DNA from: Methanomassiliicoccales archaeon LGM-DZ1
GTDB lineage: Archaea > Thermoplasmatota > Thermoplasmata > Methanomassiliicoccales > Methanomethylophilaceae
Direction: 5' to 3'
Assembly (NCBI GenBank): GCA_030168595.1
Contig: CP115556.1
Span: forward strand, 682,001-746,000
DNA: 64,000 nt
In this document: piece by piece, positions 1-64,000 of the stretch
Layout: every line of letters starts with the position of its first letter
How positions within the stretch are numbered: the stretch's first letter is position 1
Notes under the pieces: model-generated
The model's input: the letters and a program-made list of their open reading frames with translations, nothing else
Database searches by the model: none
Told to the model about the DNA's origin: nothing
Program-made: the position numbers and the translations under genes

Positions 1-255
1 CCACCTGAGGTTCACACCCTCGATGGAGGGGATGAGCGCCCTGAACCTCTTGGCATCCTCCGTATCGTAGAGGTGCACCACCATCTCCCCGCGCGGGGTC
101 AGGAGGGCGAAGTCGTTGGAGACCTCGGTGACCTTCTCGGTAGAGAGATGGACGGAGATGTCGGAGCCGCTGACGTACGGCTCCCCTTCGAGGGCGTCGG
201 CCAGGGTGGCCCCGTCCTTCAGCTCCTTCTGCTTCCCGTTGACGGTGACCTTCAT
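1..255 (-). CDS. methanogenesis marker protein 3 (UPF0288), N-terminal part
   Basis: Partial gene: 85 codons read from the ATG at 255 down to the window edge, so the C-terminus is outside. The N-terminus ([12 protein letters not shown], then DGATLADAL) has the ubiquitin/ThiS-like opening of the methanogenesis marker 3 family, which is found in methanogens next to mcrC-type genes. Its exact biochemical role is not established; genomic association points to maturation or activation of methyl-coenzyme M reductase. Its start overlaps the mcrC stop (ATGA, 252-255), so it is the third gene of an atwA-mcrC-mmp3 unit and probably translationally coupled. Confidence 0.8.
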
Positions 256-872
256 CGGTCCCCCTCCCTCGGCAGCAGCTTCTGCACCTTCGAGGCGATC
301 TCGTCGAGCTTCTCCTGCGAGCAGGTGACGCCCCTGACCACTCCGGTCACGATCTCCATGATGGAGCCGCGGGTGTTGATGTCCTCCGGCGCCGGCATGA
401 CGTCGCGGGTCTTGACCCCGATGGCCGCGAAATCCTCGAAATCGAGCGGGCACTGGGACACCACGATGGACGGCTTGTCGACGTTCCTCAGTATGAGCCT
501 CGCCTTGTAGATGACGTGGTTCCTCACGTTGCCGAGGTGGATGAGGACGACCTTGTACTGGTTGATCCTGTCGACCTCGATCGGGTCCAGCCCGAACCTC
601 TGGCCGGTGGTCACGTCGGGCGCATCGGCCGGGGTGCCGTTCCCGGCGTTGACCACGAGGACGGATGCGTTTATGCCTTCCTCGCGGAGGGCGTAGGTTA
701 TCTCGCACACCGGTTTGGTGATGTGCCTCCTCCCCGGGCCCATGGCGACGACGCAGACGTCCTTGCCGCTCTCGGAGATCGTGGCCCTCTGCGCGAGGCC
801 GCCACCGATCCCGAGGCCCTGGGACTCCCTGCACTCCACGAAGCTCAGGTGTCTTCCGATTTGCTGCTTCAT
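252..872 (-). CDS. mcrC: McrC, methyl-coenzyme M reductase operon protein C
   Basis: 206 residues, the normal size for McrC. The glycine-rich segment [18 protein letters not shown] near residues 20-37 and the later [19 protein letters not shown] stretch are typical of the family. McrC is known as a component of the large complex that reductively activates the nickel cofactor F430 of McR. In many methanogens mcrC lies inside the mcr operon; here it is about 9 kb away and sits between atwA and marker protein 3, with a 21-base gap to atwA and a 4-base overlap with the next gene. The context therefore groups it with activation functions rather than with the structural subunits. Confidence 0.92.
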
Positions 873-893
873 TCGGTTCCCCTCCGGGGGCTC

Positions 894-2522
894 TCACTCC
901 TGCTGGGGCTCTTCCTCGTTCCTGATGTCCTCATCGTCGCTGCCGCGGAGGTCGAACTTCTCGATCAGGGTGGCGGGATCGCCGATCTCGACGACCTTCC
1001 CCTTCTCCATGAAGGCGGCGCGGTCGCAGCAGTTCCTGACGAAGTCCATGTCGTGGCTCACCACGATGAAGGTCTCGCCGAGGGTGTCCCTGGCGCGGAT
1101 GACCGATTTGGCGACTATGACCTTGGTGATGGGGTCCATGGTGCCGGTGGGCTCGTCCAGGACGATGATCCTCGGCTCCTTGATGAGCACCTGCGCGAAG
1201 GCGATCCTCTGGCACTCTCCCACGGACAGCGTGTCCGGCAGGGCCTCGAGGATCCTGGACACGTTCTTCTTGTCGAAGCCGACGCTCACGAGCACCTGGA
1301 TGGCCTTCATCCTGGCGAGCTCGGCCGGCATCTTGATCCCGATGCTGGTGGTCAGGTTCTGGAGGACGGTGTCGAAGGGATAGAGGGTGTACTCCTGGTG
1401 GAGGACGCCGATGTACGGGGTGGCGCGGCCCTTGTTCTCGTACCCGTCCTTGGACATGTCGATCCAATCGTCGCCGATGCGGACCTCGACCTTCCCCTTG
1501 GTCGCGTTGGACTGCCCGCAGATGAGCCTGGAGGTGGTGGTCTTGCCGGCGCCGGAATACCCGATGATGCCGAAGATCTCCCTCTCCTCGATCTCGAAAG
1601 AGATGCCGTCGACGGCCTTCACCACGCCTCTGTCGACCGAGAAGAAGTGCTTCTCGGCATCCACCAGGCGGACGATCGGCTGCCCGTCGTCCACATGCTC
1701 GACCTTGTCGAAGTGGTAGCCCTCCATGAACTTGGAGGTGACATCGGACGGCTTCCCTTCCATCTTGACCTTGCCGTTATCGAGCCAATAGGCGCGGTCG
1801 GCCATCTTGTCGATGGCCTCCGGCCAGTGGGAGGCGAAGACCATCGCGATGCTGTGGTCCCTAACATAGGTGACGAGCTTGTTGTGGATTATGTCCGCGG
1901 TGTAGGGGTCGAGGGTGCCGGTGGGCTCGTCGGCGACGAAGAACAGGGGGTTCTTGGCAATCTGCCTCGCCAGGACGATCCTCTGCTTCTCTCCTCCGGA
2001 CAGGTCCCTGGCTATGTGCATGGTCCTGTGGGACATGTTGACGAACTCGAGCAGCTGGATCGCGCGCTCCACGCGCTTGGGGGTCCCCTCGGGTATGGCC
2101 TCCATGACGTTCTCGATGACGGTTTTGTCTCCGAAGAGGGCGAAGGTCCTCTGGAGCATGATGGCTATCCTGCCGAAGACCTCCTCCCTGAGGTCGTCAT
2201 GCTCTTTGAGGGCCCAGAAGTCGACATCGATCCTCTGGGAGTCGCTGCCGCATTTGGTGCACGGCTTTCCCTCGAAGGGCAAGTCCAGGTTGCCGCATTT
2301 GGTGCAGCGGTTCAGGTGGTAGATGATCTTACCGCTGTCCGGCTTGTAGTCGATGCTCCCCCTCAGCATGTGGAGGAGGACCGATTTCCCGGCACCGCTG
2401 CGCCCTATGAGGCCGATGATGTCCCCCGTTTTTATGACGGTGCTGAAATCATCGAGCACGGTGCTACCGTTGAACTTCTTGGTCACGTGCTCGACCGTGA
2501 CCAGTTCGACAGACTTTGGCAT
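894..2522 (-). CDS. atwA: AtwA, ATP-binding component A2 of McR activation
   Basis: 542 residues with two ABC ATPase modules in one chain. Module 1 has Walker A GRSGAGKS (40-47), a CTKCG-x10-CTKCG zinc-ribbon insert (C73, C76, C88, C91) and an LSGGEKQR signature near 175. Module 2 has Walker A GYSGAGKT near 320 and a variant signature LSVGECQR near 430. This is the layout of component A2, the ATPase needed to activate methyl-coenzyme M reductase; there are no membrane segments, so it is not a transporter. It is the first gene of the atwA-mcrC-mmp3 unit. A TATA-like run at about 2546-2557 lies about 30 bases before the ATG at 2522. Confidence 0.94.
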
Positions 2523-2545
2523 GTCTTATGGGATGGTCCTTTCTT

Positions 2546-2557
2546 ATTTAATATAAA
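2546..2557 (-). promoter_or_regulatory. TATA element for atwA-mcrC-mmp3
   Basis: On the minus strand the run reads TTTATATTAAA about 25-30 bases before the atwA ATG. The 145-bp space to the divergent gene at 2668 therefore holds promoters for both directions. A short leader or a leaderless message is expected. Confidence 0.55.
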
Positions 2558-2667
2558 CCGCACGCAACAATCGATAATGTCCAGCAGCCAAAACCCGGCA
2601 TGGCGGGCAGACCGGGCGCGGGCGCGGATGCAAAACAGTTTTATTGGATGGTACCATTCATCCATCC

Positions 2668-3639
2668 ATGGACAGTGCCGTCTCGAGGAGCCACATGGGC
2701 GGTCCGGTACCCAAATTCAACGACTACCACATATGGAAATCTTTATATTGCCTCAGCACCGCGTCGCCGATAGGCCGCAAGAAGCTCGCCGAGCTCATAG
2801 GCCTGGGCGAGGGGAGCACGAGGACCCTGCTCTCCATCCTGCAGGACGCCGGCGCCATCTCGGTCAAGAAGAAAGGGGTAACGCTGACCCCCGAGGGCAA
2901 GAAGCTGTGGGAGACGGTGGTCATGAGCACCGCGGAGGTGGACCTGGGCACCCTGACCATAGGGGAGCATGACTGCGCGGTCAGGGTCCCGCATGCCGCC
3001 GGCAAGATCACCTACGGCTGCGAGGAGCGCGACAACGCCATCAAGAACGGGGCCCTGGGGGCCACGACACTGGTGTTCTCCAACGGCCAGCTGACGTTCC
3101 CGGGGGACAGCTACCCCCTCGACGAGAAGTACGACCGGATCCTGAAGAAGACGTTCTCCCTCTCCGATTCCGATGCCGTCATCATCGGCACCGCCGACAG
3201 CTACGCCGCCGCCGAGGAAGGCGCCGTCTCTGCCGGCCTGGAGCTCCTGGGCGGGCTGAACCTTCAGAAGGATAATGCCGCCCCGGTGTCCATCCTCGGT
3301 TCCGGGAACGAGCTCCTGGCACTTGCGTTCATGGTGCACGACCTCGTAGGCGGGCTCCCGGTCTGCGCCAAGAGCAAGGACAATCTCGGCATAAGGATCG
3401 AGAACGGCAAGGTCATAGACAACGCCTACACGGGGGCCGTCCTCGAGGAGGTCCTCAAAGTGGGGACGACCATCAGGAGGATCGCCACCTCCGGGCCTTA
3501 CAAGGGGATACGCGTCATCGTCACCCCCCTGGAGGTGAACAACCGCGTGATCGCGGCCATAGGCGTCGTGGACCTCAGAAGCATGACCGGCCTGGACGAC
3601 ACGCTGAAACTGATGGACGAGGACCCGGACCTGAGATGA
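2668..3639 (+). CDS. winged-helix protein with DUF2111-like C-terminal domain (putative regulator)
   Basis: 323 residues from the ATG at 2668. Residues about 15-75 form a winged-helix/DUF4443-like DNA-binding region (SLYCLSTASPIGRKKLAEL, GEGSTRTLLSIL, LTPEGKKLW). The C-terminal part (GIRIENGKVIDNAYTGAVLEE, AAIGVVDLRS) matches the DUF2111 family of methanogens, which looks like a small sensor domain. I infer a transcriptional regulator. A TATA-like TTTTATTGG at about 2638 places the transcript start close to 2668, which suggests leaderless translation; a TTG at 2644 and an ATG at 2695 are alternatives. It is divergent from atwA-mcrC-mmp3, so those genes are the first candidates for its targets. 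Ligand and operator are unknown. Confidence 0.75.
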   Translation: MDSAVSRSHMGGPVPKFNDYHIWKSLYCLSTASPIGRKKLAELIGLGEGSTRTLLSILQDAGAISVKKKGVTLTPEGKKLWETVVMSTAEVDLGTLTIGEHDCAVRVPHAAGKITYGCEERDNAIKNGALGATTLVFSNGQLTFPGDSYPLDEKYDRILKKTFSLSDSDAVIIGTADSYAAAEEGAVSAGLELLGGLNLQKDNAAPVSILGSGNELLALAFMVHDLVGGLPVCAKSKDNLGIRIENGKVIDNAYTGAVLEEVLKVGTTIRRIATSGPYKGIRVIVTPLEVNNRVIAAIGVVDLRSMTGLDDTLKLMDEDPDLR

Positions 3640-3688
3640 TCCTCGTTCGAAATATTCATATAGAAGCTAAAATAGATTGGGTGGTAAT

Positions 3689-4366
3689 ATGTCAGAAGTC
3701 AATGGGCCTGAAGAGCCCCTCAAGATCGCCGCCGGACTCAGAGGAGTAGTCCATGCGTTCTACCTGACGCCCGATGTCCTCGATGAGATGAGGGCGGAGG
3801 AGGCCAAGGTCCGCGCCGCGGGCGGCAACATCAACGTCGACAACCGCGGGTTCTCGGAAGCGCTGACCCGCGACCATGTCATCGCGATAATCAAGGACCC
3901 GAGGTTCAGGCCCCCTCCGGAGCCCACGGTCCTGCTGATGGACGACAACGGGGACATCCTGGGAACCGAGGTGTTCCCCTTCACCATCAACAAGTACCTC
4001 AACAGGGACGATGTCGTCTGGCTCTCTGATGCCTTCGTGATGTTCCCGCTGGTCCAGGGCCACGGCGGCGAGAAATTCGTGATGCCTCCCGTCAGCTTCC
4101 CCGAGCTCAACCCGAGCAACGGCTGCAAGGACGTCATCTCCTGCAGCCCGGCCCCCACCTGCGACCTCCTCATGAGGAAGCACTACGACTACCCGGACGA
4201 CCCCAAGCTCGCATCGGTGCTCATCGCCTTCAACGACTGCCCGGTGGACCCGAACTTCAAGCCGGACCTGAGCAAGCTCGTGATCCCGAGGACCGAGGTC
4301 ATAAAGAAAAAGAAGACCCAGCGATCGGATCCGCTCCGACGCTCCAAACCTTTTAACGCTCCCTGA
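3689..4366 (+). CDS. unrecognised cysteine-containing protein
   Basis: 225 residues; I do not recognise the family. The start is the ATG at 3689, five bases after a GGTGG element; a TTG at 3677 would add four residues. There are no membrane segments. The middle contains PRFRPPPEPTVLLMDDNGD, and four cysteines occur at 146, 152, 158 and 184 (GCKDVISCSPAPTCDLL, NDCPVD), a spacing compatible with metal or iron-sulfur binding, although no known ferredoxin motif is present. The C-terminus is basic (IKKKKTQRSDPLRRSK). A TATA-like ATTCATATAG lies at about 3653. It is followed in the same direction by a membrane protein and ycaO. Confidence 0.7.
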   Translation: MSEVNGPEEPLKIAAGLRGVVHAFYLTPDVLDEMRAEEAKVRAAGGNINVDNRGFSEALTRDHVIAIIKDPRFRPPPEPTVLLMDDNGDILGTEVFPFTINKYLNRDDVVWLSDAFVMFPLVQGHGGEKFVMPPVSFPELNPSNGCKDVISCSPAPTCDLLMRKHYDYPDDPKLASVLIAFNDCPVDPNFKPDLSKLVIPRTEVIKKKKTQRSDPLRRSKPFNAP

Positions 4367-4398
4367 CGGGAGCGGCGTTATATCGGAACCAGCAAATA

Positions 4399-5091
4399 AT
4401 GAATGATTCTGGGTTCCGACAGCGAATGTCTGCAGAGAAACCCGATTACACGAGGAGGCAGATCGCGAAGAGATGCATCCTCCTCGCGGCCGCGCTCTAT
4501 ATCATGACGATAGGGATATCGATGTCCAAGCTTGCAGGTCTGGGCACCACTCCCATATCCTGCATCCCGGCGACCCTTTCCTACTCCACGCCGCTGTCCA
4601 TGGGCGCCTGGACCGTGATCTTCAACTTCCTCCTGATCTGCATCGAGGCCGCCGTCCTCGGACGCCAGTTCAGGCCGGTCCAGTTCATGCAGCTGATCAT
4701 GGCCGCTGCCATCGGGATCTTCACTGACATAAACCTGGAGGTCTTCTCCTTCATCGACCCGGGCAGCTACGCGGAATCTTGGGCCTGGTGCATCCTGTCC
4801 GGGGCCATACTGGGTCTCGGCGTCATGCTGGAGGTCCGTTCCAATATCCTGGTCGCCCCCGGCGAGGGGGTGGTCGTCGCTTTCACGACCAGGTTCAAGG
4901 TCCCGTTCCCGAGGATGAAGATCGTCTCCGACACCTCCATGGTCATCACGGCCGTCATCCTGTCCCTGGCCATGCTCGGGGATCTGGAAGGCGTGCGCGA
5001 GGGGACCATATTCGCGGCGCTGACCGTCGGCATCTGGGTCGGTTTCTTCAGGAAACATCTGGGAAAGGCGGCCGACCGCTTCACGGCCTGA
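4399..5091 (+). CDS. YitT/YczE-like integral membrane protein
   Basis: 230 residues with about five hydrophobic helices (around residues 27-45, 62-85, 95-112, 125-145 and 175-205). The repeat-type phrases GISMSKLAGLGTTPISCIP and GLGVMLEVRSNILVAPGEG are characteristic of the YczE/YitT (DUF6198) family of small membrane proteins, sometimes called a BCR/YitT family. Substrate and function are unknown. A TATA-like GTTATATCGG at 4376-4385 lies just before the start; the ATG at 4426 is an alternative start. The gene is followed 37 bp later by ycaO with its own promoter-like element, so a shared operon is not certain. Confidence 0.75.
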   Translation: MNDSGFRQRMSAEKPDYTRRQIAKRCILLAAALYIMTIGISMSKLAGLGTTPISCIPATLSYSTPLSMGAWTVIFNFLLICIEAAVLGRQFRPVQFMQLIMAAAIGIFTDINLEVFSFIDPGSYAESWAWCILSGAILGLGVMLEVRSNILVAPGEGVVVAFTTRFKVPFPRMKIVSDTSMVITAVILSLAMLGDLEGVREGTIFAALTVGIWVGFFRKHLGKAADRFTA

Positions 5092-5128
5092 AGGAAAGGC
5101 TATATCCGGCCCCGCTGTTAACGATTGT

Positions 5129-6370
5129 ATGCTTTCACTCAACCGCTGCCCGAAGTGCTCGAAGGAGACGGGCATCAGGGTCGTCCCGCCGGAGGACACG
5201 CTGTCGAGGATCGTACCCCTAATGAAGAAGGCCGGCATGCAGCCTCCCCGCGACATCACGAACCTTGACCGCGTCGGGATCCCGGTGTTCTCCGTGGACC
5301 GCCCGGCGGCCTTCGAAGGCGACAAGAACCATTTTTACAACGGCAAAGGGCCCACACCCGAGCAGGCCGAGGCCTCGGGGATCATGGAGGCCATGGAACG
5401 TTACTCGGCGGAGCCCAGGGAATCCGACGAGATCGCCTACGGGACCTATGATGAAGCATGCTCCATCGGCCTCACCGTCAATCCCGAATCGCTGATCCTG
5501 CCCGAGCCTTACAAGGGAGTATGGATGAACCAGCAGATCGGCTGGTGCATGGGCTACGAGATGTTCCGCGGGCAGAACGTGTGGGTGCCGGCGTGCGCCG
5601 TGTACCACGTGTACAAACCCCAGGGGGACATGCAGCTCTTCAAGTCCCACACCAACGGGATCGCGGCCGGGAACACCATGGAGGAGGCCATCCTGCATGC
5701 GCTCCTCGAGGATATCGAGAGGGACGCCTGGTCCATAGCCGAATACAGGGAGAGGGCCCCCTGCGACATCGTCATCGAGGATGAGGAATCCGTCCCCGGG
5801 AAGCTGCTTGCCAAGTTCAGGGATGCCGGGATCGATGTGCACCTCAAGGAGATCACCTCGGACATCGGGATCACCACCATCGGAGCGGCCGCCGACGATT
5901 ACACTACCAAGGACCCGGAGATGCTGACCATCGGCGTCGGGACCCACCTGGACCCGCAGATCGCGGCGATCCGCGCCCTCACCGAGGTCGCCCAGAGCAG
6001 GGCCACCCATAAGGACGGCACCAAGATCAACGCCCAGCTCCAGAAGGTGACCGACGAGATGGGCTATGAGGGGGTCAAGAAGGCCAACCGCCTCTGGTTC
6101 ACCGATTCCCCCGGGAAGAAGAAGCTCGAGGACATCCCCAATCTCGCCACCGACTACGTCCTCGATGACATCGAGGTCGTGCTGGGTCATCTCATGGACG
6201 CAGGGTTCGACATGGTCGTCTGCAACGACCTGACCCGCCCCGAGGTCAATATCCCGGTGGTCCGCATGACCGTCCCCGGCCTCGAGGTATACGCCATGGA
6301 CCCGGACAGGGAAGGCGGAAGGCTCACCGGCATGTGGCCTCCGAGATACGGCCGGACGGACGCTGATTGA
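5129..6370 (+). CDS. ycaO: YcaO-type McrA-glycine thioamidation protein (methanogenesis marker 1)
   Basis: 413 residues. It shows the YcaO ATP-binding signatures: EAMERYSAEP near residue 89, a glycine-rich GIAAGNTMEEAILHALLEDIERDAW helix near 175-198, and AIRALTEVAQSRA near 290. A CPKCSKETG element occurs at the N-terminus. The methanogen YcaO activates a backbone amide and installs thioglycine in McrA, usually with TfuA as sulfur-delivery partner; the target glycine is present in the mcrA gene 3.5 kb away. No tfuA is seen in the window. TATA-like GCTATATCC at about 5099 lies about 25-30 bases before the ATG, so the message is probably leaderless. No other McR-modifying enzyme is adjacent. 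Confidence 0.9.
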   Translation: MLSLNRCPKCSKETGIRVVPPEDTLSRIVPLMKKAGMQPPRDITNLDRVGIPVFSVDRPAAFEGDKNHFYNGKGPTPEQAEASGIMEAMERYSAEPRESDEIAYGTYDEACSIGLTVNPESLILPEPYKGVWMNQQIGWCMGYEMFRGQNVWVPACAVYHVYKPQGDMQLFKSHTNGIAAGNTMEEAILHALLEDIERDAWSIAEYRERAPCDIVIEDEESVPGKLLAKFRDAGIDVHLKEITSDIGITTIGAAADDYTTKDPEMLTIGVGTHLDPQIAAIRALTEVAQSRATHKDGTKINAQLQKVTDEMGYEGVKKANRLWFTDSPGKKKLEDIPNLATDYVLDDIEVVLGHLMDAGFDMVVCNDLTRPEVNIPVVRMTVPGLEVYAMDPDREGGRLTGMWPPRYGRTDAD

Positions 6371-6449
6371 AGGATCAGCGCCTGGATCGCGGCGGCCTGC
6401 CGGAAAACAGAAGCACGCCGCGCTTCAAACGGCAAGACCCAGATGTCCC

Positions 6450-6465
6450 CTCCCGGATTCGGGAG
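6450..6465. terminator. hairpin between convergent ycaO and znuB
   Basis: CTCCCG-GATT-CGGGAG forms a perfect 6-bp stem in the 159-bp gap between two convergent genes. No strong T-run follows on either strand, so terminator function is only likely by position. Nothing else is visible in this gap. Confidence 0.35.
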
Positions 6466-6529
6466 ATTATCTGGGATATCATATCGGACCATAAACATCC
6501 GAAAGGGCGTATTCCGGTGCGGCAACGGT

Positions 6530-7390
6530 TCATTCTTCCGCGGCCGCACCGAGTGCCAGCCTCCTGACAGCCAGGACGGCGGCGAAGGACGCTCCGAGCA
6601 CCATCACCACCGTGGCCCCCGGAGGGGTGTCCATAGCCAGCGAGAGCAGAAGGCCCAGGAAGGACATGGCGAGAGCTGAGAAGACGCCGACCGCCATCGT
6701 CCCGGCCATGCCGCGGGAGACGATGCTCCCGATGGCCGCCGGCACCGTCATCAACGCGATTATCATGACTATCCCGACCACGTTGGCGACCATGACGCAG
6801 GTGACCGCTATCAGGACGTGGAGCAGAAGGTCCAGGGCCGTCACGTTCATGCCTGAGACCTTCGCGTGCACCCTGTCGAAGGTCATTATGCGGAAATCCC
6901 TGTAGAAGAACATCACGGCAGCCAGCACAGACGCGCTGACAGCCGCCATCACGGCAAGTTTCCCCGAATCTATGAGCAGCATGTTCCCGAAGAGGATGGA
7001 TTCGTAGGACGAGGGGACGATGACGCTCCGGTCCATATAGCACATGAACACCACGCCTGCGGCCATCCCGACAGCCCAAAGCGCTCCGATGACCGTGTCC
7101 TCCCTGACACCGTCCGCCCTCCTGCATACAACCATCACGACGGCGGCCGCCACACTGAACAATAGCGCCCCGGCCATGGGGCTCATCCACGATATCCCGT
7201 AAACCGACATCACATAGTAGGCGAACCCGACGCCCCCGAAGGTCGTGTGGGCGATCCCGCCCGTAACAGCGACCTTGCGGCCGACCACCACGTAGGCCCC
7301 CACGGTCCCGCACAGGATGCAGGCGAGGGCAGTGGCGGCGAACATGTTCTGTATAAGCGGTATGGAGAAGTAATAGGCAAGATCTGTCAC
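6530..7390 (-). CDS. znuB: zinc/manganese ABC transporter permease (ABC-3 family)
   Basis: 286 residues, almost wholly hydrophobic, with about eight membrane segments. The stretch VGAYVVVGRKVAVTGGIAHT near residues 28-47 and the ARGMAGT-like glycine turns later are typical of ABC-3 permeases (ZnuB/MntB). It forms the membrane channel of a metal importer with the ATPase and binding protein encoded just upstream. Its start overlaps the znuC stop (ATGA at 7387-7390). The C-terminus is short and basic/acidic (LALGAAAEE). Zinc is the likeliest substrate because the partner binding protein has a histidine-rich loop; manganese or iron cannot be excluded. Confidence 0.9.
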   Translation of the reverse strand: MTDLAYYFSIPLIQNMFAATALACILCGTVGAYVVVGRKVAVTGGIAHTTFGGVGFAYYVMSVYGISWMSPMAGALLFSVAAAVVMVVCRRADGVREDTVIGALWAVGMAAGVVFMCYMDRSVIVPSSYESILFGNMLLIDSGKLAVMAAVSASVLAAVMFFYRDFRIMTFDRVHAKVSGMNVTALDLLLHVLIAVTCVMVANVVGIVMIIALMTVPAAIGSIVSRGMAGTMAVGVFSALAMSFLGLLLSLAMDTPPGATVVMVLGASFAAVLAVRRLALGAAAEE

Positions 7391-8091
7391 AGAAGGCCGC
7401 CTCCGCAGGCTGCGCCGGTAAGGGCCGACGGTTCGACCTCCGAGACCGTCCTGTCCACATGGACGGCCCTGTTAACGCAGTGCGTTATCCCTTCGAGATC
7501 GTGGGTGATCATGACAACGGTTATCCCGTCCCGGGCCGCCTTCGTCAAAATTTCGTACACTTCCCCTCTGAAGGCGGGATCGAGGCTGGCGGTCGGCTCG
7601 TCGAGGAGGAGGATGTCCGGCCCGGAGACCAGGGCCCTCGCCAGGAGCGTCCTCTGGATCTGCCCCCCGGACAGTTCGCCTATGCGCCTGTCTCTGAACG
7701 ATTCCATGTCCGCGTACTCCATGGCCTTGCGAACAGCCTCCTCCTGCGAAGAGGTCCGGAAAGGCAGGATCCCCTGCCTGCACCTCAGGCCCATCCTGAC
7801 CACCTGCTCGGCGTACACTGGGTACTCTCTGTCGAATGCGCCGAACTGCGGAACATACCCTATCCTGCGACAGCCCTCCCTCGGAGGAACGCCCATCACC
7901 TCGACCGTCCCGGCCGACGGCTCGATAAGACCCAGTATGATGCGGAACAGGGTGGTCTTGCCGCCGCCGTTCGGTCCCACCACCGCTATGAAGTCTCCGG
8001 CGCGTACGTCGAGATCGACGTTCCGCAGCACCGTCCCGCGGCCGTAGCCGGCGGAAATGCCGCGGAGGGCGATGAGGGGCGCGGCCTCCAT
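7387..8091 (-). CDS. znuC: zinc/manganese ABC transporter ATP-binding protein
   Basis: 234 residues from the ATG at 8091, four bases after the znuA stop. Walker A is GPNGGGKTT (39-47), signature LSGGQIQR near 140, Walker B ILLLDEPTAS near 163, and a switch histidine in MITHDLEG. These place it in the ZnuC/MntB group of metal-importer ATPases. An open frame extends upstream to 8163, but that would overlap znuA by 68 bp and adds residues unlike the family, so I use 8091. It is the middle gene of a znuA-znuC-znuB operon. Confidence 0.9.
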   Translation of the reverse strand: MEAAPLIALRGISAGYGRGTVLRNVDLDVRAGDFIAVVGPNGGGKTTLFRIILGLIEPSAGTVEVMGVPPREGCRRIGYVPQFGAFDREYPVYAEQVVRMGLRCRQGILPFRTSSQEEAVRKAMEYADMESFRDRRIGELSGGQIQRTLLARALVSGPDILLLDEPTASLDPAFRGEVYEILTKAARDGITVVMITHDLEGITHCVNRAVHVDRTVSEVEPSALTGAACGGGLL

Positions 8092-8095
8092 GCGA

Positions 8096-9025
8096 TCACG
8101 CGGTCCCGCCCAGGTCGCCCCTGAGATACGACAGGAACTCCGAAACGGATGAGAGCATGTCATCGGCCGTGGGGTTCACCACATGGACGGTTATACCCGC
8201 ATCCTCCAGCGCCTGCCTGCCCTCGTACCCCTCGTCCGTGACCGATACGTAGATGGCTGAGCAGCCCTCGTCCTTGACGATGACGGCCGCCTCGGCGGGG
8301 GTGACCTCGCCGTCCTCCTCGACGGAGATCATATGGAAATCCGTTCCGAACCTCTCGGCATACTGCTCGAGGAGGTACTTCCATGCCGGATGCCACACCA
8401 TCACGTGCACGTGTCCCGAGCCCGCTACCTTGGCTAGCGATTCCATCTCGGCATCTACGGCATCGACCTTCGCCAGGTACTTCCCCAGGTTCTCGGAGTA
8501 GTCGGAGGCGTTGTCCGGATCGAGCTTCGATATCTCGGCGGCCATGAACTCCGCGATCTTCCTGAGGTTGTCGGGAGAGGTCCATATGTGCGGGTCCGAT
8601 GCGGAATCGGCCTGTTCCTCCTCCCCGTGATGGTGGTGCCCGTTGGGGAGCGCTGTGTACTCGATGCCGTCGGCTATGCTGACTATCTTCACGGATGATG
8701 GGATGTCCTTGGACACAGCATCGAAGAAGGCGGTCTCCCACTCCACTCCGGTCCCTATCTTGAAGTAGATCTCGGACTTGTAGAGGTCGGATATGTTGCT
8801 CGGGGTCGAATAGGCCTCGTGGGGACTGACATTGGACCCCATCATTGACACGACCTCGTACCTGTCGCCGACGATCTCCCCGGCGATGTCCTTCTCCCAG
8901 CTCATCGTCACGGCGACGGTGTCCTTCTTCTCATCACTGTCATTTTCGAGAAGTACGAAGGCCGCGCCTGCTCCGGCGGCGATGACGGCCGCCGCAGCGA
9001 TCAATGCAATCGTTGCAGATTTCAT
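8096..9025 (-). CDS. znuA: metal-binding solute protein of a ZnuA-type importer
   Basis: 309 residues. The N-terminus is a membrane anchor/signal (residues 1-27, alanine-rich, no lipobox cysteine), so the protein is probably held on the outer face of the membrane. The family features are the metal ligands in SPHEAYSTPS near 70, the histidine-acidic loop GHHHHGEEEQ near 128, DPHIWTSPDN near 143, and the WHPAW element near 210. The histidine loop is typical for zinc-binding members. The start at 9025 has a TATA-like TTTTTAATAATAATTTCA about 21-30 bases upstream. Repeated AT-rich motifs at 9061 and 9115 lie beyond that and may be metal-responsive operators. Confidence 0.9.
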   Translation of the reverse strand: MKSATIALIAAAAVIAAGAGAAFVLLENDSDEKKDTVAVTMSWEKDIAGEIVGDRYEVVSMMGSNVSPHEAYSTPSNISDLYKSEIYFKIGTGVEWETAFFDAVSKDIPSSVKIVSIADGIEYTALPNGHHHHGEEEQADSASDPHIWTSPDNLRKIAEFMAAEISKLDPDNASDYSENLGKYLAKVDAVDAEMESLAKVAGSGHVHVMVWHPAWKYLLEQYAERFGTDFHMISVEEDGEVTPAEAAVIVKDEGCSAIYVSVTDEGYEGRQALEDAGITVHVVNPTADDMLSSVSEFLSYLRGDLGGTA

Positions 9026-9060
9026 CGGGATTCCGATTTTTGAAATTATTATTAAAAACC

Positions 9061-9131
9061 GACTGAAATGTTAATAACAATGCGATACGAAAGCCAATTT
9101 AATTATTAGATTTCGGCTGAAATGTTAATAA
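9061..9131. promoter_or_regulatory. direct repeats upstream of znuACB promoter
   Basis: A 17-base unit, GRCTGAAATGTTAATAA, occurs at 9061-9077 and 9115-9131 with one mismatch and 54-base periodicity. A weaker relative (TGAAATTATTATTAA) starts at 9041 and overlaps the znuA TATA region. Position upstream of a metal importer suggests binding sites for a metal-sensing repressor. The regulator is not in view. Confidence 0.45.
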
Positions 9132-9210
9132 AAAAATGCCTGCCCCGTATAAACACATTGATAAAACGGCGCCGAAAGCAGCGCCGAACAAACAAGTGAG
9201 AGGAACAATG

Positions 9211-9236
9211 AAAAAATTCCCGCCCCGAAGGGCGGG
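9211..9236 (-). terminator. terminator after the mcr operon
   Basis: On the minus strand CCCGCCC-TTCG-GGGCGGG (9219-9236, perfect 7-bp stem) is followed two bases later by six T residues (9211-9216). It lies 27 bases after the DUF2098 stop and probably ends the mcrBDGA-DUF2098 transcript. Confidence 0.75.
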
Positions 9237-9262
9237 TAAGAGGTTTCGGAAGGAAGGAGCGC

Positions 9263-9550
9263 TTACCCTCCGCCGGACGGCATCATGTCGTCGATGTCGA
9301 CTTCCCTCTCCATCTTCTGGAGATCTTCCACCGACTGACGGCCTGCCATCTCTTTGGACTTGCGCTCCTTGAAGGACACAGCCTTGTATTCGGAGGGGTC
9401 GGCCTTGACGACCGTGTCGGCGGCATAGTACAGGCCCGTGTTGTCGAACCTGTACCAGGTGCGTCCCCCCTCTTCCCTGATGTCCGTGATCTTGCCGACC
9501 CTGGACGTCGGGGCGTACTTAGCTATATCCCCCTTCTGCAACGCCATCAT
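9263..9550 (-). CDS. DUF2098 family protein, last gene of the mcr operon
   Basis: 95 residues. The first half has the small beta-barrel pattern of DUF2098 ([35 protein letters not shown]), a family restricted largely to methanogens and of unknown function. The second half is charged and probably helical, ending in DDMMPSGGG. Its start codon overlaps the mcrA stop (TGATG region 9547-9550), so it is very likely translationally coupled to mcrA, and the operon terminator follows it. This suggests a role tied to McR assembly, stability or modification; that is inference only. Confidence 0.82.
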
Positions 9551-11211
9551 CCCTTGATGACCGCGGTCCTCTCTCCGGCAGGCTGGAACTCCCTGAGTCC
9601 GCCGCGCCCAATCTCCTTCGTGATGTTCGCGAAGTCGAAGATCAGGTCCTTGTCGGAGAAGGCGATCTTGATGAGCGGGGAAGCGACGAAGGCATCGCCG
9701 CGCGCGAGGTGGGCGGCCTTGGGGATTCCCGCGTAGCCGGACAGGTGTCCGACGTTCATGGCGTAGTTGGGGTAGTTGGGGCCCCTGAGCTCCATGGGCA
9801 GGCCCTCATCAGACCTGTAGGCGTAGGAGTTGGCGGAACCGCACTGGTCCTGCAGATCGAATCCGTAGAATCCGAGCCTTCCGGTCCTCTCCTTGTGCTG
9901 GAGCATGGACTGGTACCACAGGTTGAGACCGTTGTCGGCCACACCGGTGGCGAACGCTCCGACGATACCGGTGGACGCCGCGGTGACGGTCGCACGCTGA
10001 GATCCTCCGAAGTGGGTCTCCATGACGGCCGGGTAGCGCTCGTACATCTCGAGAGCGTAGGACGAGATCTCGTCTCCGAGCTTCATCTGCTTGTCGTAGT
10101 CGTCGGGCTTGATTCCGCAGAATCCGCCGTACCTGTCGTTGATCACGTCGATACCGTGGTAGACGTAGTCCTCGAGGATGTTGTCGGTGTAGGCCGCAGA
10201 AGCGTACTGGGTGAATCCGACACCTCCGGACATGTATCCGCCGAGGTAGATCTGGTCGTAGATGATGGCCGCGAGCGCGACGGTCTCGAGCGCTGCCCTG
10301 GCGGGGTCGTCGGGGTAGACGCGGTCGGACTGCACCATGTCGTCCAGGAATCCGAAGGTGATTCCTCCGGGCTCGTTGGGTCCCCTGACACGCCTTGCGG
10401 GCATCATGGATCCCATGGTGATGGACTGGTGCTTCGCGGAGTACGCGAAGTCGGCGATGGCCGCCTCTCCTGCTGCGAGCTTGTAGGAGGAGATGAAAGC
10501 CATCGAGATCTGCATGGCAGCGTGCCTGGAAACGGTGGCGCCGTCCATGAGCCTGCCGACCATGGTCGGGACACGGACCGCCTGCATGACGGTCTTGCCC
10601 ATGGCCTTCTTGAGCTGCTCAGCCTGGTCCTTGGGGAAGTTCTTGTTGATGTCGATGACGAACCTGGGGTCGAGCTCATCGATGAGCTCGTCGTCTCCGG
10701 AGAACACCTTGACGTAGGAGTCGTAGACGAGGGCAGGGTTGCACTCGGCCATGTGCTCCTGAACGACAGCTCCTCCGGGCATGGTGTGGTTCACGGTCTC
10801 GAGGTACGCGTTGATGGTCTCGGGGGTGACCTCTTTTCCAAGCCTCTTCTGGATGGTGTTGTGCGGAGAGTCGAGTCCGACGAGGACGGTCCTCCTGATG
10901 TCATCCCAGGCCTGCTGGATGGCCGGGTTGTTGATGCAGTGGAGGTCATCGGGCTCCACGAAGATGTCCGTGTGGGACAGCTGGTAGGGCATCCAGGCCC
11001 TCTGGCCCAGAGGCACTCCGATGTCCTCGTTCATCATGGGGAATCCACGTTTCTTGGCGATCTCCATTGCCTCTTTCTGGAACTCCACCTTGGATTTGGA
11101 CTGGTGCCATCCGCCGTAGCAGTAGTACTTGGTCTCGATGTCGGTGGGGGCTTCCTTGAACTTCTTCTTGCATGCTTCAAGGAAAAGTTTCTCTTTCGCT
11201 TTCTCTGCCAT
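9547..11211 (-). CDS. mcrA: methyl-coenzyme M reductase alpha subunit
   Basis: 554 residues from the ATG at 11211, which has an AGGTGA ribosome site eight bases upstream; a GTG at 11220 overlapping the mcrG stop is an alternative. McrA carries the F430 active site that releases methane from methyl-CoM and CoB. Visible signatures are [15 protein letters not shown] (about 270-285, region of the methylated arginine and CoB binding) and [12 protein letters not shown] near 447-458. In that segment Gly450, Asp455 and Cys457 align with the thioglycine, didehydroaspartate and S-methylcysteine sites of characterised enzymes. Codon choice is strongly biased, as expected for a very abundant protein. It is flanked by mcrG upstream and DUF2098 downstream. 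Confidence 0.98.
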
Positions 11212-11212
11212 T

Positions 11213-11992
11213 TCACTCACCTTTTACAGTCCAAGGCCTGAATCCTCCCAGGGTCCTGAGCTTGTGGATCCTGATGTAGAAGTCAGTGACCTCTTTGTCA
11301 TCCCTCATGTCAACGCCGTCAGCCCTGAAGATGGTGGTCCTCTTCTTCAGGTCGGTCATGGACGCGGGCTTCCCGACAGCGATCTTCTTGTCGAGGGGCA
11401 GGGCGACCTGGTCTTTCACGTAGACGACCTGCTTGAGCTTGTCGTCCCAGACGTACCTCTGCCAGGCATCGAACATGAGTCCGTGCTCGTCGAGACGGCA
11501 GGAGTGTCCGTGAACGGTCGCACCCCTGATCCCGGTCAGAGCGGGGTCGAAGGTCTCGTTGTCGATGAGCTCTTTGGCGATCTGCTCAAGGTCCCTCTCG
11601 CGGACCTCGATGATCTGCCTTCCGGAAAGGGTTCCGGTGTCGATTCCTCTGTACCTGGACATGTACATCCATGCCCTCTGGTAGGGGGAAATGGGGGCGA
11701 AGTAGACGGAGTCGGTGAACTGGATGTACCTGATCCTGTCACCGGCTTTCGCTCCGGGGATGGGGGTGACGAGTTCCCTGATGGGGCACTTGGGCTCCTT
11801 GCCCTCCTCGATCGGGGGGTGGACGCTCTTGTAAGCCGCTCCGGGGACACGGTGGCCCATCAGCCTGACGACGTCATCCATGGGTATGTCGCGGAGTTTC
11901 TTCAGCTTCACTTTGGGGTCCATGTACCTGCGCCTGTTTTTCGCAGGGATGGAGTTACCCGGATAGAACTGTCTCTTGTAATCTGTTGCCAT
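11213..11992 (-). CDS. mcrG: methyl-coenzyme M reductase gamma subunit
   Basis: 259 residues, normal for McrG. Family signatures include [20 protein letters not shown] at residues 5-24 and [20 protein letters not shown] near 150-170, which contributes to the coenzyme M and F430 pocket. It is the third gene of the operon: the start is two bases after the mcrD stop and the stop lies just ahead of the mcrA ATG. No unusual features were seen. Confidence 0.97.
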
Positions 11993-11994
11993 GT

Positions 11995-12420
11995 TTAAGC
12001 ACTCCTGTAATCATGCAGAGACGGTCTGTATTTGGTGTACCTGCCGATCTCGATCGTGTACCCGAAGGGTACGGTCGCATCGAATGCGTCCTTGATCTTC
12101 TCGACGGTCGCCTCGAGCATGTCCTTATCGTCCATCTCGAGTTCGATGTAGAATGCGCCTACCTCACAGCGGAGTTCCACCTCATGTCCGTTGACATTGA
12201 TGATCCTGCGCTCTGAATGGTTGTTCTCAGCCCCCTTGGCCGGGCCGCTGGAGATCGTCTTGGGCAGGCTCTCGCCTCCCATGTTGATCTGCCTGATGTG
12301 CTCGATGCTGTCGATGGCGTTGAGCACCTTCTCGGTGGTTTCCGCCGAGAGGAGCCTGTTCGTCATGATGCGCACCTCGGGGAGAGGGACGTTGGCATAT
12401 TCCACTTCGATTTTCGCCAT
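11995..12420 (-). CDS. mcrD: methyl-coenzyme M reductase operon protein D
   Basis: 141 residues. McrD is a small protein that associates with McR during assembly, with recent work pointing to a chaperone role for immature enzyme; it is not part of the mature hexamer. Recognisable elements are [20 protein letters not shown] at about 16-35 and the C-terminal [22 protein letters not shown]. It is second in the operon, 19 bases after mcrB. Confidence 0.92.
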
Positions 12421-12439
12421 TTACAAACCCTCGGTCTCT

Positions 12440-13768
12440 TCAGATCTTGTTCCTGATCTTCTTGGCCTCGGCTCCGACGAACTGCATCGGAGTGTTGAAC
12501 TCGGGCATTCCTCCGAAGACATCCTTGAAGAGACCGGAAGTGGCCTCAGCAGAGAAGGTCTGGGTTCCGCCATCGAGGCAGTTTCCTGCGGTGACAGCGG
12601 GGATGAGGGTTCCCTTGGCGTGCCTGGTAACGACGTGGTTTCCGTGGAACAGTCCGGGTCCTCCGCCTCCGTAGATGGAGTGAGAGAAGAAGGACATTCC
12701 GACACCGACACCCTCAGCACGGCCGTAGTCGACTCCGGGGAGCGAGGACTCGTGCTCGAGAAGGTCGTTGTAGTACAGAACAGTGGAGGGTATTCCCTGG
12801 GCCGCACGGGCAGCACCGACGTTGACCATGACGGCGGCGACCTCTCCGGCCGCGGCGTAGGCGTTCCACATGGGAAGGTCATCGGTGGTGTACATCTTGT
12901 ATCCGGACGGGAGGGTCTCTTTCACGCGGATGACTCCGTCGTCGATTGCCCTCTCCATGAGGGAGGCGATAACGGTTCCGACGGTTCCGGTCTTCCCGTT
13001 CTTCTTGACGAGGGAGTAGACGAGGTTGTTGGCGTTCAGTCCCTGGTAGGCGAGGGCGAGCAGGTGCTGCCTCTCGAAGGGCCCGACGGCGTCTCCCATC
13101 TCGTAGGCGGCGCAGGTCTCGAAGATCGAGGAGAGCGCGGCGCCCTGCATGGCGTTCCTCTGGACGAGAGCAACGACGTGGTTCGCCATGATGTTCCTCA
13201 GGGCGAATCCGGCACCCTCGTTCATCTGCGGGGGCTCGAGGATGGATTTGACGTTGGCTCCGACGAAGTTCACGGTCTGCGGGTATTTGCCCCAGACGGC
13301 GGCCTTCACCATGTTGGCCTTGTACATCGGCACGTTGTACCTGTCGATGATGGCCTCAGTGACGGCAGCGCAGACAACGGTGAATCCGGTGGTGTACTCG
13401 ACACCGGCGGCCAGCCTGTCCTCGGGAACGATAATGGTGAGCAGCTTTCCGTCGTTCTTCACTTCGACGAGGGTCTCGTCGTCCTCAGTGACCTGAACGA
13501 GCGCTTTGATGTCCTCGGCGAGCTTCTTGGCGTCCTTGACGATGGGCGCGTCGATCTCTTTGCCGCGGATGATGCTGCCGGCCATCGCACCGGTCTTGAG
13601 AGCCTTCTCGATTCCGGCGAGATTGACCGCGATGGTCCTCTGTGTAAGAGAGGCAATCTTCTGGATTGCCTTGTTGCGCAGCGGACTGATGGCTTCCAGC
13701 GGCACATCTTTTGCGATGCGTTTGCCGTAGTCATCATACAGGTCTATTACGTCCTGGTATTTCGGCAT
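12440..13768 (-). CDS. mcrB: methyl-coenzyme M reductase beta subunit
   Basis: 442 residues from the ATG at 13768. This start is fixed by a strong ribosome site (AAGGAGGT, eight bases upstream); an open frame running up to 13867 would pass through the promoter region. Signatures include [15 protein letters not shown] at the N-terminus, [21 protein letters not shown] near 215 and the glycine-rich [15 protein letters not shown] near 365-379, which lines the active-site channel. It is the first gene of mcrBDGA-DUF2098, so its leader sets expression of the whole McR operon. Confidence 0.97.
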
Positions 13769-13850
13769 TTTAAACCTCCTTTTTCTTCTGCTACACAGAA
13801 AAAACAAATCTTCTGTGTTCCCCTTGCGGATTGAAGGAATGGCTGGCACG

Positions 13851-13858
13851 TTTATAAA
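13851..13858 (-). promoter_or_regulatory. TATA box of the mcr operon
   Basis: TTTATAAA on the minus strand, 83 bases before the mcrB ATG. A start about 25 bases downstream would give a leader of roughly 55-60 bases carrying the AAGGAGGT ribosome site. This is a leadered, Shine-Dalgarno type gene, unlike many neighbours. Confidence 0.7.
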
Positions 13859-13897
13859 ACATTGCAAAATCGCATGTTTTCAACCAAAAATTATCAT

Positions 13898-14002
13898 TTT
13901 TAGCTATAACTAAAAGCTGCGGACTCGCCCTGACAGGCAGGGATGCCCCCGCCATTTGTATTTAATGATTTGCGCCGTTAACACAGTTCTTTTGTTAACG
14001 GC
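13898..14002. promoter_or_regulatory. inverted repeats upstream of the mcr promoter
   Basis: Two dyads lie 40-150 bp upstream of the mcr TATA box: TTTTAG-N6-CTAAAA at 13898-13915, and GCCGTTAACA-N9-TGTTAACGGC at 13974-14002 (perfect 10-bp arms). No gene is present in this space. They could be operators for mcr; the outer one could instead be a second transcription stop for the gene ending at 14057. Confidence 0.4.
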
Positions 14003-14004
14003 AT

Positions 14005-14049
14005 AAAAAATGCATTTGAATGAGGCTGGGACGGTACTTCGGCCGTCCC
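14005..14049 (-). terminator. terminator after the DUF169 gene
   Basis: GGGACGG-N8-CCGTCCC (14028-14049, perfect 7-bp arms) lies eight bases after the stop codon and is followed on the minus strand by a T-run at 14005-14010. Confidence 0.5.
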
Positions 14050-14056
14050 GCGCGGT

Positions 14057-14779
14057 TCAGTCGCGCTTCGCCTTCGCCATCGGGCCGGCGGTGTAGCGGC
14101 CGAGGCGGGAGACGTAGCCCTCGATCCGGCCGTACGGGATGCCGACGGCCATCTCATCGGCCTTCATGTCCGTCTTCTTCCTGCACCCAAAGCATCCGAT
14201 GGAGATGTTAGGCGCCCCGGTCACGATCGGAATGACTGTGATATCCTCGCATGCACACTGGAAGGGGGACGTGGAGAACGATACCCGGCCGCCGCGCTCA
14301 GCGGTCTCGAGCGGGACCACCCAGTAGATCCTCTCGGGGATGTCGACGATCTCGACCGTGTCGGGGACGAAGTCGGCCTTGGCGAGGGGGCAGACCGCCT
14401 CTCCGATGACCTTGTACGGGATTACCTTCCGCTCGGCGATCATCTTGGCCGCGGCCTCGGGGGTGTCGTGCATGCCGATCTTGGCATGGAACTCGCCGGA
14501 CGCTACTTTCTCGGGGGTCTCGGCCATGCCGAGCGCCGAAGACCCCACATGGCAGGATTCGTCCTCGGCCGCCATCGCGAGGCAGGCGCCGTTCTTGGCG
14601 GCGAACACCGCCTGGCAGTGGCTCATCTGGGCCTCGGGGCGGGAGCAGCATGCCGGGAACTCCTCCCCCTCGCGGATGAGCTTCACCGCTACGGGTTCAT
14701 GCCTCAGTTTCAGCGCATCTTTCAGCTGCTGCGCGTAATTCTTGTTCGTGTCCAGGAGGGTCTCTCCGGTGCAGGTCAT
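14057..14779 (-). CDS. DUF169 family protein
   Basis: 240 residues matching the DUF169 (COG2043) family: LRHEPVAVKLIREGEEFP at about 25-42, then CCSRPEAQMSHCQAVFAAKNG with cysteines near 44, 45 and 54, and the C-terminal SIGCFGCRKKTDMKADEMAVG. The family is common in methanogens and anaerobes and lacks an assigned reaction; conserved cysteines suggest metal or cofactor binding. It is divergent from argF and ends near the mcr promoter region with its own terminator, so it is probably a single-gene unit. Confidence 0.82.
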   Translation of the reverse strand: MTCTGETLLDTNKNYAQQLKDALKLRHEPVAVKLIREGEEFPACCSRPEAQMSHCQAVFAAKNGACLAMAAEDESCHVGSSALGMAETPEKVASGEFHAKIGMHDTPEAAAKMIAERKVIPYKVIGEAVCPLAKADFVPDTVEIVDIPERIYWVVPLETAERGGRVSFSTSPFQCACEDITVIPIVTGAPNISIGCFGCRKKTDMKADEMAVGIPYGRIEGYVSRLGRYTAGPMAKAKRD

Positions 14780-14975
14780 GATGGCTTCATTGCGTTCCGC
14801 AGATTTAACGTTGAATATCCGTTAACTATAGTTTCGGACACTGCCCGCCGCCGATATGGCCCGGAACGCGCGTTTCGAACAGAGCGGACCGCGAATTATC
14901 ATGTTCTTATTACAGCGAAACAGGAACGGGCCGTCAACAGCAACCTATTACTATTTTCGCGTATATCGGAAGGGC

Positions 14976-15893
14976 ATGGGAAAAAGGAATCTGATCTCCG
15001 TTGTTGACATGAAGGATGAGTGGCCTGCCCTCGTCGATCTCGGCATCAAGCTCAAGAAGGAGAGGGGGCACCACGGCGACCCCCTCAAGGGCAAGACCCT
15101 CGCCATGATGTTCGAGAAGCCCAGCACCAGGACCAGGACTTCCTTCGATGTCGCCATCACCGAGCTCGGGGGGCATGCGCTCTACCTCGACGTCAGCAAG
15201 ATGCAGATGGGCCACGGGGAGACCGTGGAGGACACCGCGAGGGTCCTCAGCCGCTTCGTGCACGGCATCATGTACCGCGCCTTCGACTACAAGATGATGG
15301 ACAAGCTCGGCGAGTGGGCCACCGTCCCCGTCATCAGCGGGCTCGACAACCTCGAGCACCCCTGCCAGGCACTGGCCGACATGATCACCATCAAAGAGAA
15401 GTTCGGCAACTTCCACGGGAGGAAGCTCGTCTTCCTCGGCGACGGCAACAACGTCTGCAACTCGCTGCTCTACGCCTGCGCCATCATGGGCATGGACATG
15501 GTCGCCTGCTGCCCCGCCACCAGGATGCCGAACGCGGAGATCCTGTACAATGCGACCCAGATCGCCAACGCCAACGGGAGCAAGATCATCGCGTCCCACG
15601 ACCCTCAGGAGGCATGCAAGGACGCGGACGTGCTCTACACCGACACCTGGATCTCCATGGGCGACACCATATCGGTCGAGGAGGCCGTGAAGCTGTTCCA
15701 GATGTACCAGATCAACGACGACCTGCTCAAGATCGCGAAGCCCGACTGCATCGTGATGCACTGCCTCCCCGCCCACCGCGGGCAGGAGATCACCAACGAT
15801 GTCATCGAGGGCCCGCACAGCGTCGTCTTCGACGAGGCCGAGAACAGGCTCCACGCCCAGAAGGCCGTCCTCTACACCCTGATGAAGGATTGA
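14976..15893 (+). CDS. argF: ornithine carbamoyltransferase
   Basis: 305 residues from the ATG at 14976; an in-frame ATG at 14856 would add 40 unrelated residues. The enzyme makes citrulline from ornithine and carbamoyl phosphate in arginine synthesis. The carbamoyl phosphate loop FEKPSTRTRTSFD is at 46-58, HPCQALADM is near 128, and the ornithine-binding HCLPAHRGQE begins at His262. No other arg genes are near. A perfect hairpin follows the stop. The 196-bp space upstream holds only promoter-like AT runs. Confidence 0.95.
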   Translation: MGKRNLISVVDMKDEWPALVDLGIKLKKERGHHGDPLKGKTLAMMFEKPSTRTRTSFDVAITELGGHALYLDVSKMQMGHGETVEDTARVLSRFVHGIMYRAFDYKMMDKLGEWATVPVISGLDNLEHPCQALADMITIKEKFGNFHGRKLVFLGDGNNVCNSLLYACAIMGMDMVACCPATRMPNAEILYNATQIANANGSKIIASHDPQEACKDADVLYTDTWISMGDTISVEEAVKLFQMYQINDDLLKIAKPDCIVMHCLPAHRGQEITNDVIEGPHSVVFDEAENRLHAQKAVLYTLMKD

Positions 15894-15897
15894 AACC

Positions 15898-15919
15898 GGG
15901 GCGGGCCGCAGCCCGCCCC
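15898..15919 (+). terminator. hairpin after argF
   Basis: GGGGCGGGC-CGCA-GCCCGCCCC forms a perfect 9-bp stem five bases after the argF stop, between convergent genes. No strong T-run follows, so it may act mainly as a stabilising 3' stem. Confidence 0.5.
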
Positions 15920-15949
15920 CGTCTTCCGGAATCATGCATTTCCGGGTAT

Positions 15950-17395
15950 TCAGTCCCGGCCGGCATCCCCAGCGCGTTCCGTCTGCGCTTCTATCTCGGC
16001 CTCGGCGGCATCGAGGAAAGCTTCCTCCGATCCTTCCGGGATCGTCGCCCCTGCGGCCACCGAATGGCCCCCTCCGAGCCCGCCCACCTTGGCAGCGGCA
16101 TCTTTCATGACAAGTGCCAGATCGAGGCCTTCCGATACCAGTTCCCTCGGTGCGCGGGCCGAGACCTTGATGCCGTCGTCGGAAGCGGCGAAGGCCACTA
16201 TCGGCAGGCCTGGGTCAGTGCCCTCGGAGCCGAGCAGCATCCCCGCGACGATCCCCACCACGGTGTCCCTGATCTCCTGCCCGGCGTCGAACCACTGAAG
16301 GTAGCGGCGCCTGCGTATGAGGTGGTTGGCCTTCACGAGGTCCAGCGCGGCGGCGATGTTTTTCCTGTGGTCGGCACGGTTGCGCTCGGCGTCGGCCATC
16401 GCCGAGAGGTCGCCCCGGCAGAGCCTGTCCCCGGTGCGGCAGTCATCGTATCTCCCGCAGGAGTTCAGGAGGGTCGCGAACTCCTTGGCATCGTGGAGGC
16501 CGGAATGCGGCCTGTAGCGCTCGATCCCATAGACCTCGCCGATGATGGCGGGCCGGTCCTCTGGAACCGCGTTCGAGAGGAGCTCGTCGGCGATCACCGC
16601 CCGGTCCCCTGGATCGAGGTCGCACCAGGTGCGCCTCTTCCCGTCGGCGCCGGCCTCGGCGATGCCGTAGCGCCCGAGCAGGTCCTGGCAGGCCTCGCGG
16701 GTGTCGGTTAGGCCCTTCACTGCCGGCTCCCCGTACTGCAGGTATGAGACGACCCCGCGGCTCTCCCTCCCGAAATAGCGGATCCCTTGGGAGACCGAGA
16801 CATCGCCCTCGGCGACCGCATCCTCCAGGATCAGGCGGTTCCAGCTGACGAGCTTGGAGCAGCGGTCGTCCTGGAAATCCCCCAGGGCGCCGACGACCGC
16901 GAGATATGCCAGATCGCGGTTCCGGGGATCTATCTCCTTCGCCAGGAGGTAGGTCATGCCGGCCCCGCAGACCTCGTACGAGCCGGACCTGCCGTAGAGG
17001 TGGGGGTTCAGCTGATAGGCCCTGCGGAAGCTGTCGAGCATGGTCTGCCCGCGCTTCCTCCATTCCGGGTCGGGGACGTGGTGGTCGGTGACGATGATGC
17101 CGTCCCTGGTGAAGCGGGACATGTAGGCGCTGCCCAGGTCGCATACCCAGACGAGATCCCGGCCGCAGGAGTTTATCATCTCCACGGTGTCCTCCGAGAT
17201 CTTCTTCTCATAATCGACGGCGAAATCCTTGCCCAGGCGCTCCAGGGCGGCCGATGCGATCGCGCCGGCGGATATCCCGTCGGCATCGATGTGCGTGACC
17301 ACCAGGACCGAACCGGCGCCCCTGACGGTGCCGGCGGCTTTCCTGAGCTCTGATGACAGCCTCGGGTCGATCCCGTCGGGCACGGCAGCTTCCAT
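15950..17395 (-). CDS. RecJ-like DHH-family nuclease/phosphoesterase (GAN-like)
   Basis: 481 residues from the ATG at 17395; an open frame continues upstream but is antisense to another gene. DHH motifs are clear: VTHIDADGISAG at 33-44, a second aspartate in VWVCDLGSAY near 82, VTDHHVPD near 99, and the DHHA1 glycine motif GGLGGGHSVAAGA near 445. Archaeal RecJ homologues such as GAN act as single-strand exonucleases and bind the GINS replication complex; some paralogues degrade oligonucleotides. Which role applies here cannot be told from sequence alone. The gene is divergent from the phosphoesterase at 17471 across a 75-bp promoter space. Confidence 0.85.
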   Translation of the reverse strand: MEAAVPDGIDPRLSSELRKAAGTVRGAGSVLVVTHIDADGISAGAIASAALERLGKDFAVDYEKKISEDTVEMINSCGRDLVWVCDLGSAYMSRFTRDGIIVTDHHVPDPEWRKRGQTMLDSFRRAYQLNPHLYGRSGSYEVCGAGMTYLLAKEIDPRNRDLAYLAVVGALGDFQDDRCSKLVSWNRLILEDAVAEGDVSVSQGIRYFGRESRGVVSYLQYGEPAVKGLTDTREACQDLLGRYGIAEAGADGKRRTWCDLDPGDRAVIADELLSNAVPEDRPAIIGEVYGIERYRPHSGLHDAKEFATLLNSCGRYDDCRTGDRLCRGDLSAMADAERNRADHRKNIAAALDLVKANHLIRRRRYLQWFDAGQEIRDTVVGIVAGMLLGSEGTDPGLPIVAFAASDDGIKVSARAPRELVSEGLDLALVMKDAAAKVGGLGGGHSVAAGATIPEGSEEAFLDAAEAEIEAQTERAGDAGRD

Positions 17396-17470
17396 CGGAC
17401 CCGTATACGGGCAGCAGGGTATTAAGCGCTCGCAGGCTGGAGGAAGGAAAGACGGATTAACCCCCGTTCC

Positions 17471-18211
17471 ATGGGACATGCCATGGGAGCGAGGACGGTC
17501 AGGATCATGCCGGGGGCGACGATAACCAACGACAGGTGCCTGATCCTGGACGACGGCCCTACCGCGGTGGTCGGGGACCTCCACCTGGGATATGAGAGCG
17601 CCCTCGAGGACGAGGGCATGTTCATCCCCAGGATCAACACCGAATCCGTGCGCGAGAGGCTCAACGAGGTCATCGACCGCTACGAGCCCGGGCGCATAGT
17701 CCTGCTCGGGGACATCAAGCACGATTTCCGCCGCTCCAGCTACAAGGCCAGAGAGGAGGTCAGGAGCATCGTGAAGCTGGTCTCCGACGCGGCCGAGACC
17801 GTGGTCATAAAGGGGAACCACGACAACTACCTGCAGAACATCGTGGGCGACATGGGCCTCACCGCCGTGGATAACATAGATATCGGAGGTTTCAGGCTCG
17901 AGCACGGCCATGTGGACTCCGGCGTGCGCCCGGTGATCATCGGCCATGAGCACCCGTCCGTGAGGATACCCGGGGAGCTCAGCGGAAGCGTCAAGCTGCA
18001 GTGCTACGTGGTCGCCAGGAAGGAAGGGGTCATCGTCATCCCTCCCTTCAGCCGCTTCGCCTCCGGCAACGACCTCAACCCCGGGCCCGATGCCGTCATG
18101 GCCCCCGCCCTGAAGGCGTGCGACATAGAGAACGCCGAGATCTACGGCATCAGCGAGATGGGCCTGATGGAGTTCGGGAAGCTCGAGGACATCTCCATGC
18201 TGAGCATCTGA
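17471..18211 (+). CDS. ICC-like metallophosphoesterase (COG1407)
   Basis: 246 residues with the calcineurin-type metal motifs GDLHLGYES (about 35-43), GDIKHDF (near 80), GNHDNY (near 118) and GHEHPSV (near 159). These coordinate two metal ions for phosphoester hydrolysis. Archaeal COG1407 members are often encoded near DNA repair helicases or nucleases; here the divergent neighbour is a RecJ-like nuclease, which fits a nucleic-acid role, but the substrate is unknown. The start at 17471 could also be the ATG 12 bases later. Confidence 0.85.
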   Translation: MGHAMGARTVRIMPGATITNDRCLILDDGPTAVVGDLHLGYESALEDEGMFIPRINTESVRERLNEVIDRYEPGRIVLLGDIKHDFRRSSYKAREEVRSIVKLVSDAAETVVIKGNHDNYLQNIVGDMGLTAVDNIDIGGFRLEHGHVDSGVRPVIIGHEHPSVRIPGELSGSVKLQCYVVARKEGVIVIPPFSRFASGNDLNPGPDAVMAPALKACDIENAEIYGISEMGLMEFGKLEDISMLSI

Positions 18212-18314
18212 ACAGGCGGCCGCCCCGAGCGCGGCGCTGCCGGCACCGCCTGCCTGCGGTTCATCTTCTTTTTTATAGATGCTTGCGCATTCGTGAGCCA
18301 AGGAGACACAAATC

Positions 18315-19364
18315 ATGGCAATGACTCCCAGAGAAAGAGTAACCGCAGCTATGAACAAAGAGAACCTCGACAGGCCCCCGGCGGCCATCTTCACCCAGTC
18401 CGCCACCATCGGCCAGATGGACGCCACCGGCGCCGCCTGGCCCGAGGCCCACAAGAACGCTGAGGTCATGGCGAAACTCGCTGCCGCTCAGGCCGATGTC
18501 TTCGGATTCGAGTGCTGCAGGACCTCGTTCTGCCTGACCGCCGAGGCCGAGAGGCTCGGATGCGTCGTCGATGTCACCAAGAAGGACGCGGCCCCCATGA
18601 TCAAGAGCCACCCCTTCAAGTTCGACTGCATGGAGGGCGTCTACGACGACCCCGCCGCGCTCATGCCTGCCGACGAGTTCCTCAAGGGAGGCCGTGTCGC
18701 TGAGGTCATCAAATCCGCCGCTATCCTCAAGAAGAACAAGGGGAACGACTACTGCATCGTCGCCGGAACCACCGGGCCCTTCACCCTGGCCGGCCACATG
18801 GTCAGCACCGAGAACCTCATCTTCGGAATGATGATGGCCCCTGAGGAGGTCGACAAGTGGACCGCCGCCATCACCCCCTACTGCAAAGAGTACGCCCAGG
18901 CCCTCATCGACAACGGCGCCGACATCATCCAGATGTCCGAGCCCTCGGGATCCACCGACATGCTCGCCCCCGAGATGTTCCAGGAGGCCGCCGGCAGGGC
19001 CGTCACCGCTTCCCTCGGAGCCACCAACGGCGGCCTCGGCAACATCCTCCACATCTGCGGAGACGCCTACCCCATCATCGACCAGATGGCCGCCTGCGGC
19101 CCGTCCGTGAAGGGTATCTCCATCGAGGAGAAGGTCGACCCCTACAAGGCTGTCGAGAAGGTCGGCGGAAAGACCGTCCTGGTCGGAAACGTCGGATCTG
19201 TGAAGCCCCTCTTCCAGGGAACCCCCGAGGAGGTCAAGGAAGGCGTCTTCAAGTCCTGCGACGCCGGCTTCAACATCATCTCCTCCGGATGCGGAATCGC
19301 TCCCGCTACCTCGGACGAGAACATGAGGGCCTTCGTCGAGGCCGTCAAGAACTTCAAGCACTGA
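18315..19364 (+). CDS. mtaA: methylcobamide:coenzyme M methyltransferase (MtaA/MtbA type)
   Basis: 349 residues of the uroporphyrinogen-decarboxylase-like methyltransferase family. It moves the methyl group from a methylated corrinoid protein to coenzyme M, producing the substrate of McR. Zinc ligands are visible as His246 and Cys248 (LHICGDAYP) and Cys326 (SSGCGIAPAT). The start has an AGGAGA ribosome site about eight bases upstream and a TATA-like TTTTTTATAG near 18268. Codon use is as biased as in mcr, implying high expression. I cannot separate the methanol (MtaA) from the methylamine (MtbA) type; no corrinoid protein or substrate-specific methyltransferase is nearby. Confidence 0.88.
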   Translation: MAMTPRERVTAAMNKENLDRPPAAIFTQSATIGQMDATGAAWPEAHKNAEVMAKLAAAQADVFGFECCRTSFCLTAEAERLGCVVDVTKKDAAPMIKSHPFKFDCMEGVYDDPAALMPADEFLKGGRVAEVIKSAAILKKNKGNDYCIVAGTTGPFTLAGHMVSTENLIFGMMMAPEEVDKWTAAITPYCKEYAQALIDNGADIIQMSEPSGSTDMLAPEMFQEAAGRAVTASLGATNGGLGNILHICGDAYPIIDQMAACGPSVKGISIEEKVDPYKAVEKVGGKTVLVGNVGSVKPLFQGTPEEVKEGVFKSCDAGFNIISSGCGIAPATSDENMRAFVEAVKNFKH

Positions 19365-19387
19365 GTTCCTGACCCCGAAACCCTTTA

Positions 19388-19408
19388 CCGGGAGGCCCGG
19401 CCTCCCGG
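19388..19408 (+). terminator. hairpin after mtaA
   Basis: CCGGGAGGC-CCG-GCCTCCCGG, a perfect 9-bp stem 24 bases after the stop, followed by a pyrimidine-rich stretch. Confidence 0.55.
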
Positions 19409-19464
19409 CCTTCTTCTCACAATATTTATCTATAAAAACGGGATAGACCGGTTCTGACCAGATG

Positions 19465-19538
19465 GCTGGGATAGTATAGCCTGGTTAGTATAGGGGACTG
19501 TGGATCCCTTGACTCGAGTTCAAATCTCGGTCCCGGCC
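19465..19538 (+). tRNA. tRNA-His (GTG)
   Basis: The acceptor arms GCTGGGA and TCCCGGC pair, with G at 19464 as the extra -1 residue opposite C73, the hallmark of tRNA-His. The anticodon loop CTGTGGA has GTG at 19500-19502, flanked by GGGGA/TCCCT. The T arm is TCGAG-TTCAAAT-CTCGG. CCA is not encoded. A TATA-like TATTTATCTATAAA lies at about 19424-19437. The tRNA stands directly before a tandem repeat and an insertion element. Confidence 0.95.
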
Positions 19539-19549
19539 CTCCCTTCGCA

Positions 19550-19637
19550 TTATTCCATTCAGGCAGCGCCCGCCAACCACATTATCAGCCCCGTTATTCC
19601 ATTCAGGCAGCGCCCGCCAACCACATTATCAGCCCCG
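19550..19637. repeat. perfect 44-bp tandem duplication
   Basis: A 44-base unit beginning TTATTCCATTCAGGCAGCGC and ending ATTATCAGCCCCG is present twice back to back (19550-19593 and 19594-19637) without a mismatch. It starts 12 bases after tRNA-His and ends where the IS110-type element flank begins. Two copies without spacers exclude a CRISPR array; perfect identity suggests a recent duplication. Confidence 0.9.
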
Positions 19638-19639
19638 TT

Positions 19640-19903
19640 TTGGTTAAACTTTGCGTAGCTTCCGCTGTGCGACCGCCTTCTGCAGGTGCTGTGCCTCAGC
19701 TCTCGTGCGGGCGGGATCTCCGCCGGGCCGCCATCTTATTCACGCCCATCCGCCCCTCCGGGACGGAGGACCTCACCGCGTATCCGGCTGTCCCTCGGCT
19801 TTGCGCCATCTTTTGCTTCGGCCTGCCGCTGATGCGGCGGCCAAATGGTGCTCGGCGATTAAGGCCCCGGGATGCCCGCGCTCGGCGCCCGCATATCAGG
19901 GGT
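19640..19903 (-). ncRNA. structured IS110 3' flank, possible bridge RNA region
   Basis: 264 bases without a credible gene, downstream of the transposase on its strand. It contains several short stems, for example GCCGC-TGAT-GCGGC at about 19826-19840 and CCTCC-GGGAC-GGAGG near 19756-19770. Some IS110/IS1111 elements encode a guide (bridge) RNA in a non-coding end. That function is inferred from position only; no target or donor loop was identified. Confidence 0.3.
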
Positions 19904-21025
19904 TCAGTCCGCCGCCGGATCCCCCTCCGCTTCCTCCGCCATCTCGGCGGAGCGTTCCAGGAGCTCCCTGTCGGTGCTGAAGGGCCTGCGGTTCCTCAGC
20001 ACCGACCAGACCACGGTCACCAGCTTGCGCGCGGCCGCCACCTGGGCCTCCCGGTGGGAGACCCCCCTCGCCCTCAGCCTGTTGTAGAGGGCCGAGACCA
20101 CCGAGTCCTCGGCGGTGCGGACGTGGACGATCGCCGACTGGCACAGCAGCCTGCGCATCTCTCTGTCGCCGCGGTGCGTGGTCGCGCACCGGTGCGAGGT
20201 CTCCGCCGATTCGCGCACCTTCGGCACCAGGCCGAAGTACGCCGCCAGCTGGGCCGACGACCCGAAGCGCTTCACGTCGATGATCATAGAGACCGCGTAC
20301 GCGGCCGAGACCGCGCCGAACCCCGGGATGCTCATCACCAGGTCGAAGTCGGTGATGTGCCCGAACGTCGCCCGGATCAGCCTGGCCTCCTCGTCGGTGC
20401 GGGCCTTTATCGACCTCGCCTCCGACACGAGGAGCCTCAGGCAGGTGTCCCTCGAGTCCCACATCTCCTTCATCGCCTTCTTCGAGAAGATGTCGGAGTA
20501 ATCCTTGCTCAGCCTGATCCCGTGGAGGAGCATGTGCATCCTGGCCCGGCGCTTGAGGTCCGCCAGGTGCCTCTTCTCCGCGAGGACCGCGCGGCATATC
20601 TCGCGCCGTTCCATCCAGACCGGGGACGGCATCTTGCAGACGGCGAACTCGCGCTCGCCGTTCAGCCTCCGCCGCATGTACCCCGCGAGCTCGGCCGCAT
20701 CGTTGGCGTCGGTCTTCTTCACGGACTTGGTGATCCGGTAGAGGTCCTGGGCCTGCGCCACGACCGTGTCGATCCCGAGGTTGGTCAGGACCCAGTAGGT
20801 CTCGTGCGTCTTCGTGGAGTTCTCGATGAGGACATGCGCCTCATGCCCGCGGAGCGCCTCCGCGATCCGCGCTATGTCCTCGGGCTCCGACGGCTGCGTG
20901 CCGTGGTCCCTGTTGAAGCGCCTCAGGAACTCCTCCTCGTCTTCGCTCGGCTTCCCCGGGCCCGCATGGACCGCGCAGCATACCGCGGTCTTCTTGTGCA
21001 GGTCCATCCCGATCGCTATCCTCAA
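19904..21025 (-). CDS. IS110-family transposase
   Basis: 373 residues from the TTG at 21025, preceded by AGGGAGG; an ATG at 21130 in frame would add 35 basic residues unlike the family. The N-terminal DEDD/RuvC-like domain has GMDLHKKT (Asp8), a glutamate in VLIENSTKTH and paired aspartates in KKTDANDAAE. The C-terminal Transposase_20 domain has IPGFGAVSAAYA, FGSSAQLAAYFGLVP and GDREMRRLLCQSA with the expected catalytic serine. The frame is intact, so the element may be active. GC content is like that of the host. Confidence 0.92.
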   Translation of the reverse strand: MRIAIGMDLHKKTAVCCAVHAGPGKPSEDEEEFLRRFNRDHGTQPSEPEDIARIAEALRGHEAHVLIENSTKTHETYWVLTNLGIDTVVAQAQDLYRITKSVKKTDANDAAELAGYMRRRLNGEREFAVCKMPSPVWMERREICRAVLAEKRHLADLKRRARMHMLLHGIRLSKDYSDIFSKKAMKEMWDSRDTCLRLLVSEARSIKARTDEEARLIRATFGHITDFDLVMSIPGFGAVSAAYAVSMIIDVKRFGSSAQLAAYFGLVPKVRESAETSHRCATTHRGDREMRRLLCQSAIVHVRTAEDSVVSALYNRLRARGVSHREAQVAAARKLVTVVWSVLRNRRPFSTDRELLERSAEMAEEAEGDPAAD

Positions 21026-21264
21026 GCTTTCCTTGCCTCCCTGCCGCAACCTTCCCCGGAGGCCTGCCGAGGCGCCAATCTTTATCTCAGGTCGGCGATA
21101 TTCCTCTCGGCCTGCGGTTTTTTGTTGCAACTATGAATCAGCAGGTCGCTTTTTGAATGGGGCGGTCTTTTCCTGCACTGCGGATCGATTTCCGCTGATT
21201 CCCGTGAGCGGTTTTAATAAACGGGCGGCTTATCTGAGCCGGGGCACGGTCCCCGGATGATATT

Positions 21265-21960
21265 ATGACTCTTGTAAACAGCAGAAGAGACGACAGGGTG
21301 ATGGTGTTCATCGACCTGATGAACATGGAGCTGAGCGTGAAGCCGTTCGAGGCCGAGAAGTTCAGGCTGGATTATCCCATGATGGTAAGGGAGCTTGTAG
21401 GGGAACGCGACCTGGTGGGCGCTTATGTTTTCGATACCGGGCTGGACGGCGGGCAGAACGACAAGATGCGCCCGTTCCACGATAAGCTCAGCTATCAGGG
21501 TTTCCGTGTCATGACCAGGGACTCCTACGATCCCGAGAGGAAGGAGCAGAAGGAGATCGACGTGGCCATGGCCTGCGAGATGGTGACCCATGCCCTCCAG
21601 GACCATTACGATGTCGCTATAGTGGTGAGCGGGGACGGGGATTTCGTACCGGCCATACAGCATGTGCAGTCGGCAGGCAAGATGGTCGAGGTGGCATCGT
21701 TCTCCAATTCGGTGAGCGGGCGCATAAAGCGCTTCGCCGACAGGTTCTATGCATTGGAGAAGATGCCCATACTGAGCGCGTTCAACTACCCCAACGAGAA
21801 GGACCCAGAGGAAAAGACCGGCGCCGATAAGGACAGTGCAGAGAGCGCCGCCGCGGCGGATGCCCCGGAGCATGCCGATGAAGCTCCTGCGGCGGCCGCT
21901 GTCCTGCCCGAACAGCACGAGCAGAAGGCCCAGGAGGCGGAGCGATATGAACCGCGATGA
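21265..21960 (+). CDS. NYN-domain (LabA/PIN-like) ribonuclease candidate
   Basis: 231 residues. Residues about 12-165 form a NYN/DUF88 domain with acidic active-site motifs VFIDLMNME (near 14-22), KEIDVAMACEM (near 95) and VVSGDGDFVPA (near 119-129). NYN proteins have the PIN/FEN nuclease fold and usually cleave RNA. The last 60 residues are a low-complexity alanine- and glutamate-rich tail. The stop overlaps the start of the next gene by 14 bases, and the RNA ligase RtcB follows, so the three genes probably form an RNA-processing operon. A TATA-like TTTTAATAAAC lies near 21212-21222. The insertion element ends about 120 bp upstream. Confidence 0.88.
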   Translation: MTLVNSRRDDRVMVFIDLMNMELSVKPFEAEKFRLDYPMMVRELVGERDLVGAYVFDTGLDGGQNDKMRPFHDKLSYQGFRVMTRDSYDPERKEQKEIDVAMACEMVTHALQDHYDVAIVVSGDGDFVPAIQHVQSAGKMVEVASFSNSVSGRIKRFADRFYALEKMPILSAFNYPNEKDPEEKTGADKDSAESAAAADAPEHADEAPAAAAVLPEQHEQKAQEAERYEPR

Positions 21961-22795
21961 TTTCGTCTACTCACATGTATCGAAGTTCGGCATCAACGAC
22001 GGGGACTGGAGGTACCTCACCCAGTCCGCTGCCCTGAAGTTCGAGATGGATAAGAAAGGCAACGTCTCGTCCATATACAAGGGGCTCTACGTCTACCGCG
22101 ACCGCGATTCGGAGGAGAACATACTTCCCGGGGAGACGTGGATCGTCTCCCTCACCCTCAACCCCAAGACCGAGAGCAATTACTTCGCGAAGGGGATCAT
22201 GAGGATCGACGCCAGGTTCCTCTTCGACCTGGAGAAGGACCAGATGGACGAGATCGCCGATGCCGTCTGGAACAACTGCCGGAAGGAGATCGAGGAGAGC
22301 TTCGCCTCGAGGTTCGAGGCCGAGAAGAGCAAACTCGTCGAGGAAGCGGTCGCCGAGAGGACCGCGGCATACAAGAGCCAGATCGATGAGGCCAACGCCA
22401 AGGTGTCGTCCCTCGAGAACAAGATCGAGGAGGATGCACAGATCATCGATTCGCTCAAGAAGAAGCAGACGGCCCCCGAGGCCGCTCCCGATGCCGCCGC
22501 GGCCATCCCCGGGTTCGAGTCCGTCGGCAGGCAGTTCCCGACCGAGATCGATGTCATGCGCATCGGCCCCGATACCCTCTATTCCTCGGATTTCAGCGGC
22601 AGGTACAGCGCGCATGTCAGCGCGGACAGGAGGAAGCTCCTGATGGTGCCGGACGCCAACGGGCCCGTCATCTGCATCGAGAACATGGTGACCATCGCCG
22701 GCCTCAGCTACATGGTGCCGTACAACGGCCAGGAGCATGAGCTGATCAGCAAGTACAGCCCCGTCCACGGCGGCGTGCTGATATTCATCTCGTGA
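21947..22795 (+). CDS. coiled-coil protein of unknown function, between NYN nuclease and RtcB
   Basis: 282 residues from the ATG at 21947, inside the end of the NYN gene. I do not recognise the family. Residues about 1-95 form a mixed domain (SKFGINDGDWRYLTQSAAL, LPGETWIVSLTLNPKTESN). Residues about 115-170 are strongly charged and heptad-like, predicting a coiled coil. After an alanine/proline linker, a C-terminal beta-rich region runs from about 190 to the end. No membrane segment or catalytic motif is visible. The overlap with NYN and the 10-base gap to rtcB make it a likely adaptor or RNA-binding partner of that pair, by context only. Confidence 0.8.
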   Translation: MNRDDFVYSHVSKFGINDGDWRYLTQSAALKFEMDKKGNVSSIYKGLYVYRDRDSEENILPGETWIVSLTLNPKTESNYFAKGIMRIDARFLFDLEKDQMDEIADAVWNNCRKEIEESFASRFEAEKSKLVEEAVAERTAAYKSQIDEANAKVSSLENKIEEDAQIIDSLKKKQTAPEAAPDAAAAIPGFESVGRQFPTEIDVMRIGPDTLYSSDFSGRYSAHVSADRRKLLMVPDANGPVICIENMVTIAGLSYMVPYNGQEHELISKYSPVHGGVLIFIS

Positions 22796-22805
22796 GGTCT
22801 GGCAC

Positions 22806-24260
22806 ATGGGAACCGAGTGGAAAGGCAAGATCGAGAAGGTCGATGAGCACAGGTGGAGGATCCCCAAAGAGGAGTTCCCCTGGATGAGGACGGACGCCGT
22901 CCTCTATTCGAACGACCGCCTCATATCGACGGCGCTCGGGGACAATTCGCCACAGCAGGCGGCCAACGTCGCCGCCCTGCCCGGGATCGTCGGGAACTCC
23001 ATGGCCATGCCCGACATGCATTGGGGATACGGATTCCCCATCGGCGGAGTCGCCGCGGTAGACGCCTACGAAGGCAGCATCTCCCCCGGAGGGATCGGGT
23101 TCGACATAAACTGCGGGGTGCGCCTCATCAAGACCGACCTCACCCTGGAGGACATCGGCGACGTCAAGCCCCTGATGGACGAGCTCTACCGGAACATACC
23201 CTCGGGGCTCGGCTCCAAAGGGCTCACCAGGATCACCGACAGGGACCTCTCGGACATACTCGAATCGGGATCGGAATGGGCCGTCGAGAACGGCTACGGC
23301 TGGGAAAGCGACCTGGACGTCACCGAGGAGAAGGGCTGCATGAAGGACGCCGACCCGGCCGGGGTCAGCGACAGGGCCCGCAAGCGCGGGCTCTCGGAGC
23401 TCGGCTCGATCGGCTCCGGCAACCATTTCCTCGAACTGGATGTGGTCGACGACGTGTTCGACGAGGCCACCGCCAAAGCGTACGGCCTGAAGAAGGGCTG
23501 CGTGACTATCACCGTCCACTGCGGCTCGCGCGGACTGGGACATCAGATAGCCACCGAGTACGTGCAGAAGATGGAGCGCTACATGAAGGCGTCCGGAGTG
23601 CAGCTCCCCGACCGCCAGCTGGCCTGCGCCCCGCTGTCGTCCTCCCTCGGCGCGGAGTACTACCGCGCCATGTGCTGCGGCGCCAACTACGCATGGGCCA
23701 ACAGGCAGATGATCACCTCGTGGGCCAGGGAGTCCTTCGAGAAGATCCTGGGGGATTCGGCCGAGAGCATGGGGATGGAGGTCGTCTACGATGTGGCGCA
23801 CAACATCGCCAAGATGGAGGCGCACACCTCCGACGGCAGCAGGCGTGACGTGCTCGTGCACAGGAAGGGCGCCACCCGCGCGTTCGCCCCCGGCAGGCCG
23901 GAGATAACCCAGAAATACCGCGACTTCGGGCAGCCCGTCCTCATACCCGGGGACATGTCCACCGGCACCTACGTGCTCGCCGGCAGGAAGGGCGCCATGG
24001 AGCAGACCTTCGGATCGACCTGCCACGGCGCCGGGAGGCAGATGTCCAGGAAGACGGCCGTGGAGCAGCTGAACATCGCCGACATCAGGAGGAGGATGGC
24101 CGATGAGGGGATATACCTCAGGTCGGCCTCCGACGACGGCGTCCTCGAGGAGGCGCCTCAGGCCTACAAGAACGTCAGCGACGTCATCGAGGTGGTCTGC
24201 GGGGCCGGCCTGACGGCCAAGGTCGCGAAGCTCACCCCGATAGGGGTCGTGAAGGGCTGA
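22806..24260 (+). CDS. rtcB: RNA-splicing ligase RtcB
   Basis: 484 residues, intein-free. RtcB joins 2',3'-cyclic phosphate and 5'-hydroxyl RNA ends, for example after tRNA intron removal, using GTP and Mn2+. Motifs are MAMPDMHWGYGFPIGG near 60-75, GGIGFDINCGVR near 97-108, HCGSRGLGHQ near 238, and the nucleotide-accepting histidine in STCHGAGRQMSR (His407). The usual activator archease is not adjacent. It is the third gene after the NYN nuclease and the coiled-coil protein, and its stop abuts the stop of the convergent HD gene. Confidence 0.96.
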   Translation: MGTEWKGKIEKVDEHRWRIPKEEFPWMRTDAVLYSNDRLISTALGDNSPQQAANVAALPGIVGNSMAMPDMHWGYGFPIGGVAAVDAYEGSISPGGIGFDINCGVRLIKTDLTLEDIGDVKPLMDELYRNIPSGLGSKGLTRITDRDLSDILESGSEWAVENGYGWESDLDVTEEKGCMKDADPAGVSDRARKRGLSELGSIGSGNHFLELDVVDDVFDEATAKAYGLKKGCVTITVHCGSRGLGHQIATEYVQKMERYMKASGVQLPDRQLACAPLSSSLGAEYYRAMCCGANYAWANRQMITSWARESFEKILGDSAESMGMEVVYDVAHNIAKMEAHTSDGSRRDVLVHRKGATRAFAPGRPEITQKYRDFGQPVLIPGDMSTGTYVLAGRKGAMEQTFGSTCHGAGRQMSRKTAVEQLNIADIRRRMADEGIYLRSASDDGVLEEAPQAYKNVSDVIEVVCGAGLTAKVAKLTPIGVVKG

Positions 24261-25577
24261 TCAGAGACCCAGCACCTTGGAGGCCGCCTTGGCCACGGCC
24301 TCCTTCCTCCCCTCGGGGCAGGCGACCTGCACCGTCCATCCGTAGGGCTCCCTGGACTGGAGGGCCTTCGCGATCGCGGAGGTCCTGGTGAGGGACCTGA
24401 CCTTCCCGTCCGGGTCCACGATGGAGACATCGGTCTTCCCGATCTTCACCTGGGTCTTCATGACGGACGGGGGCGCGCTGATGACAGCGACCTCCGATGC
24501 GTCGATCCCCGCCCTGTCGGCGATGGCCTTCTCGAGGTCCAGGCGCTCCCTGAACCCGGAATAGCGTCCCAGCAGCGCGATCAGGTCGTCCCCGGTGTCC
24601 TGCTCCGAGACCGTCAGCGCCCTCTTGTAGAACCTGCGCCCGAGGATGCTCCTCATGAGCTTGGAAGGGACGCCGCCGTACGAGATCAGCGCCTGGGTCA
24701 TGTCGGAGTCATCCCATAGGTAGATGTCCGAGAGGTCGAGGTCCTCGGCCGCGCAGACCGCTTTGACGACCATCCTCTCGATGATCTTCGCAGTCGGATG
24801 GAAGTAGACGGAAGAATACATCAGGGCGCGGGACACCATCAGCCCCTCTGCGGCCGGGGCCCCGTTCCTGGATATGCATATCCTGTCGTTGACCACCCTC
24901 ATGGTGGTGAGGAGGCGGTCCAGGTCTATCTTGCCCATGACCACCCCTGTGTAATGGGCGTCGCGGAGGAGATAGTCCATCTGGTCCGCGTCCACCGGGC
25001 CGTGTATGATCTGGTGGATGTAATCCTTGGACGGGAAATGGTCCACCGGGCCGTCGAACCTCATCATGTCCAGGTCGCGCTCGGTGCTCTCCGGGAACGC
25101 TATGAGGTCGCAGACCTCCTGCGCGTCGATGCCGGCATCCTCCAGGATGCTGCCGATGGGCTCCGATCCCCCACAGATGTCCCCGTCGCGGTCCAGGTAG
25201 TACTTCCCCCTGCCGGTGATGAGGTTCCTCGCGAGCTCCATGTGGTCGAGCCCCGTGGCCTCCTCCATGACCCCTTCCAGGGTATGGGAGAACGGCGAAT
25301 GGCAGATGTCATGCATGAGGGCGGCGGTCCTGACCGCGTCCGAGTCCTCTCCGGACAGCCCCAGCGCGTCCGACATCCTGCAGGCGATATGATAAGTCCC
25401 GAGGCAGTGCTCGAAACGGGTGTGGTTGGCCCCGGGGAAGACATAATACCCCAGGCCGAGCTGCCTGACCCCCCTCAGCCTCTGCATCTCGCGGCGGTCG
25501 AGGATATCCAGGCATATCCCGTCCACGTTCACGGCCCCGTGCACGGGGTCATAGACCGTCTTCACCTTCCCGTTCAC
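24261..25577 (-). CDS. HD-domain phosphohydrolase (COG1078, dGTPase-like)
   Basis: 438 residues from the GTG at 25577, which overlaps the stop of the upstream PUA gene (GTGA, 25574-25577). The N-terminal signature VYDPVHGAVNVDG, then FPGANHTRFEHCLGTYH (metal histidine near 52-60) and ALMHDICHSPFSH near 85-97, are typical of COG1078 HD hydrolases related to dNTP triphosphohydrolases. A C-terminal region of about 100 residues (VMKTQVKIGKTDVSIVDPDG) is family-typical but of unknown function. Substrate could be a dNTP or another phosphate ester. Confidence 0.88.
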   Translation of the reverse strand: MNGKVKTVYDPVHGAVNVDGICLDILDRREMQRLRGVRQLGLGYYVFPGANHTRFEHCLGTYHIACRMSDALGLSGEDSDAVRTAALMHDICHSPFSHTLEGVMEEATGLDHMELARNLITGRGKYYLDRDGDICGGSEPIGSILEDAGIDAQEVCDLIAFPESTERDLDMMRFDGPVDHFPSKDYIHQIIHGPVDADQMDYLLRDAHYTGVVMGKIDLDRLLTTMRVVNDRICISRNGAPAAEGLMVSRALMYSSVYFHPTAKIIERMVVKAVCAAEDLDLSDIYLWDDSDMTQALISYGGVPSKLMRSILGRRFYKRALTVSEQDTGDDLIALLGRYSGFRERLDLEKAIADRAGIDASEVAVISAPPSVMKTQVKIGKTDVSIVDPDGKVRSLTRTSAIAKALQSREPYGWTVQVACPEGRKEAVAKAASKVLGL

Positions 25578-26077
25578 TCGCCTGCCTTCCAGAGCTTGTC
25601 GCCGACGTAGGCGAGGGATTTGACCGCTTTTCCGGGCTTCTTCGCCGCCAGGTCCGCTCCGGACCTGAGCGCCACCCCGATGGCCAGGGGCATCTTGTTC
25701 TTCGAATCGCGGATCCAGACGCAGTCGCCCTCGGCGATGCCGGGATCGCATTCCACGATGCCGGGGCCCATGCAGTCGGCGCCGTTGGTGATGAACGGCA
25801 CCGCGCCCATGTCCACTGTCACATATTTCTTGACAGGCTTGTACCTGATCACACCTCTCACGGTCAGGAAGGGCTTCCCTTCGTATACTATTCCCAGGAT
25901 GTCGTTGCCGACGAACAGGAGATCGAAGTCCGTGCTCTCGGCGCGGTCGACCGGCTCCCCTTCGCTGAAAACCGGGACCCCCAGAGCAGCCTCGATCTCG
26001 TCTGCGAAGGCCTTGACCTCTTTGTTCCTGAGCCTCTTCCTCTTGCGGATCCTGATATCGGCCATATGATGCCCCAT
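25574..26077 (-). CDS. PUA-domain RNA-binding protein (DUF1947-PUA)
   Basis: 167 residues; a start at 26065 (MADIR) is equally possible. The N-terminal half (IRKRKRLRNKEVKAFADEI) is a DUF1947-type pre-PUA domain and residues about 85-160 form the PUA fold (VDMGAVPFITNGADCMGPGI, EGDCVWIRD). COG2016 proteins of this type occur in all archaea and resemble the eukaryotic MCT-1 translation factor. The protein probably binds tRNA or ribosomes. It is coupled to the downstream HD gene by a 4-base overlap. Confidence 0.88.
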   Translation of the reverse strand: MGHHMADIRIRKRKRLRNKEVKAFADEIEAALGVPVFSEGEPVDRAESTDFDLLFVGNDILGIVYEGKPFLTVRGVIRYKPVKKYVTVDMGAVPFITNGADCMGPGIVECDPGIAEGDCVWIRDSKNKMPLAIGVALRSGADLAAKKPGKAVKSLAYVGDKLWKAGE

Positions 26078-26162
26078 ATCCGCCCACGCAATAGTATGTT
26101 TCGGTCCTCCGGCCCGCGTGCGCCGTCATGCTAATAATCGGGCACACGATACACCGTGCTAC

Positions 26163-26882
26163 ATGGGAATCAACATAGCACTCTGCGAGACCGAGGCTGA
26201 GAAGGCGCCCTGCCGCAGCCTCAAGTTGGAAGTACGCCGCGCCAGGACCGATGCCGCGGGGTTCGACGATTACATGATCTATGAGGAGAAAGTCTCCCTC
26301 GATGATGCCAGGAACGTGTTCCCGGACTTCGAAGGGTTCCTCAAGAGGAACAGGATCAACGCCGAGACGGACGCCGTCTACATGGACAAGGTCAAGAAGG
26401 ACGAGGACCGCGAGGCCCTCGCGAAGTACGTGAAGAAGACGGCGACCGGATGGATCGACCTCACCCGCATGGACGCGGCCACCAGAGAGAAGGCGCTGAA
26501 GGCCGCCGGACCCGACGACCGCACCACCGCCTGGGACGACCTGGACTTCGATTCGATGAACAAGATGTGCTCCGAGTGCCCGCTCTCCTGGGACAAGGGG
26601 CGCGGATGCATGGGGACCTTCGGGCCCGCCACCAGCAAGCTCCCCGAGATCGCCCGCAAGTACGGATGCCCCATCATCGGAGCGACCTTCGAGAACGCCG
26701 CCGCGATGAAGAAGCTGACCCCCGAGGATGCGAAGGCCGTCCTCAAGGAGGTCGAGGTCCTGAAGCCCGCCCTCGAGAAGGAAGGGAAGATGGCCGTCCA
26801 CAGGTACATGGGGCCCCTGGAGAGGATCGAGGCCGCGGCCAAGGTCTCCTCCGAGTACAACTGCAGGTTCTATTTCTTCTGA
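26163..26882 (+). CDS. unrecognised protein with a conserved-looking cysteine motif
   Basis: 239 residues from the ATG at 26163, with TATA-like GCTAATAATC about 30 bases upstream. I do not recognise the family. The N-terminal part is charged and helical. The middle holds CSECPLSWDKGRGCMGTFGP, with cysteines at 136, 139 and 149 and another in KYGCPIIG about 20 residues later, a spacing that could bind zinc or an iron-sulfur cluster. The C-terminus ends in YNCRFYFF. It is a single gene between divergent and convergent neighbours, so context gives no role. Confidence 0.72.
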   Translation: MGINIALCETEAEKAPCRSLKLEVRRARTDAAGFDDYMIYEEKVSLDDARNVFPDFEGFLKRNRINAETDAVYMDKVKKDEDREALAKYVKKTATGWIDLTRMDAATREKALKAAGPDDRTTAWDDLDFDSMNKMCSECPLSWDKGRGCMGTFGPATSKLPEIARKYGCPIIGATFENAAAMKKLTPEDAKAVLKEVEVLKPALEKEGKMAVHRYMGPLERIEAAAKVSSEYNCRFYFF

Positions 26883-26939
26883 AAAAACCGCGGGGAGAAC
26901 GGGCAGGCCGGGACAGGGCCGTCCGTCCCCCGATTTTCA

Positions 26940-27536
26940 TTACCGGCACTGACTTCGCTGCAGCCCGGCGTTCCGCTCCATGAGCCGGGACATATTGGCG
27001 GCGAGGCTCTTGAGTCCCTTCATGGCGGCCTCGTCCTTCTCATAGCCGGGCGAGTCCAGGGCCCTGAACAGGGGCAGGGGGAACGCGCCGGCCACCGAGA
27101 CCTCGTTCCTGAGGAGCCAGAACGTCAGATGGCCGTATGCCAGCTCCCCGCCTTCGTGGGCGCAGACCGTGACGACGCCGCCCACTTTCCCCCTGAGCCC
27201 GTGGTCGCCCACCGAGAGGCACAGGTCGGCCCTCTCGAGGAACGCCTGCATGTTGGACGGGACCGACCCGCCGTAAGCGGGAGCAGCGAGGATGATACCG
27301 TCGGCGGACCTCATCTCGTCGAGGATGTCGTTCATGTCGTCGTCCTCTATGATGCACCTCCCGTCCCCGCGCATCTCGCAGGTGCGGCAGTCGTTGCACA
27401 GACCCAGTTCGTTATCGTACACGGTTATCTGCTCGGTCTCGATCCCGGCCCTCTCGAACTCGTCAGACAGCGCGATGCAGATGTTGCTGGTGTTCCCGAT
27501 CAGACGGGAGCTTCCGTTCAGTATGACTACTTTCAT
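26940..27536 (-). CDS. flavodoxin-fold NADPH-dependent FMN reductase / iron-sulfur flavoprotein-like
   Basis: 198 residues. The N-terminal ILNGSSRLIGNTSNI is the FMN phosphate loop of the flavodoxin-like reductase family, and ILAAPAYGGSVPSNMQAFLER near 82-102 is the second FMN loop. CNDCRTCEMRGDGRC at about 47-61 has a compact cysteine set as in archaeal iron-sulfur flavoproteins. It probably transfers electrons between NAD(P)H or ferredoxin and an unknown acceptor. Its start overlaps the stop of the upstream VOC gene (ATGA), so the two are coupled. Confidence 0.82.
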   Translation of the reverse strand: MKVVILNGSSRLIGNTSNICIALSDEFERAGIETEQITVYDNELGLCNDCRTCEMRGDGRCIIEDDDMNDILDEMRSADGIILAAPAYGGSVPSNMQAFLERADLCLSVGDHGLRGKVGGVVTVCAHEGGELAYGHLTFWLLRNEVSVAGAFPLPLFRALDSPGYEKDEAAMKGLKSLAANMSRLMERNAGLQRSQCR

Positions 27537-27949
27537 TCAAGTTCCTCCGGTTTCTTCACGGGCGCATCCGTCTCGATGGCGTACAGGATGTTACCGTCGG
27601 TATCGAAGAACGAGGTGGCCACTCCCATAGGCAGACGCTTGGGGTCGAGCTTGAAGCTCACGCCCTCGTCGATCAGCCTGCGGTGCAGGTTGTAGGGGCT
27701 GTCCACGCCGATGAATATCCCGGTGTCGATCCCGATCTTCTCAGACCGGAATATGCGGATTATGCAGGAGCCGCGCCTGACCACACACTCGTTCCCGCCC
27801 GCGTACACCGTGTCCATCATCAGTATGTCCCTGTAGAACCCCAGCGCCCTTCCGGGATCGGCGGACGGCACCGAGACCATGAAGACGCTCTCCGGGAGCC
27901 CCTCGGTCGTATACTCGAAATTCCCTCCTCCGGGATCGCCTATGGGCAT
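27533..27949 (-). CDS. VOC/glyoxalase-fold protein
   Basis: 138 residues from the ATG at 27949; an ATG at 28003 would add 18 residues. The fold is suggested by FMVSVPSADPGRALGFYRDIL near 25-45, and ATSFFDTDGNILYAIE near the end, the usual DxxGN motif of the vicinal oxygen chelate superfamily. Members range from glyoxalases and dioxygenases to antibiotic-binding proteins; metal ligands are not clear enough to choose. It is transcribed with the flavoprotein at 26940. Confidence 0.72.
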   Translation of the reverse strand: MPIGDPGGGNFEYTTEGLPESVFMVSVPSADPGRALGFYRDILMMDTVYAGGNECVVRRGSCIIRIFRSEKIGIDTGIFIGVDSPYNLHRRLIDEGVSFKLDPKRLPMGVATSFFDTDGNILYAIETDAPVKKPEELE

Positions 27950-28078
27950 GGCTGGCGGTATCCGCGAGCAGATAGACAAAACCTGCGGTATGGAAGCGGG
28001 CATGCCGGCGTGCGGCCTTCCGGCACCCGCACAAAACCCTATATCGTCATCTGGGGATTACGGGACGAGAGGTAAGAA

Positions 28079-28987
28079 ATGTCAGCACCAGTGTTAAGCG
28101 CCGAGGATATCGAGGACCAGACGAAACTACAGAACACCCTGTCGAGGATCAAGCACGTCGTCATCGTGATCTCCGGCAAAGGAGGAGTGGGCAAGTCCAC
28201 CGTCTCCTCGAACCTTGCCGAGGCGCTCACCATGGACGGGTACAGCGTCGGCATCCTGGATGTCGACATCACCGGGCCCAACATCCCCAAGATGTTCCAC
28301 GTCGAGGACCAGAGGCTGACGGTCGAGAACGAGAAGCTCGTCCCCGTTCAGGTCCCCCCTGCGCTCAAGCTCGTCTCCATGGCCTTCCTGCTCCCCAGCC
28401 AGGACGATGCCGTCATGTGGAGGGGCCCCGTCAAGATGGGTGCCGTCAGGCAGCTCCTCGAGGATGTCGAGTGGGGAGACCTCGATTACCTTGTGATCGA
28501 TATGCCCCCCGGGACCGGAGACGAGGCCCTGTCCATCGTCCAGCTGATCCCCAAGGCGGACGGATGCGTCGTCGTCACCACCCCCCAGGACGTGGCCCTC
28601 CTCGACTCCAGGAAGTCCGTGACCTTCGCAAGGCAGACCGGCATCCCCGTGATCGGCATCATCGAGAACATGAGCGGGTTCGTCTGCCCCCACTGCGGGC
28701 AGACGGTGGACATCTTCAAATCCGGAGGCGGCGAGAACACCGCCAAAGACATGAACGTCAGGTTCCTCGGCAGGGTCCCGATCGAGCAGGGCGTCATGGC
28801 TGCCGGGGACAACGGCATGCCCATCGTCGTCGCCGACCCGTCCTGCGCTTCCGCCAAAGCGTTCATGTCGATCGCCTCGGAGGTCGAGCACATAGTCGAG
28901 AAGGAACCTGAGTACCTCCGCGCCCAGCACGAGGCCTTCGAGAGGGCGCAGAAGGAAGCCCAGGAGAAGGCAGGGCGGCAGCAGTGA
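28079..28987 (+). CDS. Mrp/NBP35-type iron-sulfur cluster carrier ATPase
   Basis: 302 residues. A deviant Walker [10 protein letters not shown] lies at 33-41, switch regions include [12 protein letters not shown] and [12 protein letters not shown], and the cluster-binding CPHC pair is Cys203/Cys206. ApbC/Nbp35 proteins dimerise, bridge a 4Fe-4S cluster and deliver it to target enzymes. The last 40 residues are a charged helix. The stop overlaps the next gene, a NifX-like protein (GTGA), a pairing common in methanogens. A TATA-like CCTATATCG lies at about 28037. Confidence 0.92.
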
Positions 28988-29364
28988 AGATCGGCGTCCT
29001 CACCGAGGGGGACGGCCTGAATTCTCTGGTGGCAGAGGATTTCGGCCGCGCCCCCTTCTTCCTCATCGTCGACGGCGACACCCTCGATTACCAAGTGATC
29101 GAGAACGAGTTCGCCAACGGCGACGGGCCGGGCTATAAAGTGGCCAAGGCGATTGCCGACCTGAAGCCCGATCACGTCATCTGCGGCGGGATCGGCACCC
29201 ACGGCCTGAAGATCCTCGAGGATGCCGGCATCCGTGTCTGGTACGATTACGACGACACGGCTGAGAACTGCATCGGCACGGTCAAAGACCGTCTGGCACT
29301 CGAGAAGAAGTTCGAAGGGAAGCAGCGAAGGGGGCTCAGACCCCCTTCCTGTCCCCCCATATGA
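28984..29364 (+). CDS. NifX/NifB-C-like iron-molybdenum cofactor domain protein
   Basis: 126 residues starting with GTG inside the mrp stop. The fold of the Nitro_FeMo-Co family is seen in [30 protein letters not shown] and [21 protein letters not shown]. Such small proteins bind iron-sulfur or FeMo-cofactor precursors; outside nitrogenase clusters they are commonly paired with Mrp carriers. The last 29 bases overlap the convergent queE gene. The C-terminal tail after about residue 115 is proline- and arginine-rich and may be poorly conserved. Confidence 0.82.
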
Positions 29365-29968
29365 TCTTGTGGAGCTGGGGCAGGACCCTGACGTCGAGAC
29401 GGTCGGCGACGACCCTTTCGGCGATATCCTTCAGTCCGATGCCCCCGACCGGGCTGAATATGACATTGGCCTCGGTCGGATGCTTCCTTATGAAAGCGAC
29501 AGCGTAATCGTAGTCGCGCCCGTCGGCGATGACGAACTTGAGCTGGTCCTTGGATCCGAGATGTGCCAGATTGTCTAGGTCCATCCTGTCCTGCATGCCG
29601 GACGACGGGCATTTGATGTCCATGCTTATGATGAGGTTCCGGGAATCCGGCAGGCCGGCGATGCTCACCGACCCGTTGGTCTCGAGGACCAGGACCTTCC
29701 CGGCGGACACCATCGCTGATATGAGCTCTTTTGCATCATACTGCAGTAGCGGCTCGCCCCCGGTCAGGCAGACCGACCTCACATCGCCGATGAGCGCCAT
29801 TATCTCCGGGACGGACATCTGGGACTTCGCATCCGACGGCTCGAGCGCGTAACCTGTGTCGCACCATGAGCAGCGGAGGTTGCAGCCGGCCGCCCTGATG
29901 AAATAGGTCAGGCGGCCCATCTGCAGGCCCTCGCCCTGGATCGAGAGGAAGGTCTCCACTATCTTCAA
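29336..29968 (-). CDS. queE: 7-carboxy-7-deazaguanine synthase
   Basis: 210 residues from the TTG at 29968 (TTGA overlap with the queC stop). Radical SAM enzyme that turns carboxy-tetrahydropterin into carboxy-deazaguanine, a precursor of preQ0. The cluster motif is CNLRCSWC (Cys29, Cys33, Cys36), preceded by FLSIQGEGLQMGR; LTGGEPLLQ lies near 72. In archaea preQ0 feeds archaeosine in tRNA. The overlap chain mtxX-queD-queC-queE indicates a single transcript. Confidence 0.93.
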   Translation of the reverse strand: MKIVETFLSIQGEGLQMGRLTYFIRAAGCNLRCSWCDTGYALEPSDAKSQMSVPEIMALIGDVRSVCLTGGEPLLQYDAKELISAMVSAGKVLVLETNGSVSIAGLPDSRNLIISMDIKCPSSGMQDRMDLDNLAHLGSKDQLKFVIADGRDYDYAVAFIRKHPTEANVIFSPVGGIGLKDIAERVVADRLDVRVLPQLHKIIWGDRKGV

Positions 29969-30651
29969 TTCCCGGCGCCGTCCTCGTAGGGGATCTCGTC
30001 GCGGTAGCCGGCCGCCCTGAAGCCCTCGAGCCTCAGGCGGCAGGAATCGCAGTGCCCGCATGCTTTCTCCCCGCCGTTGTAGCAGGACCATGTGAGCTCC
30101 AGGGGGGCTCCGAGCTTCTTGCCAAGGCGGACGATGTCCGCTTTGGAGAGGTAGAGCAGGGGAGTCATGATCTTGACCGCATGCCCCTCGACCCCGGCCT
30201 TGGTGCCCTTCTCGAGCATCTTCTGGTAGGCCTCGAAGAAATCAGGACGGTCGTCGGGATATCCGGAGTAATCGACGGCGTTGGCGCCCAGGTACACGTA
30301 TTCGGCGTCGATGCTCTCAGCCAGACCGGCGGCGACGCTCATGAAGACGATGTTCCTGGCCGGGACATAAGTTATCGGGATGTCCTCGTCGAGCTTCCCC
30401 TCCCTGTCCATCGGGACGTCGATGTCCTTCCTGGTCAGGGCAGACCTGAACGACGAGAGGTTCAGGTCGATGACCACATGAGCGACGTTGTAGTGCCTGC
30501 AGACCTTCTCGGCCGAATCGAGCTCCTTGGTGTGCCTCTGCCCATAGCGGAAGCTCAGCGCGGTGCACTCGCACCCGTCCGCAAGCGCCTGGGCGAGGGT
30601 GGTGGTGGAGTCGAGCCCGCCGGACAGCAGCACGACTGCCTTCTTGGACAT
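29965..30651 (-). CDS. queC: 7-cyano-7-deazaguanine (preQ0) synthase
   Basis: 228 residues. ATP-dependent enzyme that converts carboxy-deazaguanine to preQ0. The PP-loop SGGLDSTT is at 10-17 and the zinc site is formed by CYNGGEKACGHCDSCRLR near the C-terminus. The start at 30651 overlaps the queD stop by one base (TGATG arrangement). Length is typical. Confidence 0.95.
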   Translation of the reverse strand: MSKKAVVLLSGGLDSTTTLAQALADGCECTALSFRYGQRHTKELDSAEKVCRHYNVAHVVIDLNLSSFRSALTRKDIDVPMDREGKLDEDIPITYVPARNIVFMSVAAGLAESIDAEYVYLGANAVDYSGYPDDRPDFFEAYQKMLEKGTKAGVEGHAVKIMTPLLYLSKADIVRLGKKLGAPLELTWSCYNGGEKACGHCDSCRLRLEGFRAAGYRDEIPYEDGAGN

Positions 30652-31127
30652 CAGAACCTCACCTCGTACCAGGCGGTCTGCCCGCGTTCCTCGTCGAGGC
30701 CCACGGCCAGAGACCTGATGTTCGCCGGGATCTGGATCTCGCGGACCATCTTCTCCGTCATCATCTTGGACATCTCCTCGGCGGTCGTGGTCGGGACCGG
30801 CAGCATGCGGACGTCCATCTTCGGGAACATGTACCTCTTCCCGTTGCATTCGACATGCACATCCTCCCCGTCCTCGGTGATATGAACCTCCTTTGACTGC
30901 GCAGGAAGGAGCACAGCGTGGTCCATGGCGTCGACCATCTCCTTCAGCTTCTTCTTGAGGATGACGAAGTCCATCACCATCCCGTTCTCATCTATATCCC
31001 CCTCGAGCCTGAGGTGGACGATGTAGCTGTGGCCGTGCAGCCGGGAGCACTTCTCATGCCTGGGTATGAAGTGGCAGGCGGAGAACCTGATGCCGGAGTA
31101 CCCTCCGTCAATCTCGATGGAGCTCAT
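30651..31127 (-). CDS. queD: 6-carboxytetrahydropterin synthase-type protein
   Basis: 158 residues from the ATG at 31127. The PTPS fold is shown by FSACHFIPRHEKCSRLHGHSY at about 15-35, with the zinc histidines and catalytic cysteine, and PTTTAEEMSKMM near 118. QueD makes carboxytetrahydropterin from dihydroneopterin triphosphate, the first committed step toward preQ0. It overlaps mtxX upstream (ATGA) and queC downstream. Confidence 0.92.
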   Translation of the reverse strand: MSSIEIDGGYSGIRFSACHFIPRHEKCSRLHGHSYIVHLRLEGDIDENGMVMDFVILKKKLKEMVDAMDHAVLLPAQSKEVHITEDGEDVHVECNGKRYMFPKMDVRMLPVPTTTAEEMSKMMTEKMVREIQIPANIRSLAVGLDEERGQTAWYEVRF

Positions 31128-31873
31128 TGCCTCAGCCCCGCAAGCTTCATGGCCAGGACCAGGGAGTCGGAGAAGTCGGTCTTCACGCGAGAGGTGTCTA
31201 CGAACACTTTGTCGCTGTTGAGGACCGGGGCCCCGAGGGCGCGCATGTTGCCGATGAAGTGCATCGCCCTGAAGAGGAGGTTCCCGGAGATCCCTTCGGG
31301 AGCGATGATGATGTCGGCCTCTTCCACGGCATCCTCGATGAGGATCTGCGCCTCGTAGGCGTCGTAACCGGCCTTCACCAGCCTCTTGACGACCTCCATC
31401 GAGTCGGCGATGGTCTTGTCGACCGCGTCGTTCCTGCCGATGTCGTCCGAACGGCCGCCGGACATGACGGCTATCCGCTGGGTGCTGAACCCCAGTTTCT
31501 TGGCCAGGGCCGCGCCCTTCTCGGCCATCTCGACCTTGTCCTCGACGGTCCATCCCTCGTCTATGCCCACAGGGGCCATGAGGAACAGCCTCCCGCGGTA
31601 CTCCATGAGGACGATCCTCTGGAGATCGTCGACCCCCAGCGCCTTCTTCACATGGGGCAGGAGGACAGCGGAGGACATATCCCCGCGGACGGCCGCGTCG
31701 ATCTTCCCGTCGGCCAGGTCCCTGGCCAGTTTCTCCGGGTCGGTGTAGATGGAGATATTGGGATTGTCCATCACGCGGACGCTCGTCTCAACGAACTTCG
31801 ATTCCGGAGCGCGGCCGATCCCCACCTTCACATCGGGGAGGTCGCCTGCGAGAAATTCATCAGACTTTACCAT
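31124..31873 (-). CDS. mtxX: MtxX (methanogenesis marker protein 4)
   Basis: 249 residues from the ATG at 31873, chosen because a TATA element (TTATAAATTTATTAA, about 31895-31910) lies about 25-35 bases upstream; an earlier ATG at 31933 would precede it. The sequence resembles phosphotransacetylase-like folds (VKVGIGRAPES, APEGISGNLLFRAMHFIGNM) and fits the methanogen marker 4/MtxX family, whose function is unproven although mtxX genes were first noted beside methyltransferase genes. Here it leads an operon with three preQ0 genes through a 4-base overlap with queD. Confidence 0.8.
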   Translation of the reverse strand: MVKSDEFLAGDLPDVKVGIGRAPESKFVETSVRVMDNPNISIYTDPEKLARDLADGKIDAAVRGDMSSAVLLPHVKKALGVDDLQRIVLMEYRGRLFLMAPVGIDEGWTVEDKVEMAEKGAALAKKLGFSTQRIAVMSGGRSDDIGRNDAVDKTIADSMEVVKRLVKAGYDAYEAQILIEDAVEEADIIIAPEGISGNLLFRAMHFIGNMRALGAPVLNSDKVFVDTSRVKTDFSDSLVLAMKLAGLRQ

Positions 31874-32011
31874 GAAAGACCCATGCTCGCCATCGTTAAT
31901 AAATTTATAATTCCCGGGAGCGCGGCGCGGCATTAACCCAGAACACCGGGCCGGCGGCCTTCCGAAACTCCGGTCCGGGCAATGCCGGACACAGCATCGC
32001 GGCGGACGGGA

Positions 32012-32998
32012 TCAGCAGATCGTGTCGAACCGGTAGTCGCTCCAATCCCTGAGCCCCAACACGATCTCCGCCTCGGTCACGGTCAGCATCGGCTTGGGAT
32101 ACCTGGCCTGGTCGTCCATGGCCACCCGGGGACAGGCGGTGCTCACGAAAGCGTCGACCCTGTACGGGAGAAGGGCCTGGGGGGAGATCTCGTCCGTCGC
32201 CAGCATCACGACGTCCTTGCCGGCGTCCCGCAGGAGCCCGGCGATCCTGTCCGCTTCGGAGCGGCGGTTCTGGCCGACCTTCCCGCAGACGATCACCATG
32301 AAGGCCTGAGCCGATCTGGCACTTTCGATGGCGGCGAACCTCCGGCGGAGGATGCGGTCCTTCTGATCTTCGACCGAACGGGCCTCTCCGGTCACCGGGT
32401 TGAGGACCGTCATCTTCTTCTTCAGCCCGAACGCGGCCGCAAGGGGATGGAAATCGCCTTCGCCGATGAACAGGAAACCGTCGGTCTCATCTTCGGCAGC
32501 AACGGCCGCGGAGCAGTCGCATCCCAGGACCTGGCCCGGATAGCAGAGCCTGCCGTCCCCCTTCCCGATGACAGCGGTCTTGCCGGCCTTCTCCAGGATC
32601 TCCTTCGCCCTCGGGAGGAGGTGTATGTACTGGACGGAGGCGAGGAGTCCCACCCTGCCGGGAAGGTCCGGGAGGATCTTCTCCAGAGGCCCGTCGATGT
32701 CCACATCGGCCCTGGCCTCGATGTAGAGGACGTCCGGGTCCTGCGGAAGGTTCGGTATCGGAGAGTGCCCGAAATGGACGAGCGCCTGAGCGAACCTGCG
32801 GAAATCGGTGAAGAGATCGCATGCGCCGTAGCACGGATATCCCAGAACAACGGGGACCGCACCTGTATCTTTGAAAATCCTGTCGGAGAGCTCTGCGGCG
32901 CGGACCTTGAGCCCTTCCGGAAGCTGGAGGGCGACAGAGGAGTATCCCCTGCCGCGGATCCAGCTTTCGATGTTATCGATCTGGAGATCGAACAGCAT
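32012..32998 (-). CDS. dph2: diphthamide synthase Dph2
   Basis: 328 residues. Archaeal Dph2 is an unusual radical SAM enzyme that starts diphthamide formation on elongation factor 2. The three dispersed cluster cysteines are in YPCYGACD (near 55-62), GQVLGCD (near 155) and STACPRVA (near 285). Its ATG overlaps the stop of the upstream ribosomal gene rpl10e by one base, so both translation-related genes are probably co-transcribed. Confidence 0.93.
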   Translation of the reverse strand: MLFDLQIDNIESWIRGRGYSSVALQLPEGLKVRAAELSDRIFKDTGAVPVVLGYPCYGACDLFTDFRRFAQALVHFGHSPIPNLPQDPDVLYIEARADVDIDGPLEKILPDLPGRVGLLASVQYIHLLPRAKEILEKAGKTAVIGKGDGRLCYPGQVLGCDCSAAVAAEDETDGFLFIGEGDFHPLAAAFGLKKKMTVLNPVTGEARSVEDQKDRILRRRFAAIESARSAQAFMVIVCGKVGQNRRSEADRIAGLLRDAGKDVVMLATDEISPQALLPYRVDAFVSTACPRVAMDDQARYPKPMLTVTEAEIVLGLRDWSDYRFDTIC

Positions 32999-33519
32999 CA
33001 GTGGATGAGTTCCTGCCCTTTCTCGACGTCGATGTAGCAGGAAGTGGGGAGTTTCATGGAGGCCCTCCAGAGGGCATCCTTGACCTGAGGGACCTTGTCA
33101 GCCGTGGTGTAGACGGTGTAGACAGCCTGGTCCATCTCGACACGCGCGGCGGTGCCGACGGTCTTACCGAAGGCGCGGCGCATTCCGCTGGACACACGGT
33201 CCGCTCCTGCTCCGGTAGCGAGCTTGTTCTCGCGGAGGACGACGTGGGGGTAGACCCTGACTTTGAAGTGGTAGTCGGTGGGACCGAGCTTGCCGAGGAC
33301 CCTGTTGGCGGCGACACGGCCCGCCTCGATGGCGGTGTGCCTGATCTGCACGCGGGCTTTCACTTTGAGGGAGAGCTTTACGGGGAACTCGTCTTCCCTG
33401 GTGAGGTCTCCCATGTCGAACTGGCTGATCCTGACCGCCGGAACTCCGCCCATGTACTCGCGACGAGTATAGGCCATTCCGGTAATCCTCCTGTACATCG
33501 ATGCTGGCTTTCTTACCAT
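32998..33519 (-). CDS. rpl10e: ribosomal protein uL16 (L10e)
   Basis: 173 residues from the ATG at 33519; AGGTGG lies six bases upstream. The sequence begins [20 protein letters not shown], characteristic of archaeal L10e, and includes [20 protein letters not shown]. It is a component of the large subunit near the peptidyl transferase centre. A longer open frame continues upstream but lacks support. It is followed directly by dph2. Confidence 0.95.
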
Positions 33520-33808
33520 GATACCACCTGAAGGTAGCGAACGGAGCGAGTATCCCCGTTCCGTATTTAATCCCTTGGTAGGGATAACTGAGCCTTCCGA
33601 TATGGCCAAACAATATAAGGGTTCGCATCGGCCGGCCGGTCCGGGCACTCTAGGACATGAGTACCGGCGGCCCGAGGGGGAATCCCGGATGTGCCAGTAT
33701 CCCGTACGGCATATGAACCTGACCCGTCTCTCCGTCCCTGTGGGCGGCGGAACATCCCTTTCGGAGCAATGCTTTATATCGGAATCATGGTTGGAGAGCC
33801 CGTTCGGT
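33520..33808. other. 289-bp divergent intergenic space
   Basis: This space between rpl10e (minus) and the RNase P subunit (plus) contains only promoter-like elements: TTAAATACGG for rpl10e near 33565 and GCTTTATATCGG for the plus-strand operon near 33770-33781. Short open frames exist, but none has a ribosome site or recognisable protein. Confidence 0.6.
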
Positions 33809-34201
33809 ATGGCAAAGCACCCCGCCCGCTCGGCCGTCAGGTACATCGGAATGAGAAGGTCCGCCAGATTGGCGGAGCTGTCCGCCGAGGCCGTCCGCGA
33901 GGGCAGGGAGGACCGCGCAATACGCTATGTGAGCCTGGCCAGGGCCGTCTGCGGGAAGTCCCAGACGCCCATGCCCGAGGGCTTCGCGTACTGCAGGGAG
34001 TGCCTCCTGCCGCTGCTGCCGGGCGTGAACTGCACCGTGAGGCTGACAGGCGGCAAAGTGGTTTCCGCCTGCCCCAGGTGCGGGACGGTCCGCAGGATGC
34101 CGTACATCAGGGAACAGAAAGAGGCCCGTTTCGAAAGGACGGGGAGGCATCAGAATGACGGAGAGGGAAGCGAAGAAGGAGTTAATCAGGCGCAGCGTTG
34201 A
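33809..34201 (+). CDS. rnp4: ribonuclease P protein component 4 (Rpp21)
   Basis: 130 residues from the ATG at 33809, about 30 bases after a TATA-like CTTTATATC. It matches archaeal Rpp21: helical N-terminal half ([20 protein letters not shown]) and a zinc ribbon with [11 protein letters not shown] and [13 protein letters not shown]. It partners Rpp29 in the RNase P enzyme that matures tRNA 5' ends. The stop lies 46 bases inside the next gene (yhbY), a common archaeal pairing. Confidence 0.9.
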
Positions 34202-34451
34202 CATCGACCCGACCGTCCGCATCGGGAAGGACGGGGTCACCGAGAGCATCGGGGCGGAGATCGTCGCCCAGCTCAAGAAGAAGCGCCTGATCAAGGTCAA
34301 GGTGCTGGGGAACTGCGAGGAGGACGCGGACGCCGTGGCCGCCAAGCTCGAGGAGCTCACCCAGGGCGTGGCCGTGGATGTGCGCGGAGGGGTCATCGTC
34401 ATGACCGACAAACGTACCTGGACCTCGCTGTGCCAGAAGAAGAACGATTGA
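34155..34451 (+). CDS. YhbY/CRM-domain RNA-binding protein
   Basis: 98 residues, the CRM fold of YhbY: IDPTVRIGKDGVTESIGAEI, LKKKRLIKVKVLGNCEED, and a final strand GGVIVMTDK. The GxxG-type loop GKDG binds RNA. Bacterial YhbY associates with the large ribosomal subunit precursor. It overlaps rnp4 and precedes serS by ten bases, so the three form a translation-related operon. Confidence 0.9.
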   Translation: MTEREAKKELIRRSVDIDPTVRIGKDGVTESIGAEIVAQLKKKRLIKVKVLGNCEEDADAVAAKLEELTQGVAVDVRGGVIVMTDKRTWTSLCQKKND

Positions 34452-34461
34452 AGGAAGACAA

Positions 34462-35751
34462 ATGCTGGACATCAACATCATCAGGGAGAACCCCGAGAAG
34501 ATCAGGGACATGCTGAAGAAGAGGAACAAGACCACTGAGAGACTCGACAAACTGCTCGAGGCCGACAAGGAGTGGAAGTCCCTCACCAACGAGAACAACG
34601 ACCTCCGCAAGACCAGGAACGCCGTCTCGAAGGAGATCAGCAAGATGCCGGCGGGCGCCGAGAAGGATGCCAAGATCACCGAGATGCGCGCGGTCGGCGA
34701 CAAGATCGCCGCCAACGACAAGCGCATGGCGGAGCTCGAGGAGATCAGGACCGACTGCCTCCTGAACATACCCAACATCCCCGCGGACGACGTCCCCATT
34801 GGGAAGGACGACACCGAGAACGTCGAGATCAAGGTCTGGGGAGAGAAGAGGAAGTTCGACTTCAAGCCCAAGACCCACTCTGAGCTGATGCTCGATCTCG
34901 ATATGGTCGATTTCGAGAGGGCCGCCAAGATTACCGGCTCTGGGTTCTACGTGCTCAAGGGCGACGGCGCCAGGCTCGAGAGGGCACTCATCAGCTTCTT
35001 CCTGGACACCCACCGCAAACAGGGCTACAAGGAGGTCTTCACCCCCGTCATCGTCAACACTGCCGCCGTCACCGGCACCGGCCAGTACCCCAACCTCAAG
35101 GACGACATGTACCACCTGGAGAAGGACGACATGTGGCTCAACCCCACCGCCGAGGTCCCTGTGACCAACCTCCTCCAGAACGACATCCTGTCAAAAGAGG
35201 ACCTGCCGGTGAAGCTCACCGCCTACCTCCCCTCCTTCCGCAGGGAGGTCGGTAAGCACGCCGATACCGCCGGGATCATCCGCGTCCACGAGTTCAACAA
35301 GGTGGAGATGGTCAGGTTCGAGGAACCCTCCAAGTCCTGGGCGGCCCTCGAGGAGATGAGGGGCGACGCCGAGGAGCTCCTGCAGAAGCTCGGACTGCCC
35401 TACCACGTCCTCCTCCTGTGCACCGGGGACCAGAGCTTCTCCTGCGCCAAATGCTACGACCTCGAGGTATGGGCCCCCGGAGAGGAGAGGTACCTCGAGT
35501 GCTCCTCGTGCTCCAACGACCTGGACTTCCAGGCCCGCCGCGCGAAGATCAAGTACAGGCCCGAGCAGCACCTCAAGTCCGAGTTCGTCCACACCTTGAA
35601 CGGCTCCGGGCTCGCCCTCCCCAGGACCATGGTGGCCATCCTCGAGAACTACCAGAACGCCGACGGGTCCGTCACCATCCCCGAGGTGCTCAGGCCCTAC
35701 ATGGGCGGGCAGGAGAAGATCGTCCCGCCCGAGAAGAAGAAGACGTTCTGA
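34462..35751 (+). CDS. serS: seryl-tRNA synthetase (common bacterial/eukaryotic-type class II)
   Basis: 429 residues. The first 110 residues form the long antiparallel coiled coil that binds the tRNA-Ser variable arm (MLDINIIRENPEKIRDML). Class II motifs follow: motif 2 in YLPSFRREVGKHADTAGII near 256-275 and motif 3 in NGSGLALPRTMVAILE near 382. It is the usual SerRS, not the rare methanogen-type enzyme. The start is ten bases after the YhbY stop. Confidence 0.95.
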   Translation: MLDINIIRENPEKIRDMLKKRNKTTERLDKLLEADKEWKSLTNENNDLRKTRNAVSKEISKMPAGAEKDAKITEMRAVGDKIAANDKRMAELEEIRTDCLLNIPNIPADDVPIGKDDTENVEIKVWGEKRKFDFKPKTHSELMLDLDMVDFERAAKITGSGFYVLKGDGARLERALISFFLDTHRKQGYKEVFTPVIVNTAAVTGTGQYPNLKDDMYHLEKDDMWLNPTAEVPVTNLLQNDILSKEDLPVKLTAYLPSFRREVGKHADTAGIIRVHEFNKVEMVRFEEPSKSWAALEEMRGDAEELLQKLGLPYHVLLLCTGDQSFSCAKCYDLEVWAPGEERYLECSSCSNDLDFQARRAKIKYRPEQHLKSEFVHTLNGSGLALPRTMVAILENYQNADGSVTIPEVLRPYMGGQEKIVPPEKKKTF

Positions 35752-35777
35752 CCGCCAAACCGTTTACCGGCCTTCCT

Positions 35778-36815
35778 TCATTCCCCCGGCCCGTCGGGGC
35801 CGGGCTCCGGCATCCCGCCGGAACCGCCGGGCCTTATCCTCTCGCCGCCCATGGTATCCTCGAGCTCCCCGAGGATCCTCAGCATCTCGCCGACATCGGC
35901 GGAGCAGGCGAGCTCCTTCCTGTACATGCGGCACCCGTGTATCCCGGCAGCGAAGCGCGGGACGTAGCTGCGGAGCCTCATGAACCCTTCCTCCGGCCCC
36001 TTCTCATCCAGCACCATGCCGATGAGCTGCCTGCACCAGGCGGCCTGCTGGGACACCGTCGGGCAGGGGAGGACCTCTCCTGTCCGGAAATAACGGTCTA
36101 TCTGGGTCACCAGGAACGGGTTCCCCACGCCGCCCCTCGCGACCATCACGCCCCGGGCGCACGAGGTCCTCACCGCTTTCACCGCGTCGGCGAGCGTGTA
36201 TATGCTCCCGGAGACCACCAAAGGGACGGACATCTCCTTCCCGAGGCCGGCGATCTCATCCCAGTGCGGATCGCCGGTGTACCTCTCCTCCCTGGTGCGG
36301 GCATGCAGCGCGATGCAGTCGACATCCGCCGCCTCCAATTCGGAGATCACCTCGGGATAGTTCTCGGACGAAGCGGATTGGCCCAGGCGTATCTTGGCGG
36401 TGACCGGGACGCCCACCGCCCTCTTCACGGCGCGCACGACCGCCCCGCAGTTTGCCGGGTCCTTCATCATCACTGCACCCGACAGGCTCCTGGCTATCTT
36501 GTTCACCGGGCATCCCATGTTGATGTCGATGAAATCTATGTCTGGGTCATAATCCAGGGCCGCGGAGGCCGCCTTCGCCACCGTCTCCGGGTCGGACCCG
36601 AACAGCTGGACCCCCGACGGGCGCGCATCCGACCCGATGTACTCCCAGGACCTGTCGGTGCCGCGGATGAGGCCCATCGCAGAGACCATCTCCGACACGT
36701 CCGCGGCCACCCCGAACGGCTTCATGAAGCGGCGGTAGGCCCTCGATGTGTAACCCGACATAGGTGCCAGGATGACCCTGCCGTCTATCTCCAGCCCGCC
36801 GATCCTCCAGGTCAA
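35778..36815 (-). CDS. tRNA-dihydrouridine synthase (Dus family)
   Basis: 345 residues from the TTG at 36815, which overlaps the upstream HD gene stop (TTGA). TIM-barrel FMN enzyme: LAPMSGYTSRAYRRFM near 18-33, FIDINMGCPVNKIARSLSG near 97-115 (catalytic Cys near 104), KIRLGQ near 145, and HARTREERYTG near 178. It reduces uridines in tRNA. The C-terminal 25 residues are glycine/proline-rich. No iron-sulfur motif was seen. Confidence 0.9.
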   Translation of the reverse strand: MTWRIGGLEIDGRVILAPMSGYTSRAYRRFMKPFGVAADVSEMVSAMGLIRGTDRSWEYIGSDARPSGVQLFGSDPETVAKAASAALDYDPDIDFIDINMGCPVNKIARSLSGAVMMKDPANCGAVVRAVKRAVGVPVTAKIRLGQSASSENYPEVISELEAADVDCIALHARTREERYTGDPHWDEIAGLGKEMSVPLVVSGSIYTLADAVKAVRTSCARGVMVARGGVGNPFLVTQIDRYFRTGEVLPCPTVSQQAAWCRQLIGMVLDEKGPEEGFMRLRSYVPRFAAGIHGCRMYRKELACSADVGEMLRILGELEDTMGGERIRPGGSGGMPEPGPDGPGE

Positions 36816-37960
36816 ATATCCATCTTCCTGAAATCTTCGAGTATCCGGCCAGCACCGATGCTCTCCTCGTAGCCGGGAGCGGAGAGCTTGGCCCCTATCT
36901 CCTCCACGCCTTCGCGCAGGGAACGGGAGGTCACGCCGTAGCGTATCGACACGAGGGCCTCGACCCATGCCCCCAGGAGGTCGCACGCCTTGACCCTCCT
37001 GCCGTCGCGCACCGGATCCGACGAGACTGTGAAGGGGTCGCAGGCGAAGAACTCCAGCTCGGACCTCCACCCTTCCGGGATCAGGGGCATGATGCGGGAG
37101 TTCATGAGCTCGCCCTCGATGCCGTCCAGCAGCTGCGGGAGGCCGCTGACCCTGGTCTTCACGGGGGTGATGACGTCCTTCGTGAGGACCTCCGGCAGGT
37201 CGTGGAACAGCCCGGTGAAGAAGTCGCAGTACACCTGCTCGGCGGACGCCCCGGCATCGCGGTCCGCCAGGTACGCGCAGTCGGCGACCAGGAGGGAGTG
37301 GCCCAGGACCGTGGTCTTGGGTATCCTGGGGGTCCTCGCCCACCTCTGCTGGAACCTCAGCTGGCCGATGATGTTCACGAAATGCCAGAGCTTCGAATCC
37401 GGGGACATCATCTCCCTTACCCCGGCCAGGTCCCGGTGCTGGAGGACCTGCCGGTCGATCTCGTCCTTGGTGTCCTCTATGCCGTAGACCGAGCGGTTCG
37501 CGTCGTAGATGGTGATGAACTCCCAGCGAGTCGCCAGATAATGGGCGGCGCGGATGATGGCATCCTCTTTGGTGTCCTTCGGCGACCCCAGGTACCCGCG
37601 GAAGCTTTCCGTGAACCCATCCGGCATGCCGCCGACGCGCTTCGAGAACTCCGCCAGGACATATTCGCTGACCTCTCCGGCCTTCTCCTCCTCGATCCGG
37701 TGGAATATCTGCGGCTTCAGGTCGGTCAGGGCCACCCTCTGGATGAAGGAGAAGAGGCAGCGCTCGATGAGGGCCGGCCAATCGACCCTGTTCCCGACGT
37801 CCTCCTCGCACTTCCCCAGGATCCATGCGATGGCCGCCTTGTGGGCCTGCTTGTCCAGCTCGGTGAGGTCCAGCGTGCGGAGGTGGTCGTTCCACCTGTG
37901 CATGTTCGAGGCATCGAACATGTAGTAGACCATGGCGGCGTTCAGCGCTTTCTGGGTCAT
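36812..37960 (-). CDS. HD-domain hydrolase (YfbR-like HD_3 group)
   Basis: 382 residues. An HD domain is visible at LGHSLLVADCAYLADRD near 220-237 and FFTGLFHDLPEVLTKDVI near 250-267; the HDxPE pattern is typical of 5'-deoxynucleotidase-like HD_3 proteins. The N-terminal 200 residues are helical and unassigned. Substrate is probably a nucleotide, but this is family inference. It overlaps a small membrane protein gene upstream (ATGA) and dus downstream (TTGA). Confidence 0.8.
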   Translation of the reverse strand: MTQKALNAAMVYYMFDASNMHRWNDHLRTLDLTELDKQAHKAAIAWILGKCEEDVGNRVDWPALIERCLFSFIQRVALTDLKPQIFHRIEEEKAGEVSEYVLAEFSKRVGGMPDGFTESFRGYLGSPKDTKEDAIIRAAHYLATRWEFITIYDANRSVYGIEDTKDEIDRQVLQHRDLAGVREMMSPDSKLWHFVNIIGQLRFQQRWARTPRIPKTTVLGHSLLVADCAYLADRDAGASAEQVYCDFFTGLFHDLPEVLTKDVITPVKTRVSGLPQLLDGIEGELMNSRIMPLIPEGWRSELEFFACDPFTVSSDPVRDGRRVKACDLLGAWVEALVSIRYGVTSRSLREGVEEIGAKLSAPGYEESIGAGRILEDFRKMDI

Positions 37961-38286
37961 CTGCCCTCCGTCAGATCCTCGATGGCCGCGCCGTTATATG
38001 CCTTGTATTCTCCGGTGAGGTCTATGAGGAACCCGTCGTCGGGGAAGCGGGACAGCTCCGCGGAGATCGCGCGGTCATTTTCATAGTCCTCGATAGCGGC
38101 CCTGTTCCTCCTGGAGCATATCTCGAAAGCCGCGATGCCGGCAACGATCATGATGTATCCGGGGACCATGAGCGCTCCCGGGACCGGCCCGTCGGACAGG
38201 CCGGTGCTGTCGAGCATGGCGAGCACCGAAACGACGATGCCTGCCGCCAGCAGGACCAGAGATACCTCCGGGAGTCCGAACTTCAT
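37957..38286 (-). CDS. small two-helix membrane protein
   Basis: 109 residues with membrane segments at about 8-24 and 41-58, a short positively charged turn (CSRRNRAAIEDYE) and a soluble C-terminal half. Family not recognised. It is the first gene of a membrane protein-HD-dus unit. A TATA-like CTTTATAACATCG lies about 20-35 bases upstream of the ATG. Confidence 0.72.
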   Translation of the reverse strand: MKFGLPEVSLVLLAAGIVVSVLAMLDSTGLSDGPVPGALMVPGYIMIVAGIAAFEICSRRNRAAIEDYENDRAISAELSRFPDDGFLIDLTGEYKAYNGAAIEDLTEGR

Positions 38287-38415
38287 GTTTTCGGTAACAC
38301 ACGGACGATGTTATAAAGGTACCATTGGGAGCCCTCGGGACACCGCACGGCATCCGACGCTGCCTCCCGCGCCCGCGCGTCCGAGATATATAGGGGCTTC
38401 CTCATATGCCCGGTT

Positions 38416-39567
38416 ATGAACAGAGGCATGAAAGTCTCGGACAGGCTCCAGTCCGTTCCGATGTCGGGGATCAGGAAGATGTTCGATCTGGCAGGGCCCG
38501 GGTCCATCAACCTCGGGCTCGGAGAGCCTGACCTCGACCCGCCGAAGGAGGCTGTGGAGGGCATGAACGCGGCCGCGCTCGCGGGGAAGAACAAGTACTC
38601 CCCGACGGCCGGCATCCCGGAGCTCAGGAAGGCCGTGGCCGAGCGTTATTCCATGTACGCCGGCGGCCTGGGAGCGGAGAACGTCATCATCACCCCGAGC
38701 GGCTCCACGGCCCTCCTCGAAGTGTCCCAGTCGTTCGTGGACCCCGGGGACGAGGTCTTGGTCCCGTCGCCCGGCTTCGTCATCTACGGCCCCCACGCGA
38801 AGCTCGCCGGCGGGAAGGCCGTCGAGTACCGGCTGACCGAGGGCGACTTCCAGCCGGACACCGACGATATCCAGTCCAAGATAACCCCGAGCACCAAGAT
38901 GATCGTGGTCACCAACCCGTCCAACCCGACCGGCGCCGTCCTGACCGAAGAGACCAGGAACGCCCTCGCCGACATCGCCGCGGACAAGGATGTCATGATC
39001 CTCTCCGACGAAGTCTACGAACCGTTCATCTACGAAGGGAAGCACCAGTCGTTCCTCCCTTACCTGGACCGCGCGGTCGTCGTCGGAGGGTTCTCTAAGA
39101 TGATGGCCGTCACCGGATGGAGGCTGGGGTTCGTCATTTCGGGCCCTAAGCAGACTGACGCCCTCATCAAAATGCAGTACCATGTCTGCGCCAGCCCGGG
39201 GATGCCGGCCATGTACGGCGTCCTGAACGCCCTCCCGCACATCGACCCCTACCTGGACAATGCCAGGAAGATTTACAGGGCAAGGAGGGACCTCATCACC
39301 AAGAGGCTCAACGAAGTGCCGGGGTTCAGCATCCTGCCGCCCAAGGGCGCGTTCTATGCCTTCCCCTCCTACGACATGGACATGAAATCGGCAGACCTGG
39401 CCGCCGAACTGGTGAAGGCCGGGCTCATCTGCACCCCCGGCTCCGCGTTCGGGACCTACGGCGAGGGGCATCTCAGGTTCTCCTACGCCGCCAGCGAGGA
39501 GAAGATCTCCAAGGGGATGGACATACTCGAAAGCACCGTCAGGCGCATCAGGAGGGAAAGCGCATGA
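38416..39567 (+). CDS. class I/II aminotransferase (aspartate-type, PLP)
   Basis: 383 residues. The PLP-lysine is Lys228 in GGFSKMMAVTGWRLGF, and other family elements are INLGLGEPDLDPP near 31-43, VVTNPSNPTGAVL near 158, SDEVYEPF near 195 and LRFSYAAS near the end. It probably transaminates aspartate or aromatic amino acids; the substrate cannot be fixed. TATA-like ATATATAGG occurs near 38388. Its stop overlaps the next gene by four bases. Confidence 0.9.
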   Translation: MNRGMKVSDRLQSVPMSGIRKMFDLAGPGSINLGLGEPDLDPPKEAVEGMNAAALAGKNKYSPTAGIPELRKAVAERYSMYAGGLGAENVIITPSGSTALLEVSQSFVDPGDEVLVPSPGFVIYGPHAKLAGGKAVEYRLTEGDFQPDTDDIQSKITPSTKMIVVTNPSNPTGAVLTEETRNALADIAADKDVMILSDEVYEPFIYEGKHQSFLPYLDRAVVVGGFSKMMAVTGWRLGFVISGPKQTDALIKMQYHVCASPGMPAMYGVLNALPHIDPYLDNARKIYRARRDLITKRLNEVPGFSILPPKGAFYAFPSYDMDMKSADLAAELVKAGLICTPGSAFGTYGEGHLRFSYAASEEKISKGMDILESTVRRIRRESA

Positions 39568-40088
39568 ACGGCGACGACCCGAACGCGCACCTCTTCGGGG
39601 ACGATTTCCCCGAGGAAGGTTCTGAGAAGGCGGATGAGGCCCAGGAGTTCGTCTACGGGAAAAACGGGAACAGGGTCAGCGCGATGAACGACCTCTGGTT
39701 CGAGAACCTGTCGAAGCAGGTGGAGGCCATGGAACTCCCCGACACCAAGGCGAAGATGCAGATGGTGTTCAAGCTGACCGCGCAGGCGGTCCTCGACATG
39801 TTCGCCGACTCCCAGCCTCCGGAATCCGCGCCTGACACGTTCTCGGACTTCGACATCTTCATGGGCGTGGCGCTCACGAACATGGAGTACGGGGTCAACC
39901 TGTTCGCGGAGCAGCAGAAGGCCCTGCAGGCGGTTGACCCCTCCAAGTTCAAGGACGACGAGGAGTACACCCGCGCGCTGTCGGACCTCGAGGACGCCTG
40001 GTGGGACATCCCGCAGCCTCTCCTGGGCGGCAGGAACCCCAACGACGCGATAAAAGAGACCCTCGCCAAGTACGGGCTGAACCGATGA
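39564..40088 (+). CDS. small acidic protein of unknown function upstream of mevalonate kinase
   Basis: 174 residues, acidic and mainly helical, without cysteine or membrane segments. Elements such as VSAMNDLWFENLSKQVEAME and FDIFMGVALTNMEYG do not match a family I know. The start overlaps the aminotransferase stop (ATGA) and the stop overlaps the mvk start, so it lies in the middle of a coupled three-gene operon, which argues that it is real and expressed. Confidence 0.75.
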   Translation: MNGDDPNAHLFGDDFPEEGSEKADEAQEFVYGKNGNRVSAMNDLWFENLSKQVEAMELPDTKAKMQMVFKLTAQAVLDMFADSQPPESAPDTFSDFDIFMGVALTNMEYGVNLFAEQQKALQAVDPSKFKDDEEYTRALSDLEDAWWDIPQPLLGGRNPNDAIKETLAKYGLNR

Positions 40089-41098
40089 CGTACGTTTCGG
40101 CTTCGGCCCCCGGGAAGTTCGTCATCCTGGGGGAGCATTCGGTCGTCTACGGCAAGCCTGCGATATCCGTCGCCATGAACATGCGCTTCAGCATCCGCGT
40201 CAAGAGGAGCGACAGGTACATGGTCAACAACCAGCCGGCGGCGCCCTACAACATGAGCCCCCACATGAGGTACATCTCGGACAAGATAGGGACTTCCCCA
40301 GTGTCGATCTACGTCGACGGCAGGGTGCCCTCGGGCTCCGGCCTAGGATCCTCGGCGGCGCTGTCCAACGCCTACGCGGCGGCTATCAGCTGCCTGGAGG
40401 GGCTGCCCACCGACGAGGAGTCCATAGCCAGGCTCGCCTATGAGGCGGAGTACGCCGCGCAGGGCAGGGGCAGCCCGATGGACACCTCGGCCTCCGCTCA
40501 CGGCCATGCGATAGCCCTCAACGTCCCCTACGACGATGAGGACTTCCTCTGGCACATCGACAACGGAGAGAGGTCCTGGGACATATCCAAGATAGACGTC
40601 CCCGAGATGCACTTCGTCATCGGCAACACCGGGATCAAAGCAGCCACCGGCCCCCTGGTGGAGAAGGTGAGGGAGTACACCGAGAGCAGCAGGTTCGCCT
40701 CGGAGATCATCGAGGAGCTCGGCGACGTCGCCCTGGACGGCATGAAGGCCATGAAGAACAACGACCTCGAGGAGCTCGGGGCCCTGATGACCTACGACCA
40801 CCGCCTGCTGTCGATCCTCGGGGTATCCTGCAACGAACTGAACCACATGGTCGATGCCGTCCTCCCGTACTCCTACGGCGCCAAGCTGACCGGCTCGGGC
40901 GGAGGAGGGTGCATGGTAGCGCTCACCGACCGTCCGGACAAGGTCTCCAAGGAGATCCGCGCCCACGGCGGCACGCCTTATATCGTCAAGACCGGTGTCC
41001 CCGGCATCACCGTGAAGATGCGGGAAGGGGACGGCAGGAACAGGCGCCGCTGGAGGCAGAAGAAGAAGGGCGCTCCGACCGGCAAAAGCAAAGAGTGA
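40085..41098 (+). CDS. mvk: mevalonate kinase
   Basis: 337 residues from the ATG at 40085. GHMP kinase: SASAPGKFVILGEHSVVYG at 5-23, ATP loop PSGSGLGSSAALSNA near 82-96, and LTGSGGGGCMVAL near 266-278. It phosphorylates mevalonate for the isoprenoid side chains of archaeal lipids. The last 30 residues are a basic tail (NRRRWRQKKKGAPTGKSKE), longer than usual. It converges on the lipid operon tes-ferredoxin-ggr and shares a terminator with it. Confidence 0.93.
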   Translation: MTYVSASAPGKFVILGEHSVVYGKPAISVAMNMRFSIRVKRSDRYMVNNQPAAPYNMSPHMRYISDKIGTSPVSIYVDGRVPSGSGLGSSAALSNAYAAAISCLEGLPTDEESIARLAYEAEYAAQGRGSPMDTSASAHGHAIALNVPYDDEDFLWHIDNGERSWDISKIDVPEMHFVIGNTGIKAATGPLVEKVREYTESSRFASEIIEELGDVALDGMKAMKNNDLEELGALMTYDHRLLSILGVSCNELNHMVDAVLPYSYGAKLTGSGGGGCMVALTDRPDKVSKEIRAHGGTPYIVKTGVPGITVKMREGDGRNRRRWRQKKKGAPTGKSKE

Positions 41099-41111
41099 GA
41101 AAGATACGGCC

Positions 41112-41147
41112 CCGGGGGGCCGGAAAAAAGGGGCCTTCCGGCCCCCG
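41112..41147. terminator. bidirectional terminator between mvk and ggr
   Basis: A long stem joins CCGGGGGGCCGGAA with TTCCGGCCCCCGG (one bulged G), with an A-rich loop containing six A. TATTTT follows on the plus strand. It lies between two convergent stop codons. Confidence 0.65.
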
Positions 41148-41153
41148 GTATTT

Positions 41154-42350
41154 TCAGATGAGGTCCTCGAACCCCTCGACGACCTTGGGGAACTTCTCCT
41201 TGATCGCCTTGAGAAGGTTCTCGACGTTGACATGCTCGATGTCGGCGTCCTTGATCAGCTTGACGACCTGGTTGATGGTCTCATCATCGAGCTCGGCGAG
41301 GCGCTCCTTGGCCATCCAGTCGCGGTAGAGGTTGTCCTCCATCCTGTCCCTGATCTTCTTGTCGTAGGGCTTCAGGGCGGCCGCGGAGTAATCTCCTTTC
41401 TTCTTGCACTCAGCGAGGACCTCTCCGGCGTACATCCCGGAGATGCAGGCATGGCCGATGCCGCCTCCCGTGATCGGGTCGATGAGCCTCGCGGAGTCTC
41501 CGACGAGCAGGACATTGTCAGCGGAGTAGCCTTTCTCCAGGCCGGGGCAAGTGGAATCGAACCCTCCGTCGATCTCGAGGATCTGGGCGTGCTTGAACCT
41601 GGGGTCCTCGGCGATGAACTTGTCGAGGAACTGCTTCGGGCGGACGCCGTTCTTGCAGAAGGTACCCATGATCCCGATGCCGACGTTGGCGACGCCGTCG
41701 CCCTTGGGGAAGATCCAGAGGTACCCTCCGGGAGCGACCTCGAGGCCGAGGCGGAACTCGCAGAACTCCATGCTGCAGTCGATCCCGGCCATCCTGTACT
41801 GGATGCACGGCTCGATGTCGTTCATCTTCAGGTTGGTATCGATGCCGCACCAGCGGCCGACCTGGGACTCCACGCCGTCAGCGCCGACGATGCAGTCGCA
41901 GTAAATGTCGAGAGGCTCGCCCATGGAGACGCAGTGCGCGCCGACGATCTTCCCGTCCTTCATTATGGGGCCGGTCATCCAGGTGCGCATCATGAGCTTA
42001 GCGCCCGCCTTGACGGCGAGCTTGGCGATGCCCTTGTCGAACAGGTGCCTCTCGAGGACGTATCCGACCTCGGCGCCGGCCTTGGTCTCATCCAGCTGGA
42101 ACGAGGTCCCGTCCGGGGAGACGATGACCGCGCCTTTCATGTCGGCGCGTATCCACTCGGGCTCGGGCTTGATCCCGATCTCGGCGAACATCTTCTTGGA
42201 AACACCCTCGGCGCACCTGAGGGGCGCGCCGATCTCGGCCTTCTTCTCGATGAGTATGGTGTCGATGCCCTTCTCGGCGCAGGATTTGGCCGCCATTCCT
42301 CCGGCGGGCCCCGCTCCGACGACAAGCACCTCGCATTTCAGCTCCTTCAT
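41154..42350 (-). CDS. geranylgeranyl reductase (digeranylgeranylglycerolipid reductase type)
   Basis: 398 residues from the ATG at 42350. FAD-binding GAGPAGGMAA at 12-21, LRCAEGVSKKMF near 44, and VLLVGDSARLIDPITGGGIGHA near 275-296 identify the GGR family. These flavoenzymes saturate the double bonds of archaeal isoprenoid lipids, often taking electrons from ferredoxin. A ferredoxin gene overlaps it directly upstream (ATGA), and the tetraether synthase gene precedes that. Confidence 0.92.
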   Translation of the reverse strand: MKELKCEVLVVGAGPAGGMAAKSCAEKGIDTILIEKKAEIGAPLRCAEGVSKKMFAEIGIKPEPEWIRADMKGAVIVSPDGTSFQLDETKAGAEVGYVLERHLFDKGIAKLAVKAGAKLMMRTWMTGPIMKDGKIVGAHCVSMGEPLDIYCDCIVGADGVESQVGRWCGIDTNLKMNDIEPCIQYRMAGIDCSMEFCEFRLGLEVAPGGYLWIFPKGDGVANVGIGIMGTFCKNGVRPKQFLDKFIAEDPRFKHAQILEIDGGFDSTCPGLEKGYSADNVLLVGDSARLIDPITGGGIGHACISGMYAGEVLAECKKKGDYSAAALKPYDKKIRDRMEDNLYRDWMAKERLAELDDETINQVVKLIKDADIEHVNVENLLKAIKEKFPKVVEGFEDLI

Positions 42351-42529
42351 TCCTTCGCCTCCATGGACAGGGCCCCGACAGGGCAGAGCCTGACGCAGCG
42401 GCCGCAGCGGTTGCAGGCATCGCTGAACGTCAGCACGTAATCGCAGAGGAAGATAGCGTTCTGGGGGCAGCATCCGACGCATCCCCCGCAGTGCAGGCAT
42501 TTGTTCGTATCAACCTTCATCCGATTCAC
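42347..42529 (-). CDS. two-cluster 4Fe-4S ferredoxin
   Basis: 60 residues with two complete CxxCxxCxxxC motifs: Cys11, 14, 17, 21 and Cys39, 42, 45, 49. An additional Cys20 and Cys29 are present. It overlaps both neighbours by four bases (ATGA), between tes and the geranylgeranyl reductase. It is therefore a likely dedicated electron donor for one or both lipid-modifying enzymes. The start could also be the ATG at 42520. Confidence 0.92.
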   Translation of the reverse strand: MNRMKVDTNKCLHCGGCVGCCPQNAIFLCDYVLTFSDACNRCGRCVRLCPVGALSMEAKE

Positions 42530-44169
42530 TCCTTGTTCTCAGCCGGGGCCTCGTCCGGGTCCTTGGGCACGATCAGCGCCTCGGCGAGCTGCTTGGCCTC
42601 CTCCTTGTGCTTCTCCTTCCACTCGGCCAGAGGAACGGAGAACTTCTTCTCGGTCTCCACGCGCATCTCGATCCCGCTGTTGTAGGCGCAGAACGGGATG
42701 ATCTTGCAGTCGGGAGTGACGTAGTGGATGGAGCACCTCCTTACCCTCTCGACATCGTAGTTGTAGGAGTCCTGGAAGTGCATGGCACCGACGTACATGG
42801 CCCCCCAGGAGAACTTGGCGAGGGCGGCCTTGGACTTCTTGCTCATGATGCTCACGAGGGCGTTGATGAGGTCGTTCTTGGTCATGCCCTCGGGCAGACC
42901 GGCCTCGTTGATGCAGTTGAGCAGGAGCTTCCTGACCTTCAGCACCGTGAGCTTCTTGAACGCCGCCGTCTCCGCCTTGTGCGATATCTCGTCCATGCCC
43001 TTCACGAACCTGTCGACATCGATCATCCTCGGCATGGGCATGACGTTGTCCTTGTCGTCGATGAAGAGGTAGGTCGCGAGCCCGCAGTGGGGGTGCGTCG
43101 GGAACGTGATCTTGTTCTGTCCCAGGATGATCGACGCGTAGTTCGAGATGCCGGCCACGGTGGGCACCGGGTACCAGTCGTCCATGGTGGTGAATCCAGT
43201 CTCGTCGTTGATCGCCTTGGCGACGTCGGTGAGGGTGATCCTGCCCTTGTCGACCTCCTCGTGGGTGACCCTTCCGGTGAACGCGACAGGCTGGTAGTTC
43301 ACTCCTCTGACGACCTCCCTGTGCTTGATGGCGAACTTCAGTATGTCCCCGATCTCGTCGTCGTTCAGGCCGCGGACGGTGGTGACGACGAGGACGATGG
43401 ACGGGCTGTGGCCGGTCTCCTCCCTCAGCTTCATGCAGTTGGCGATGACGCCCTCCTTGACCTTCATCATCCAGCGGCCGCGGGACCTCCTGTAGATGTC
43501 GTCGTTCAAGCCGTCGAACTGGAGGTAGATGGTGTTGAGCCCGGCCTGCGCGCAGGCCTTGAGCTTGTCGTAATGGTTGCAGAACTCGATGCCGTTGGTG
43601 GCGATCTGCACCTGGGCGAAGCCCCTCTCCTTGGCGGCCTTGATGACGTCGACCAGCCTGGGATAGACGGTGGGCTCTCCTCCGGAGAACTGGACCGCGG
43701 TGCATTTGATGGGCTCCTCGCTCCTGAGGGCGTCGAGCATCTTGCAGACGGTCTCGAAATCTGGCTCATACACATACCCGGCATCGTTCGCGTTGGCGAA
43801 GCAGATGGGGCATTTCATGTTGCACCTGTTGGTCAGGTCGATGTTGGCCAGGGCGGTGGGCGACATCATGTCGATGCGCTCCCCGTCGATGACGATGTGG
43901 ACGTTCTCGCCGTCCTTGAGCGACTTGTCCATAGGGTTCCTGAGCCCCGTGCCGTCCTTCGCGTATTTCTCGGCCTGCAGGTATTTCTTGGCGTCGGACC
44001 AGTAAAGGTCGCAGAAGTGGCCGTGCTCCGGGCAGTCCTTCTCCATATAGACCTTCCCGTCCTTTTCGAAAACATTGGCCTCGAGCAGTTTGCCGCACTC
44101 GGGGCATATGGACTGCGTCTTCTTCGGCAGTCCGACGGCCGCCGAATAGGGCTTCACAGTTGCGCTCAT
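42526..44169 (-). CDS. tes: radical SAM tetraether lipid synthase (Tes) homologue
   Basis: 547 residues. An N-terminal rubredoxin-like pair CPECGKLL (Cys22, Cys25) is followed by the radical SAM motif CNMKCPICFA near 114-123, a SGGEPTVYP motif near 164, and C-terminal cysteines in RRCSIHYVTPDCKIIPFCAYN near 495-515 that can bind extra clusters. This architecture matches Tes/GDGT-MAS, which couples two archaeol tails into a macrocyclic or tetraether lipid. The gene leads the tes-ferredoxin-ggr operon; a TATA-like TTTAATAATAAAC lies 15-30 bases before the ATG. Confidence 0.87.
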   Translation of the reverse strand: MSATVKPYSAAVGLPKKTQSICPECGKLLEANVFEKDGKVYMEKDCPEHGHFCDLYWSDAKKYLQAEKYAKDGTGLRNPMDKSLKDGENVHIVIDGERIDMMSPTALANIDLTNRCNMKCPICFANANDAGYVYEPDFETVCKMLDALRSEEPIKCTAVQFSGGEPTVYPRLVDVIKAAKERGFAQVQIATNGIEFCNHYDKLKACAQAGLNTIYLQFDGLNDDIYRRSRGRWMMKVKEGVIANCMKLREETGHSPSIVLVVTTVRGLNDDEIGDILKFAIKHREVVRGVNYQPVAFTGRVTHEEVDKGRITLTDVAKAINDETGFTTMDDWYPVPTVAGISNYASIILGQNKITFPTHPHCGLATYLFIDDKDNVMPMPRMIDVDRFVKGMDEISHKAETAAFKKLTVLKVRKLLLNCINEAGLPEGMTKNDLINALVSIMSKKSKAALAKFSWGAMYVGAMHFQDSYNYDVERVRRCSIHYVTPDCKIIPFCAYNSGIEMRVETEKKFSVPLAEWKEKHKEEAKQLAEALIVPKDPDEAPAENKE

Positions 44170-44308
44170 GACGGTTGCATTTGTTTATTATTAAATAATA
44201 TTCTCCGTCGATTCGGCACGGGGCGCTCCCCTGCCAGAGGGATAATGCGGCAGTTGCCCCTGACTGCAGTGCGCCCGCTTATTATCCCCGGAGGGCGAAA
44301 CGCCTGCC

Positions 44309-47300
44309 ATGAAAGGGACAGCGATACGGGGGGACCGCAGGGGAGGCATGCCGTTCGCCCTGGCGGCGGTGGCGATCCTCCTGTCGGTCACCGCATACGG
44401 AGCGGTGCAGGCGGAGATCGAGGGAGCCAGGGACGGGGCGGAGGACTCCTGGAGGTCGGTGAAGGCGATAGATTCGGCGGCCGACGGCATAACGGCGTTC
44501 ATAGAGCAGGGGATGGGGGAGAACGTACGGTCGGTGAGCCTCGATCCGGACGCCGGCGGGCTGGACGGCCGCCGCGCCGAGTTCTCCGAACGGATGGAGC
44601 GGTGGATGGGGTCCATGTTCCCGGCCGAGGACTCAGGCGTCCTCGTGAAGCTGAAAGGATGGACTGCGGAGCTGAACGTGGAGGACCTGAGGACCCAGGA
44701 GGGCCTGTACGCCGCGGACGGCTACACGCCCGCGTACCTCTACGCCGCCGGGACCGCTGACCTGACCTTCGAATCCGACTCCGGGAAAGCGCATCGGACG
44801 GTGGAGCTGAGGGCGGACGGAAGCTGCGCCCTGCCCCTCGCCATCGAGCGCGGGACGCTGTTCGAGAGCCTGCTCGAAGGCAACGGATCGATGATGTCCC
44901 AGATGATGCAGTACCAGCTGTCCTCCCTCGCTCAGTCGAGGATCATGAGCGGATACGGGGCATACGTGTCCGGAGAGAAGGGGACGGATTCTGTCATCAC
45001 CGCCGAGGACGTGAAGGAGGCGTACAGCACCGTTCTCCGCGCAGCCGAGAGCATCGTCTTCAGGGACGCGGACGGGGAGATCGTCGGAGGCACGCGCGAC
45101 ATCGGGATGGACCTGGTCAGGAGCAGGGGAGGGCTGACCGTGGACCTCTCCGGCATGTACTCGCAGATAGCCTCTGCATCGATGGACAGGCTGATCGGGA
45201 AATGGTTCGACTACTTCCTCGGGTCGGAGATCATCAGCGCCCTCGACGGCGTCGCAGATACCCTGGCCGATGCCTGGGACTCCCTGGTCTCCTTCCTGAC
45301 GAACAAGAAGACCGACTACTCGGCCGCTCCTTATATCAAAGAGGTCACCGGGAGGTCGGACTTCTCGGTGCGGGGATCGTTCGAGCTCCGCGTCCCGTCC
45401 CCGGCCGAGAACATGGGGGAGGTAAGCATCACGGTGCCCTACCCGGAGGCGGACCTGCTGCATTACGGGACCGTGGACCATTTCAAGAAGACCTACCGCG
45501 CGGACACAGACGGGCTCATGGAATGGATCACCAGCGTAGCGAACGGCGCGCTGGCACAGATAGCCGAAGCGCAATCGATGGGGACCGCCGCGATACAGGA
45601 CAGGGGGAGCTTCGCCGATTCGGTGAGGGCGTTCGCGGAGGAGAACGCCTCCAGGTGCGACGCCGACTTCCTGAAGATACTCACCGCCCAGGTCCGCGCC
45701 GAAGGATACCCGGACCCGTTCTACACGGCGATATACAGGACCATCGAGGAGAACAGGGCCGACATCTGGACCACGGACCCGGAGGCGATCCTCCGGGACC
45801 GCCTGCCGGAGATCCGCGGCCTGCTGGTGTCCGCCTATTCCGAAGCGGGAGCGGACAGTGCCCTGGCGGAGAGCTACGCCGATGCCGGGATCGCCTCGCT
45901 CACGACCGCCGCCTGGAACCTGGCACAGTTCAGGGAGTACTCCGACAAGGTCGATGCCGAGGTCGCCGGGCTGTCGGCCCTCTGCGAAGTGGAGAAGAAG
46001 AGCAGCGCGATAATCCAGAAGGGCTGCGCCAAGATCCTCAGGCTCCCGCTGATAGCGACTTCGTTCGATACCGAGAAGCGCTTCGCCGAGCTGGCAGAGG
46101 AGTTCGCCCAATCCGTCGGCGCCGATCCTTTCGAAGGGCTGCGCGAGTATGGGAAGGAAGGGACGTTCGAGCTCCTGGGAGATGCCTCGAGCTTCGAGAA
46201 GCTCACCGTGGAGACGGATTCCCGCCCTTCGGTCTCGATCGCTAGGAACAGCGGGTCCAGCTCCCACTGCACCGACCTCTGCACTTTCGGGGCGGATTTC
46301 TGCTCGGTGTTCTCCGTGGAGGTGAATGATACCGTCACCTACAGCGTGACCGGGAGCGGCCCGCTCCAGAGCAGGCTCGGGACGGGCAACTGCGTCTTCA
46401 GGGCCTCGGTCCCGGTCAGCCTGAAAGCGGACGTGCCGGTGGTCTCCGGATGGCCCCTGAGCGGTTTCGAATACTCCGCAACCGACACCATAACAGAGGA
46501 TGCCTGGAAGAAACTGGCAGAGTGGGCGGGAGAGCTGGCCGACCCGCTCATCAGCTACCTGCGCACAGTTGGCGAGCTCGGAGAGAGGCTGGCCGGTGCC
46601 GTCATGGAGATCGTGCGGGATTCCGGCATAGTCCGGGAGATCTACGAGCTCATCGGCTCCCGCACTGAGATGCTCGGCGAGGCGGTGGAGAAGATCCTCA
46701 ACGATTCGGCCGGGAAGGTTCTGGAGTCTCTGACCGGAGAGGTGCAGGAGATCATCGACATCAAGGCCAGCAGCCAGACCGTCGGGATCGGCTACATGGG
46801 ATGGAAGCTTACCTTCACGGTCTACGCCAAGAACATCGACAAGAGCTCCAAGGACCTGCTGAAGATCGGCGCCGAAGGCACCCTCGGGGGCTCCCCGATG
46901 AAGGCCTGGCTCACAGTGTCCCAGAACAGCAGCGGGTACAAGGTGCACGGGGGCTTCGGGTACACCGGCGACGGCTGGGGGATAAGCGGGACCTTCAACC
47001 CTTCGATGTACAGATCGGACCGCATCCTGACCGTCGACGGTCATTACGGGGACACAGAGGTGAGCATCTCCTTCCCGGAGGTCCAGGAATACCGGCGGAT
47101 CGATGTCCGCCTTTCCGACATCCCCGGCATGGGCACCGTGCTCTCCAACCTCCCGTCCCCAGTTCCCGGCACCCTGATATCGGTGGACGCGGGCGCGGAG
47201 CTGAAGTACAATGTCCCGATGGAAGAGGGCCTTCTGATAAACGAGGCCGAATCCAACCCTGCGGGGGAGGACAAGGGCTCGGAATGGGTCGAGCTGCTGA

Positions 47301-48244
47301 ATTTCTCCAGGTCGGAGATCAGCCTCGACGGCATGTCGCTGAGGAACTCCCGCGGCGCAACATGGGGGCTGAGCGGCACGATCGGGCCCATGGAGCACAA
47401 GGTCGTGACGTTCCCCGTAGCATTCCTGAACAACAGCGGCGAAAAGCTCGAGCTGCTGGCCGCCGACGGGTCCGAGATCGGCCATACGCCGAAGTTCAGC
47501 GACAGCGCCAACGACAGCACGACGTACCAGAGGACGGTCGACGGGTGCACCCAGTGGAAACGCGGGGAAGGCAGCCCCGGCGAGAAGAACTCGGGGCTCT
47601 TCGATGCCGACGGTTACCTGCTCTCTTCGGCCAAGGACATTGTCAAGGATGCCGCGCTGGAGGCGATCGACGAAGCAGGGCACGTGACGGACATGGACGG
47701 CCTCAGCCTGCTCTGCAAGAAGATAACCCAGAAGGTGATGGACAAGGTAGCGGAGGACATATCGGGGATGATCGTCGGCGCCCGCCTGTTCGCGGAGTGC
47801 CGCCTGCATGATGCGTCCGGAACGGCATGCACCGGGTTCCAGGCGTACATCGAGGTCGACCGCGGCACCGCCTCCGATGCCCTGAAGCTCCTGATGGGGC
47901 GCGCCGCCGAGCTGTTGCTGCACATCGACGACCCGTACAAGGTCAGCATCGCCGATGTGGCGCTCGGGGACGTGTACATCGGCGCGGAGGCGTTCGCCGG
48001 GATCGGGGTGCCGAAGTTCATCGACATGAGCGGGTCCCCCGAGACCAGCGCATCCATCGACGTCAACGTCAACGCGGAGGCCGTCTCGAACCTGCTGGGA
48101 CATGACAGCGGAGCGAAGTGGAAGGTCAACGCCGGCATCGTGGTCCGCGACTGCCCGGCGTCCGCCGTCTCGTTCGGCAGCAAGTACGACAGCAGCATGA
48201 AGCACGACCTCTGGCTCATGCGCATGACCGTCTCCGGGAAGTGA
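44309..48244 (+). CDS. large surface-type protein with lamin-tail domain
   Basis: 1311 residues. The N-terminus has a positively charged stretch then a single hydrophobic segment (MPFALAAVAILLSVTAYGA, about 14-32), reminiscent of pilin-like or anchor sequences in archaeal secretion-associated proteins. A long helical ectodomain-like region follows. Residues about 974-1094 form a lamin-tail domain (LLINEAESNPAGED, SEWVELLNFSRSEISL, GTIGPMEHKVVTFP). The C-terminal 200 residues are beta-rich. I found no catalytic motif. It probably sits on the outer face of the membrane or in the cell envelope. It stands alone, divergent from tes, and has its own short promoter space. Function is unknown. Confidence 0.85.
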   Translation: MKGTAIRGDRRGGMPFALAAVAILLSVTAYGAVQAEIEGARDGAEDSWRSVKAIDSAADGITAFIEQGMGENVRSVSLDPDAGGLDGRRAEFSERMERWMGSMFPAEDSGVLVKLKGWTAELNVEDLRTQEGLYAADGYTPAYLYAAGTADLTFESDSGKAHRTVELRADGSCALPLAIERGTLFESLLEGNGSMMSQMMQYQLSSLAQSRIMSGYGAYVSGEKGTDSVITAEDVKEAYSTVLRAAESIVFRDADGEIVGGTRDIGMDLVRSRGGLTVDLSGMYSQIASASMDRLIGKWFDYFLGSEIISALDGVADTLADAWDSLVSFLTNKKTDYSAAPYIKEVTGRSDFSVRGSFELRVPSPAENMGEVSITVPYPEADLLHYGTVDHFKKTYRADTDGLMEWITSVANGALAQIAEAQSMGTAAIQDRGSFADSVRAFAEENASRCDADFLKILTAQVRAEGYPDPFYTAIYRTIEENRADIWTTDPEAILRDRLPEIRGLLVSAYSEAGADSALAESYADAGIASLTTAAWNLAQFREYSDKVDAEVAGLSALCEVEKKSSAIIQKGCAKILRLPLIATSFDTEKRFAELAEEFAQSVGADPFEGLREYGKEGTFELLGDASSFEKLTVETDSRPSVSIARNSGSSSHCTDLCTFGADFCSVFSVEVNDTVTYSVTGSGPLQSRLGTGNCVFRASVPVSLKADVPVVSGWPLSGFEYSATDTITEDAWKKLAEWAGELADPLISYLRTVGELGERLAGAVMEIVRDSGIVREIYELIGSRTEMLGEAVEKILNDSAGKVLESLTGEVQEIIDIKASSQTVGIGYMGWKLTFTVYAKNIDKSSKDLLKIGAEGTLGGSPMKAWLTVSQNSSGYKVHGGFGYTGDGWGISGTFNPSMYRSDRILTVDGHYGDTEVSISFPEVQEYRRIDVRLSDIPGMGTVLSNLPSPVPGTLISVDAGAELKYNVPMEEGLLINEAESNPAGEDKGSEWVELLNFSRSEISLDGMSLRNSRGATWGLSGTIGPMEHKVVTFPVAFLNNSGEKLELLAADGSEIGHTPKFSDSANDSTTYQRTVDGCTQWKRGEGSPGEKNSGLFDADGYLLSSAKDIVKDAALEAIDEAGHVTDMDGLSLLCKKITQKVMDKVAEDISGMIVGARLFAECRLHDASGTACTGFQAYIEVDRGTASDALKLLMGRAAELLLHIDDPYKVSIADVALGDVYIGAEAFAGIGVPKFIDMSGSPETSASIDVNVNAEAVSNLLGHDSGAKWKVNAGIVVRDCPASAVSFGSKYDSSMKHDLWLMRMTVSGK

Positions 48245-48323
48245 ACATCGGAGGGTGTTCCGGGCGCCGAACGCAGGCGTCCCGGCACATCCTTATTTAT
48301 GCGCGATTACAATGGACTTCCAT

Positions 48324-49337
48324 ATGGCCGGAATGAACACGCAGATACCGACGGTCCTGACCGCCGAGGAGCTCATGGACAAGGCATTCCGCAGGGCCAG
48401 CAGGATCAGTAAGAAAGGCAGCGACTCCTTGGACACCAAGAAGAAGACCGCCCTTGCCAGGATCACGGCCTCGGGCGACATAGTCGAGACGACTCTCGTC
48501 GGCTACATCCAGAAGTTCCCCAGGATGGAGAAGGAGGACGACTTCTTCCCGCAGCTCGTGGACCTGGTGATAGGGATAGACCGCTACAAGAAGGCCCTGG
48601 GAGCCCTCAACTGGTGCGCCGGGAGGACGGAGCTGCTGAAGAAGCAGTCCCTCCGCGAGGTGCGCAGGACGAAGGACCCGGAGATAATCGAGTCCATCAG
48701 GAAAGGCTTCTACGGCAGGCTGGGGTCCTATGTCGACCAGATATCCAAGGACCTGCTCTTCCTGCAGGATGCCAAGAACAAGTTCAGGGACCTCCCGTCG
48801 ATCGACCCCAAGATCCCGACCGCCGTCGTGGCCGGGTTCCCGAACGTCGGCAAGAGCAGCCTGGTGACCTGCATCAGCACCGCGGCGCCCGAGGTCGCCC
48901 CCTACCCGTTCACCACGAAAGGGATCACCATCGGGCACATCAAGGACGACTGGAGGATGTTCCAGATAGTGGACACCCCCGGGCTCCTCGACAGGAGCTT
49001 CGAGGACAGGAACGACATCGAGAAACAGGCGGTGCTGGCACTTAGGTACCTGACCGACATCATGATCTTCGTCCTGGATCCCTCGGAGACCTGCGGGTAC
49101 CCGATGGAGAAGCAGGAGGACCTGCTGAGGACCGTCCGCGAGAACTTCGACGGCGTCCCCATAATCGTCGTCGAGAGCAAATGCGACGTCCTCAGGACTG
49201 ACCATGACGCCATCCGCATCTCCGCCGCCACCGGCGAGGGGATGGAGGAGTTCAGGCAGATGCTCATCGGGAAGCTGAGGGAGATCCTGCGCAGCAGGCC
49301 CCTCGAAGAGCCGGAGGCTCCAGAGGCATCCGAATGA
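48324..49337 (+). CDS. NOG1/Obg-related GTPase
   Basis: 337 residues from the ATG at 48324, about 28 bases after TATA-like CTTATTTATG; ATGs at 48312 and 48333 are alternatives. The G domain shows GFPNVGKSSLV near 172-182, a threonine-rich switch (YPFTTKGITIGH), DTPGLLDRS near 217, and ESKCDVL near 285 as a modified NKxD. The helical N-terminal 165 residues match NOG1, which acts in large-subunit ribosome assembly. The stop overlaps the start of the PolD gene (ATGA). Confidence 0.88.
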   Translation: MAGMNTQIPTVLTAEELMDKAFRRASRISKKGSDSLDTKKKTALARITASGDIVETTLVGYIQKFPRMEKEDDFFPQLVDLVIGIDRYKKALGALNWCAGRTELLKKQSLREVRRTKDPEIIESIRKGFYGRLGSYVDQISKDLLFLQDAKNKFRDLPSIDPKIPTAVVAGFPNVGKSSLVTCISTAAPEVAPYPFTTKGITIGHIKDDWRMFQIVDTPGLLDRSFEDRNDIEKQAVLALRYLTDIMIFVLDPSETCGYPMEKQEDLLRTVRENFDGVPIIVVESKCDVLRTDHDAIRISAATGEGMEEFRQMLIGKLREILRSRPLEEPEAPEASE

Positions 49338-52300
49338 GCGAGGTCGCCGTCAGCGACGAGATGAGGGCTTATTTCAAAAGCCTCCAGGAGCAATCCGACG
49401 CGATCTTCGACCTGGCCGAGAAGGCCAGGAAAGAGGGCAAGGACCCGGTGGAGAAGGTCGAGATACCCAGGGCGGAGGACCTGGCCTCGCGTGTGGAGGA
49501 GCTGCTATCCGACTATCACGTGGAAGGCGTCGCGGACCTTATCCGCCAGAAGACCCAGGAATACGGGAACAGGGAGATCGTCGCCATCAAGGTGGCGGAG
49601 GAATACGCCAAACGCCCGGGCGAGAGCCTCGACAAGACCCTCGACAGGGCCGTGAGGCTCGGCCTCGCCATCATCACCGAGGGCATATTGGTCGCTCCCC
49701 TGGAGGGGATCGCGACCACCAAGATCGGCCATAACGCCGACGGGTCCACCTTCGCCGACCTGGTCTTCGCCGGACCTATCAGGGCGTCCGGAGGTACCGG
49801 GCAGGCCATGTCCGTGCTCATCTGCGACGTCGTGAGGCAGGCGCTCGGCATCGGGAAGTACATCCCCACCGAGGGAGAGATAGCCAGGTTCGATGAGGAG
49901 ATCCCGCTGTACAAACAGTGCCAGCATCTCCAGTTCACCCCCACTTCGGAGGAGATCAGGACCATCGTCAGCGAATGCCCTGTCATGGTCGACGGCGAAG
50001 GGACCGAACGCGTGGAGATTTCCGGTTTCAGGGACCTGCCGCGCATATCCACTAACCGCGTCAGGGGAGGCGCCTGCCTGGTTATCGCCGAAGGCATGTG
50101 CCTGAAGGCATCCAAGCTGAAGAAGCACGTCGACAAGCTCGGGATCAAAGGCTGGGACTTCATCGGAAAGTACCTCGACATGCACAAGGCGGTCGACACC
50201 GACACCAAATCCAAGAAGAAGGTCGTCGAGCCCGCCTACAAGTATCTCAAAGATATGGTCGCGGGAAGGCCCATCTTCGGCCATCCCTGCCGTTTCGGAG
50301 GCTTCAGGCTGCGTTACGGCCGCGCCCGCACGTCCGGTCTCGCCGCCCTCGCCTACAACCCGGCGAGCATGTACGCCATGGACGAGTTCATGGCGATAGG
50401 GACGCAGCTCAAGATTGAGCGCCCCGGGAAAGCCTGCGTCGTCACCCCCGTCCGTTCGATCGAGGGCCCCACGGTCCTCCTGAACAACGGCGACCTGGTA
50501 TACTGCGGCACCAAGGAAGAGTACATTAGCATCAGGAACAAGGTGGCGGAGGTCGTCGACAACGGCGAGATCCTCGTGCCGTTCGGGGAGTTCTGCGAGA
50601 ACAACCACGTCCTCGTGCCCTGCGGGTATCCTACGGAGTGGCACAGGGAGGAGATAAAAGCGGCGAACGGAGGCGTCCTGCCGGACGATTGGGAGGACCC
50701 GACGTACGAGCGCTCGAAGGAGATGAGCAGGCAGTTCAAAGTGGCCCTCCACCCGAAGTTCAACCTCTTCTGGTCGGACATAGAGCTGCCCAGGCTGAAG
50801 GCCCTGAGGGGATATCTCGCCGAGAAGGCGAAGTTCCGTGACGGCCGCATATTCGTACCTACCGACCGCCAGCCTGTCCCCCAGCGTAAGGACGACGACC
50901 CGACGATGAAGAGGGTCCTGGAGGACCTCGGCGCCCTCCACCGGATGCAGGGGAACATCATCGCCATCGAGCAGAAGTACTGCCTGCCGATGATCGACTG
51001 CCTCGGCCTGAAGGTCGAGGGCGACAGGCTGGTGGAGAACGGCGATTTCGACGGGGAGGACTCGCTCGATGCCGTTTCCAAGGCGGCCGGCTACAAGGTG
51101 ATGGCCCGCGCGATGACCCGCATCGGCACCCGTATGGGAAGGCCGGAGAAGGCCAAGGAGAGGACCGGGTCTCCGCTGTGCCAGTGCCTGTTCGCCCTCG
51201 GCGAAGAGGACAGCCCTAACCCTCAGAAGGACACCCTGTCGGTAATCAAATCGCTCCAGCAGGAGAACCACCTGGCTGCCGCCAGGAAGGTCATCAATGT
51301 GGCAATGGGGGCCCGCAGATGCCCCGTCTGCAACCGGGAGACGTTCCGCTGCTGGTGCAGGGACTGCGGAGTGCATACCTTCCCGTTCGAGAAGGCGAAG
51401 AAAGAGGGCGCCAAGAACTCCACCGTCGCCGTGAACGTGGAGGCCGAGTACAAGGCGGCCATGGACGCGGTCGGCGAGAGCGACTCCAAGCAGACCCTCA
51501 AATGCACCGATAAACTCACGTCCCGCACCAAGACCCCGGAACTGATGGAGAAGGGGATACTCAGGCGCAGGCACAATGTGTCGATCTTCAGGGACGGAAC
51601 CATACGTTACGACATGACCGATATCCCCATCACCCACTTCAGGCCGAGGGAGATCGGGCTCACCATCGAGAAGGCGCATGAGCTCGGATACACTCACGAC
51701 TGGAACGGCGCGCCGCTCACCGACCCGGAGCAGATCGTGGAGCTGAAGTGCCAGGACATCATCCCCGCGAGGGAATGCGGAGATTACATGGTCCGCGTTT
51801 CCCAGTTCGTCGATGACGAGCTCGAGCTGATCTACCATCTGCCGAGGTACTACAAGTGCGATAACCGGTCCGATCTGATCGGGAAGGTCGTCTTCGGGCT
51901 GGCCCCGCACACGTCCGGCTGCATCCTGTGCAGGATCATAGGGTACAGCAACATCCGCGGATGCTACGGCCACCCCTTTTATCATGCGTCCAAGAGGAGG
52001 AACTGCGACGGCGATGAGGACTGCATAATCCTGGCCCTCGATGCCCTGCTGAACTTCTCCAGGGTGTTCCTGCCGGACCGCAGGGGAGGGCTGATGGACT
52101 GCCCGCTCGTCCTGACCACCAGGCTGGACCCGAACGAGATCGACAAGGAAGCGCACAACGTCGACTGCAGGAGGTTCTACCCCCGCGAGTTCTACTATGC
52201 CGCCATGGACATGAAGGACCCGAAGGAGATGGAGAAGCAGATGGATCTGGTGGGAGGGAGGATCGGCACCCCGGCGCAGTACGAGGGGCTGGGATTCACC

Positions 52301-52756
52301 CACGACACCCCGGACATCTCCGAGGGGCCCAAGGAGTCCGCATACACCACCTTAGGCTCCATGAGGGACAAGATGTACGCTCAGCTGAACCTCGGCATCA
52401 AATGCCGCGCGGTAGACGCCAAGGATGTGGCGCTCAAGGTCATCAACAAGCACTTCATGCCCGACATGATCGGAAACCTGAGGAGCTTCGCCACCCAGAC
52501 CGTCCGCTGCACCAAATGCGGTACGAAATACCGCCGTGTGCCCCTGGCAGGCGTCTGCACCAAATGCGGCCACGAGCTGAACCTCACCGTGCACGAAGCG
52601 TCCGTCCGCAAGTACCTCGAGGTCTCCAAGGACGTCTGCGAGAAGTACGATCTCGATAACTACACCAAGGAAAGGATCGGCATCATCGAGGCCAGCATGG
52701 ACTCACTGTTCAACAACGACAAGATCAGGAAGACCAAACTGACGGACTTCTTCTGA
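49334..52756 (+). CDS. polC: DNA polymerase D large subunit (DP2)
   Basis: 1140 residues, full length with no intein. DP2 is the catalytic subunit of the euryarchaeal replicative polymerase D. Recognisable blocks are DGSTFADLVFAGPIRASGGT near 138-157, GGACLVIAEG near 247, HPCRFGGFRLRYGRARTSG near 317-335, and the zinc-binding MGARRCPVCNRETFRCWCRDC near 656-676. Near the end, CTKCGTKYRRVP and CTKCGHEL form a second zinc site, and KIRKTKLTDFF is a PCNA-interaction-like tail. The small subunit DP1 is not in the window. A terminator hairpin follows. Confidence 0.97.
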   Translation: MSEVAVSDEMRAYFKSLQEQSDAIFDLAEKARKEGKDPVEKVEIPRAEDLASRVEELLSDYHVEGVADLIRQKTQEYGNREIVAIKVAEEYAKRPGESLDKTLDRAVRLGLAIITEGILVAPLEGIATTKIGHNADGSTFADLVFAGPIRASGGTGQAMSVLICDVVRQALGIGKYIPTEGEIARFDEEIPLYKQCQHLQFTPTSEEIRTIVSECPVMVDGEGTERVEISGFRDLPRISTNRVRGGACLVIAEGMCLKASKLKKHVDKLGIKGWDFIGKYLDMHKAVDTDTKSKKKVVEPAYKYLKDMVAGRPIFGHPCRFGGFRLRYGRARTSGLAALAYNPASMYAMDEFMAIGTQLKIERPGKACVVTPVRSIEGPTVLLNNGDLVYCGTKEEYISIRNKVAEVVDNGEILVPFGEFCENNHVLVPCGYPTEWHREEIKAANGGVLPDDWEDPTYERSKEMSRQFKVALHPKFNLFWSDIELPRLKALRGYLAEKAKFRDGRIFVPTDRQPVPQRKDDDPTMKRVLEDLGALHRMQGNIIAIEQKYCLPMIDCLGLKVEGDRLVENGDFDGEDSLDAVSKAAGYKVMARAMTRIGTRMGRPEKAKERTGSPLCQCLFALGEEDSPNPQKDTLSVIKSLQQENHLAAARKVINVAMGARRCPVCNRETFRCWCRDCGVHTFPFEKAKKEGAKNSTVAVNVEAEYKAAMDAVGESDSKQTLKCTDKLTSRTKTPELMEKGILRRRHNVSIFRDGTIRYDMTDIPITHFRPREIGLTIEKAHELGYTHDWNGAPLTDPEQIVELKCQDIIPARECGDYMVRVSQFVDDELELIYHLPRYYKCDNRSDLIGKVVFGLAPHTSGCILCRIIGYSNIRGCYGHPFYHASKRRNCDGDEDCIILALDALLNFSRVFLPDRRGGLMDCPLVLTTRLDPNEIDKEAHNVDCRRFYPREFYYAAMDMKDPKEMEKQMDLVGGRIGTPAQYEGLGFTHDTPDISEGPKESAYTTLGSMRDKMYAQLNLGIKCRAVDAKDVALKVINKHFMPDMIGNLRSFATQTVRCTKCGTKYRRVPLAGVCTKCGHELNLTVHEASVRKYLEVSKDVCEKYDLDNYTKERIGIIEASMDSLFNNDKIRKTKLTDFF

Positions 52757-52776
52757 GGGCCGATCCTGATGAATTG

Positions 52777-52812
52777 AAAAAAAACCGGCCCGCAGGGGCC
52801 GGAAATGTTTTT
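52777..52812. terminator. bidirectional terminator between polC and rpoD
   Basis: CCGGCC-N6-GGCCGG (52785-52802) has eight A before it and TTTTT after it, so each strand sees a stem followed by a T-run. It separates convergent polC and rpoD. Confidence 0.75.
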
Positions 52813-52814
52813 GA

Positions 52815-53711
52815 TCAGTAGCCGCGGGGCTTGACAGGGTGCTCTTCGGCGCCCACGAGGGCGTCGGCCTGCGAAGCGATGGCAAGGGCCTCGGCGCTGA
52901 GGATCTCGACGGCCTTGTCGAGGACCTGCCTGGCGGTGAGGGAGCCGTCGGTCTCGAACTTGAACAGGAAGCTGTCGTCCTTCCAAGTGATCTTGACGAC
53001 CGGCTTGTCATCGTGCATGAGGGCGGAAGCGGTGCTGCCGAAGGAGATGGCCTTCCATTTGTCGGCGACCTCGAGCCTGCCGTCCCTGACCTCGAACAGG
53101 CCGGGGCAGGTCTCGGCGAGCTTCAGGGTGTCGGAGTCGGACGCCCAGTTGGGGTCGATCTCGATCTCCGGCTCGTAGGAGTAGCCGACACCGAAGGCGG
53201 CCTGCCATTTCACGTGCTGCTTGGCCGTGCCCATGACCGCAGTGGCGTAGATCAGGACCGCCTGGTCGGCGGTGAGCTCCACGATGGGGATGAACTCGTC
53301 CTTCACCTTGAGCGAGCTGTCGCCCAGGGGGAGGAGGTCTCCCGACATGACGGTCGCGGGCCCGTGCTTGTTCAGACTGTACATGATGGTGCAGTGCGGG
53401 CAGCCTTCGCCGCCGCACTCGCACTTGTCGCGGAACGTGAACTGGGAGTAGTCGGTGGGCACGGGGATCATCCCGAGCCTGTGGGCGATGACCTCGTCGA
53501 AGAGGGAGGTCACGCTCTCGTACTCCTTGGCGTTCTCGTCGAGGTCGTTCTCGTCCTGGATGGGTCCCAGGTGGAACTCCACCTTGTCGATGGCCATCTT
53601 GGGGATGTCCTGCAGCATGGTGCGCCGGAGGGCGTTGGCCATCGCCGGCGAGGAGTCCTTCAGGATGAACTTCGCCTTCCTGTCCTCCATCTCGACGATC
53701 TCGATCTTCAT
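52815..53711 (-). CDS. rpo3: RNA polymerase subunit D (Rpo3)
   Basis: 298 residues. The alpha-like dimerisation domain is shown by SSPAMANALRRTMLQDIPKM near 20-39, and CECGGEGCPHC near 95-106 adds a cysteine cluster that could hold an iron-sulfur or zinc site as in some archaeal D subunits. It pairs with subunit L to nucleate the enzyme. It is the last gene of rps13-rps4-rps11-rpo3, 12 bases after rps11; the usual further genes (rpl18e, rpl13, rps9) do not follow. Confidence 0.95.
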   Translation of the reverse strand: MKIEIVEMEDRKAKFILKDSSPAMANALRRTMLQDIPKMAIDKVEFHLGPIQDENDLDENAKEYESVTSLFDEVIAHRLGMIPVPTDYSQFTFRDKCECGGEGCPHCTIMYSLNKHGPATVMSGDLLPLGDSSLKVKDEFIPIVELTADQAVLIYATAVMGTAKQHVKWQAAFGVGYSYEPEIEIDPNWASDSDTLKLAETCPGLFEVRDGRLEVADKWKAISFGSTASALMHDDKPVVKITWKDDSFLFKFETDGSLTARQVLDKAVEILSAEALAIASQADALVGAEEHPVKPRGY

Positions 53712-53723
53712 GACAGGTCCTCC

Positions 53724-54113
53724 TCAGACCCTGCGTCCCCTGCGTCCGCCCTTGGGCTTGGTACCGTCGTGGGGTATCGGGGTGACATCCTCGATGCGCC
53801 CGATGGTGAGGCCGGCACGTGCGAGAGCACGGACAGCGGCCTGGGAACCGGAACCGGGAGAGGTCCCCTTGTTGCCTCCGGGGGCCCTGACGCGGACATG
53901 GATGCCGGTGATGCCCTTCTCGGCGGCGACCTCGGCGATCCTCTCGGCGGCCTTCTGCGCCGCGTAAGGCGAGGACTCGTCCTTGGCCTGCTTGACGATC
54001 ATTCCGCCGGTGACCTTGGCCAGGGTCTCGGCCCCGGTGATGTCGGTCAGGGTGATCATGATGTTGTTGTAGCTCGAGTAGATGTTGGCGATTCCCCATT
54101 TCATCTGTGCCAT
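53724..54113 (-). CDS. rps11: ribosomal protein uS11
   Basis: 129 residues. [21 protein letters not shown] at 4-24 and the basic C-terminus [16 protein letters not shown] are diagnostic for S11, a platform protein of the small subunit. Its ATG shares one base with the rps4 stop. Confidence 0.97.
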
Positions 54114-54757
54114 CAGTTGTCAGCCTCCGTGATTCCTGCCTCTGCCGCGTCGGCCCTGGCGGCCGCCGCGTTCTCTGCATCTGCCTGGGCCCTGGCGGCG
54201 TCCCTGGCCTCGGATCCGGCGCCGGCGTTGGCGGCCGCGACCCTCATCGGGTGGTTCTCGTCGGTGAACGGCGAGGCGGGGTTGTAGGAAACAGTCCCCT
54301 CCTCTTCCCTGAGGACAAGGTATCCGGGAACGGTGACCTTGTGCCCGTCGACGAAGATGTGCCCGTGGTTGATGAGCTGCCTGGCCTGCTTGGGGGTCGC
54401 TGCGAGCCCCTTCTGGTAGACGATGGTCTGCAGGCGCCTGCTGAGGATGTCCTCGTCCTTCAGGACGAGGATGGCGTTGAGGTCCCCTCCGGTGACGGGG
54501 AGGACGCCGAGGCGTGCGCATTTCGCGATGAGCGCGTCGGTCTCGATCTGAGCCTGCTTGTCGCCGGTCCTGAGACGGGCCTGGAGCTCCCTGGACTGCT
54601 TCCTGAAGTTCCTGAGCATGGTCTCGGCTTTCCAGACCTCGGTCTTGTTCTTCAGACCGAAGGCCCTGACGATCTCGTTCTCCTGCTTGATCCTCTCTCC
54701 CTGCCAAGGGTGGGAGGGGGTGTCGTAGGTCTTCCTCGAGAATTTAGGATCTCCCAT
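54113..54757 (-). CDS. rps4: ribosomal protein uS4
   Basis: 214 residues. [19 protein letters not shown] is the archaeal S4 start, and [20 protein letters not shown] is the S4 RNA-binding motif near 127-146. The last 40 residues are an alanine-rich acidic extension ([20 protein letters not shown]), longer than in many archaea. S4 family members often regulate their own operon in bacteria; the leader hairpin of this operon may be relevant. Confidence 0.96.
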
Positions 54758-54767
54758 TCAAAACACC

Positions 54768-55352
54768 TCACTGAGTCTTGGGTGCAGCGCTTGCGGCTTT
54801 TGCATCCGATTTCTTCTGAACTCCGACTGCGAGGCCCTTCCTTCCGTTGGACCTGGTCCTCTGACCCCTGACCTTGTGGTGGGTGTCGTGCCTGACTCCG
54901 CGGTAGTTGCGGATCATCTTCATCCTGTTGATGTCGTCGTCCTGCATGATCCCGAGGTCCTGGCCGATAAGATGCATGTCGGCGCCGGTCTCGTAGTCCA
55001 TCTGGCGGTTGACGGCCCAGGAAGGAGCGTACTGAACGTAATCGATGACGAGCTTCTCAAGGTCCTTGATCTGCTCATCGGAAAGGGATCCGATCTTGGC
55101 GGATCCGTCGAGCCCGGATTTCTTGACGATGATCTGGGCGACCCTCTTTCCGACTCCTTTGATGCTCTGGAGCCCGATGACGACGTGCTTCTGACCGTCG
55201 ATATCGGAGTTCGCCATACGGACGATGTAGTTGAAATCCTCGCCCTCGGTCTTCGCGGGGCCTTTCTGCTGCTTGCCGGCCGCGGCCTTCTTCTTGTCCG
55301 CGACGGTCTTGGGCTCCGCAGCCTTCTGATTGCTAGCTTTGGGTGCTGCCAT
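54768..55352 (-). CDS. rps13: ribosomal protein uS13 with lysine/alanine N-terminal extension
   Basis: 194 residues from the ATG at 55352, with GGAGG eight bases upstream. The first 38 residues are a low-complexity KA-rich extension, followed by the S13 core (GLQSIKGVGKRVAQIIV, YRGVRHDTHHKVRGQRTRS). A second low-complexity tail ends the protein. It is the first gene of the rps13-rps4-rps11-rpo3 operon; a TATA element TTTTTATACTATAA lies at about 55491-55505, giving a long leader. Confidence 0.95.
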   Translation of the reverse strand: MAAPKASNQKAAEPKTVADKKKAAAGKQQKGPAKTEGEDFNYIVRMANSDIDGQKHVVIGLQSIKGVGKRVAQIIVKKSGLDGSAKIGSLSDEQIKDLEKLVIDYVQYAPSWAVNRQMDYETGADMHLIGQDLGIMQDDDINRMKMIRNYRGVRHDTHHKVRGQRTRSNGRKGLAVGVQKKSDAKAASAAPKTQ

Positions 55353-55372
55353 ATTCTGTTCCTCCGTAAATG

Positions 55373-55398
55373 TTCCCGGCGCCTTCAGGCGCAGGGAA
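55373..55398 (-). promoter_or_regulatory. leader hairpin ahead of the rps13 ribosome site
   Basis: TTCCC-x-GCGCCT-TC-AGGCGC-x-GGGAA forms a near-perfect stem of 5 plus 6 base pairs with one mismatch and a tight loop. It ends seven bases before the GGAGG of rps13, within the roughly 110-base leader. It could be an autoregulatory or protective element of the ribosomal operon. Confidence 0.5.
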
Positions 55399-55562
55399 TG
55401 CTCAAGCGCGGGGCCCGCACCGGGACGCGCTCTCGGTTTTCGTCCTGGCATGCAGAACGGGTCCCGAGTTTACGTTGGATGCTCGATTCCATTATAGTAT
55501 AAAAACATGGGCGCAGAGACAGCGCACGCGGCCGTCAGAGCCTGCCGAGCTGAAAGTATTGA

Positions 55563-55648
55563 TGGTGCCGATGGCCGGATTCGAACCGGCGAACCGCTAG
55601 GGAGCAGATCTTGAGTCTGACGCCTTTGGCCAACTCGGCTACATCGGC
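55563..55648 (-). tRNA. tRNA-Leu (CAA), CCA encoded
   Basis: Acceptor arms GCCGATG (55642-55648 complement) and CATCGGC pair, with discriminator A and an encoded CCA (55563-55566 complement reads ACCA). The anticodon loop CTCAAGA carries CAA at 55611-55613. The T arm is GCCGG-TTCGAAT-CCGGC. A long variable arm region marks a class II tRNA, but its stem is weak and the last anticodon-stem pair appears mismatched. Confidence 0.9.
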
Positions 55649-55727
55649 TTGCTGTTCCCCAGAAGCGTCCGGGGATATTTAGGTTCCTAGTGCCGGACGG
55701 CCCAGAGGGCCGCCGGCCGAGGATCCC

Positions 55728-56618
55728 TTACGGGGAAGTGGTGATCTCCCCGCGCTTCCCGTCGATGTAGAAGGTGTACTCGAACTGGGAGACCATGCCC
55801 CCGTCGACCTCCTTCAGGATGTTGAAGCCGGAGAGGACCCCCTTGCGCAGCAGGAACCTGACCCACTTCTCAGCGTCCGGGTAGTCGCAGGACCTGGCGC
55901 AGAACGGGGAGCTCGGGAACTCCTTCTTGGCGTACTCGAGGAAATCGTCGGCGCCCTCGTTCCCGGTCTTCTTGTCGTTGGACAGTATGACGATGTTCCC
56001 CCATTTCCCGTTGACGACGTACCCTCCGCCGTTGGTGGCGAAGGGCTCGATGGCCACCGTCATGCCGGATTTGATCACAGTCTGGTCGCCGGAATCGTAA
56101 GGCGGCACGGAGAATCCCGCGTGGAGGTTCCAGCGGTCGATCTGGTGCCCGCAGAGGTTCTCGACGACCTTGAAGCCGGAGCCTTTCACGCTGTTCTCGA
56201 TCACAGAGCCGACATCGCAGAGCCTGACGCCGTCGCCGATGAACTCGCCGACGGTATCCCTCGCCTTCTTGGCGGCGGCCACGAGCTCGGTGTAATCGCG
56301 GGTGCCGACCTCGACGGTCCCCGCGGTGTCCCCGATGTAACCGTCGAGCATGCCGCCGCAGTCGATCTTGACGACGTCACCGGTCTCGAGGACGGTCTCG
56401 TCCTTGCAGGACGGGGTGTAATGGGCGGCCTCGTCGTTCCTGCTGATGTTGCAGGGGAACGAGAGCCCGCACCCGTGCTTGCGGATGTACCCCTCGACTT
56501 CCTGCGCGATATCATACAGCTTCGCTCCCGGCTCGCAGAGGCTCATGCCGAGCTCTCTGGCGGCGCCGGATACCACTCCGACCTTGCGGAGCTTCTCCAA
56601 TCCGTCCGCGTCAAGCAT
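55728..56618 (-). CDS. map: methionine aminopeptidase, type II
   Basis: 296 residues. Archaeal type II MetAP removes initiator methionine. Metal ligands are in VVKIDCGGMLDGYIGDTAGT near 82-101 (two Asp), the His of NLCGHQIDRWNLHAG near 152-166, an IEPFATNGGG glutamate near 190, and a final Glu in SQFEYTFYIDG. The type II insertion is present between them. Its first eight bases overlap the sua5 gene upstream, so the two are co-transcribed. Confidence 0.95.
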   Translation of the reverse strand: MLDADGLEKLRKVGVVSGAARELGMSLCEPGAKLYDIAQEVEGYIRKHGCGLSFPCNISRNDEAAHYTPSCKDETVLETGDVVKIDCGGMLDGYIGDTAGTVEVGTRDYTELVAAAKKARDTVGEFIGDGVRLCDVGSVIENSVKGSGFKVVENLCGHQIDRWNLHAGFSVPPYDSGDQTVIKSGMTVAIEPFATNGGGYVVNGKWGNIVILSNDKKTGNEGADDFLEYAKKEFPSSPFCARSCDYPDAEKWVRFLLRKGVLSGFNILKEVDGGMVSQFEYTFYIDGKRGEITTSP

Positions 56619-57249
56619 TCAGAACATCTCTTATCATTTTGTCAGTGATCGGTCCGGGGCGGACGATCTCGTACTCCCTGTCCTTGAGCCATACGATGGT
56701 CGACGGCCTGTCGGAGGTGCTGGGCCCGGCATCGATGTAAGTGGACACCGTATCGCCGAAGGCGACGCGCGCCATCGAGATGTCGGTGGCATCGGGATGG
56801 AAATGCCTGTTGGCCGAGGTGGCGACGATGGGGCCGGCGCGCTTGGCGAGCTCGATGGCCATCGGGTGGTCGGGGATGCGGATCCCCACCTTGTCCGAGG
56901 ATGCCGTGACGATGTCAGGGACCTCGGGCCTCTTCTTTATGATGATGGTCAGGGGCCCCGGGAGGAACGCCTTGATGAGCTTGTCGGCGTTCTCGTTGAG
57001 GACAGCGATGGATTCCATCATCTTCCTGTCGGCGACGGCCACGGAAAGGGCCATGTCGAACGGGCGGTTCTTGGCAAGGTAGAGGTTCTTCACAGCGGCC
57101 TCGTTGAATATGTCCGCTCCGATCCCGTAGACGGTATCGGTAGGGTAAACGACGAGTTTTCCCTCGGAGATATCCTCTGCACCTGACATGGCGGCCTGGA
57201 TGCAGTCATCGTTGAGCCCGTTGGAGCAATCGCACTTTATGATCCTCAA
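56611..57249 (-). CDS. threonylcarbamoyl-AMP synthase (Sua5/YciO family)
   Basis: 212 residues, single YrdC domain: KLVVYPTDTVYGIGADIFN near 32-50, KNRPFDMALSV near 60, LPGPLTIIIKK near 92-102, VGIRIPDHPMA near 118, and ATSANRHF near 142. It makes the activated intermediate for the t6A modification at tRNA position 37. Sits between an MBL hydrolase (one-base gap) and map. Confidence 0.9.
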   Translation of the reverse strand: MRIIKCDCSNGLNDDCIQAAMSGAEDISEGKLVVYPTDTVYGIGADIFNEAAVKNLYLAKNRPFDMALSVAVADRKMMESIAVLNENADKLIKAFLPGPLTIIIKKRPEVPDIVTASSDKVGIRIPDHPMAIELAKRAGPIVATSANRHFHPDATDISMARVAFGDTVSTYIDAGPSTSDRPSTIVWLKDREYEIVRPGPITDKMIRDVLNA

Positions 57250-57250
57250 T

Positions 57251-57856
57251 TCACCAGCCTTCCATCATCGTCAAAGCGGTCCTCACTGACATATTTCCGT
57301 CCGCTGAGACCGTTCCGTGTCCAGGATAGAGGTATGAGATATCAAAATTGCGCAGCTTCTCGAGCGACGCTATCATGTCCTCTGCAGACCCTCCCGGGAA
57401 GTCCGTGCGGCCGACACCGCCGTCGAACACAGTATCCCCGGAGAACAGCGAATGCGAGATCTCATCGTAGAGGCAGATGCTCCCGGGAGTGTGCCCGGGC
57501 GTCTCGATGACGCGGAGCCTGTATCCTCCGAGATCGAAAACATCCGTCTCCCCGATCGGCCCGCAGACCATCGGACGGACGCCCGAACCGGCGATGGCAC
57601 GGGCCTCGCGCCAATCGGCGTATGCCATACAGCCGAACTCGTCCTGTATGTCCGGAGCTCCGCCGATGTGATCGGCATGGCAGTGCGTGAGGATCATGAG
57701 ATCCAGTTTCCTGTCCCCCAGTATGCTGCGGATCTGGGATATCACGCCTGAAGAATCGTCGCCGCACCCGGCATCGATCAGGCAGGTCCTGTCCGATACG
57801 AGCAGGTAGATATTGGAATTGAAGCCCCTGTGCGCTTCTATCAGATGTATCGTCAT
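57251..57856 (-). CDS. metallo-beta-lactamase-fold hydrolase
   Basis: 201 residues from the ATG at 57856; an open frame reaches 57955 but crosses the TATA-like CGTTTATC at about 57882-57891. The metal motif HCHADHIGG has His58, His60, Asp62 and His63; GHTPGSI and SGDTVFDGGVGRTDF follow, as in glyoxalase II-like hydrolases. YLYPGHGTVS near 175 gives the last histidine. Likely a thioester or related hydrolase. Confidence 0.88.
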   Translation of the reverse strand: MTIHLIEAHRGFNSNIYLLVSDRTCLIDAGCGDDSSGVISQIRSILGDRKLDLMILTHCHADHIGGAPDIQDEFGCMAYADWREARAIAGSGVRPMVCGPIGETDVFDLGGYRLRVIETPGHTPGSICLYDEISHSLFSGDTVFDGGVGRTDFPGGSAEDMIASLEKLRNFDISYLYPGHGTVSADGNMSVRTALTMMEGW

Positions 57857-57902
57857 CCGAATGAGGATAGAACGGCGGAGATGATAAACGAATCCGTCAG
57901 GA

Positions 57903-57938
57903 ACAAAAAAAAACAGAAAAGAATTGGAAAGAAAAAAT
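57903..57938 (-). terminator. T-rich end after 23S rRNA
   Basis: On the minus strand, beyond the 23S processing stem, the sequence is strongly T-rich with a nine-T run (57903-57912 region). Archaeal transcription typically stops in such stretches. Confidence 0.5.
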
Positions 57939-57952
57939 GGAAGAGAGACTTT

Positions 57953-60925
<2,973 letters not shown>

Positions 60926-61059
60926 ATCGATCGTCATAGGGTATTGTTCCGCCTCTCTTCCTGTGCGGTACCCTCAATCTCTTCCCCGCATGAGTCATCC
61001 TCACCGGGTGCATGATGATGAGTCAGGTTTCGCGCCCAACTCAGCAAAAATCCCAGATG

Positions 61060-61207
61060 CGAGGGTTATATTTAAGCCTTCGCATTCAGAAGATTTTCGC
61101 TGTTTTTAGGCAGCGAGCCTTCCCTCTATAATTCGCAAGTAATTCTTGCGGATCACACGATGTTACACATCGCGCATACCCCTCTACACACAAGTAGTAT
61201 ATATAAT
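61060..61207 (-). promoter_or_regulatory. 23S rRNA promoter and leader region
   Basis: Two TATA-like elements read on the minus strand: AATTATATATAC at about 61197-61207 and GCTTAAATATAACC at about 61066-61079. Between them lie two small dyads, CGCAAG-TAATT-CTTGCG (61134-61150) and CGATG-N5-CATCG (61158-61172). There is no gene in this stretch. Confidence 0.5.
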
Positions 61208-61226
61208 TAACGGGGGACCGGTTTCG

Positions 61227-61640
61227 TCACGGCGTGAAAACTGTGAAAATGAGGCCAGGAATGCATTTTTTGAGCCTCATGAGGTCCGGGTAGTACAGGC
61301 GGATGCGGTCTTCGGAGTGCACGCGGCGCTCGAGGATCCTGGCGACGACCGCCGTCTCGACCGTTCCGTCTATCTTCCAGCCCCCTTCCTCGGAGGTTGT
61401 GTCCGTCGAGACGAACAGCGGAAGCTTGAGCAGTATCTTCTCCTGGTCCGTGCAGATCGAGCTGAGGTAGTCTATGCCGGCCCTGCTGAAGGATGCCTTC
61501 TCCCCGCTGCGCGTCTCGAAGGTGTCGCCGCCGTTCTCTATGTAATCCATGAGCGTGCGGCGCCTGACTGGCAGTTCGCTGTTCATCCCTGCGAGCATCG
61601 CCTTGATGTTGCGCGGATCGTCCTCGATGCCGAACTCCAT
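61227..61640 (-). CDS. UPF0216 (DUF61) family protein
   Basis: 137 residues. The pattern MNSELPVRRRTLMDYIENGG near 19-38, SFSRAGIDYLSSICTDQEKILLKLPL near 51-76 and ILERRVHSEDRIRLYYPDLMRLKKC fits the archaeal UPF0216 family, whose role is unknown. A TATA-like TTTAATATAATAAATAAG lies at about 61675-61692. It is followed downstream on its strand by the 23S promoter region. Confidence 0.85.
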   Translation of the reverse strand: MEFGIEDDPRNIKAMLAGMNSELPVRRRTLMDYIENGGDTFETRSGEKASFSRAGIDYLSSICTDQEKILLKLPLFVSTDTTSEEGGWKIDGTVETAVVARILERRVHSEDRIRLYYPDLMRLKKCIPGLIFTVFTP

Positions 61641-61708
61641 GCTCTCCCGGCCCTCCTTCGTCTTCCTTTGCCTTTATCTTATTTATTATATTAAAGGAGG
61701 TAAGAAAC

Positions 61709-61813
61709 ATGGCCGGGCCGCTGTGCCTGCCGCCGGGCGGCCGCAGGGCCCTTCTCCGCGCACGTGATGCCGGATACAACGCAGGCCTGACGGGCCGGCA
61801 ACTCGCTTTATAA
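61709..61813 (+). CDS. possible 34-residue leader peptide upstream of nifB
   Basis: ATG at 61709 is preceded at seven bases by AAAGGAGGT, one of the best ribosome sites in the window. The reading frame (MAGPLCLPPGGRRALL...) has 34 codons and ends in TAA at 61811-61813, 22 bases before the nifB GTG. No homology is recognised. It could be a leader peptide, or chance, because the nearby AT tract also serves the minus-strand gene. Confidence 0.3.
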   Translation: MAGPLCLPPGGRRALLRARDAGYNAGLTGRQLAL

Positions 61814-61834
61814 CTGCACCCGATACGTGGTCGC

Positions 61835-63076
61835 GTGTCTGTCAATCCCGAACTCGAGAAGGCTCTGCAGGAACACCCGTGCTACAGCGAGGCCGCCCAC
61901 ACTGCCTATGCGCGCATGCATATCCCGGTGGCCCCCAAGTGCAATATCCAATGCAATTTCTGCAACCGCAAGTTCGACTGCAGCAACGAATCCCGCCCGG
62001 GAGTCACCAGCGAGGTCCTGACCCCGGAGCAGGCGGCAGCGAAGATCGCCTACGTGCGCGAGCACGTCCCCAACCTGAAGGTGATCGGCATCGCCGGGCC
62101 GGGGGATCCTCTGGCCAACGAGGAGACTTTCGAGACCCTCGCCCTCGTGAAGGAGAGGTTCCCGGACCTCACTCTGTGCATTTCGACCAACGGCCTCGCC
62201 CTGCCGGACAGCGCGGAGAGGCTGTACGGCCTCGGCGTCAGGTTCGTCACCGTGACAGTCAACGCCCCGGACGAGGAGACCGGGGCCGAGGTCTACGGAT
62301 CGGTCATCTGGGAAGGCAGAAGGCTCACCGGGAGGGAGGGGGCGCGGATACTGCTGTCCCGGCAGATGGAAGGGATCGAGAAATGCGCCGCCCTCGGGAT
62401 GCTGGTGAAGGTCAACATCGTGATGATCCCCGGGAAGAACGCGGACAGGATCCCCGAGATCGTGAAGATGGCCAAGGCCAAGGGGGCCTACATTGTCAAT
62501 ATCCTGCCGTTCATCCCCGTGAAAGGGACCGCTTTCGAGAACCTCCGCCCTCCGACCGCGGAGGAGAGGAAGGCCCTCATGGACCTGTGCTCGGCGGACG
62601 CCCGCATGATGCGCCATTGCCGCCAGTGCCGCGCGGATGCCGTGGGCCTGCTGGGAGAGGACCGCTCGGCGGAGTTCGCCGGCTGCGGGTACGGGTCCGG
62701 CAACGGCTGCGGGCCTGCGGAAACCGGCCCTAACATGGTATCGTTCCGCACCGGGAAGTACGTGATAGCGCTGGCCTCCGAGAACGGGAGGAACGTCGAC
62801 AGCGGCTTCGGCAGCGCCTCCCGCTTCCTTGTATACTCAGCTGACGGCCCGGACATCAGGTTCCTCCGCGAAGTCCGCCCGGCCGATCTCGCGAAAGAAG
62901 TGGCAGGGCGGTCCCACAAGGAGCATGTAGAGGAGATCGTGACCCTTCTCGACGACTGCGACATCATAGCCGTGAAGGAGATCGGAGATATGCCGAGGGC
63001 GGTCATCGAGGGACGTGGGAAAAGGGTCATCGTCACCGAGGGCGGAGTGAGGGAGACCGTGTCCTCGGTGCGCTGA
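61835..63076 (+). CDS. nifB: NifB-type radical SAM protein with C-terminal NifX-like domain
   Basis: 413 residues from the GTG at 61835, about 25 bases after TATA-like CTTTATAAC, which suggests leaderless translation. The radical SAM motif CNIQCNFCNRKFDC has Cys36, Cys40 and Cys43; HPCYSEAAHTAYARMHIPVAP precedes it and HCRQCRADAVG near 260 follows, all NifB signatures. Residues about 300-413 form a NifX-like cofactor-binding domain. NifB makes the 8Fe-9S-C precursor of nitrogenase cofactor. No nifHDKEN genes are in view, so whether it serves nitrogenase is open. A terminator follows. Confidence 0.9.
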   Translation: MSVNPELEKALQEHPCYSEAAHTAYARMHIPVAPKCNIQCNFCNRKFDCSNESRPGVTSEVLTPEQAAAKIAYVREHVPNLKVIGIAGPGDPLANEETFETLALVKERFPDLTLCISTNGLALPDSAERLYGLGVRFVTVTVNAPDEETGAEVYGSVIWEGRRLTGREGARILLSRQMEGIEKCAALGMLVKVNIVMIPGKNADRIPEIVKMAKAKGAYIVNILPFIPVKGTAFENLRPPTAEERKALMDLCSADARMMRHCRQCRADAVGLLGEDRSAEFAGCGYGSGNGCGPAETGPNMVSFRTGKYVIALASENGRNVDSGFGSASRFLVYSADGPDIRFLREVRPADLAKEVAGRSHKEHVEEIVTLLDDCDIIAVKEIGDMPRAVIEGRGKRVIVTEGGVRETVSSVR

Positions 63077-63080
63077 TCCC

Positions 63081-63099
63081 CCGCCGGGCATCCCGGCGG
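63081..63099 (+). terminator. terminator after nifB
   Basis: CCGCCGGG-CAT-CCCGGCGG, a perfect 8-bp stem four bases after the stop, followed by a T-rich stretch (CCTGTTTTCCCTTTATTTTGG). Confidence 0.75.
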
Positions 63100-63168
63100 C
63101 CCTGTTTTCCCTTTATTTTGGTTTTATCTCCATTTTTTTAATATATTTAGGAATGCTTAAATTATTTC

Positions 63169-64000
63169 ATGGAAGCAAGAAAGAGGCTGAGAAGGCTCAC
63201 TGCCTATGCCGGCCGCTACAGGTACCTGACATACGCCTCGCTGGTGCTGTCGACGGCGAGCGCCCTCCTGTCCGCGGTCCCGTATTATTACATATGGAAG
63301 ATACTGGACGAGATCATCGGCTCGATGCCGGATTACAGCGAGGCCGACGGCGTGGTCGGATACGGCATCGCCGCCCTCGCCTTCACAGCGGCCTCGGTCC
63401 TGGTCTACATATGCGCCCTGATGTGCTCGCACCTGTCGGCCTTCCGCATCGCCAAGAACATGAGGAAGGATATGCTCGAACGCATCCTGAGCCTCCCTCC
63501 CGGGGCCCTTGACGCAGCCGGGACGGGGAAGATCAGGAGGACCGTCTTCGATTCGGCGGCCGCCACCGAAACGTACATGGCCCATCAGCTGCCGGACCGG
63601 GCCGGCGCCTGCGTCCTGCCGGTCGCCTTCGCCGTCCTGCTGTTCCTATTCGACTGGCGCCTGGGCCTGGTCTCCGTGCTCGTGGTCGTCATGGCGGCCG
63701 CCGCCATGCTCAGCATGGCAGGCGGAAAGGCCCTCAGGAAATCCCTGGAGTCCTACCAGACGGCGCTCGCCGGCATGAACCGGGAGGCCGTGGAGTATGT
63801 GCGCGGCATGTCCGTGGTGAAGACCTTCCAGCAGACCGTGGACTCATTCCGGGAGTTCAAGGCGTCCATCGACGGTTTCGGCGAGTGGGCCGTGAAGTAC
63901 ACCATGTGGTGCCGGAAGCGCATGACCGCTTTCGTGGTCATCTCCAGTTCGGCCATCTCCCTCCTGATAATCACCGCCCTCGCCCTGAACGGCGGGACGG
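63169..64000 (+). CDS. ABC exporter, membrane domain (partial)
   Basis: 277 codons are visible; the ATP-binding domain would lie beyond the window. The start at 63169 lies about 20-30 bases after TATA-like TTAATATATTTAG. Five or more membrane segments are seen (about 20-44, 70-92, 150-190, 265 onward), arranged as in type I ABC exporters, with coupling-helix-like NMRKDMLERILSLP near 98-111 and ALAGMNREAVEYVRGMSVVKTF near 198-219. The transported substrate is unknown. Confidence 0.82.
   Translation, partial: MEARKRLRRLTAYAGRYRYLTYASLVLSTASALLSAVPYYYIWKILDEIIGSMPDYSEADGVVGYGIAALAFTAASVLVYICALMCSHLSAFRIAKNMRKDMLERILSLPPGALDAAGTGKIRRTVFDSAAATETYMAHQLPDRAGACVLPVAFAVLLFLFDWRLGLVSVLVVVMAAAAMLSMAGGKALRKSLESYQTALAGMNREAVEYVRGMSVVKTFQQTVDSFREFKASIDGFGEWAVKYTMWCRKRMTAFVVISSSAISLLIITALALNGGT

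Follow-up and report, generated by a model that had tools for sequence, protein, structure and literature searches.

Organization of the locus

The window, which is the whole stretch of 64,000 nt analysed here, sits within a complete 1.77 Mb genome and carries on its minus strand three lipid genes arranged head to tail. The first encodes Tes (tetraether lipid synthase, 42526..44169, minus strand), a radical SAM protein of 547 residues in which the N-terminal auxiliary cluster site is missing. It is followed by a 57-residue 2[4Fe-4S] ferredoxin (42347..42520, minus strand), which contains two CxxCxxCxxxCP motifs, matches Pfam Fer4 and is a probable electron donor to the product of the gene that it precedes, the digeranylgeranylglycerophospholipid reductase (GGR, 398 residues, 41154..42350, minus strand). 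The trio itself is not new, as Tes, ferredoxin and GGR lie side by side in the same way in Methanosarcina acetivorans (MA_1486-MA_1485-MA_1484), where Zeng 2022 found Tes through the neighbourhood of MA_1486 next to MA_1485 and MA_1484 (PMC8941075).

The first-pass annotation had described this trio as converging with a mevalonate kinase gene, with four-base overlaps at both of its junctions and a two-cluster ferredoxin of 60 residues. The trio, the convergent kinase and the two clusters are borne out, but the overlap (ATGA, 42347-42350) occurs only between the ferredoxin and GGR genes, whereas Tes and the ferredoxin gene are separated by 5 bases when translation begins at ATG 42520. A length of 60 residues would require a GTG start at 42529, which we rejected based on Shine-Dalgarno spacing and the start sites in relatives. 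The ATG at 42520 is most likely the true start; it is preceded by an AGGAG eight bases upstream and coincides with the protein starts in relatives, across which the spacing between Tes and the ferredoxin gene ranges from a slight overlap to about 120 bases.

Upstream of Tes, at a distance of 15-40 bases, an A+T-rich stretch (44183..44210, minus strand) reads as a candidate TATA box and would be the single likely promoter of the trio; as there is no room for a promoter inside the trio, the three genes are probably transcribed together. A 1311-residue ORF (44309-48244, plus strand) diverges from Tes. The interval between the GGR and mevalonate kinase genes holds G+C-rich inverted repeats (41107..41146), a possible bidirectional terminator whose predicted fold is not exceptional as compared to shuffled sequences (z -1.65). 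The mevalonate kinase gene (40085..41098, plus strand; TIGR00549 190 bits, over the cut-off) clusters with an aminotransferase gene and a small gene of unknown function on the strand opposite the trio, and it converges on the trio in almost every Methanomassiliicoccales locus that has enough flanking sequence, at times with inserted genes. The suggestion that precursor supply belongs to the same locus thus holds only weakly: the kinase is a neighbour conserved across the order, but its opposite orientation means that it is transcribed separately and places it outside the operon.

Family assignment of Tes and GGR

The naming of the radical SAM protein as Tes agrees with its family-model score, its closest match of known structure and its predicted fold. 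It passes the curated NCBIfam equivalog model NF045702 (568 bits, cut-off 450), its best PDB sequence match is 7tol (E 1e-132), and its predicted structure (mean pLDDT 89) best matches the GDGT-MAS structure 7tom, with TM scores of 0.84/0.92. The protein is 100% identical to the Tes of Candidatus Methanomethylophilus sp. 1R26, which makes the host a Methanomethylophilaceae member of the Methanomethylophilus type (order Methanomassiliicoccales). Tes was found in 117 of 120 Methanomassiliicoccales genomes, including all 73 of good quality. One Methanomethylophilaceae member (G033) encodes a second full-length Tes (L113) without an adjoining ferredoxin or GGR gene. Tes homologues also occur in Planctomycetota bins (L052, L063), where they are tree neighbours of Methanomassiliicoccales Tes and could reflect either transfer or bin contamination.

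The name geranylgeranyl reductase likewise holds. GGR scores 210 bits against TIGR02032, above its cut-off, matches the Pfam GGR_cat domain, and aligns over its full length with PDB entry 3oz2 (E 1e-100), retaining RCAEG and the segment GGYLWIFPKG with its YxWxFP motif. It falls below the cut-off of the equivalog NF041160 (378 as compared to 780 bits), a model tuned to Thermoplasmatales. Entry 3OZ2, the Thermoplasma acidophilum enzyme, is also its best full-length PDB match. Two more members of the GG-reductase family are encoded elsewhere in the genome (L147 and L148; contig positions 1213721-1214539 and 1240274-1241131), without an adjoining ferredoxin gene.

Three of the four metal sites of Tes are retained

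The solved Tes, MJ0619 (GDGT-MAS) of Methanocaldococcus jannaschii (7TOL, 7TOM), carries four metal cofactors (PMC9433317), and the Tes of this genome shares its fold and the residues of three of these sites. The rubredoxin-like iron site, formed by C9/C12/C33/H36 in MJ0619 (PMC9433317), is kept with the same spacing as a CX2CX20CX2H motif at residues 22-49 (C22, C25, C46 and H49; 44023..44106, minus strand). The radical SAM motif CX3CX2C reads CNMKCPIC at residues 116-123 (43801..43824, minus strand). In the region of the C-terminal auxiliary cluster (42688..43086, minus strand), C362, M463, C479 and C494 are all kept and align with C338, M439, C455 and C470 of MJ0619, and Y483 is present opposite Tyr459; the three cysteines would act as cluster ligands. 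Met439, Tyr459 and the residues of the C-terminal cluster have been reported as fully conserved in Tes. Of the 67 aligned Methanomethylophilaceae rows, 66-67 retain the rubredoxin-like site, the radical SAM motif, Gln268 and the C-terminal cysteines, together with Met439 and Tyr459.

The fourth site differs. In MJ0619, the N-terminal auxiliary cluster ([Fe4S4]N) is bound by C73, C77 and C80 together with a histidine, and its role has only been guessed at, with tuning and electron transfer proposed (PMC9433317). The segment of our Tes that lies opposite the CPxxCGxCxxH motif of MJ0619 spans residues 87-103 (43861..43911, minus strand) and reads GENVHIVIDGERIDMMS. In the PDB alignment, the MJ0619 sequence CPYDCGLCPNH is paired with KDGENVHIVIDGERIDMMS, such that all three [Fe4S4]N cysteines are absent while the other metal sites remain. 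Where MJ0619 holds the cluster, the segment is predicted to form a β-hairpin (residues 91-100, segment pLDDT about 94). Because these ligands are absent, we class this Tes as a variant, using a site that is a trait of the solved MJ0619 structure and not an established requirement for activity.

The ligand loss extends to the whole family. An intact N-terminal site was found in none of 64 distinct Methanomethylophilaceae Tes sequences, as compared to 155 of about 164 sequences elsewhere; 59 of the family sequences have no aligned N-site cysteine and 5 have one. The hairpin that replaces the site is itself conserved in Methanomethylophilaceae, and no substitute cysteines for the cluster are conserved across the family's Tes sequences. 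In four basal members of the family (L318, L320-L322), a CX4C pair persists at this position, perhaps as a vestige of the lost site. Outside Methanomethylophilaceae, the site is gone in six sequences (L123, L124, L132-L134 and L339), and two of its three cysteines are present in three others (L138-L140). The latter (f12/f35) are divergent Tes-like proteins that score under the curated cut-off, do not contain the rubredoxin-like cysteines, and fall one N-site cysteine short.

In a tree of 72 sequences, well supported branches force three changes, placing losses of the site on the stem that unites Methanomethylophilaceae with family f4, in family f8 and on one branch of family f23. The loss is read as the derived state because the sister family TrsS keeps the motif. 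TrsS radical SAM (seleno)proteins (NF045646) share the N-terminal layout of Tes, including CPxxCGxCxxH, but they differ in the C-terminal half and form a separate family that occurs in some Tes-bearing genomes and is absent from this one. TrsS-family proteins are encoded in many Methanomassiliicoccales (e.g. L340:2117-3478 and L341:1649-3019, both minus strand), where they match the Tes model over its first two thirds with about 345 bits; the second Tes-like matches in many genomes of the order are these proteins and not duplicate Tes.

The new point, which the first-pass annotation did not include, is a Tes variant found throughout the family in which, as read from its sequence, one of the four cofactor sites is gone. 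The cluster itself is presumably absent as well, which would leave a Tes with three metallocofactors instead of four.

The ferredoxin travels with GGR

The order of the trio is conserved beyond chance. Among loci with enough flanking DNA, some of them retrieved repeatedly from the same genome, Tes is followed by GGR in 57 of 58 Methanomethylophilaceae loci and in all 41 loci from other Methanomassiliicoccales, with the ferredoxin gene nearly always between them. The single exception is the additional Tes of G033 (L113).

Loci that have Tes and GGR at separate places reveal which of the two is the partner of the ferredoxin. In 65 of 66 such loci, GGR is immediately preceded by a dicluster ferredoxin gene. 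This same-strand arrangement is seen across phyla, in 20 of 20 loci from other Thermoplasmatota and in 45 of 46 loci from the phylum of genome G247. In contrast, none of 116 lone Tes genes has a dicluster ferredoxin gene within 1 kb. Small dicluster ORFs are rare in the remainder of this DNA, with 16 in 2.43 Mb. As some loci come from the same genome more than once and GGR loci were picked by score, the counts in this section do not represent an unbiased census. The contrast between 65 of 66 GGR loci and 0 of 116 lone Tes genes indicates that the ferredoxin pairs with GGR. It agrees with the finding that the M. acetivorans GGR requires the homologous ferredoxin in E. coli (Isobe 2014, via PMC4244643 and PMC8941075). 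Ferredoxin support of GGR activity is demonstrated there for the M. acetivorans pair only (PMC4244643). Conservation of the ferredoxin gene upstream of GGR was left unanalysed in 2014 (PMC4244643), and a 2024 review describes ferredoxins encoded close to several GGR genes of archaea (PMC10821996). The comparative loci settle that the travelling partner is GGR, a point open since 2014.

As a small 2[4Fe-4S] protein encoded directly upstream of GGR, the ferredoxin of this genome is of the MA_1485 type, and by analogy with the M. acetivorans pair it would reduce the adjacent GGR. The genome also encodes several other small ferredoxin-like proteins, which might serve GGR or Tes. The idea that the ferredoxin feeds both of the last two steps of the pathway is well supported for GGR, given the 65 of 66 loci and the requirement seen for the M. 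acetivorans homologue, but unsupported for Tes, which is tied to the ferredoxin by adjacency; as a dedicated Tes donor, the ferredoxin was rejected as unsupported on the count of 0 in 116.

Two further comparisons place the locus. Methanosarcina-like loci (L280, L281) have the same gene order, but with a gap of several hundred bases between Tes and the ferredoxin gene and with the N-terminal site kept, whereas here the genes abut and the site is gone. The Thermoplasmatales-type genomes sampled also have the ferredoxin gene upstream of GGR, but their Tes lies elsewhere in the genome, whereas here it adjoins the ferredoxin gene.

Discussion

We read the trio as an operon with which a gut methanogen of the Methanomethylophilus type finishes its lipids, the ferredoxin being the partner of GGR and Tes functioning with three predicted cofactors; to this reading we assign a probability of about 0.78. 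In this pathway, GGR would saturate the geranylgeranyl chains, drawing electrons from the ferredoxin of the preceding gene, and Tes would then couple the saturated chains tail to tail. As in MJ0619, the first radical would be stored on the C-terminal cluster, which would hold the lipid intermediate. The ferredoxin would be an ancient partner of GGR, and Tes a neighbour acquired later, in Thermoplasmatota and certain Methanosarcina-like genomes. A hairpin would have taken the place of the surface [Fe4S4]N site, with the rubredoxin-like iron and both the radical SAM and the C-terminal clusters retained. Since [Fe4S4]N is missing, electrons would enter Tes by another way, probably reaching the radical SAM cluster via the rubredoxin-like iron or directly. 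The Tes of this genome is presumably active. Methanomassiliicoccus luminyensis, a member of the same order, makes tetraethers according to work cited in PMC10673518, and the papers searched contained no lipid analysis of Methanomethylophilaceae.

Other explanations of the same data must be weighed. The ferredoxin could reduce both GGR and Tes, in which case the loss of [Fe4S4]N would reflect a ferredoxin that docks directly on Tes; the tight gene order kept throughout Methanomassiliicoccales is compatible with such sharing, as is the presence of the trio in Methanomethylophilaceae with f4 and in f8, two of the three losing lineages. However, loss of the site and presence of the trio are not correlated, as other trio families keep the site and the third losing lineage (L132-L134) lost it without having the trio. 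Together with the ferredoxin staying with GGR and away from lone Tes genes, this makes a shared donor unlikely.

A changed function is somewhat less probable still. The family's Tes might couple other chains, make only macrocyclic archaeol, or be decaying, and it has both lost a metal site and lower scores against the Tes model, about 545-616 bits as compared to 650-693 in sister families. These scores nevertheless lie above the curated cut-off, the catalytic and C-terminal cluster residues are all kept, and every complete genome sampled retains a single Tes copy; conservation of the replacing hairpin also argues against decay. We consider it very improbable that faulty alignment or annotation explains the missing cysteines, or that other residues hold the cluster. 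The few other cysteines in family members and the CX4C pair of four basal sequences would fit the latter, but none is conserved as a replacement across the family, the segment is flanked by ungapped anchors and confidently modelled, and 64 independent sequences agree.

Within the favoured reading of a GGR-partnered ferredoxin beside a three-cofactor Tes, a bolder proposal is that Tes without [Fe4S4]N is fully active and the cluster dispensable, the hairpin swap having occurred in three lineages or more, of which two have Tes next to the GGR ferredoxin gene, with the electron route re-wired. We hold this proposal tentatively, at slightly less than even odds. Tes couples two unactivated sp3 carbons, and the GDGT lipids that serve as climate proxies depend on it. 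Gut archaea here offer a ready natural experiment, as an entire family lacks exactly the N-terminal site while keeping every other one and the loss recurs in two further lineages. A natural three-cofactor Tes, as predicted here, makes the role of [Fe4S4]N testable. Should the bolder proposal hold, one of the four metallocofactors would be dispensable for joining inert carbon chains.
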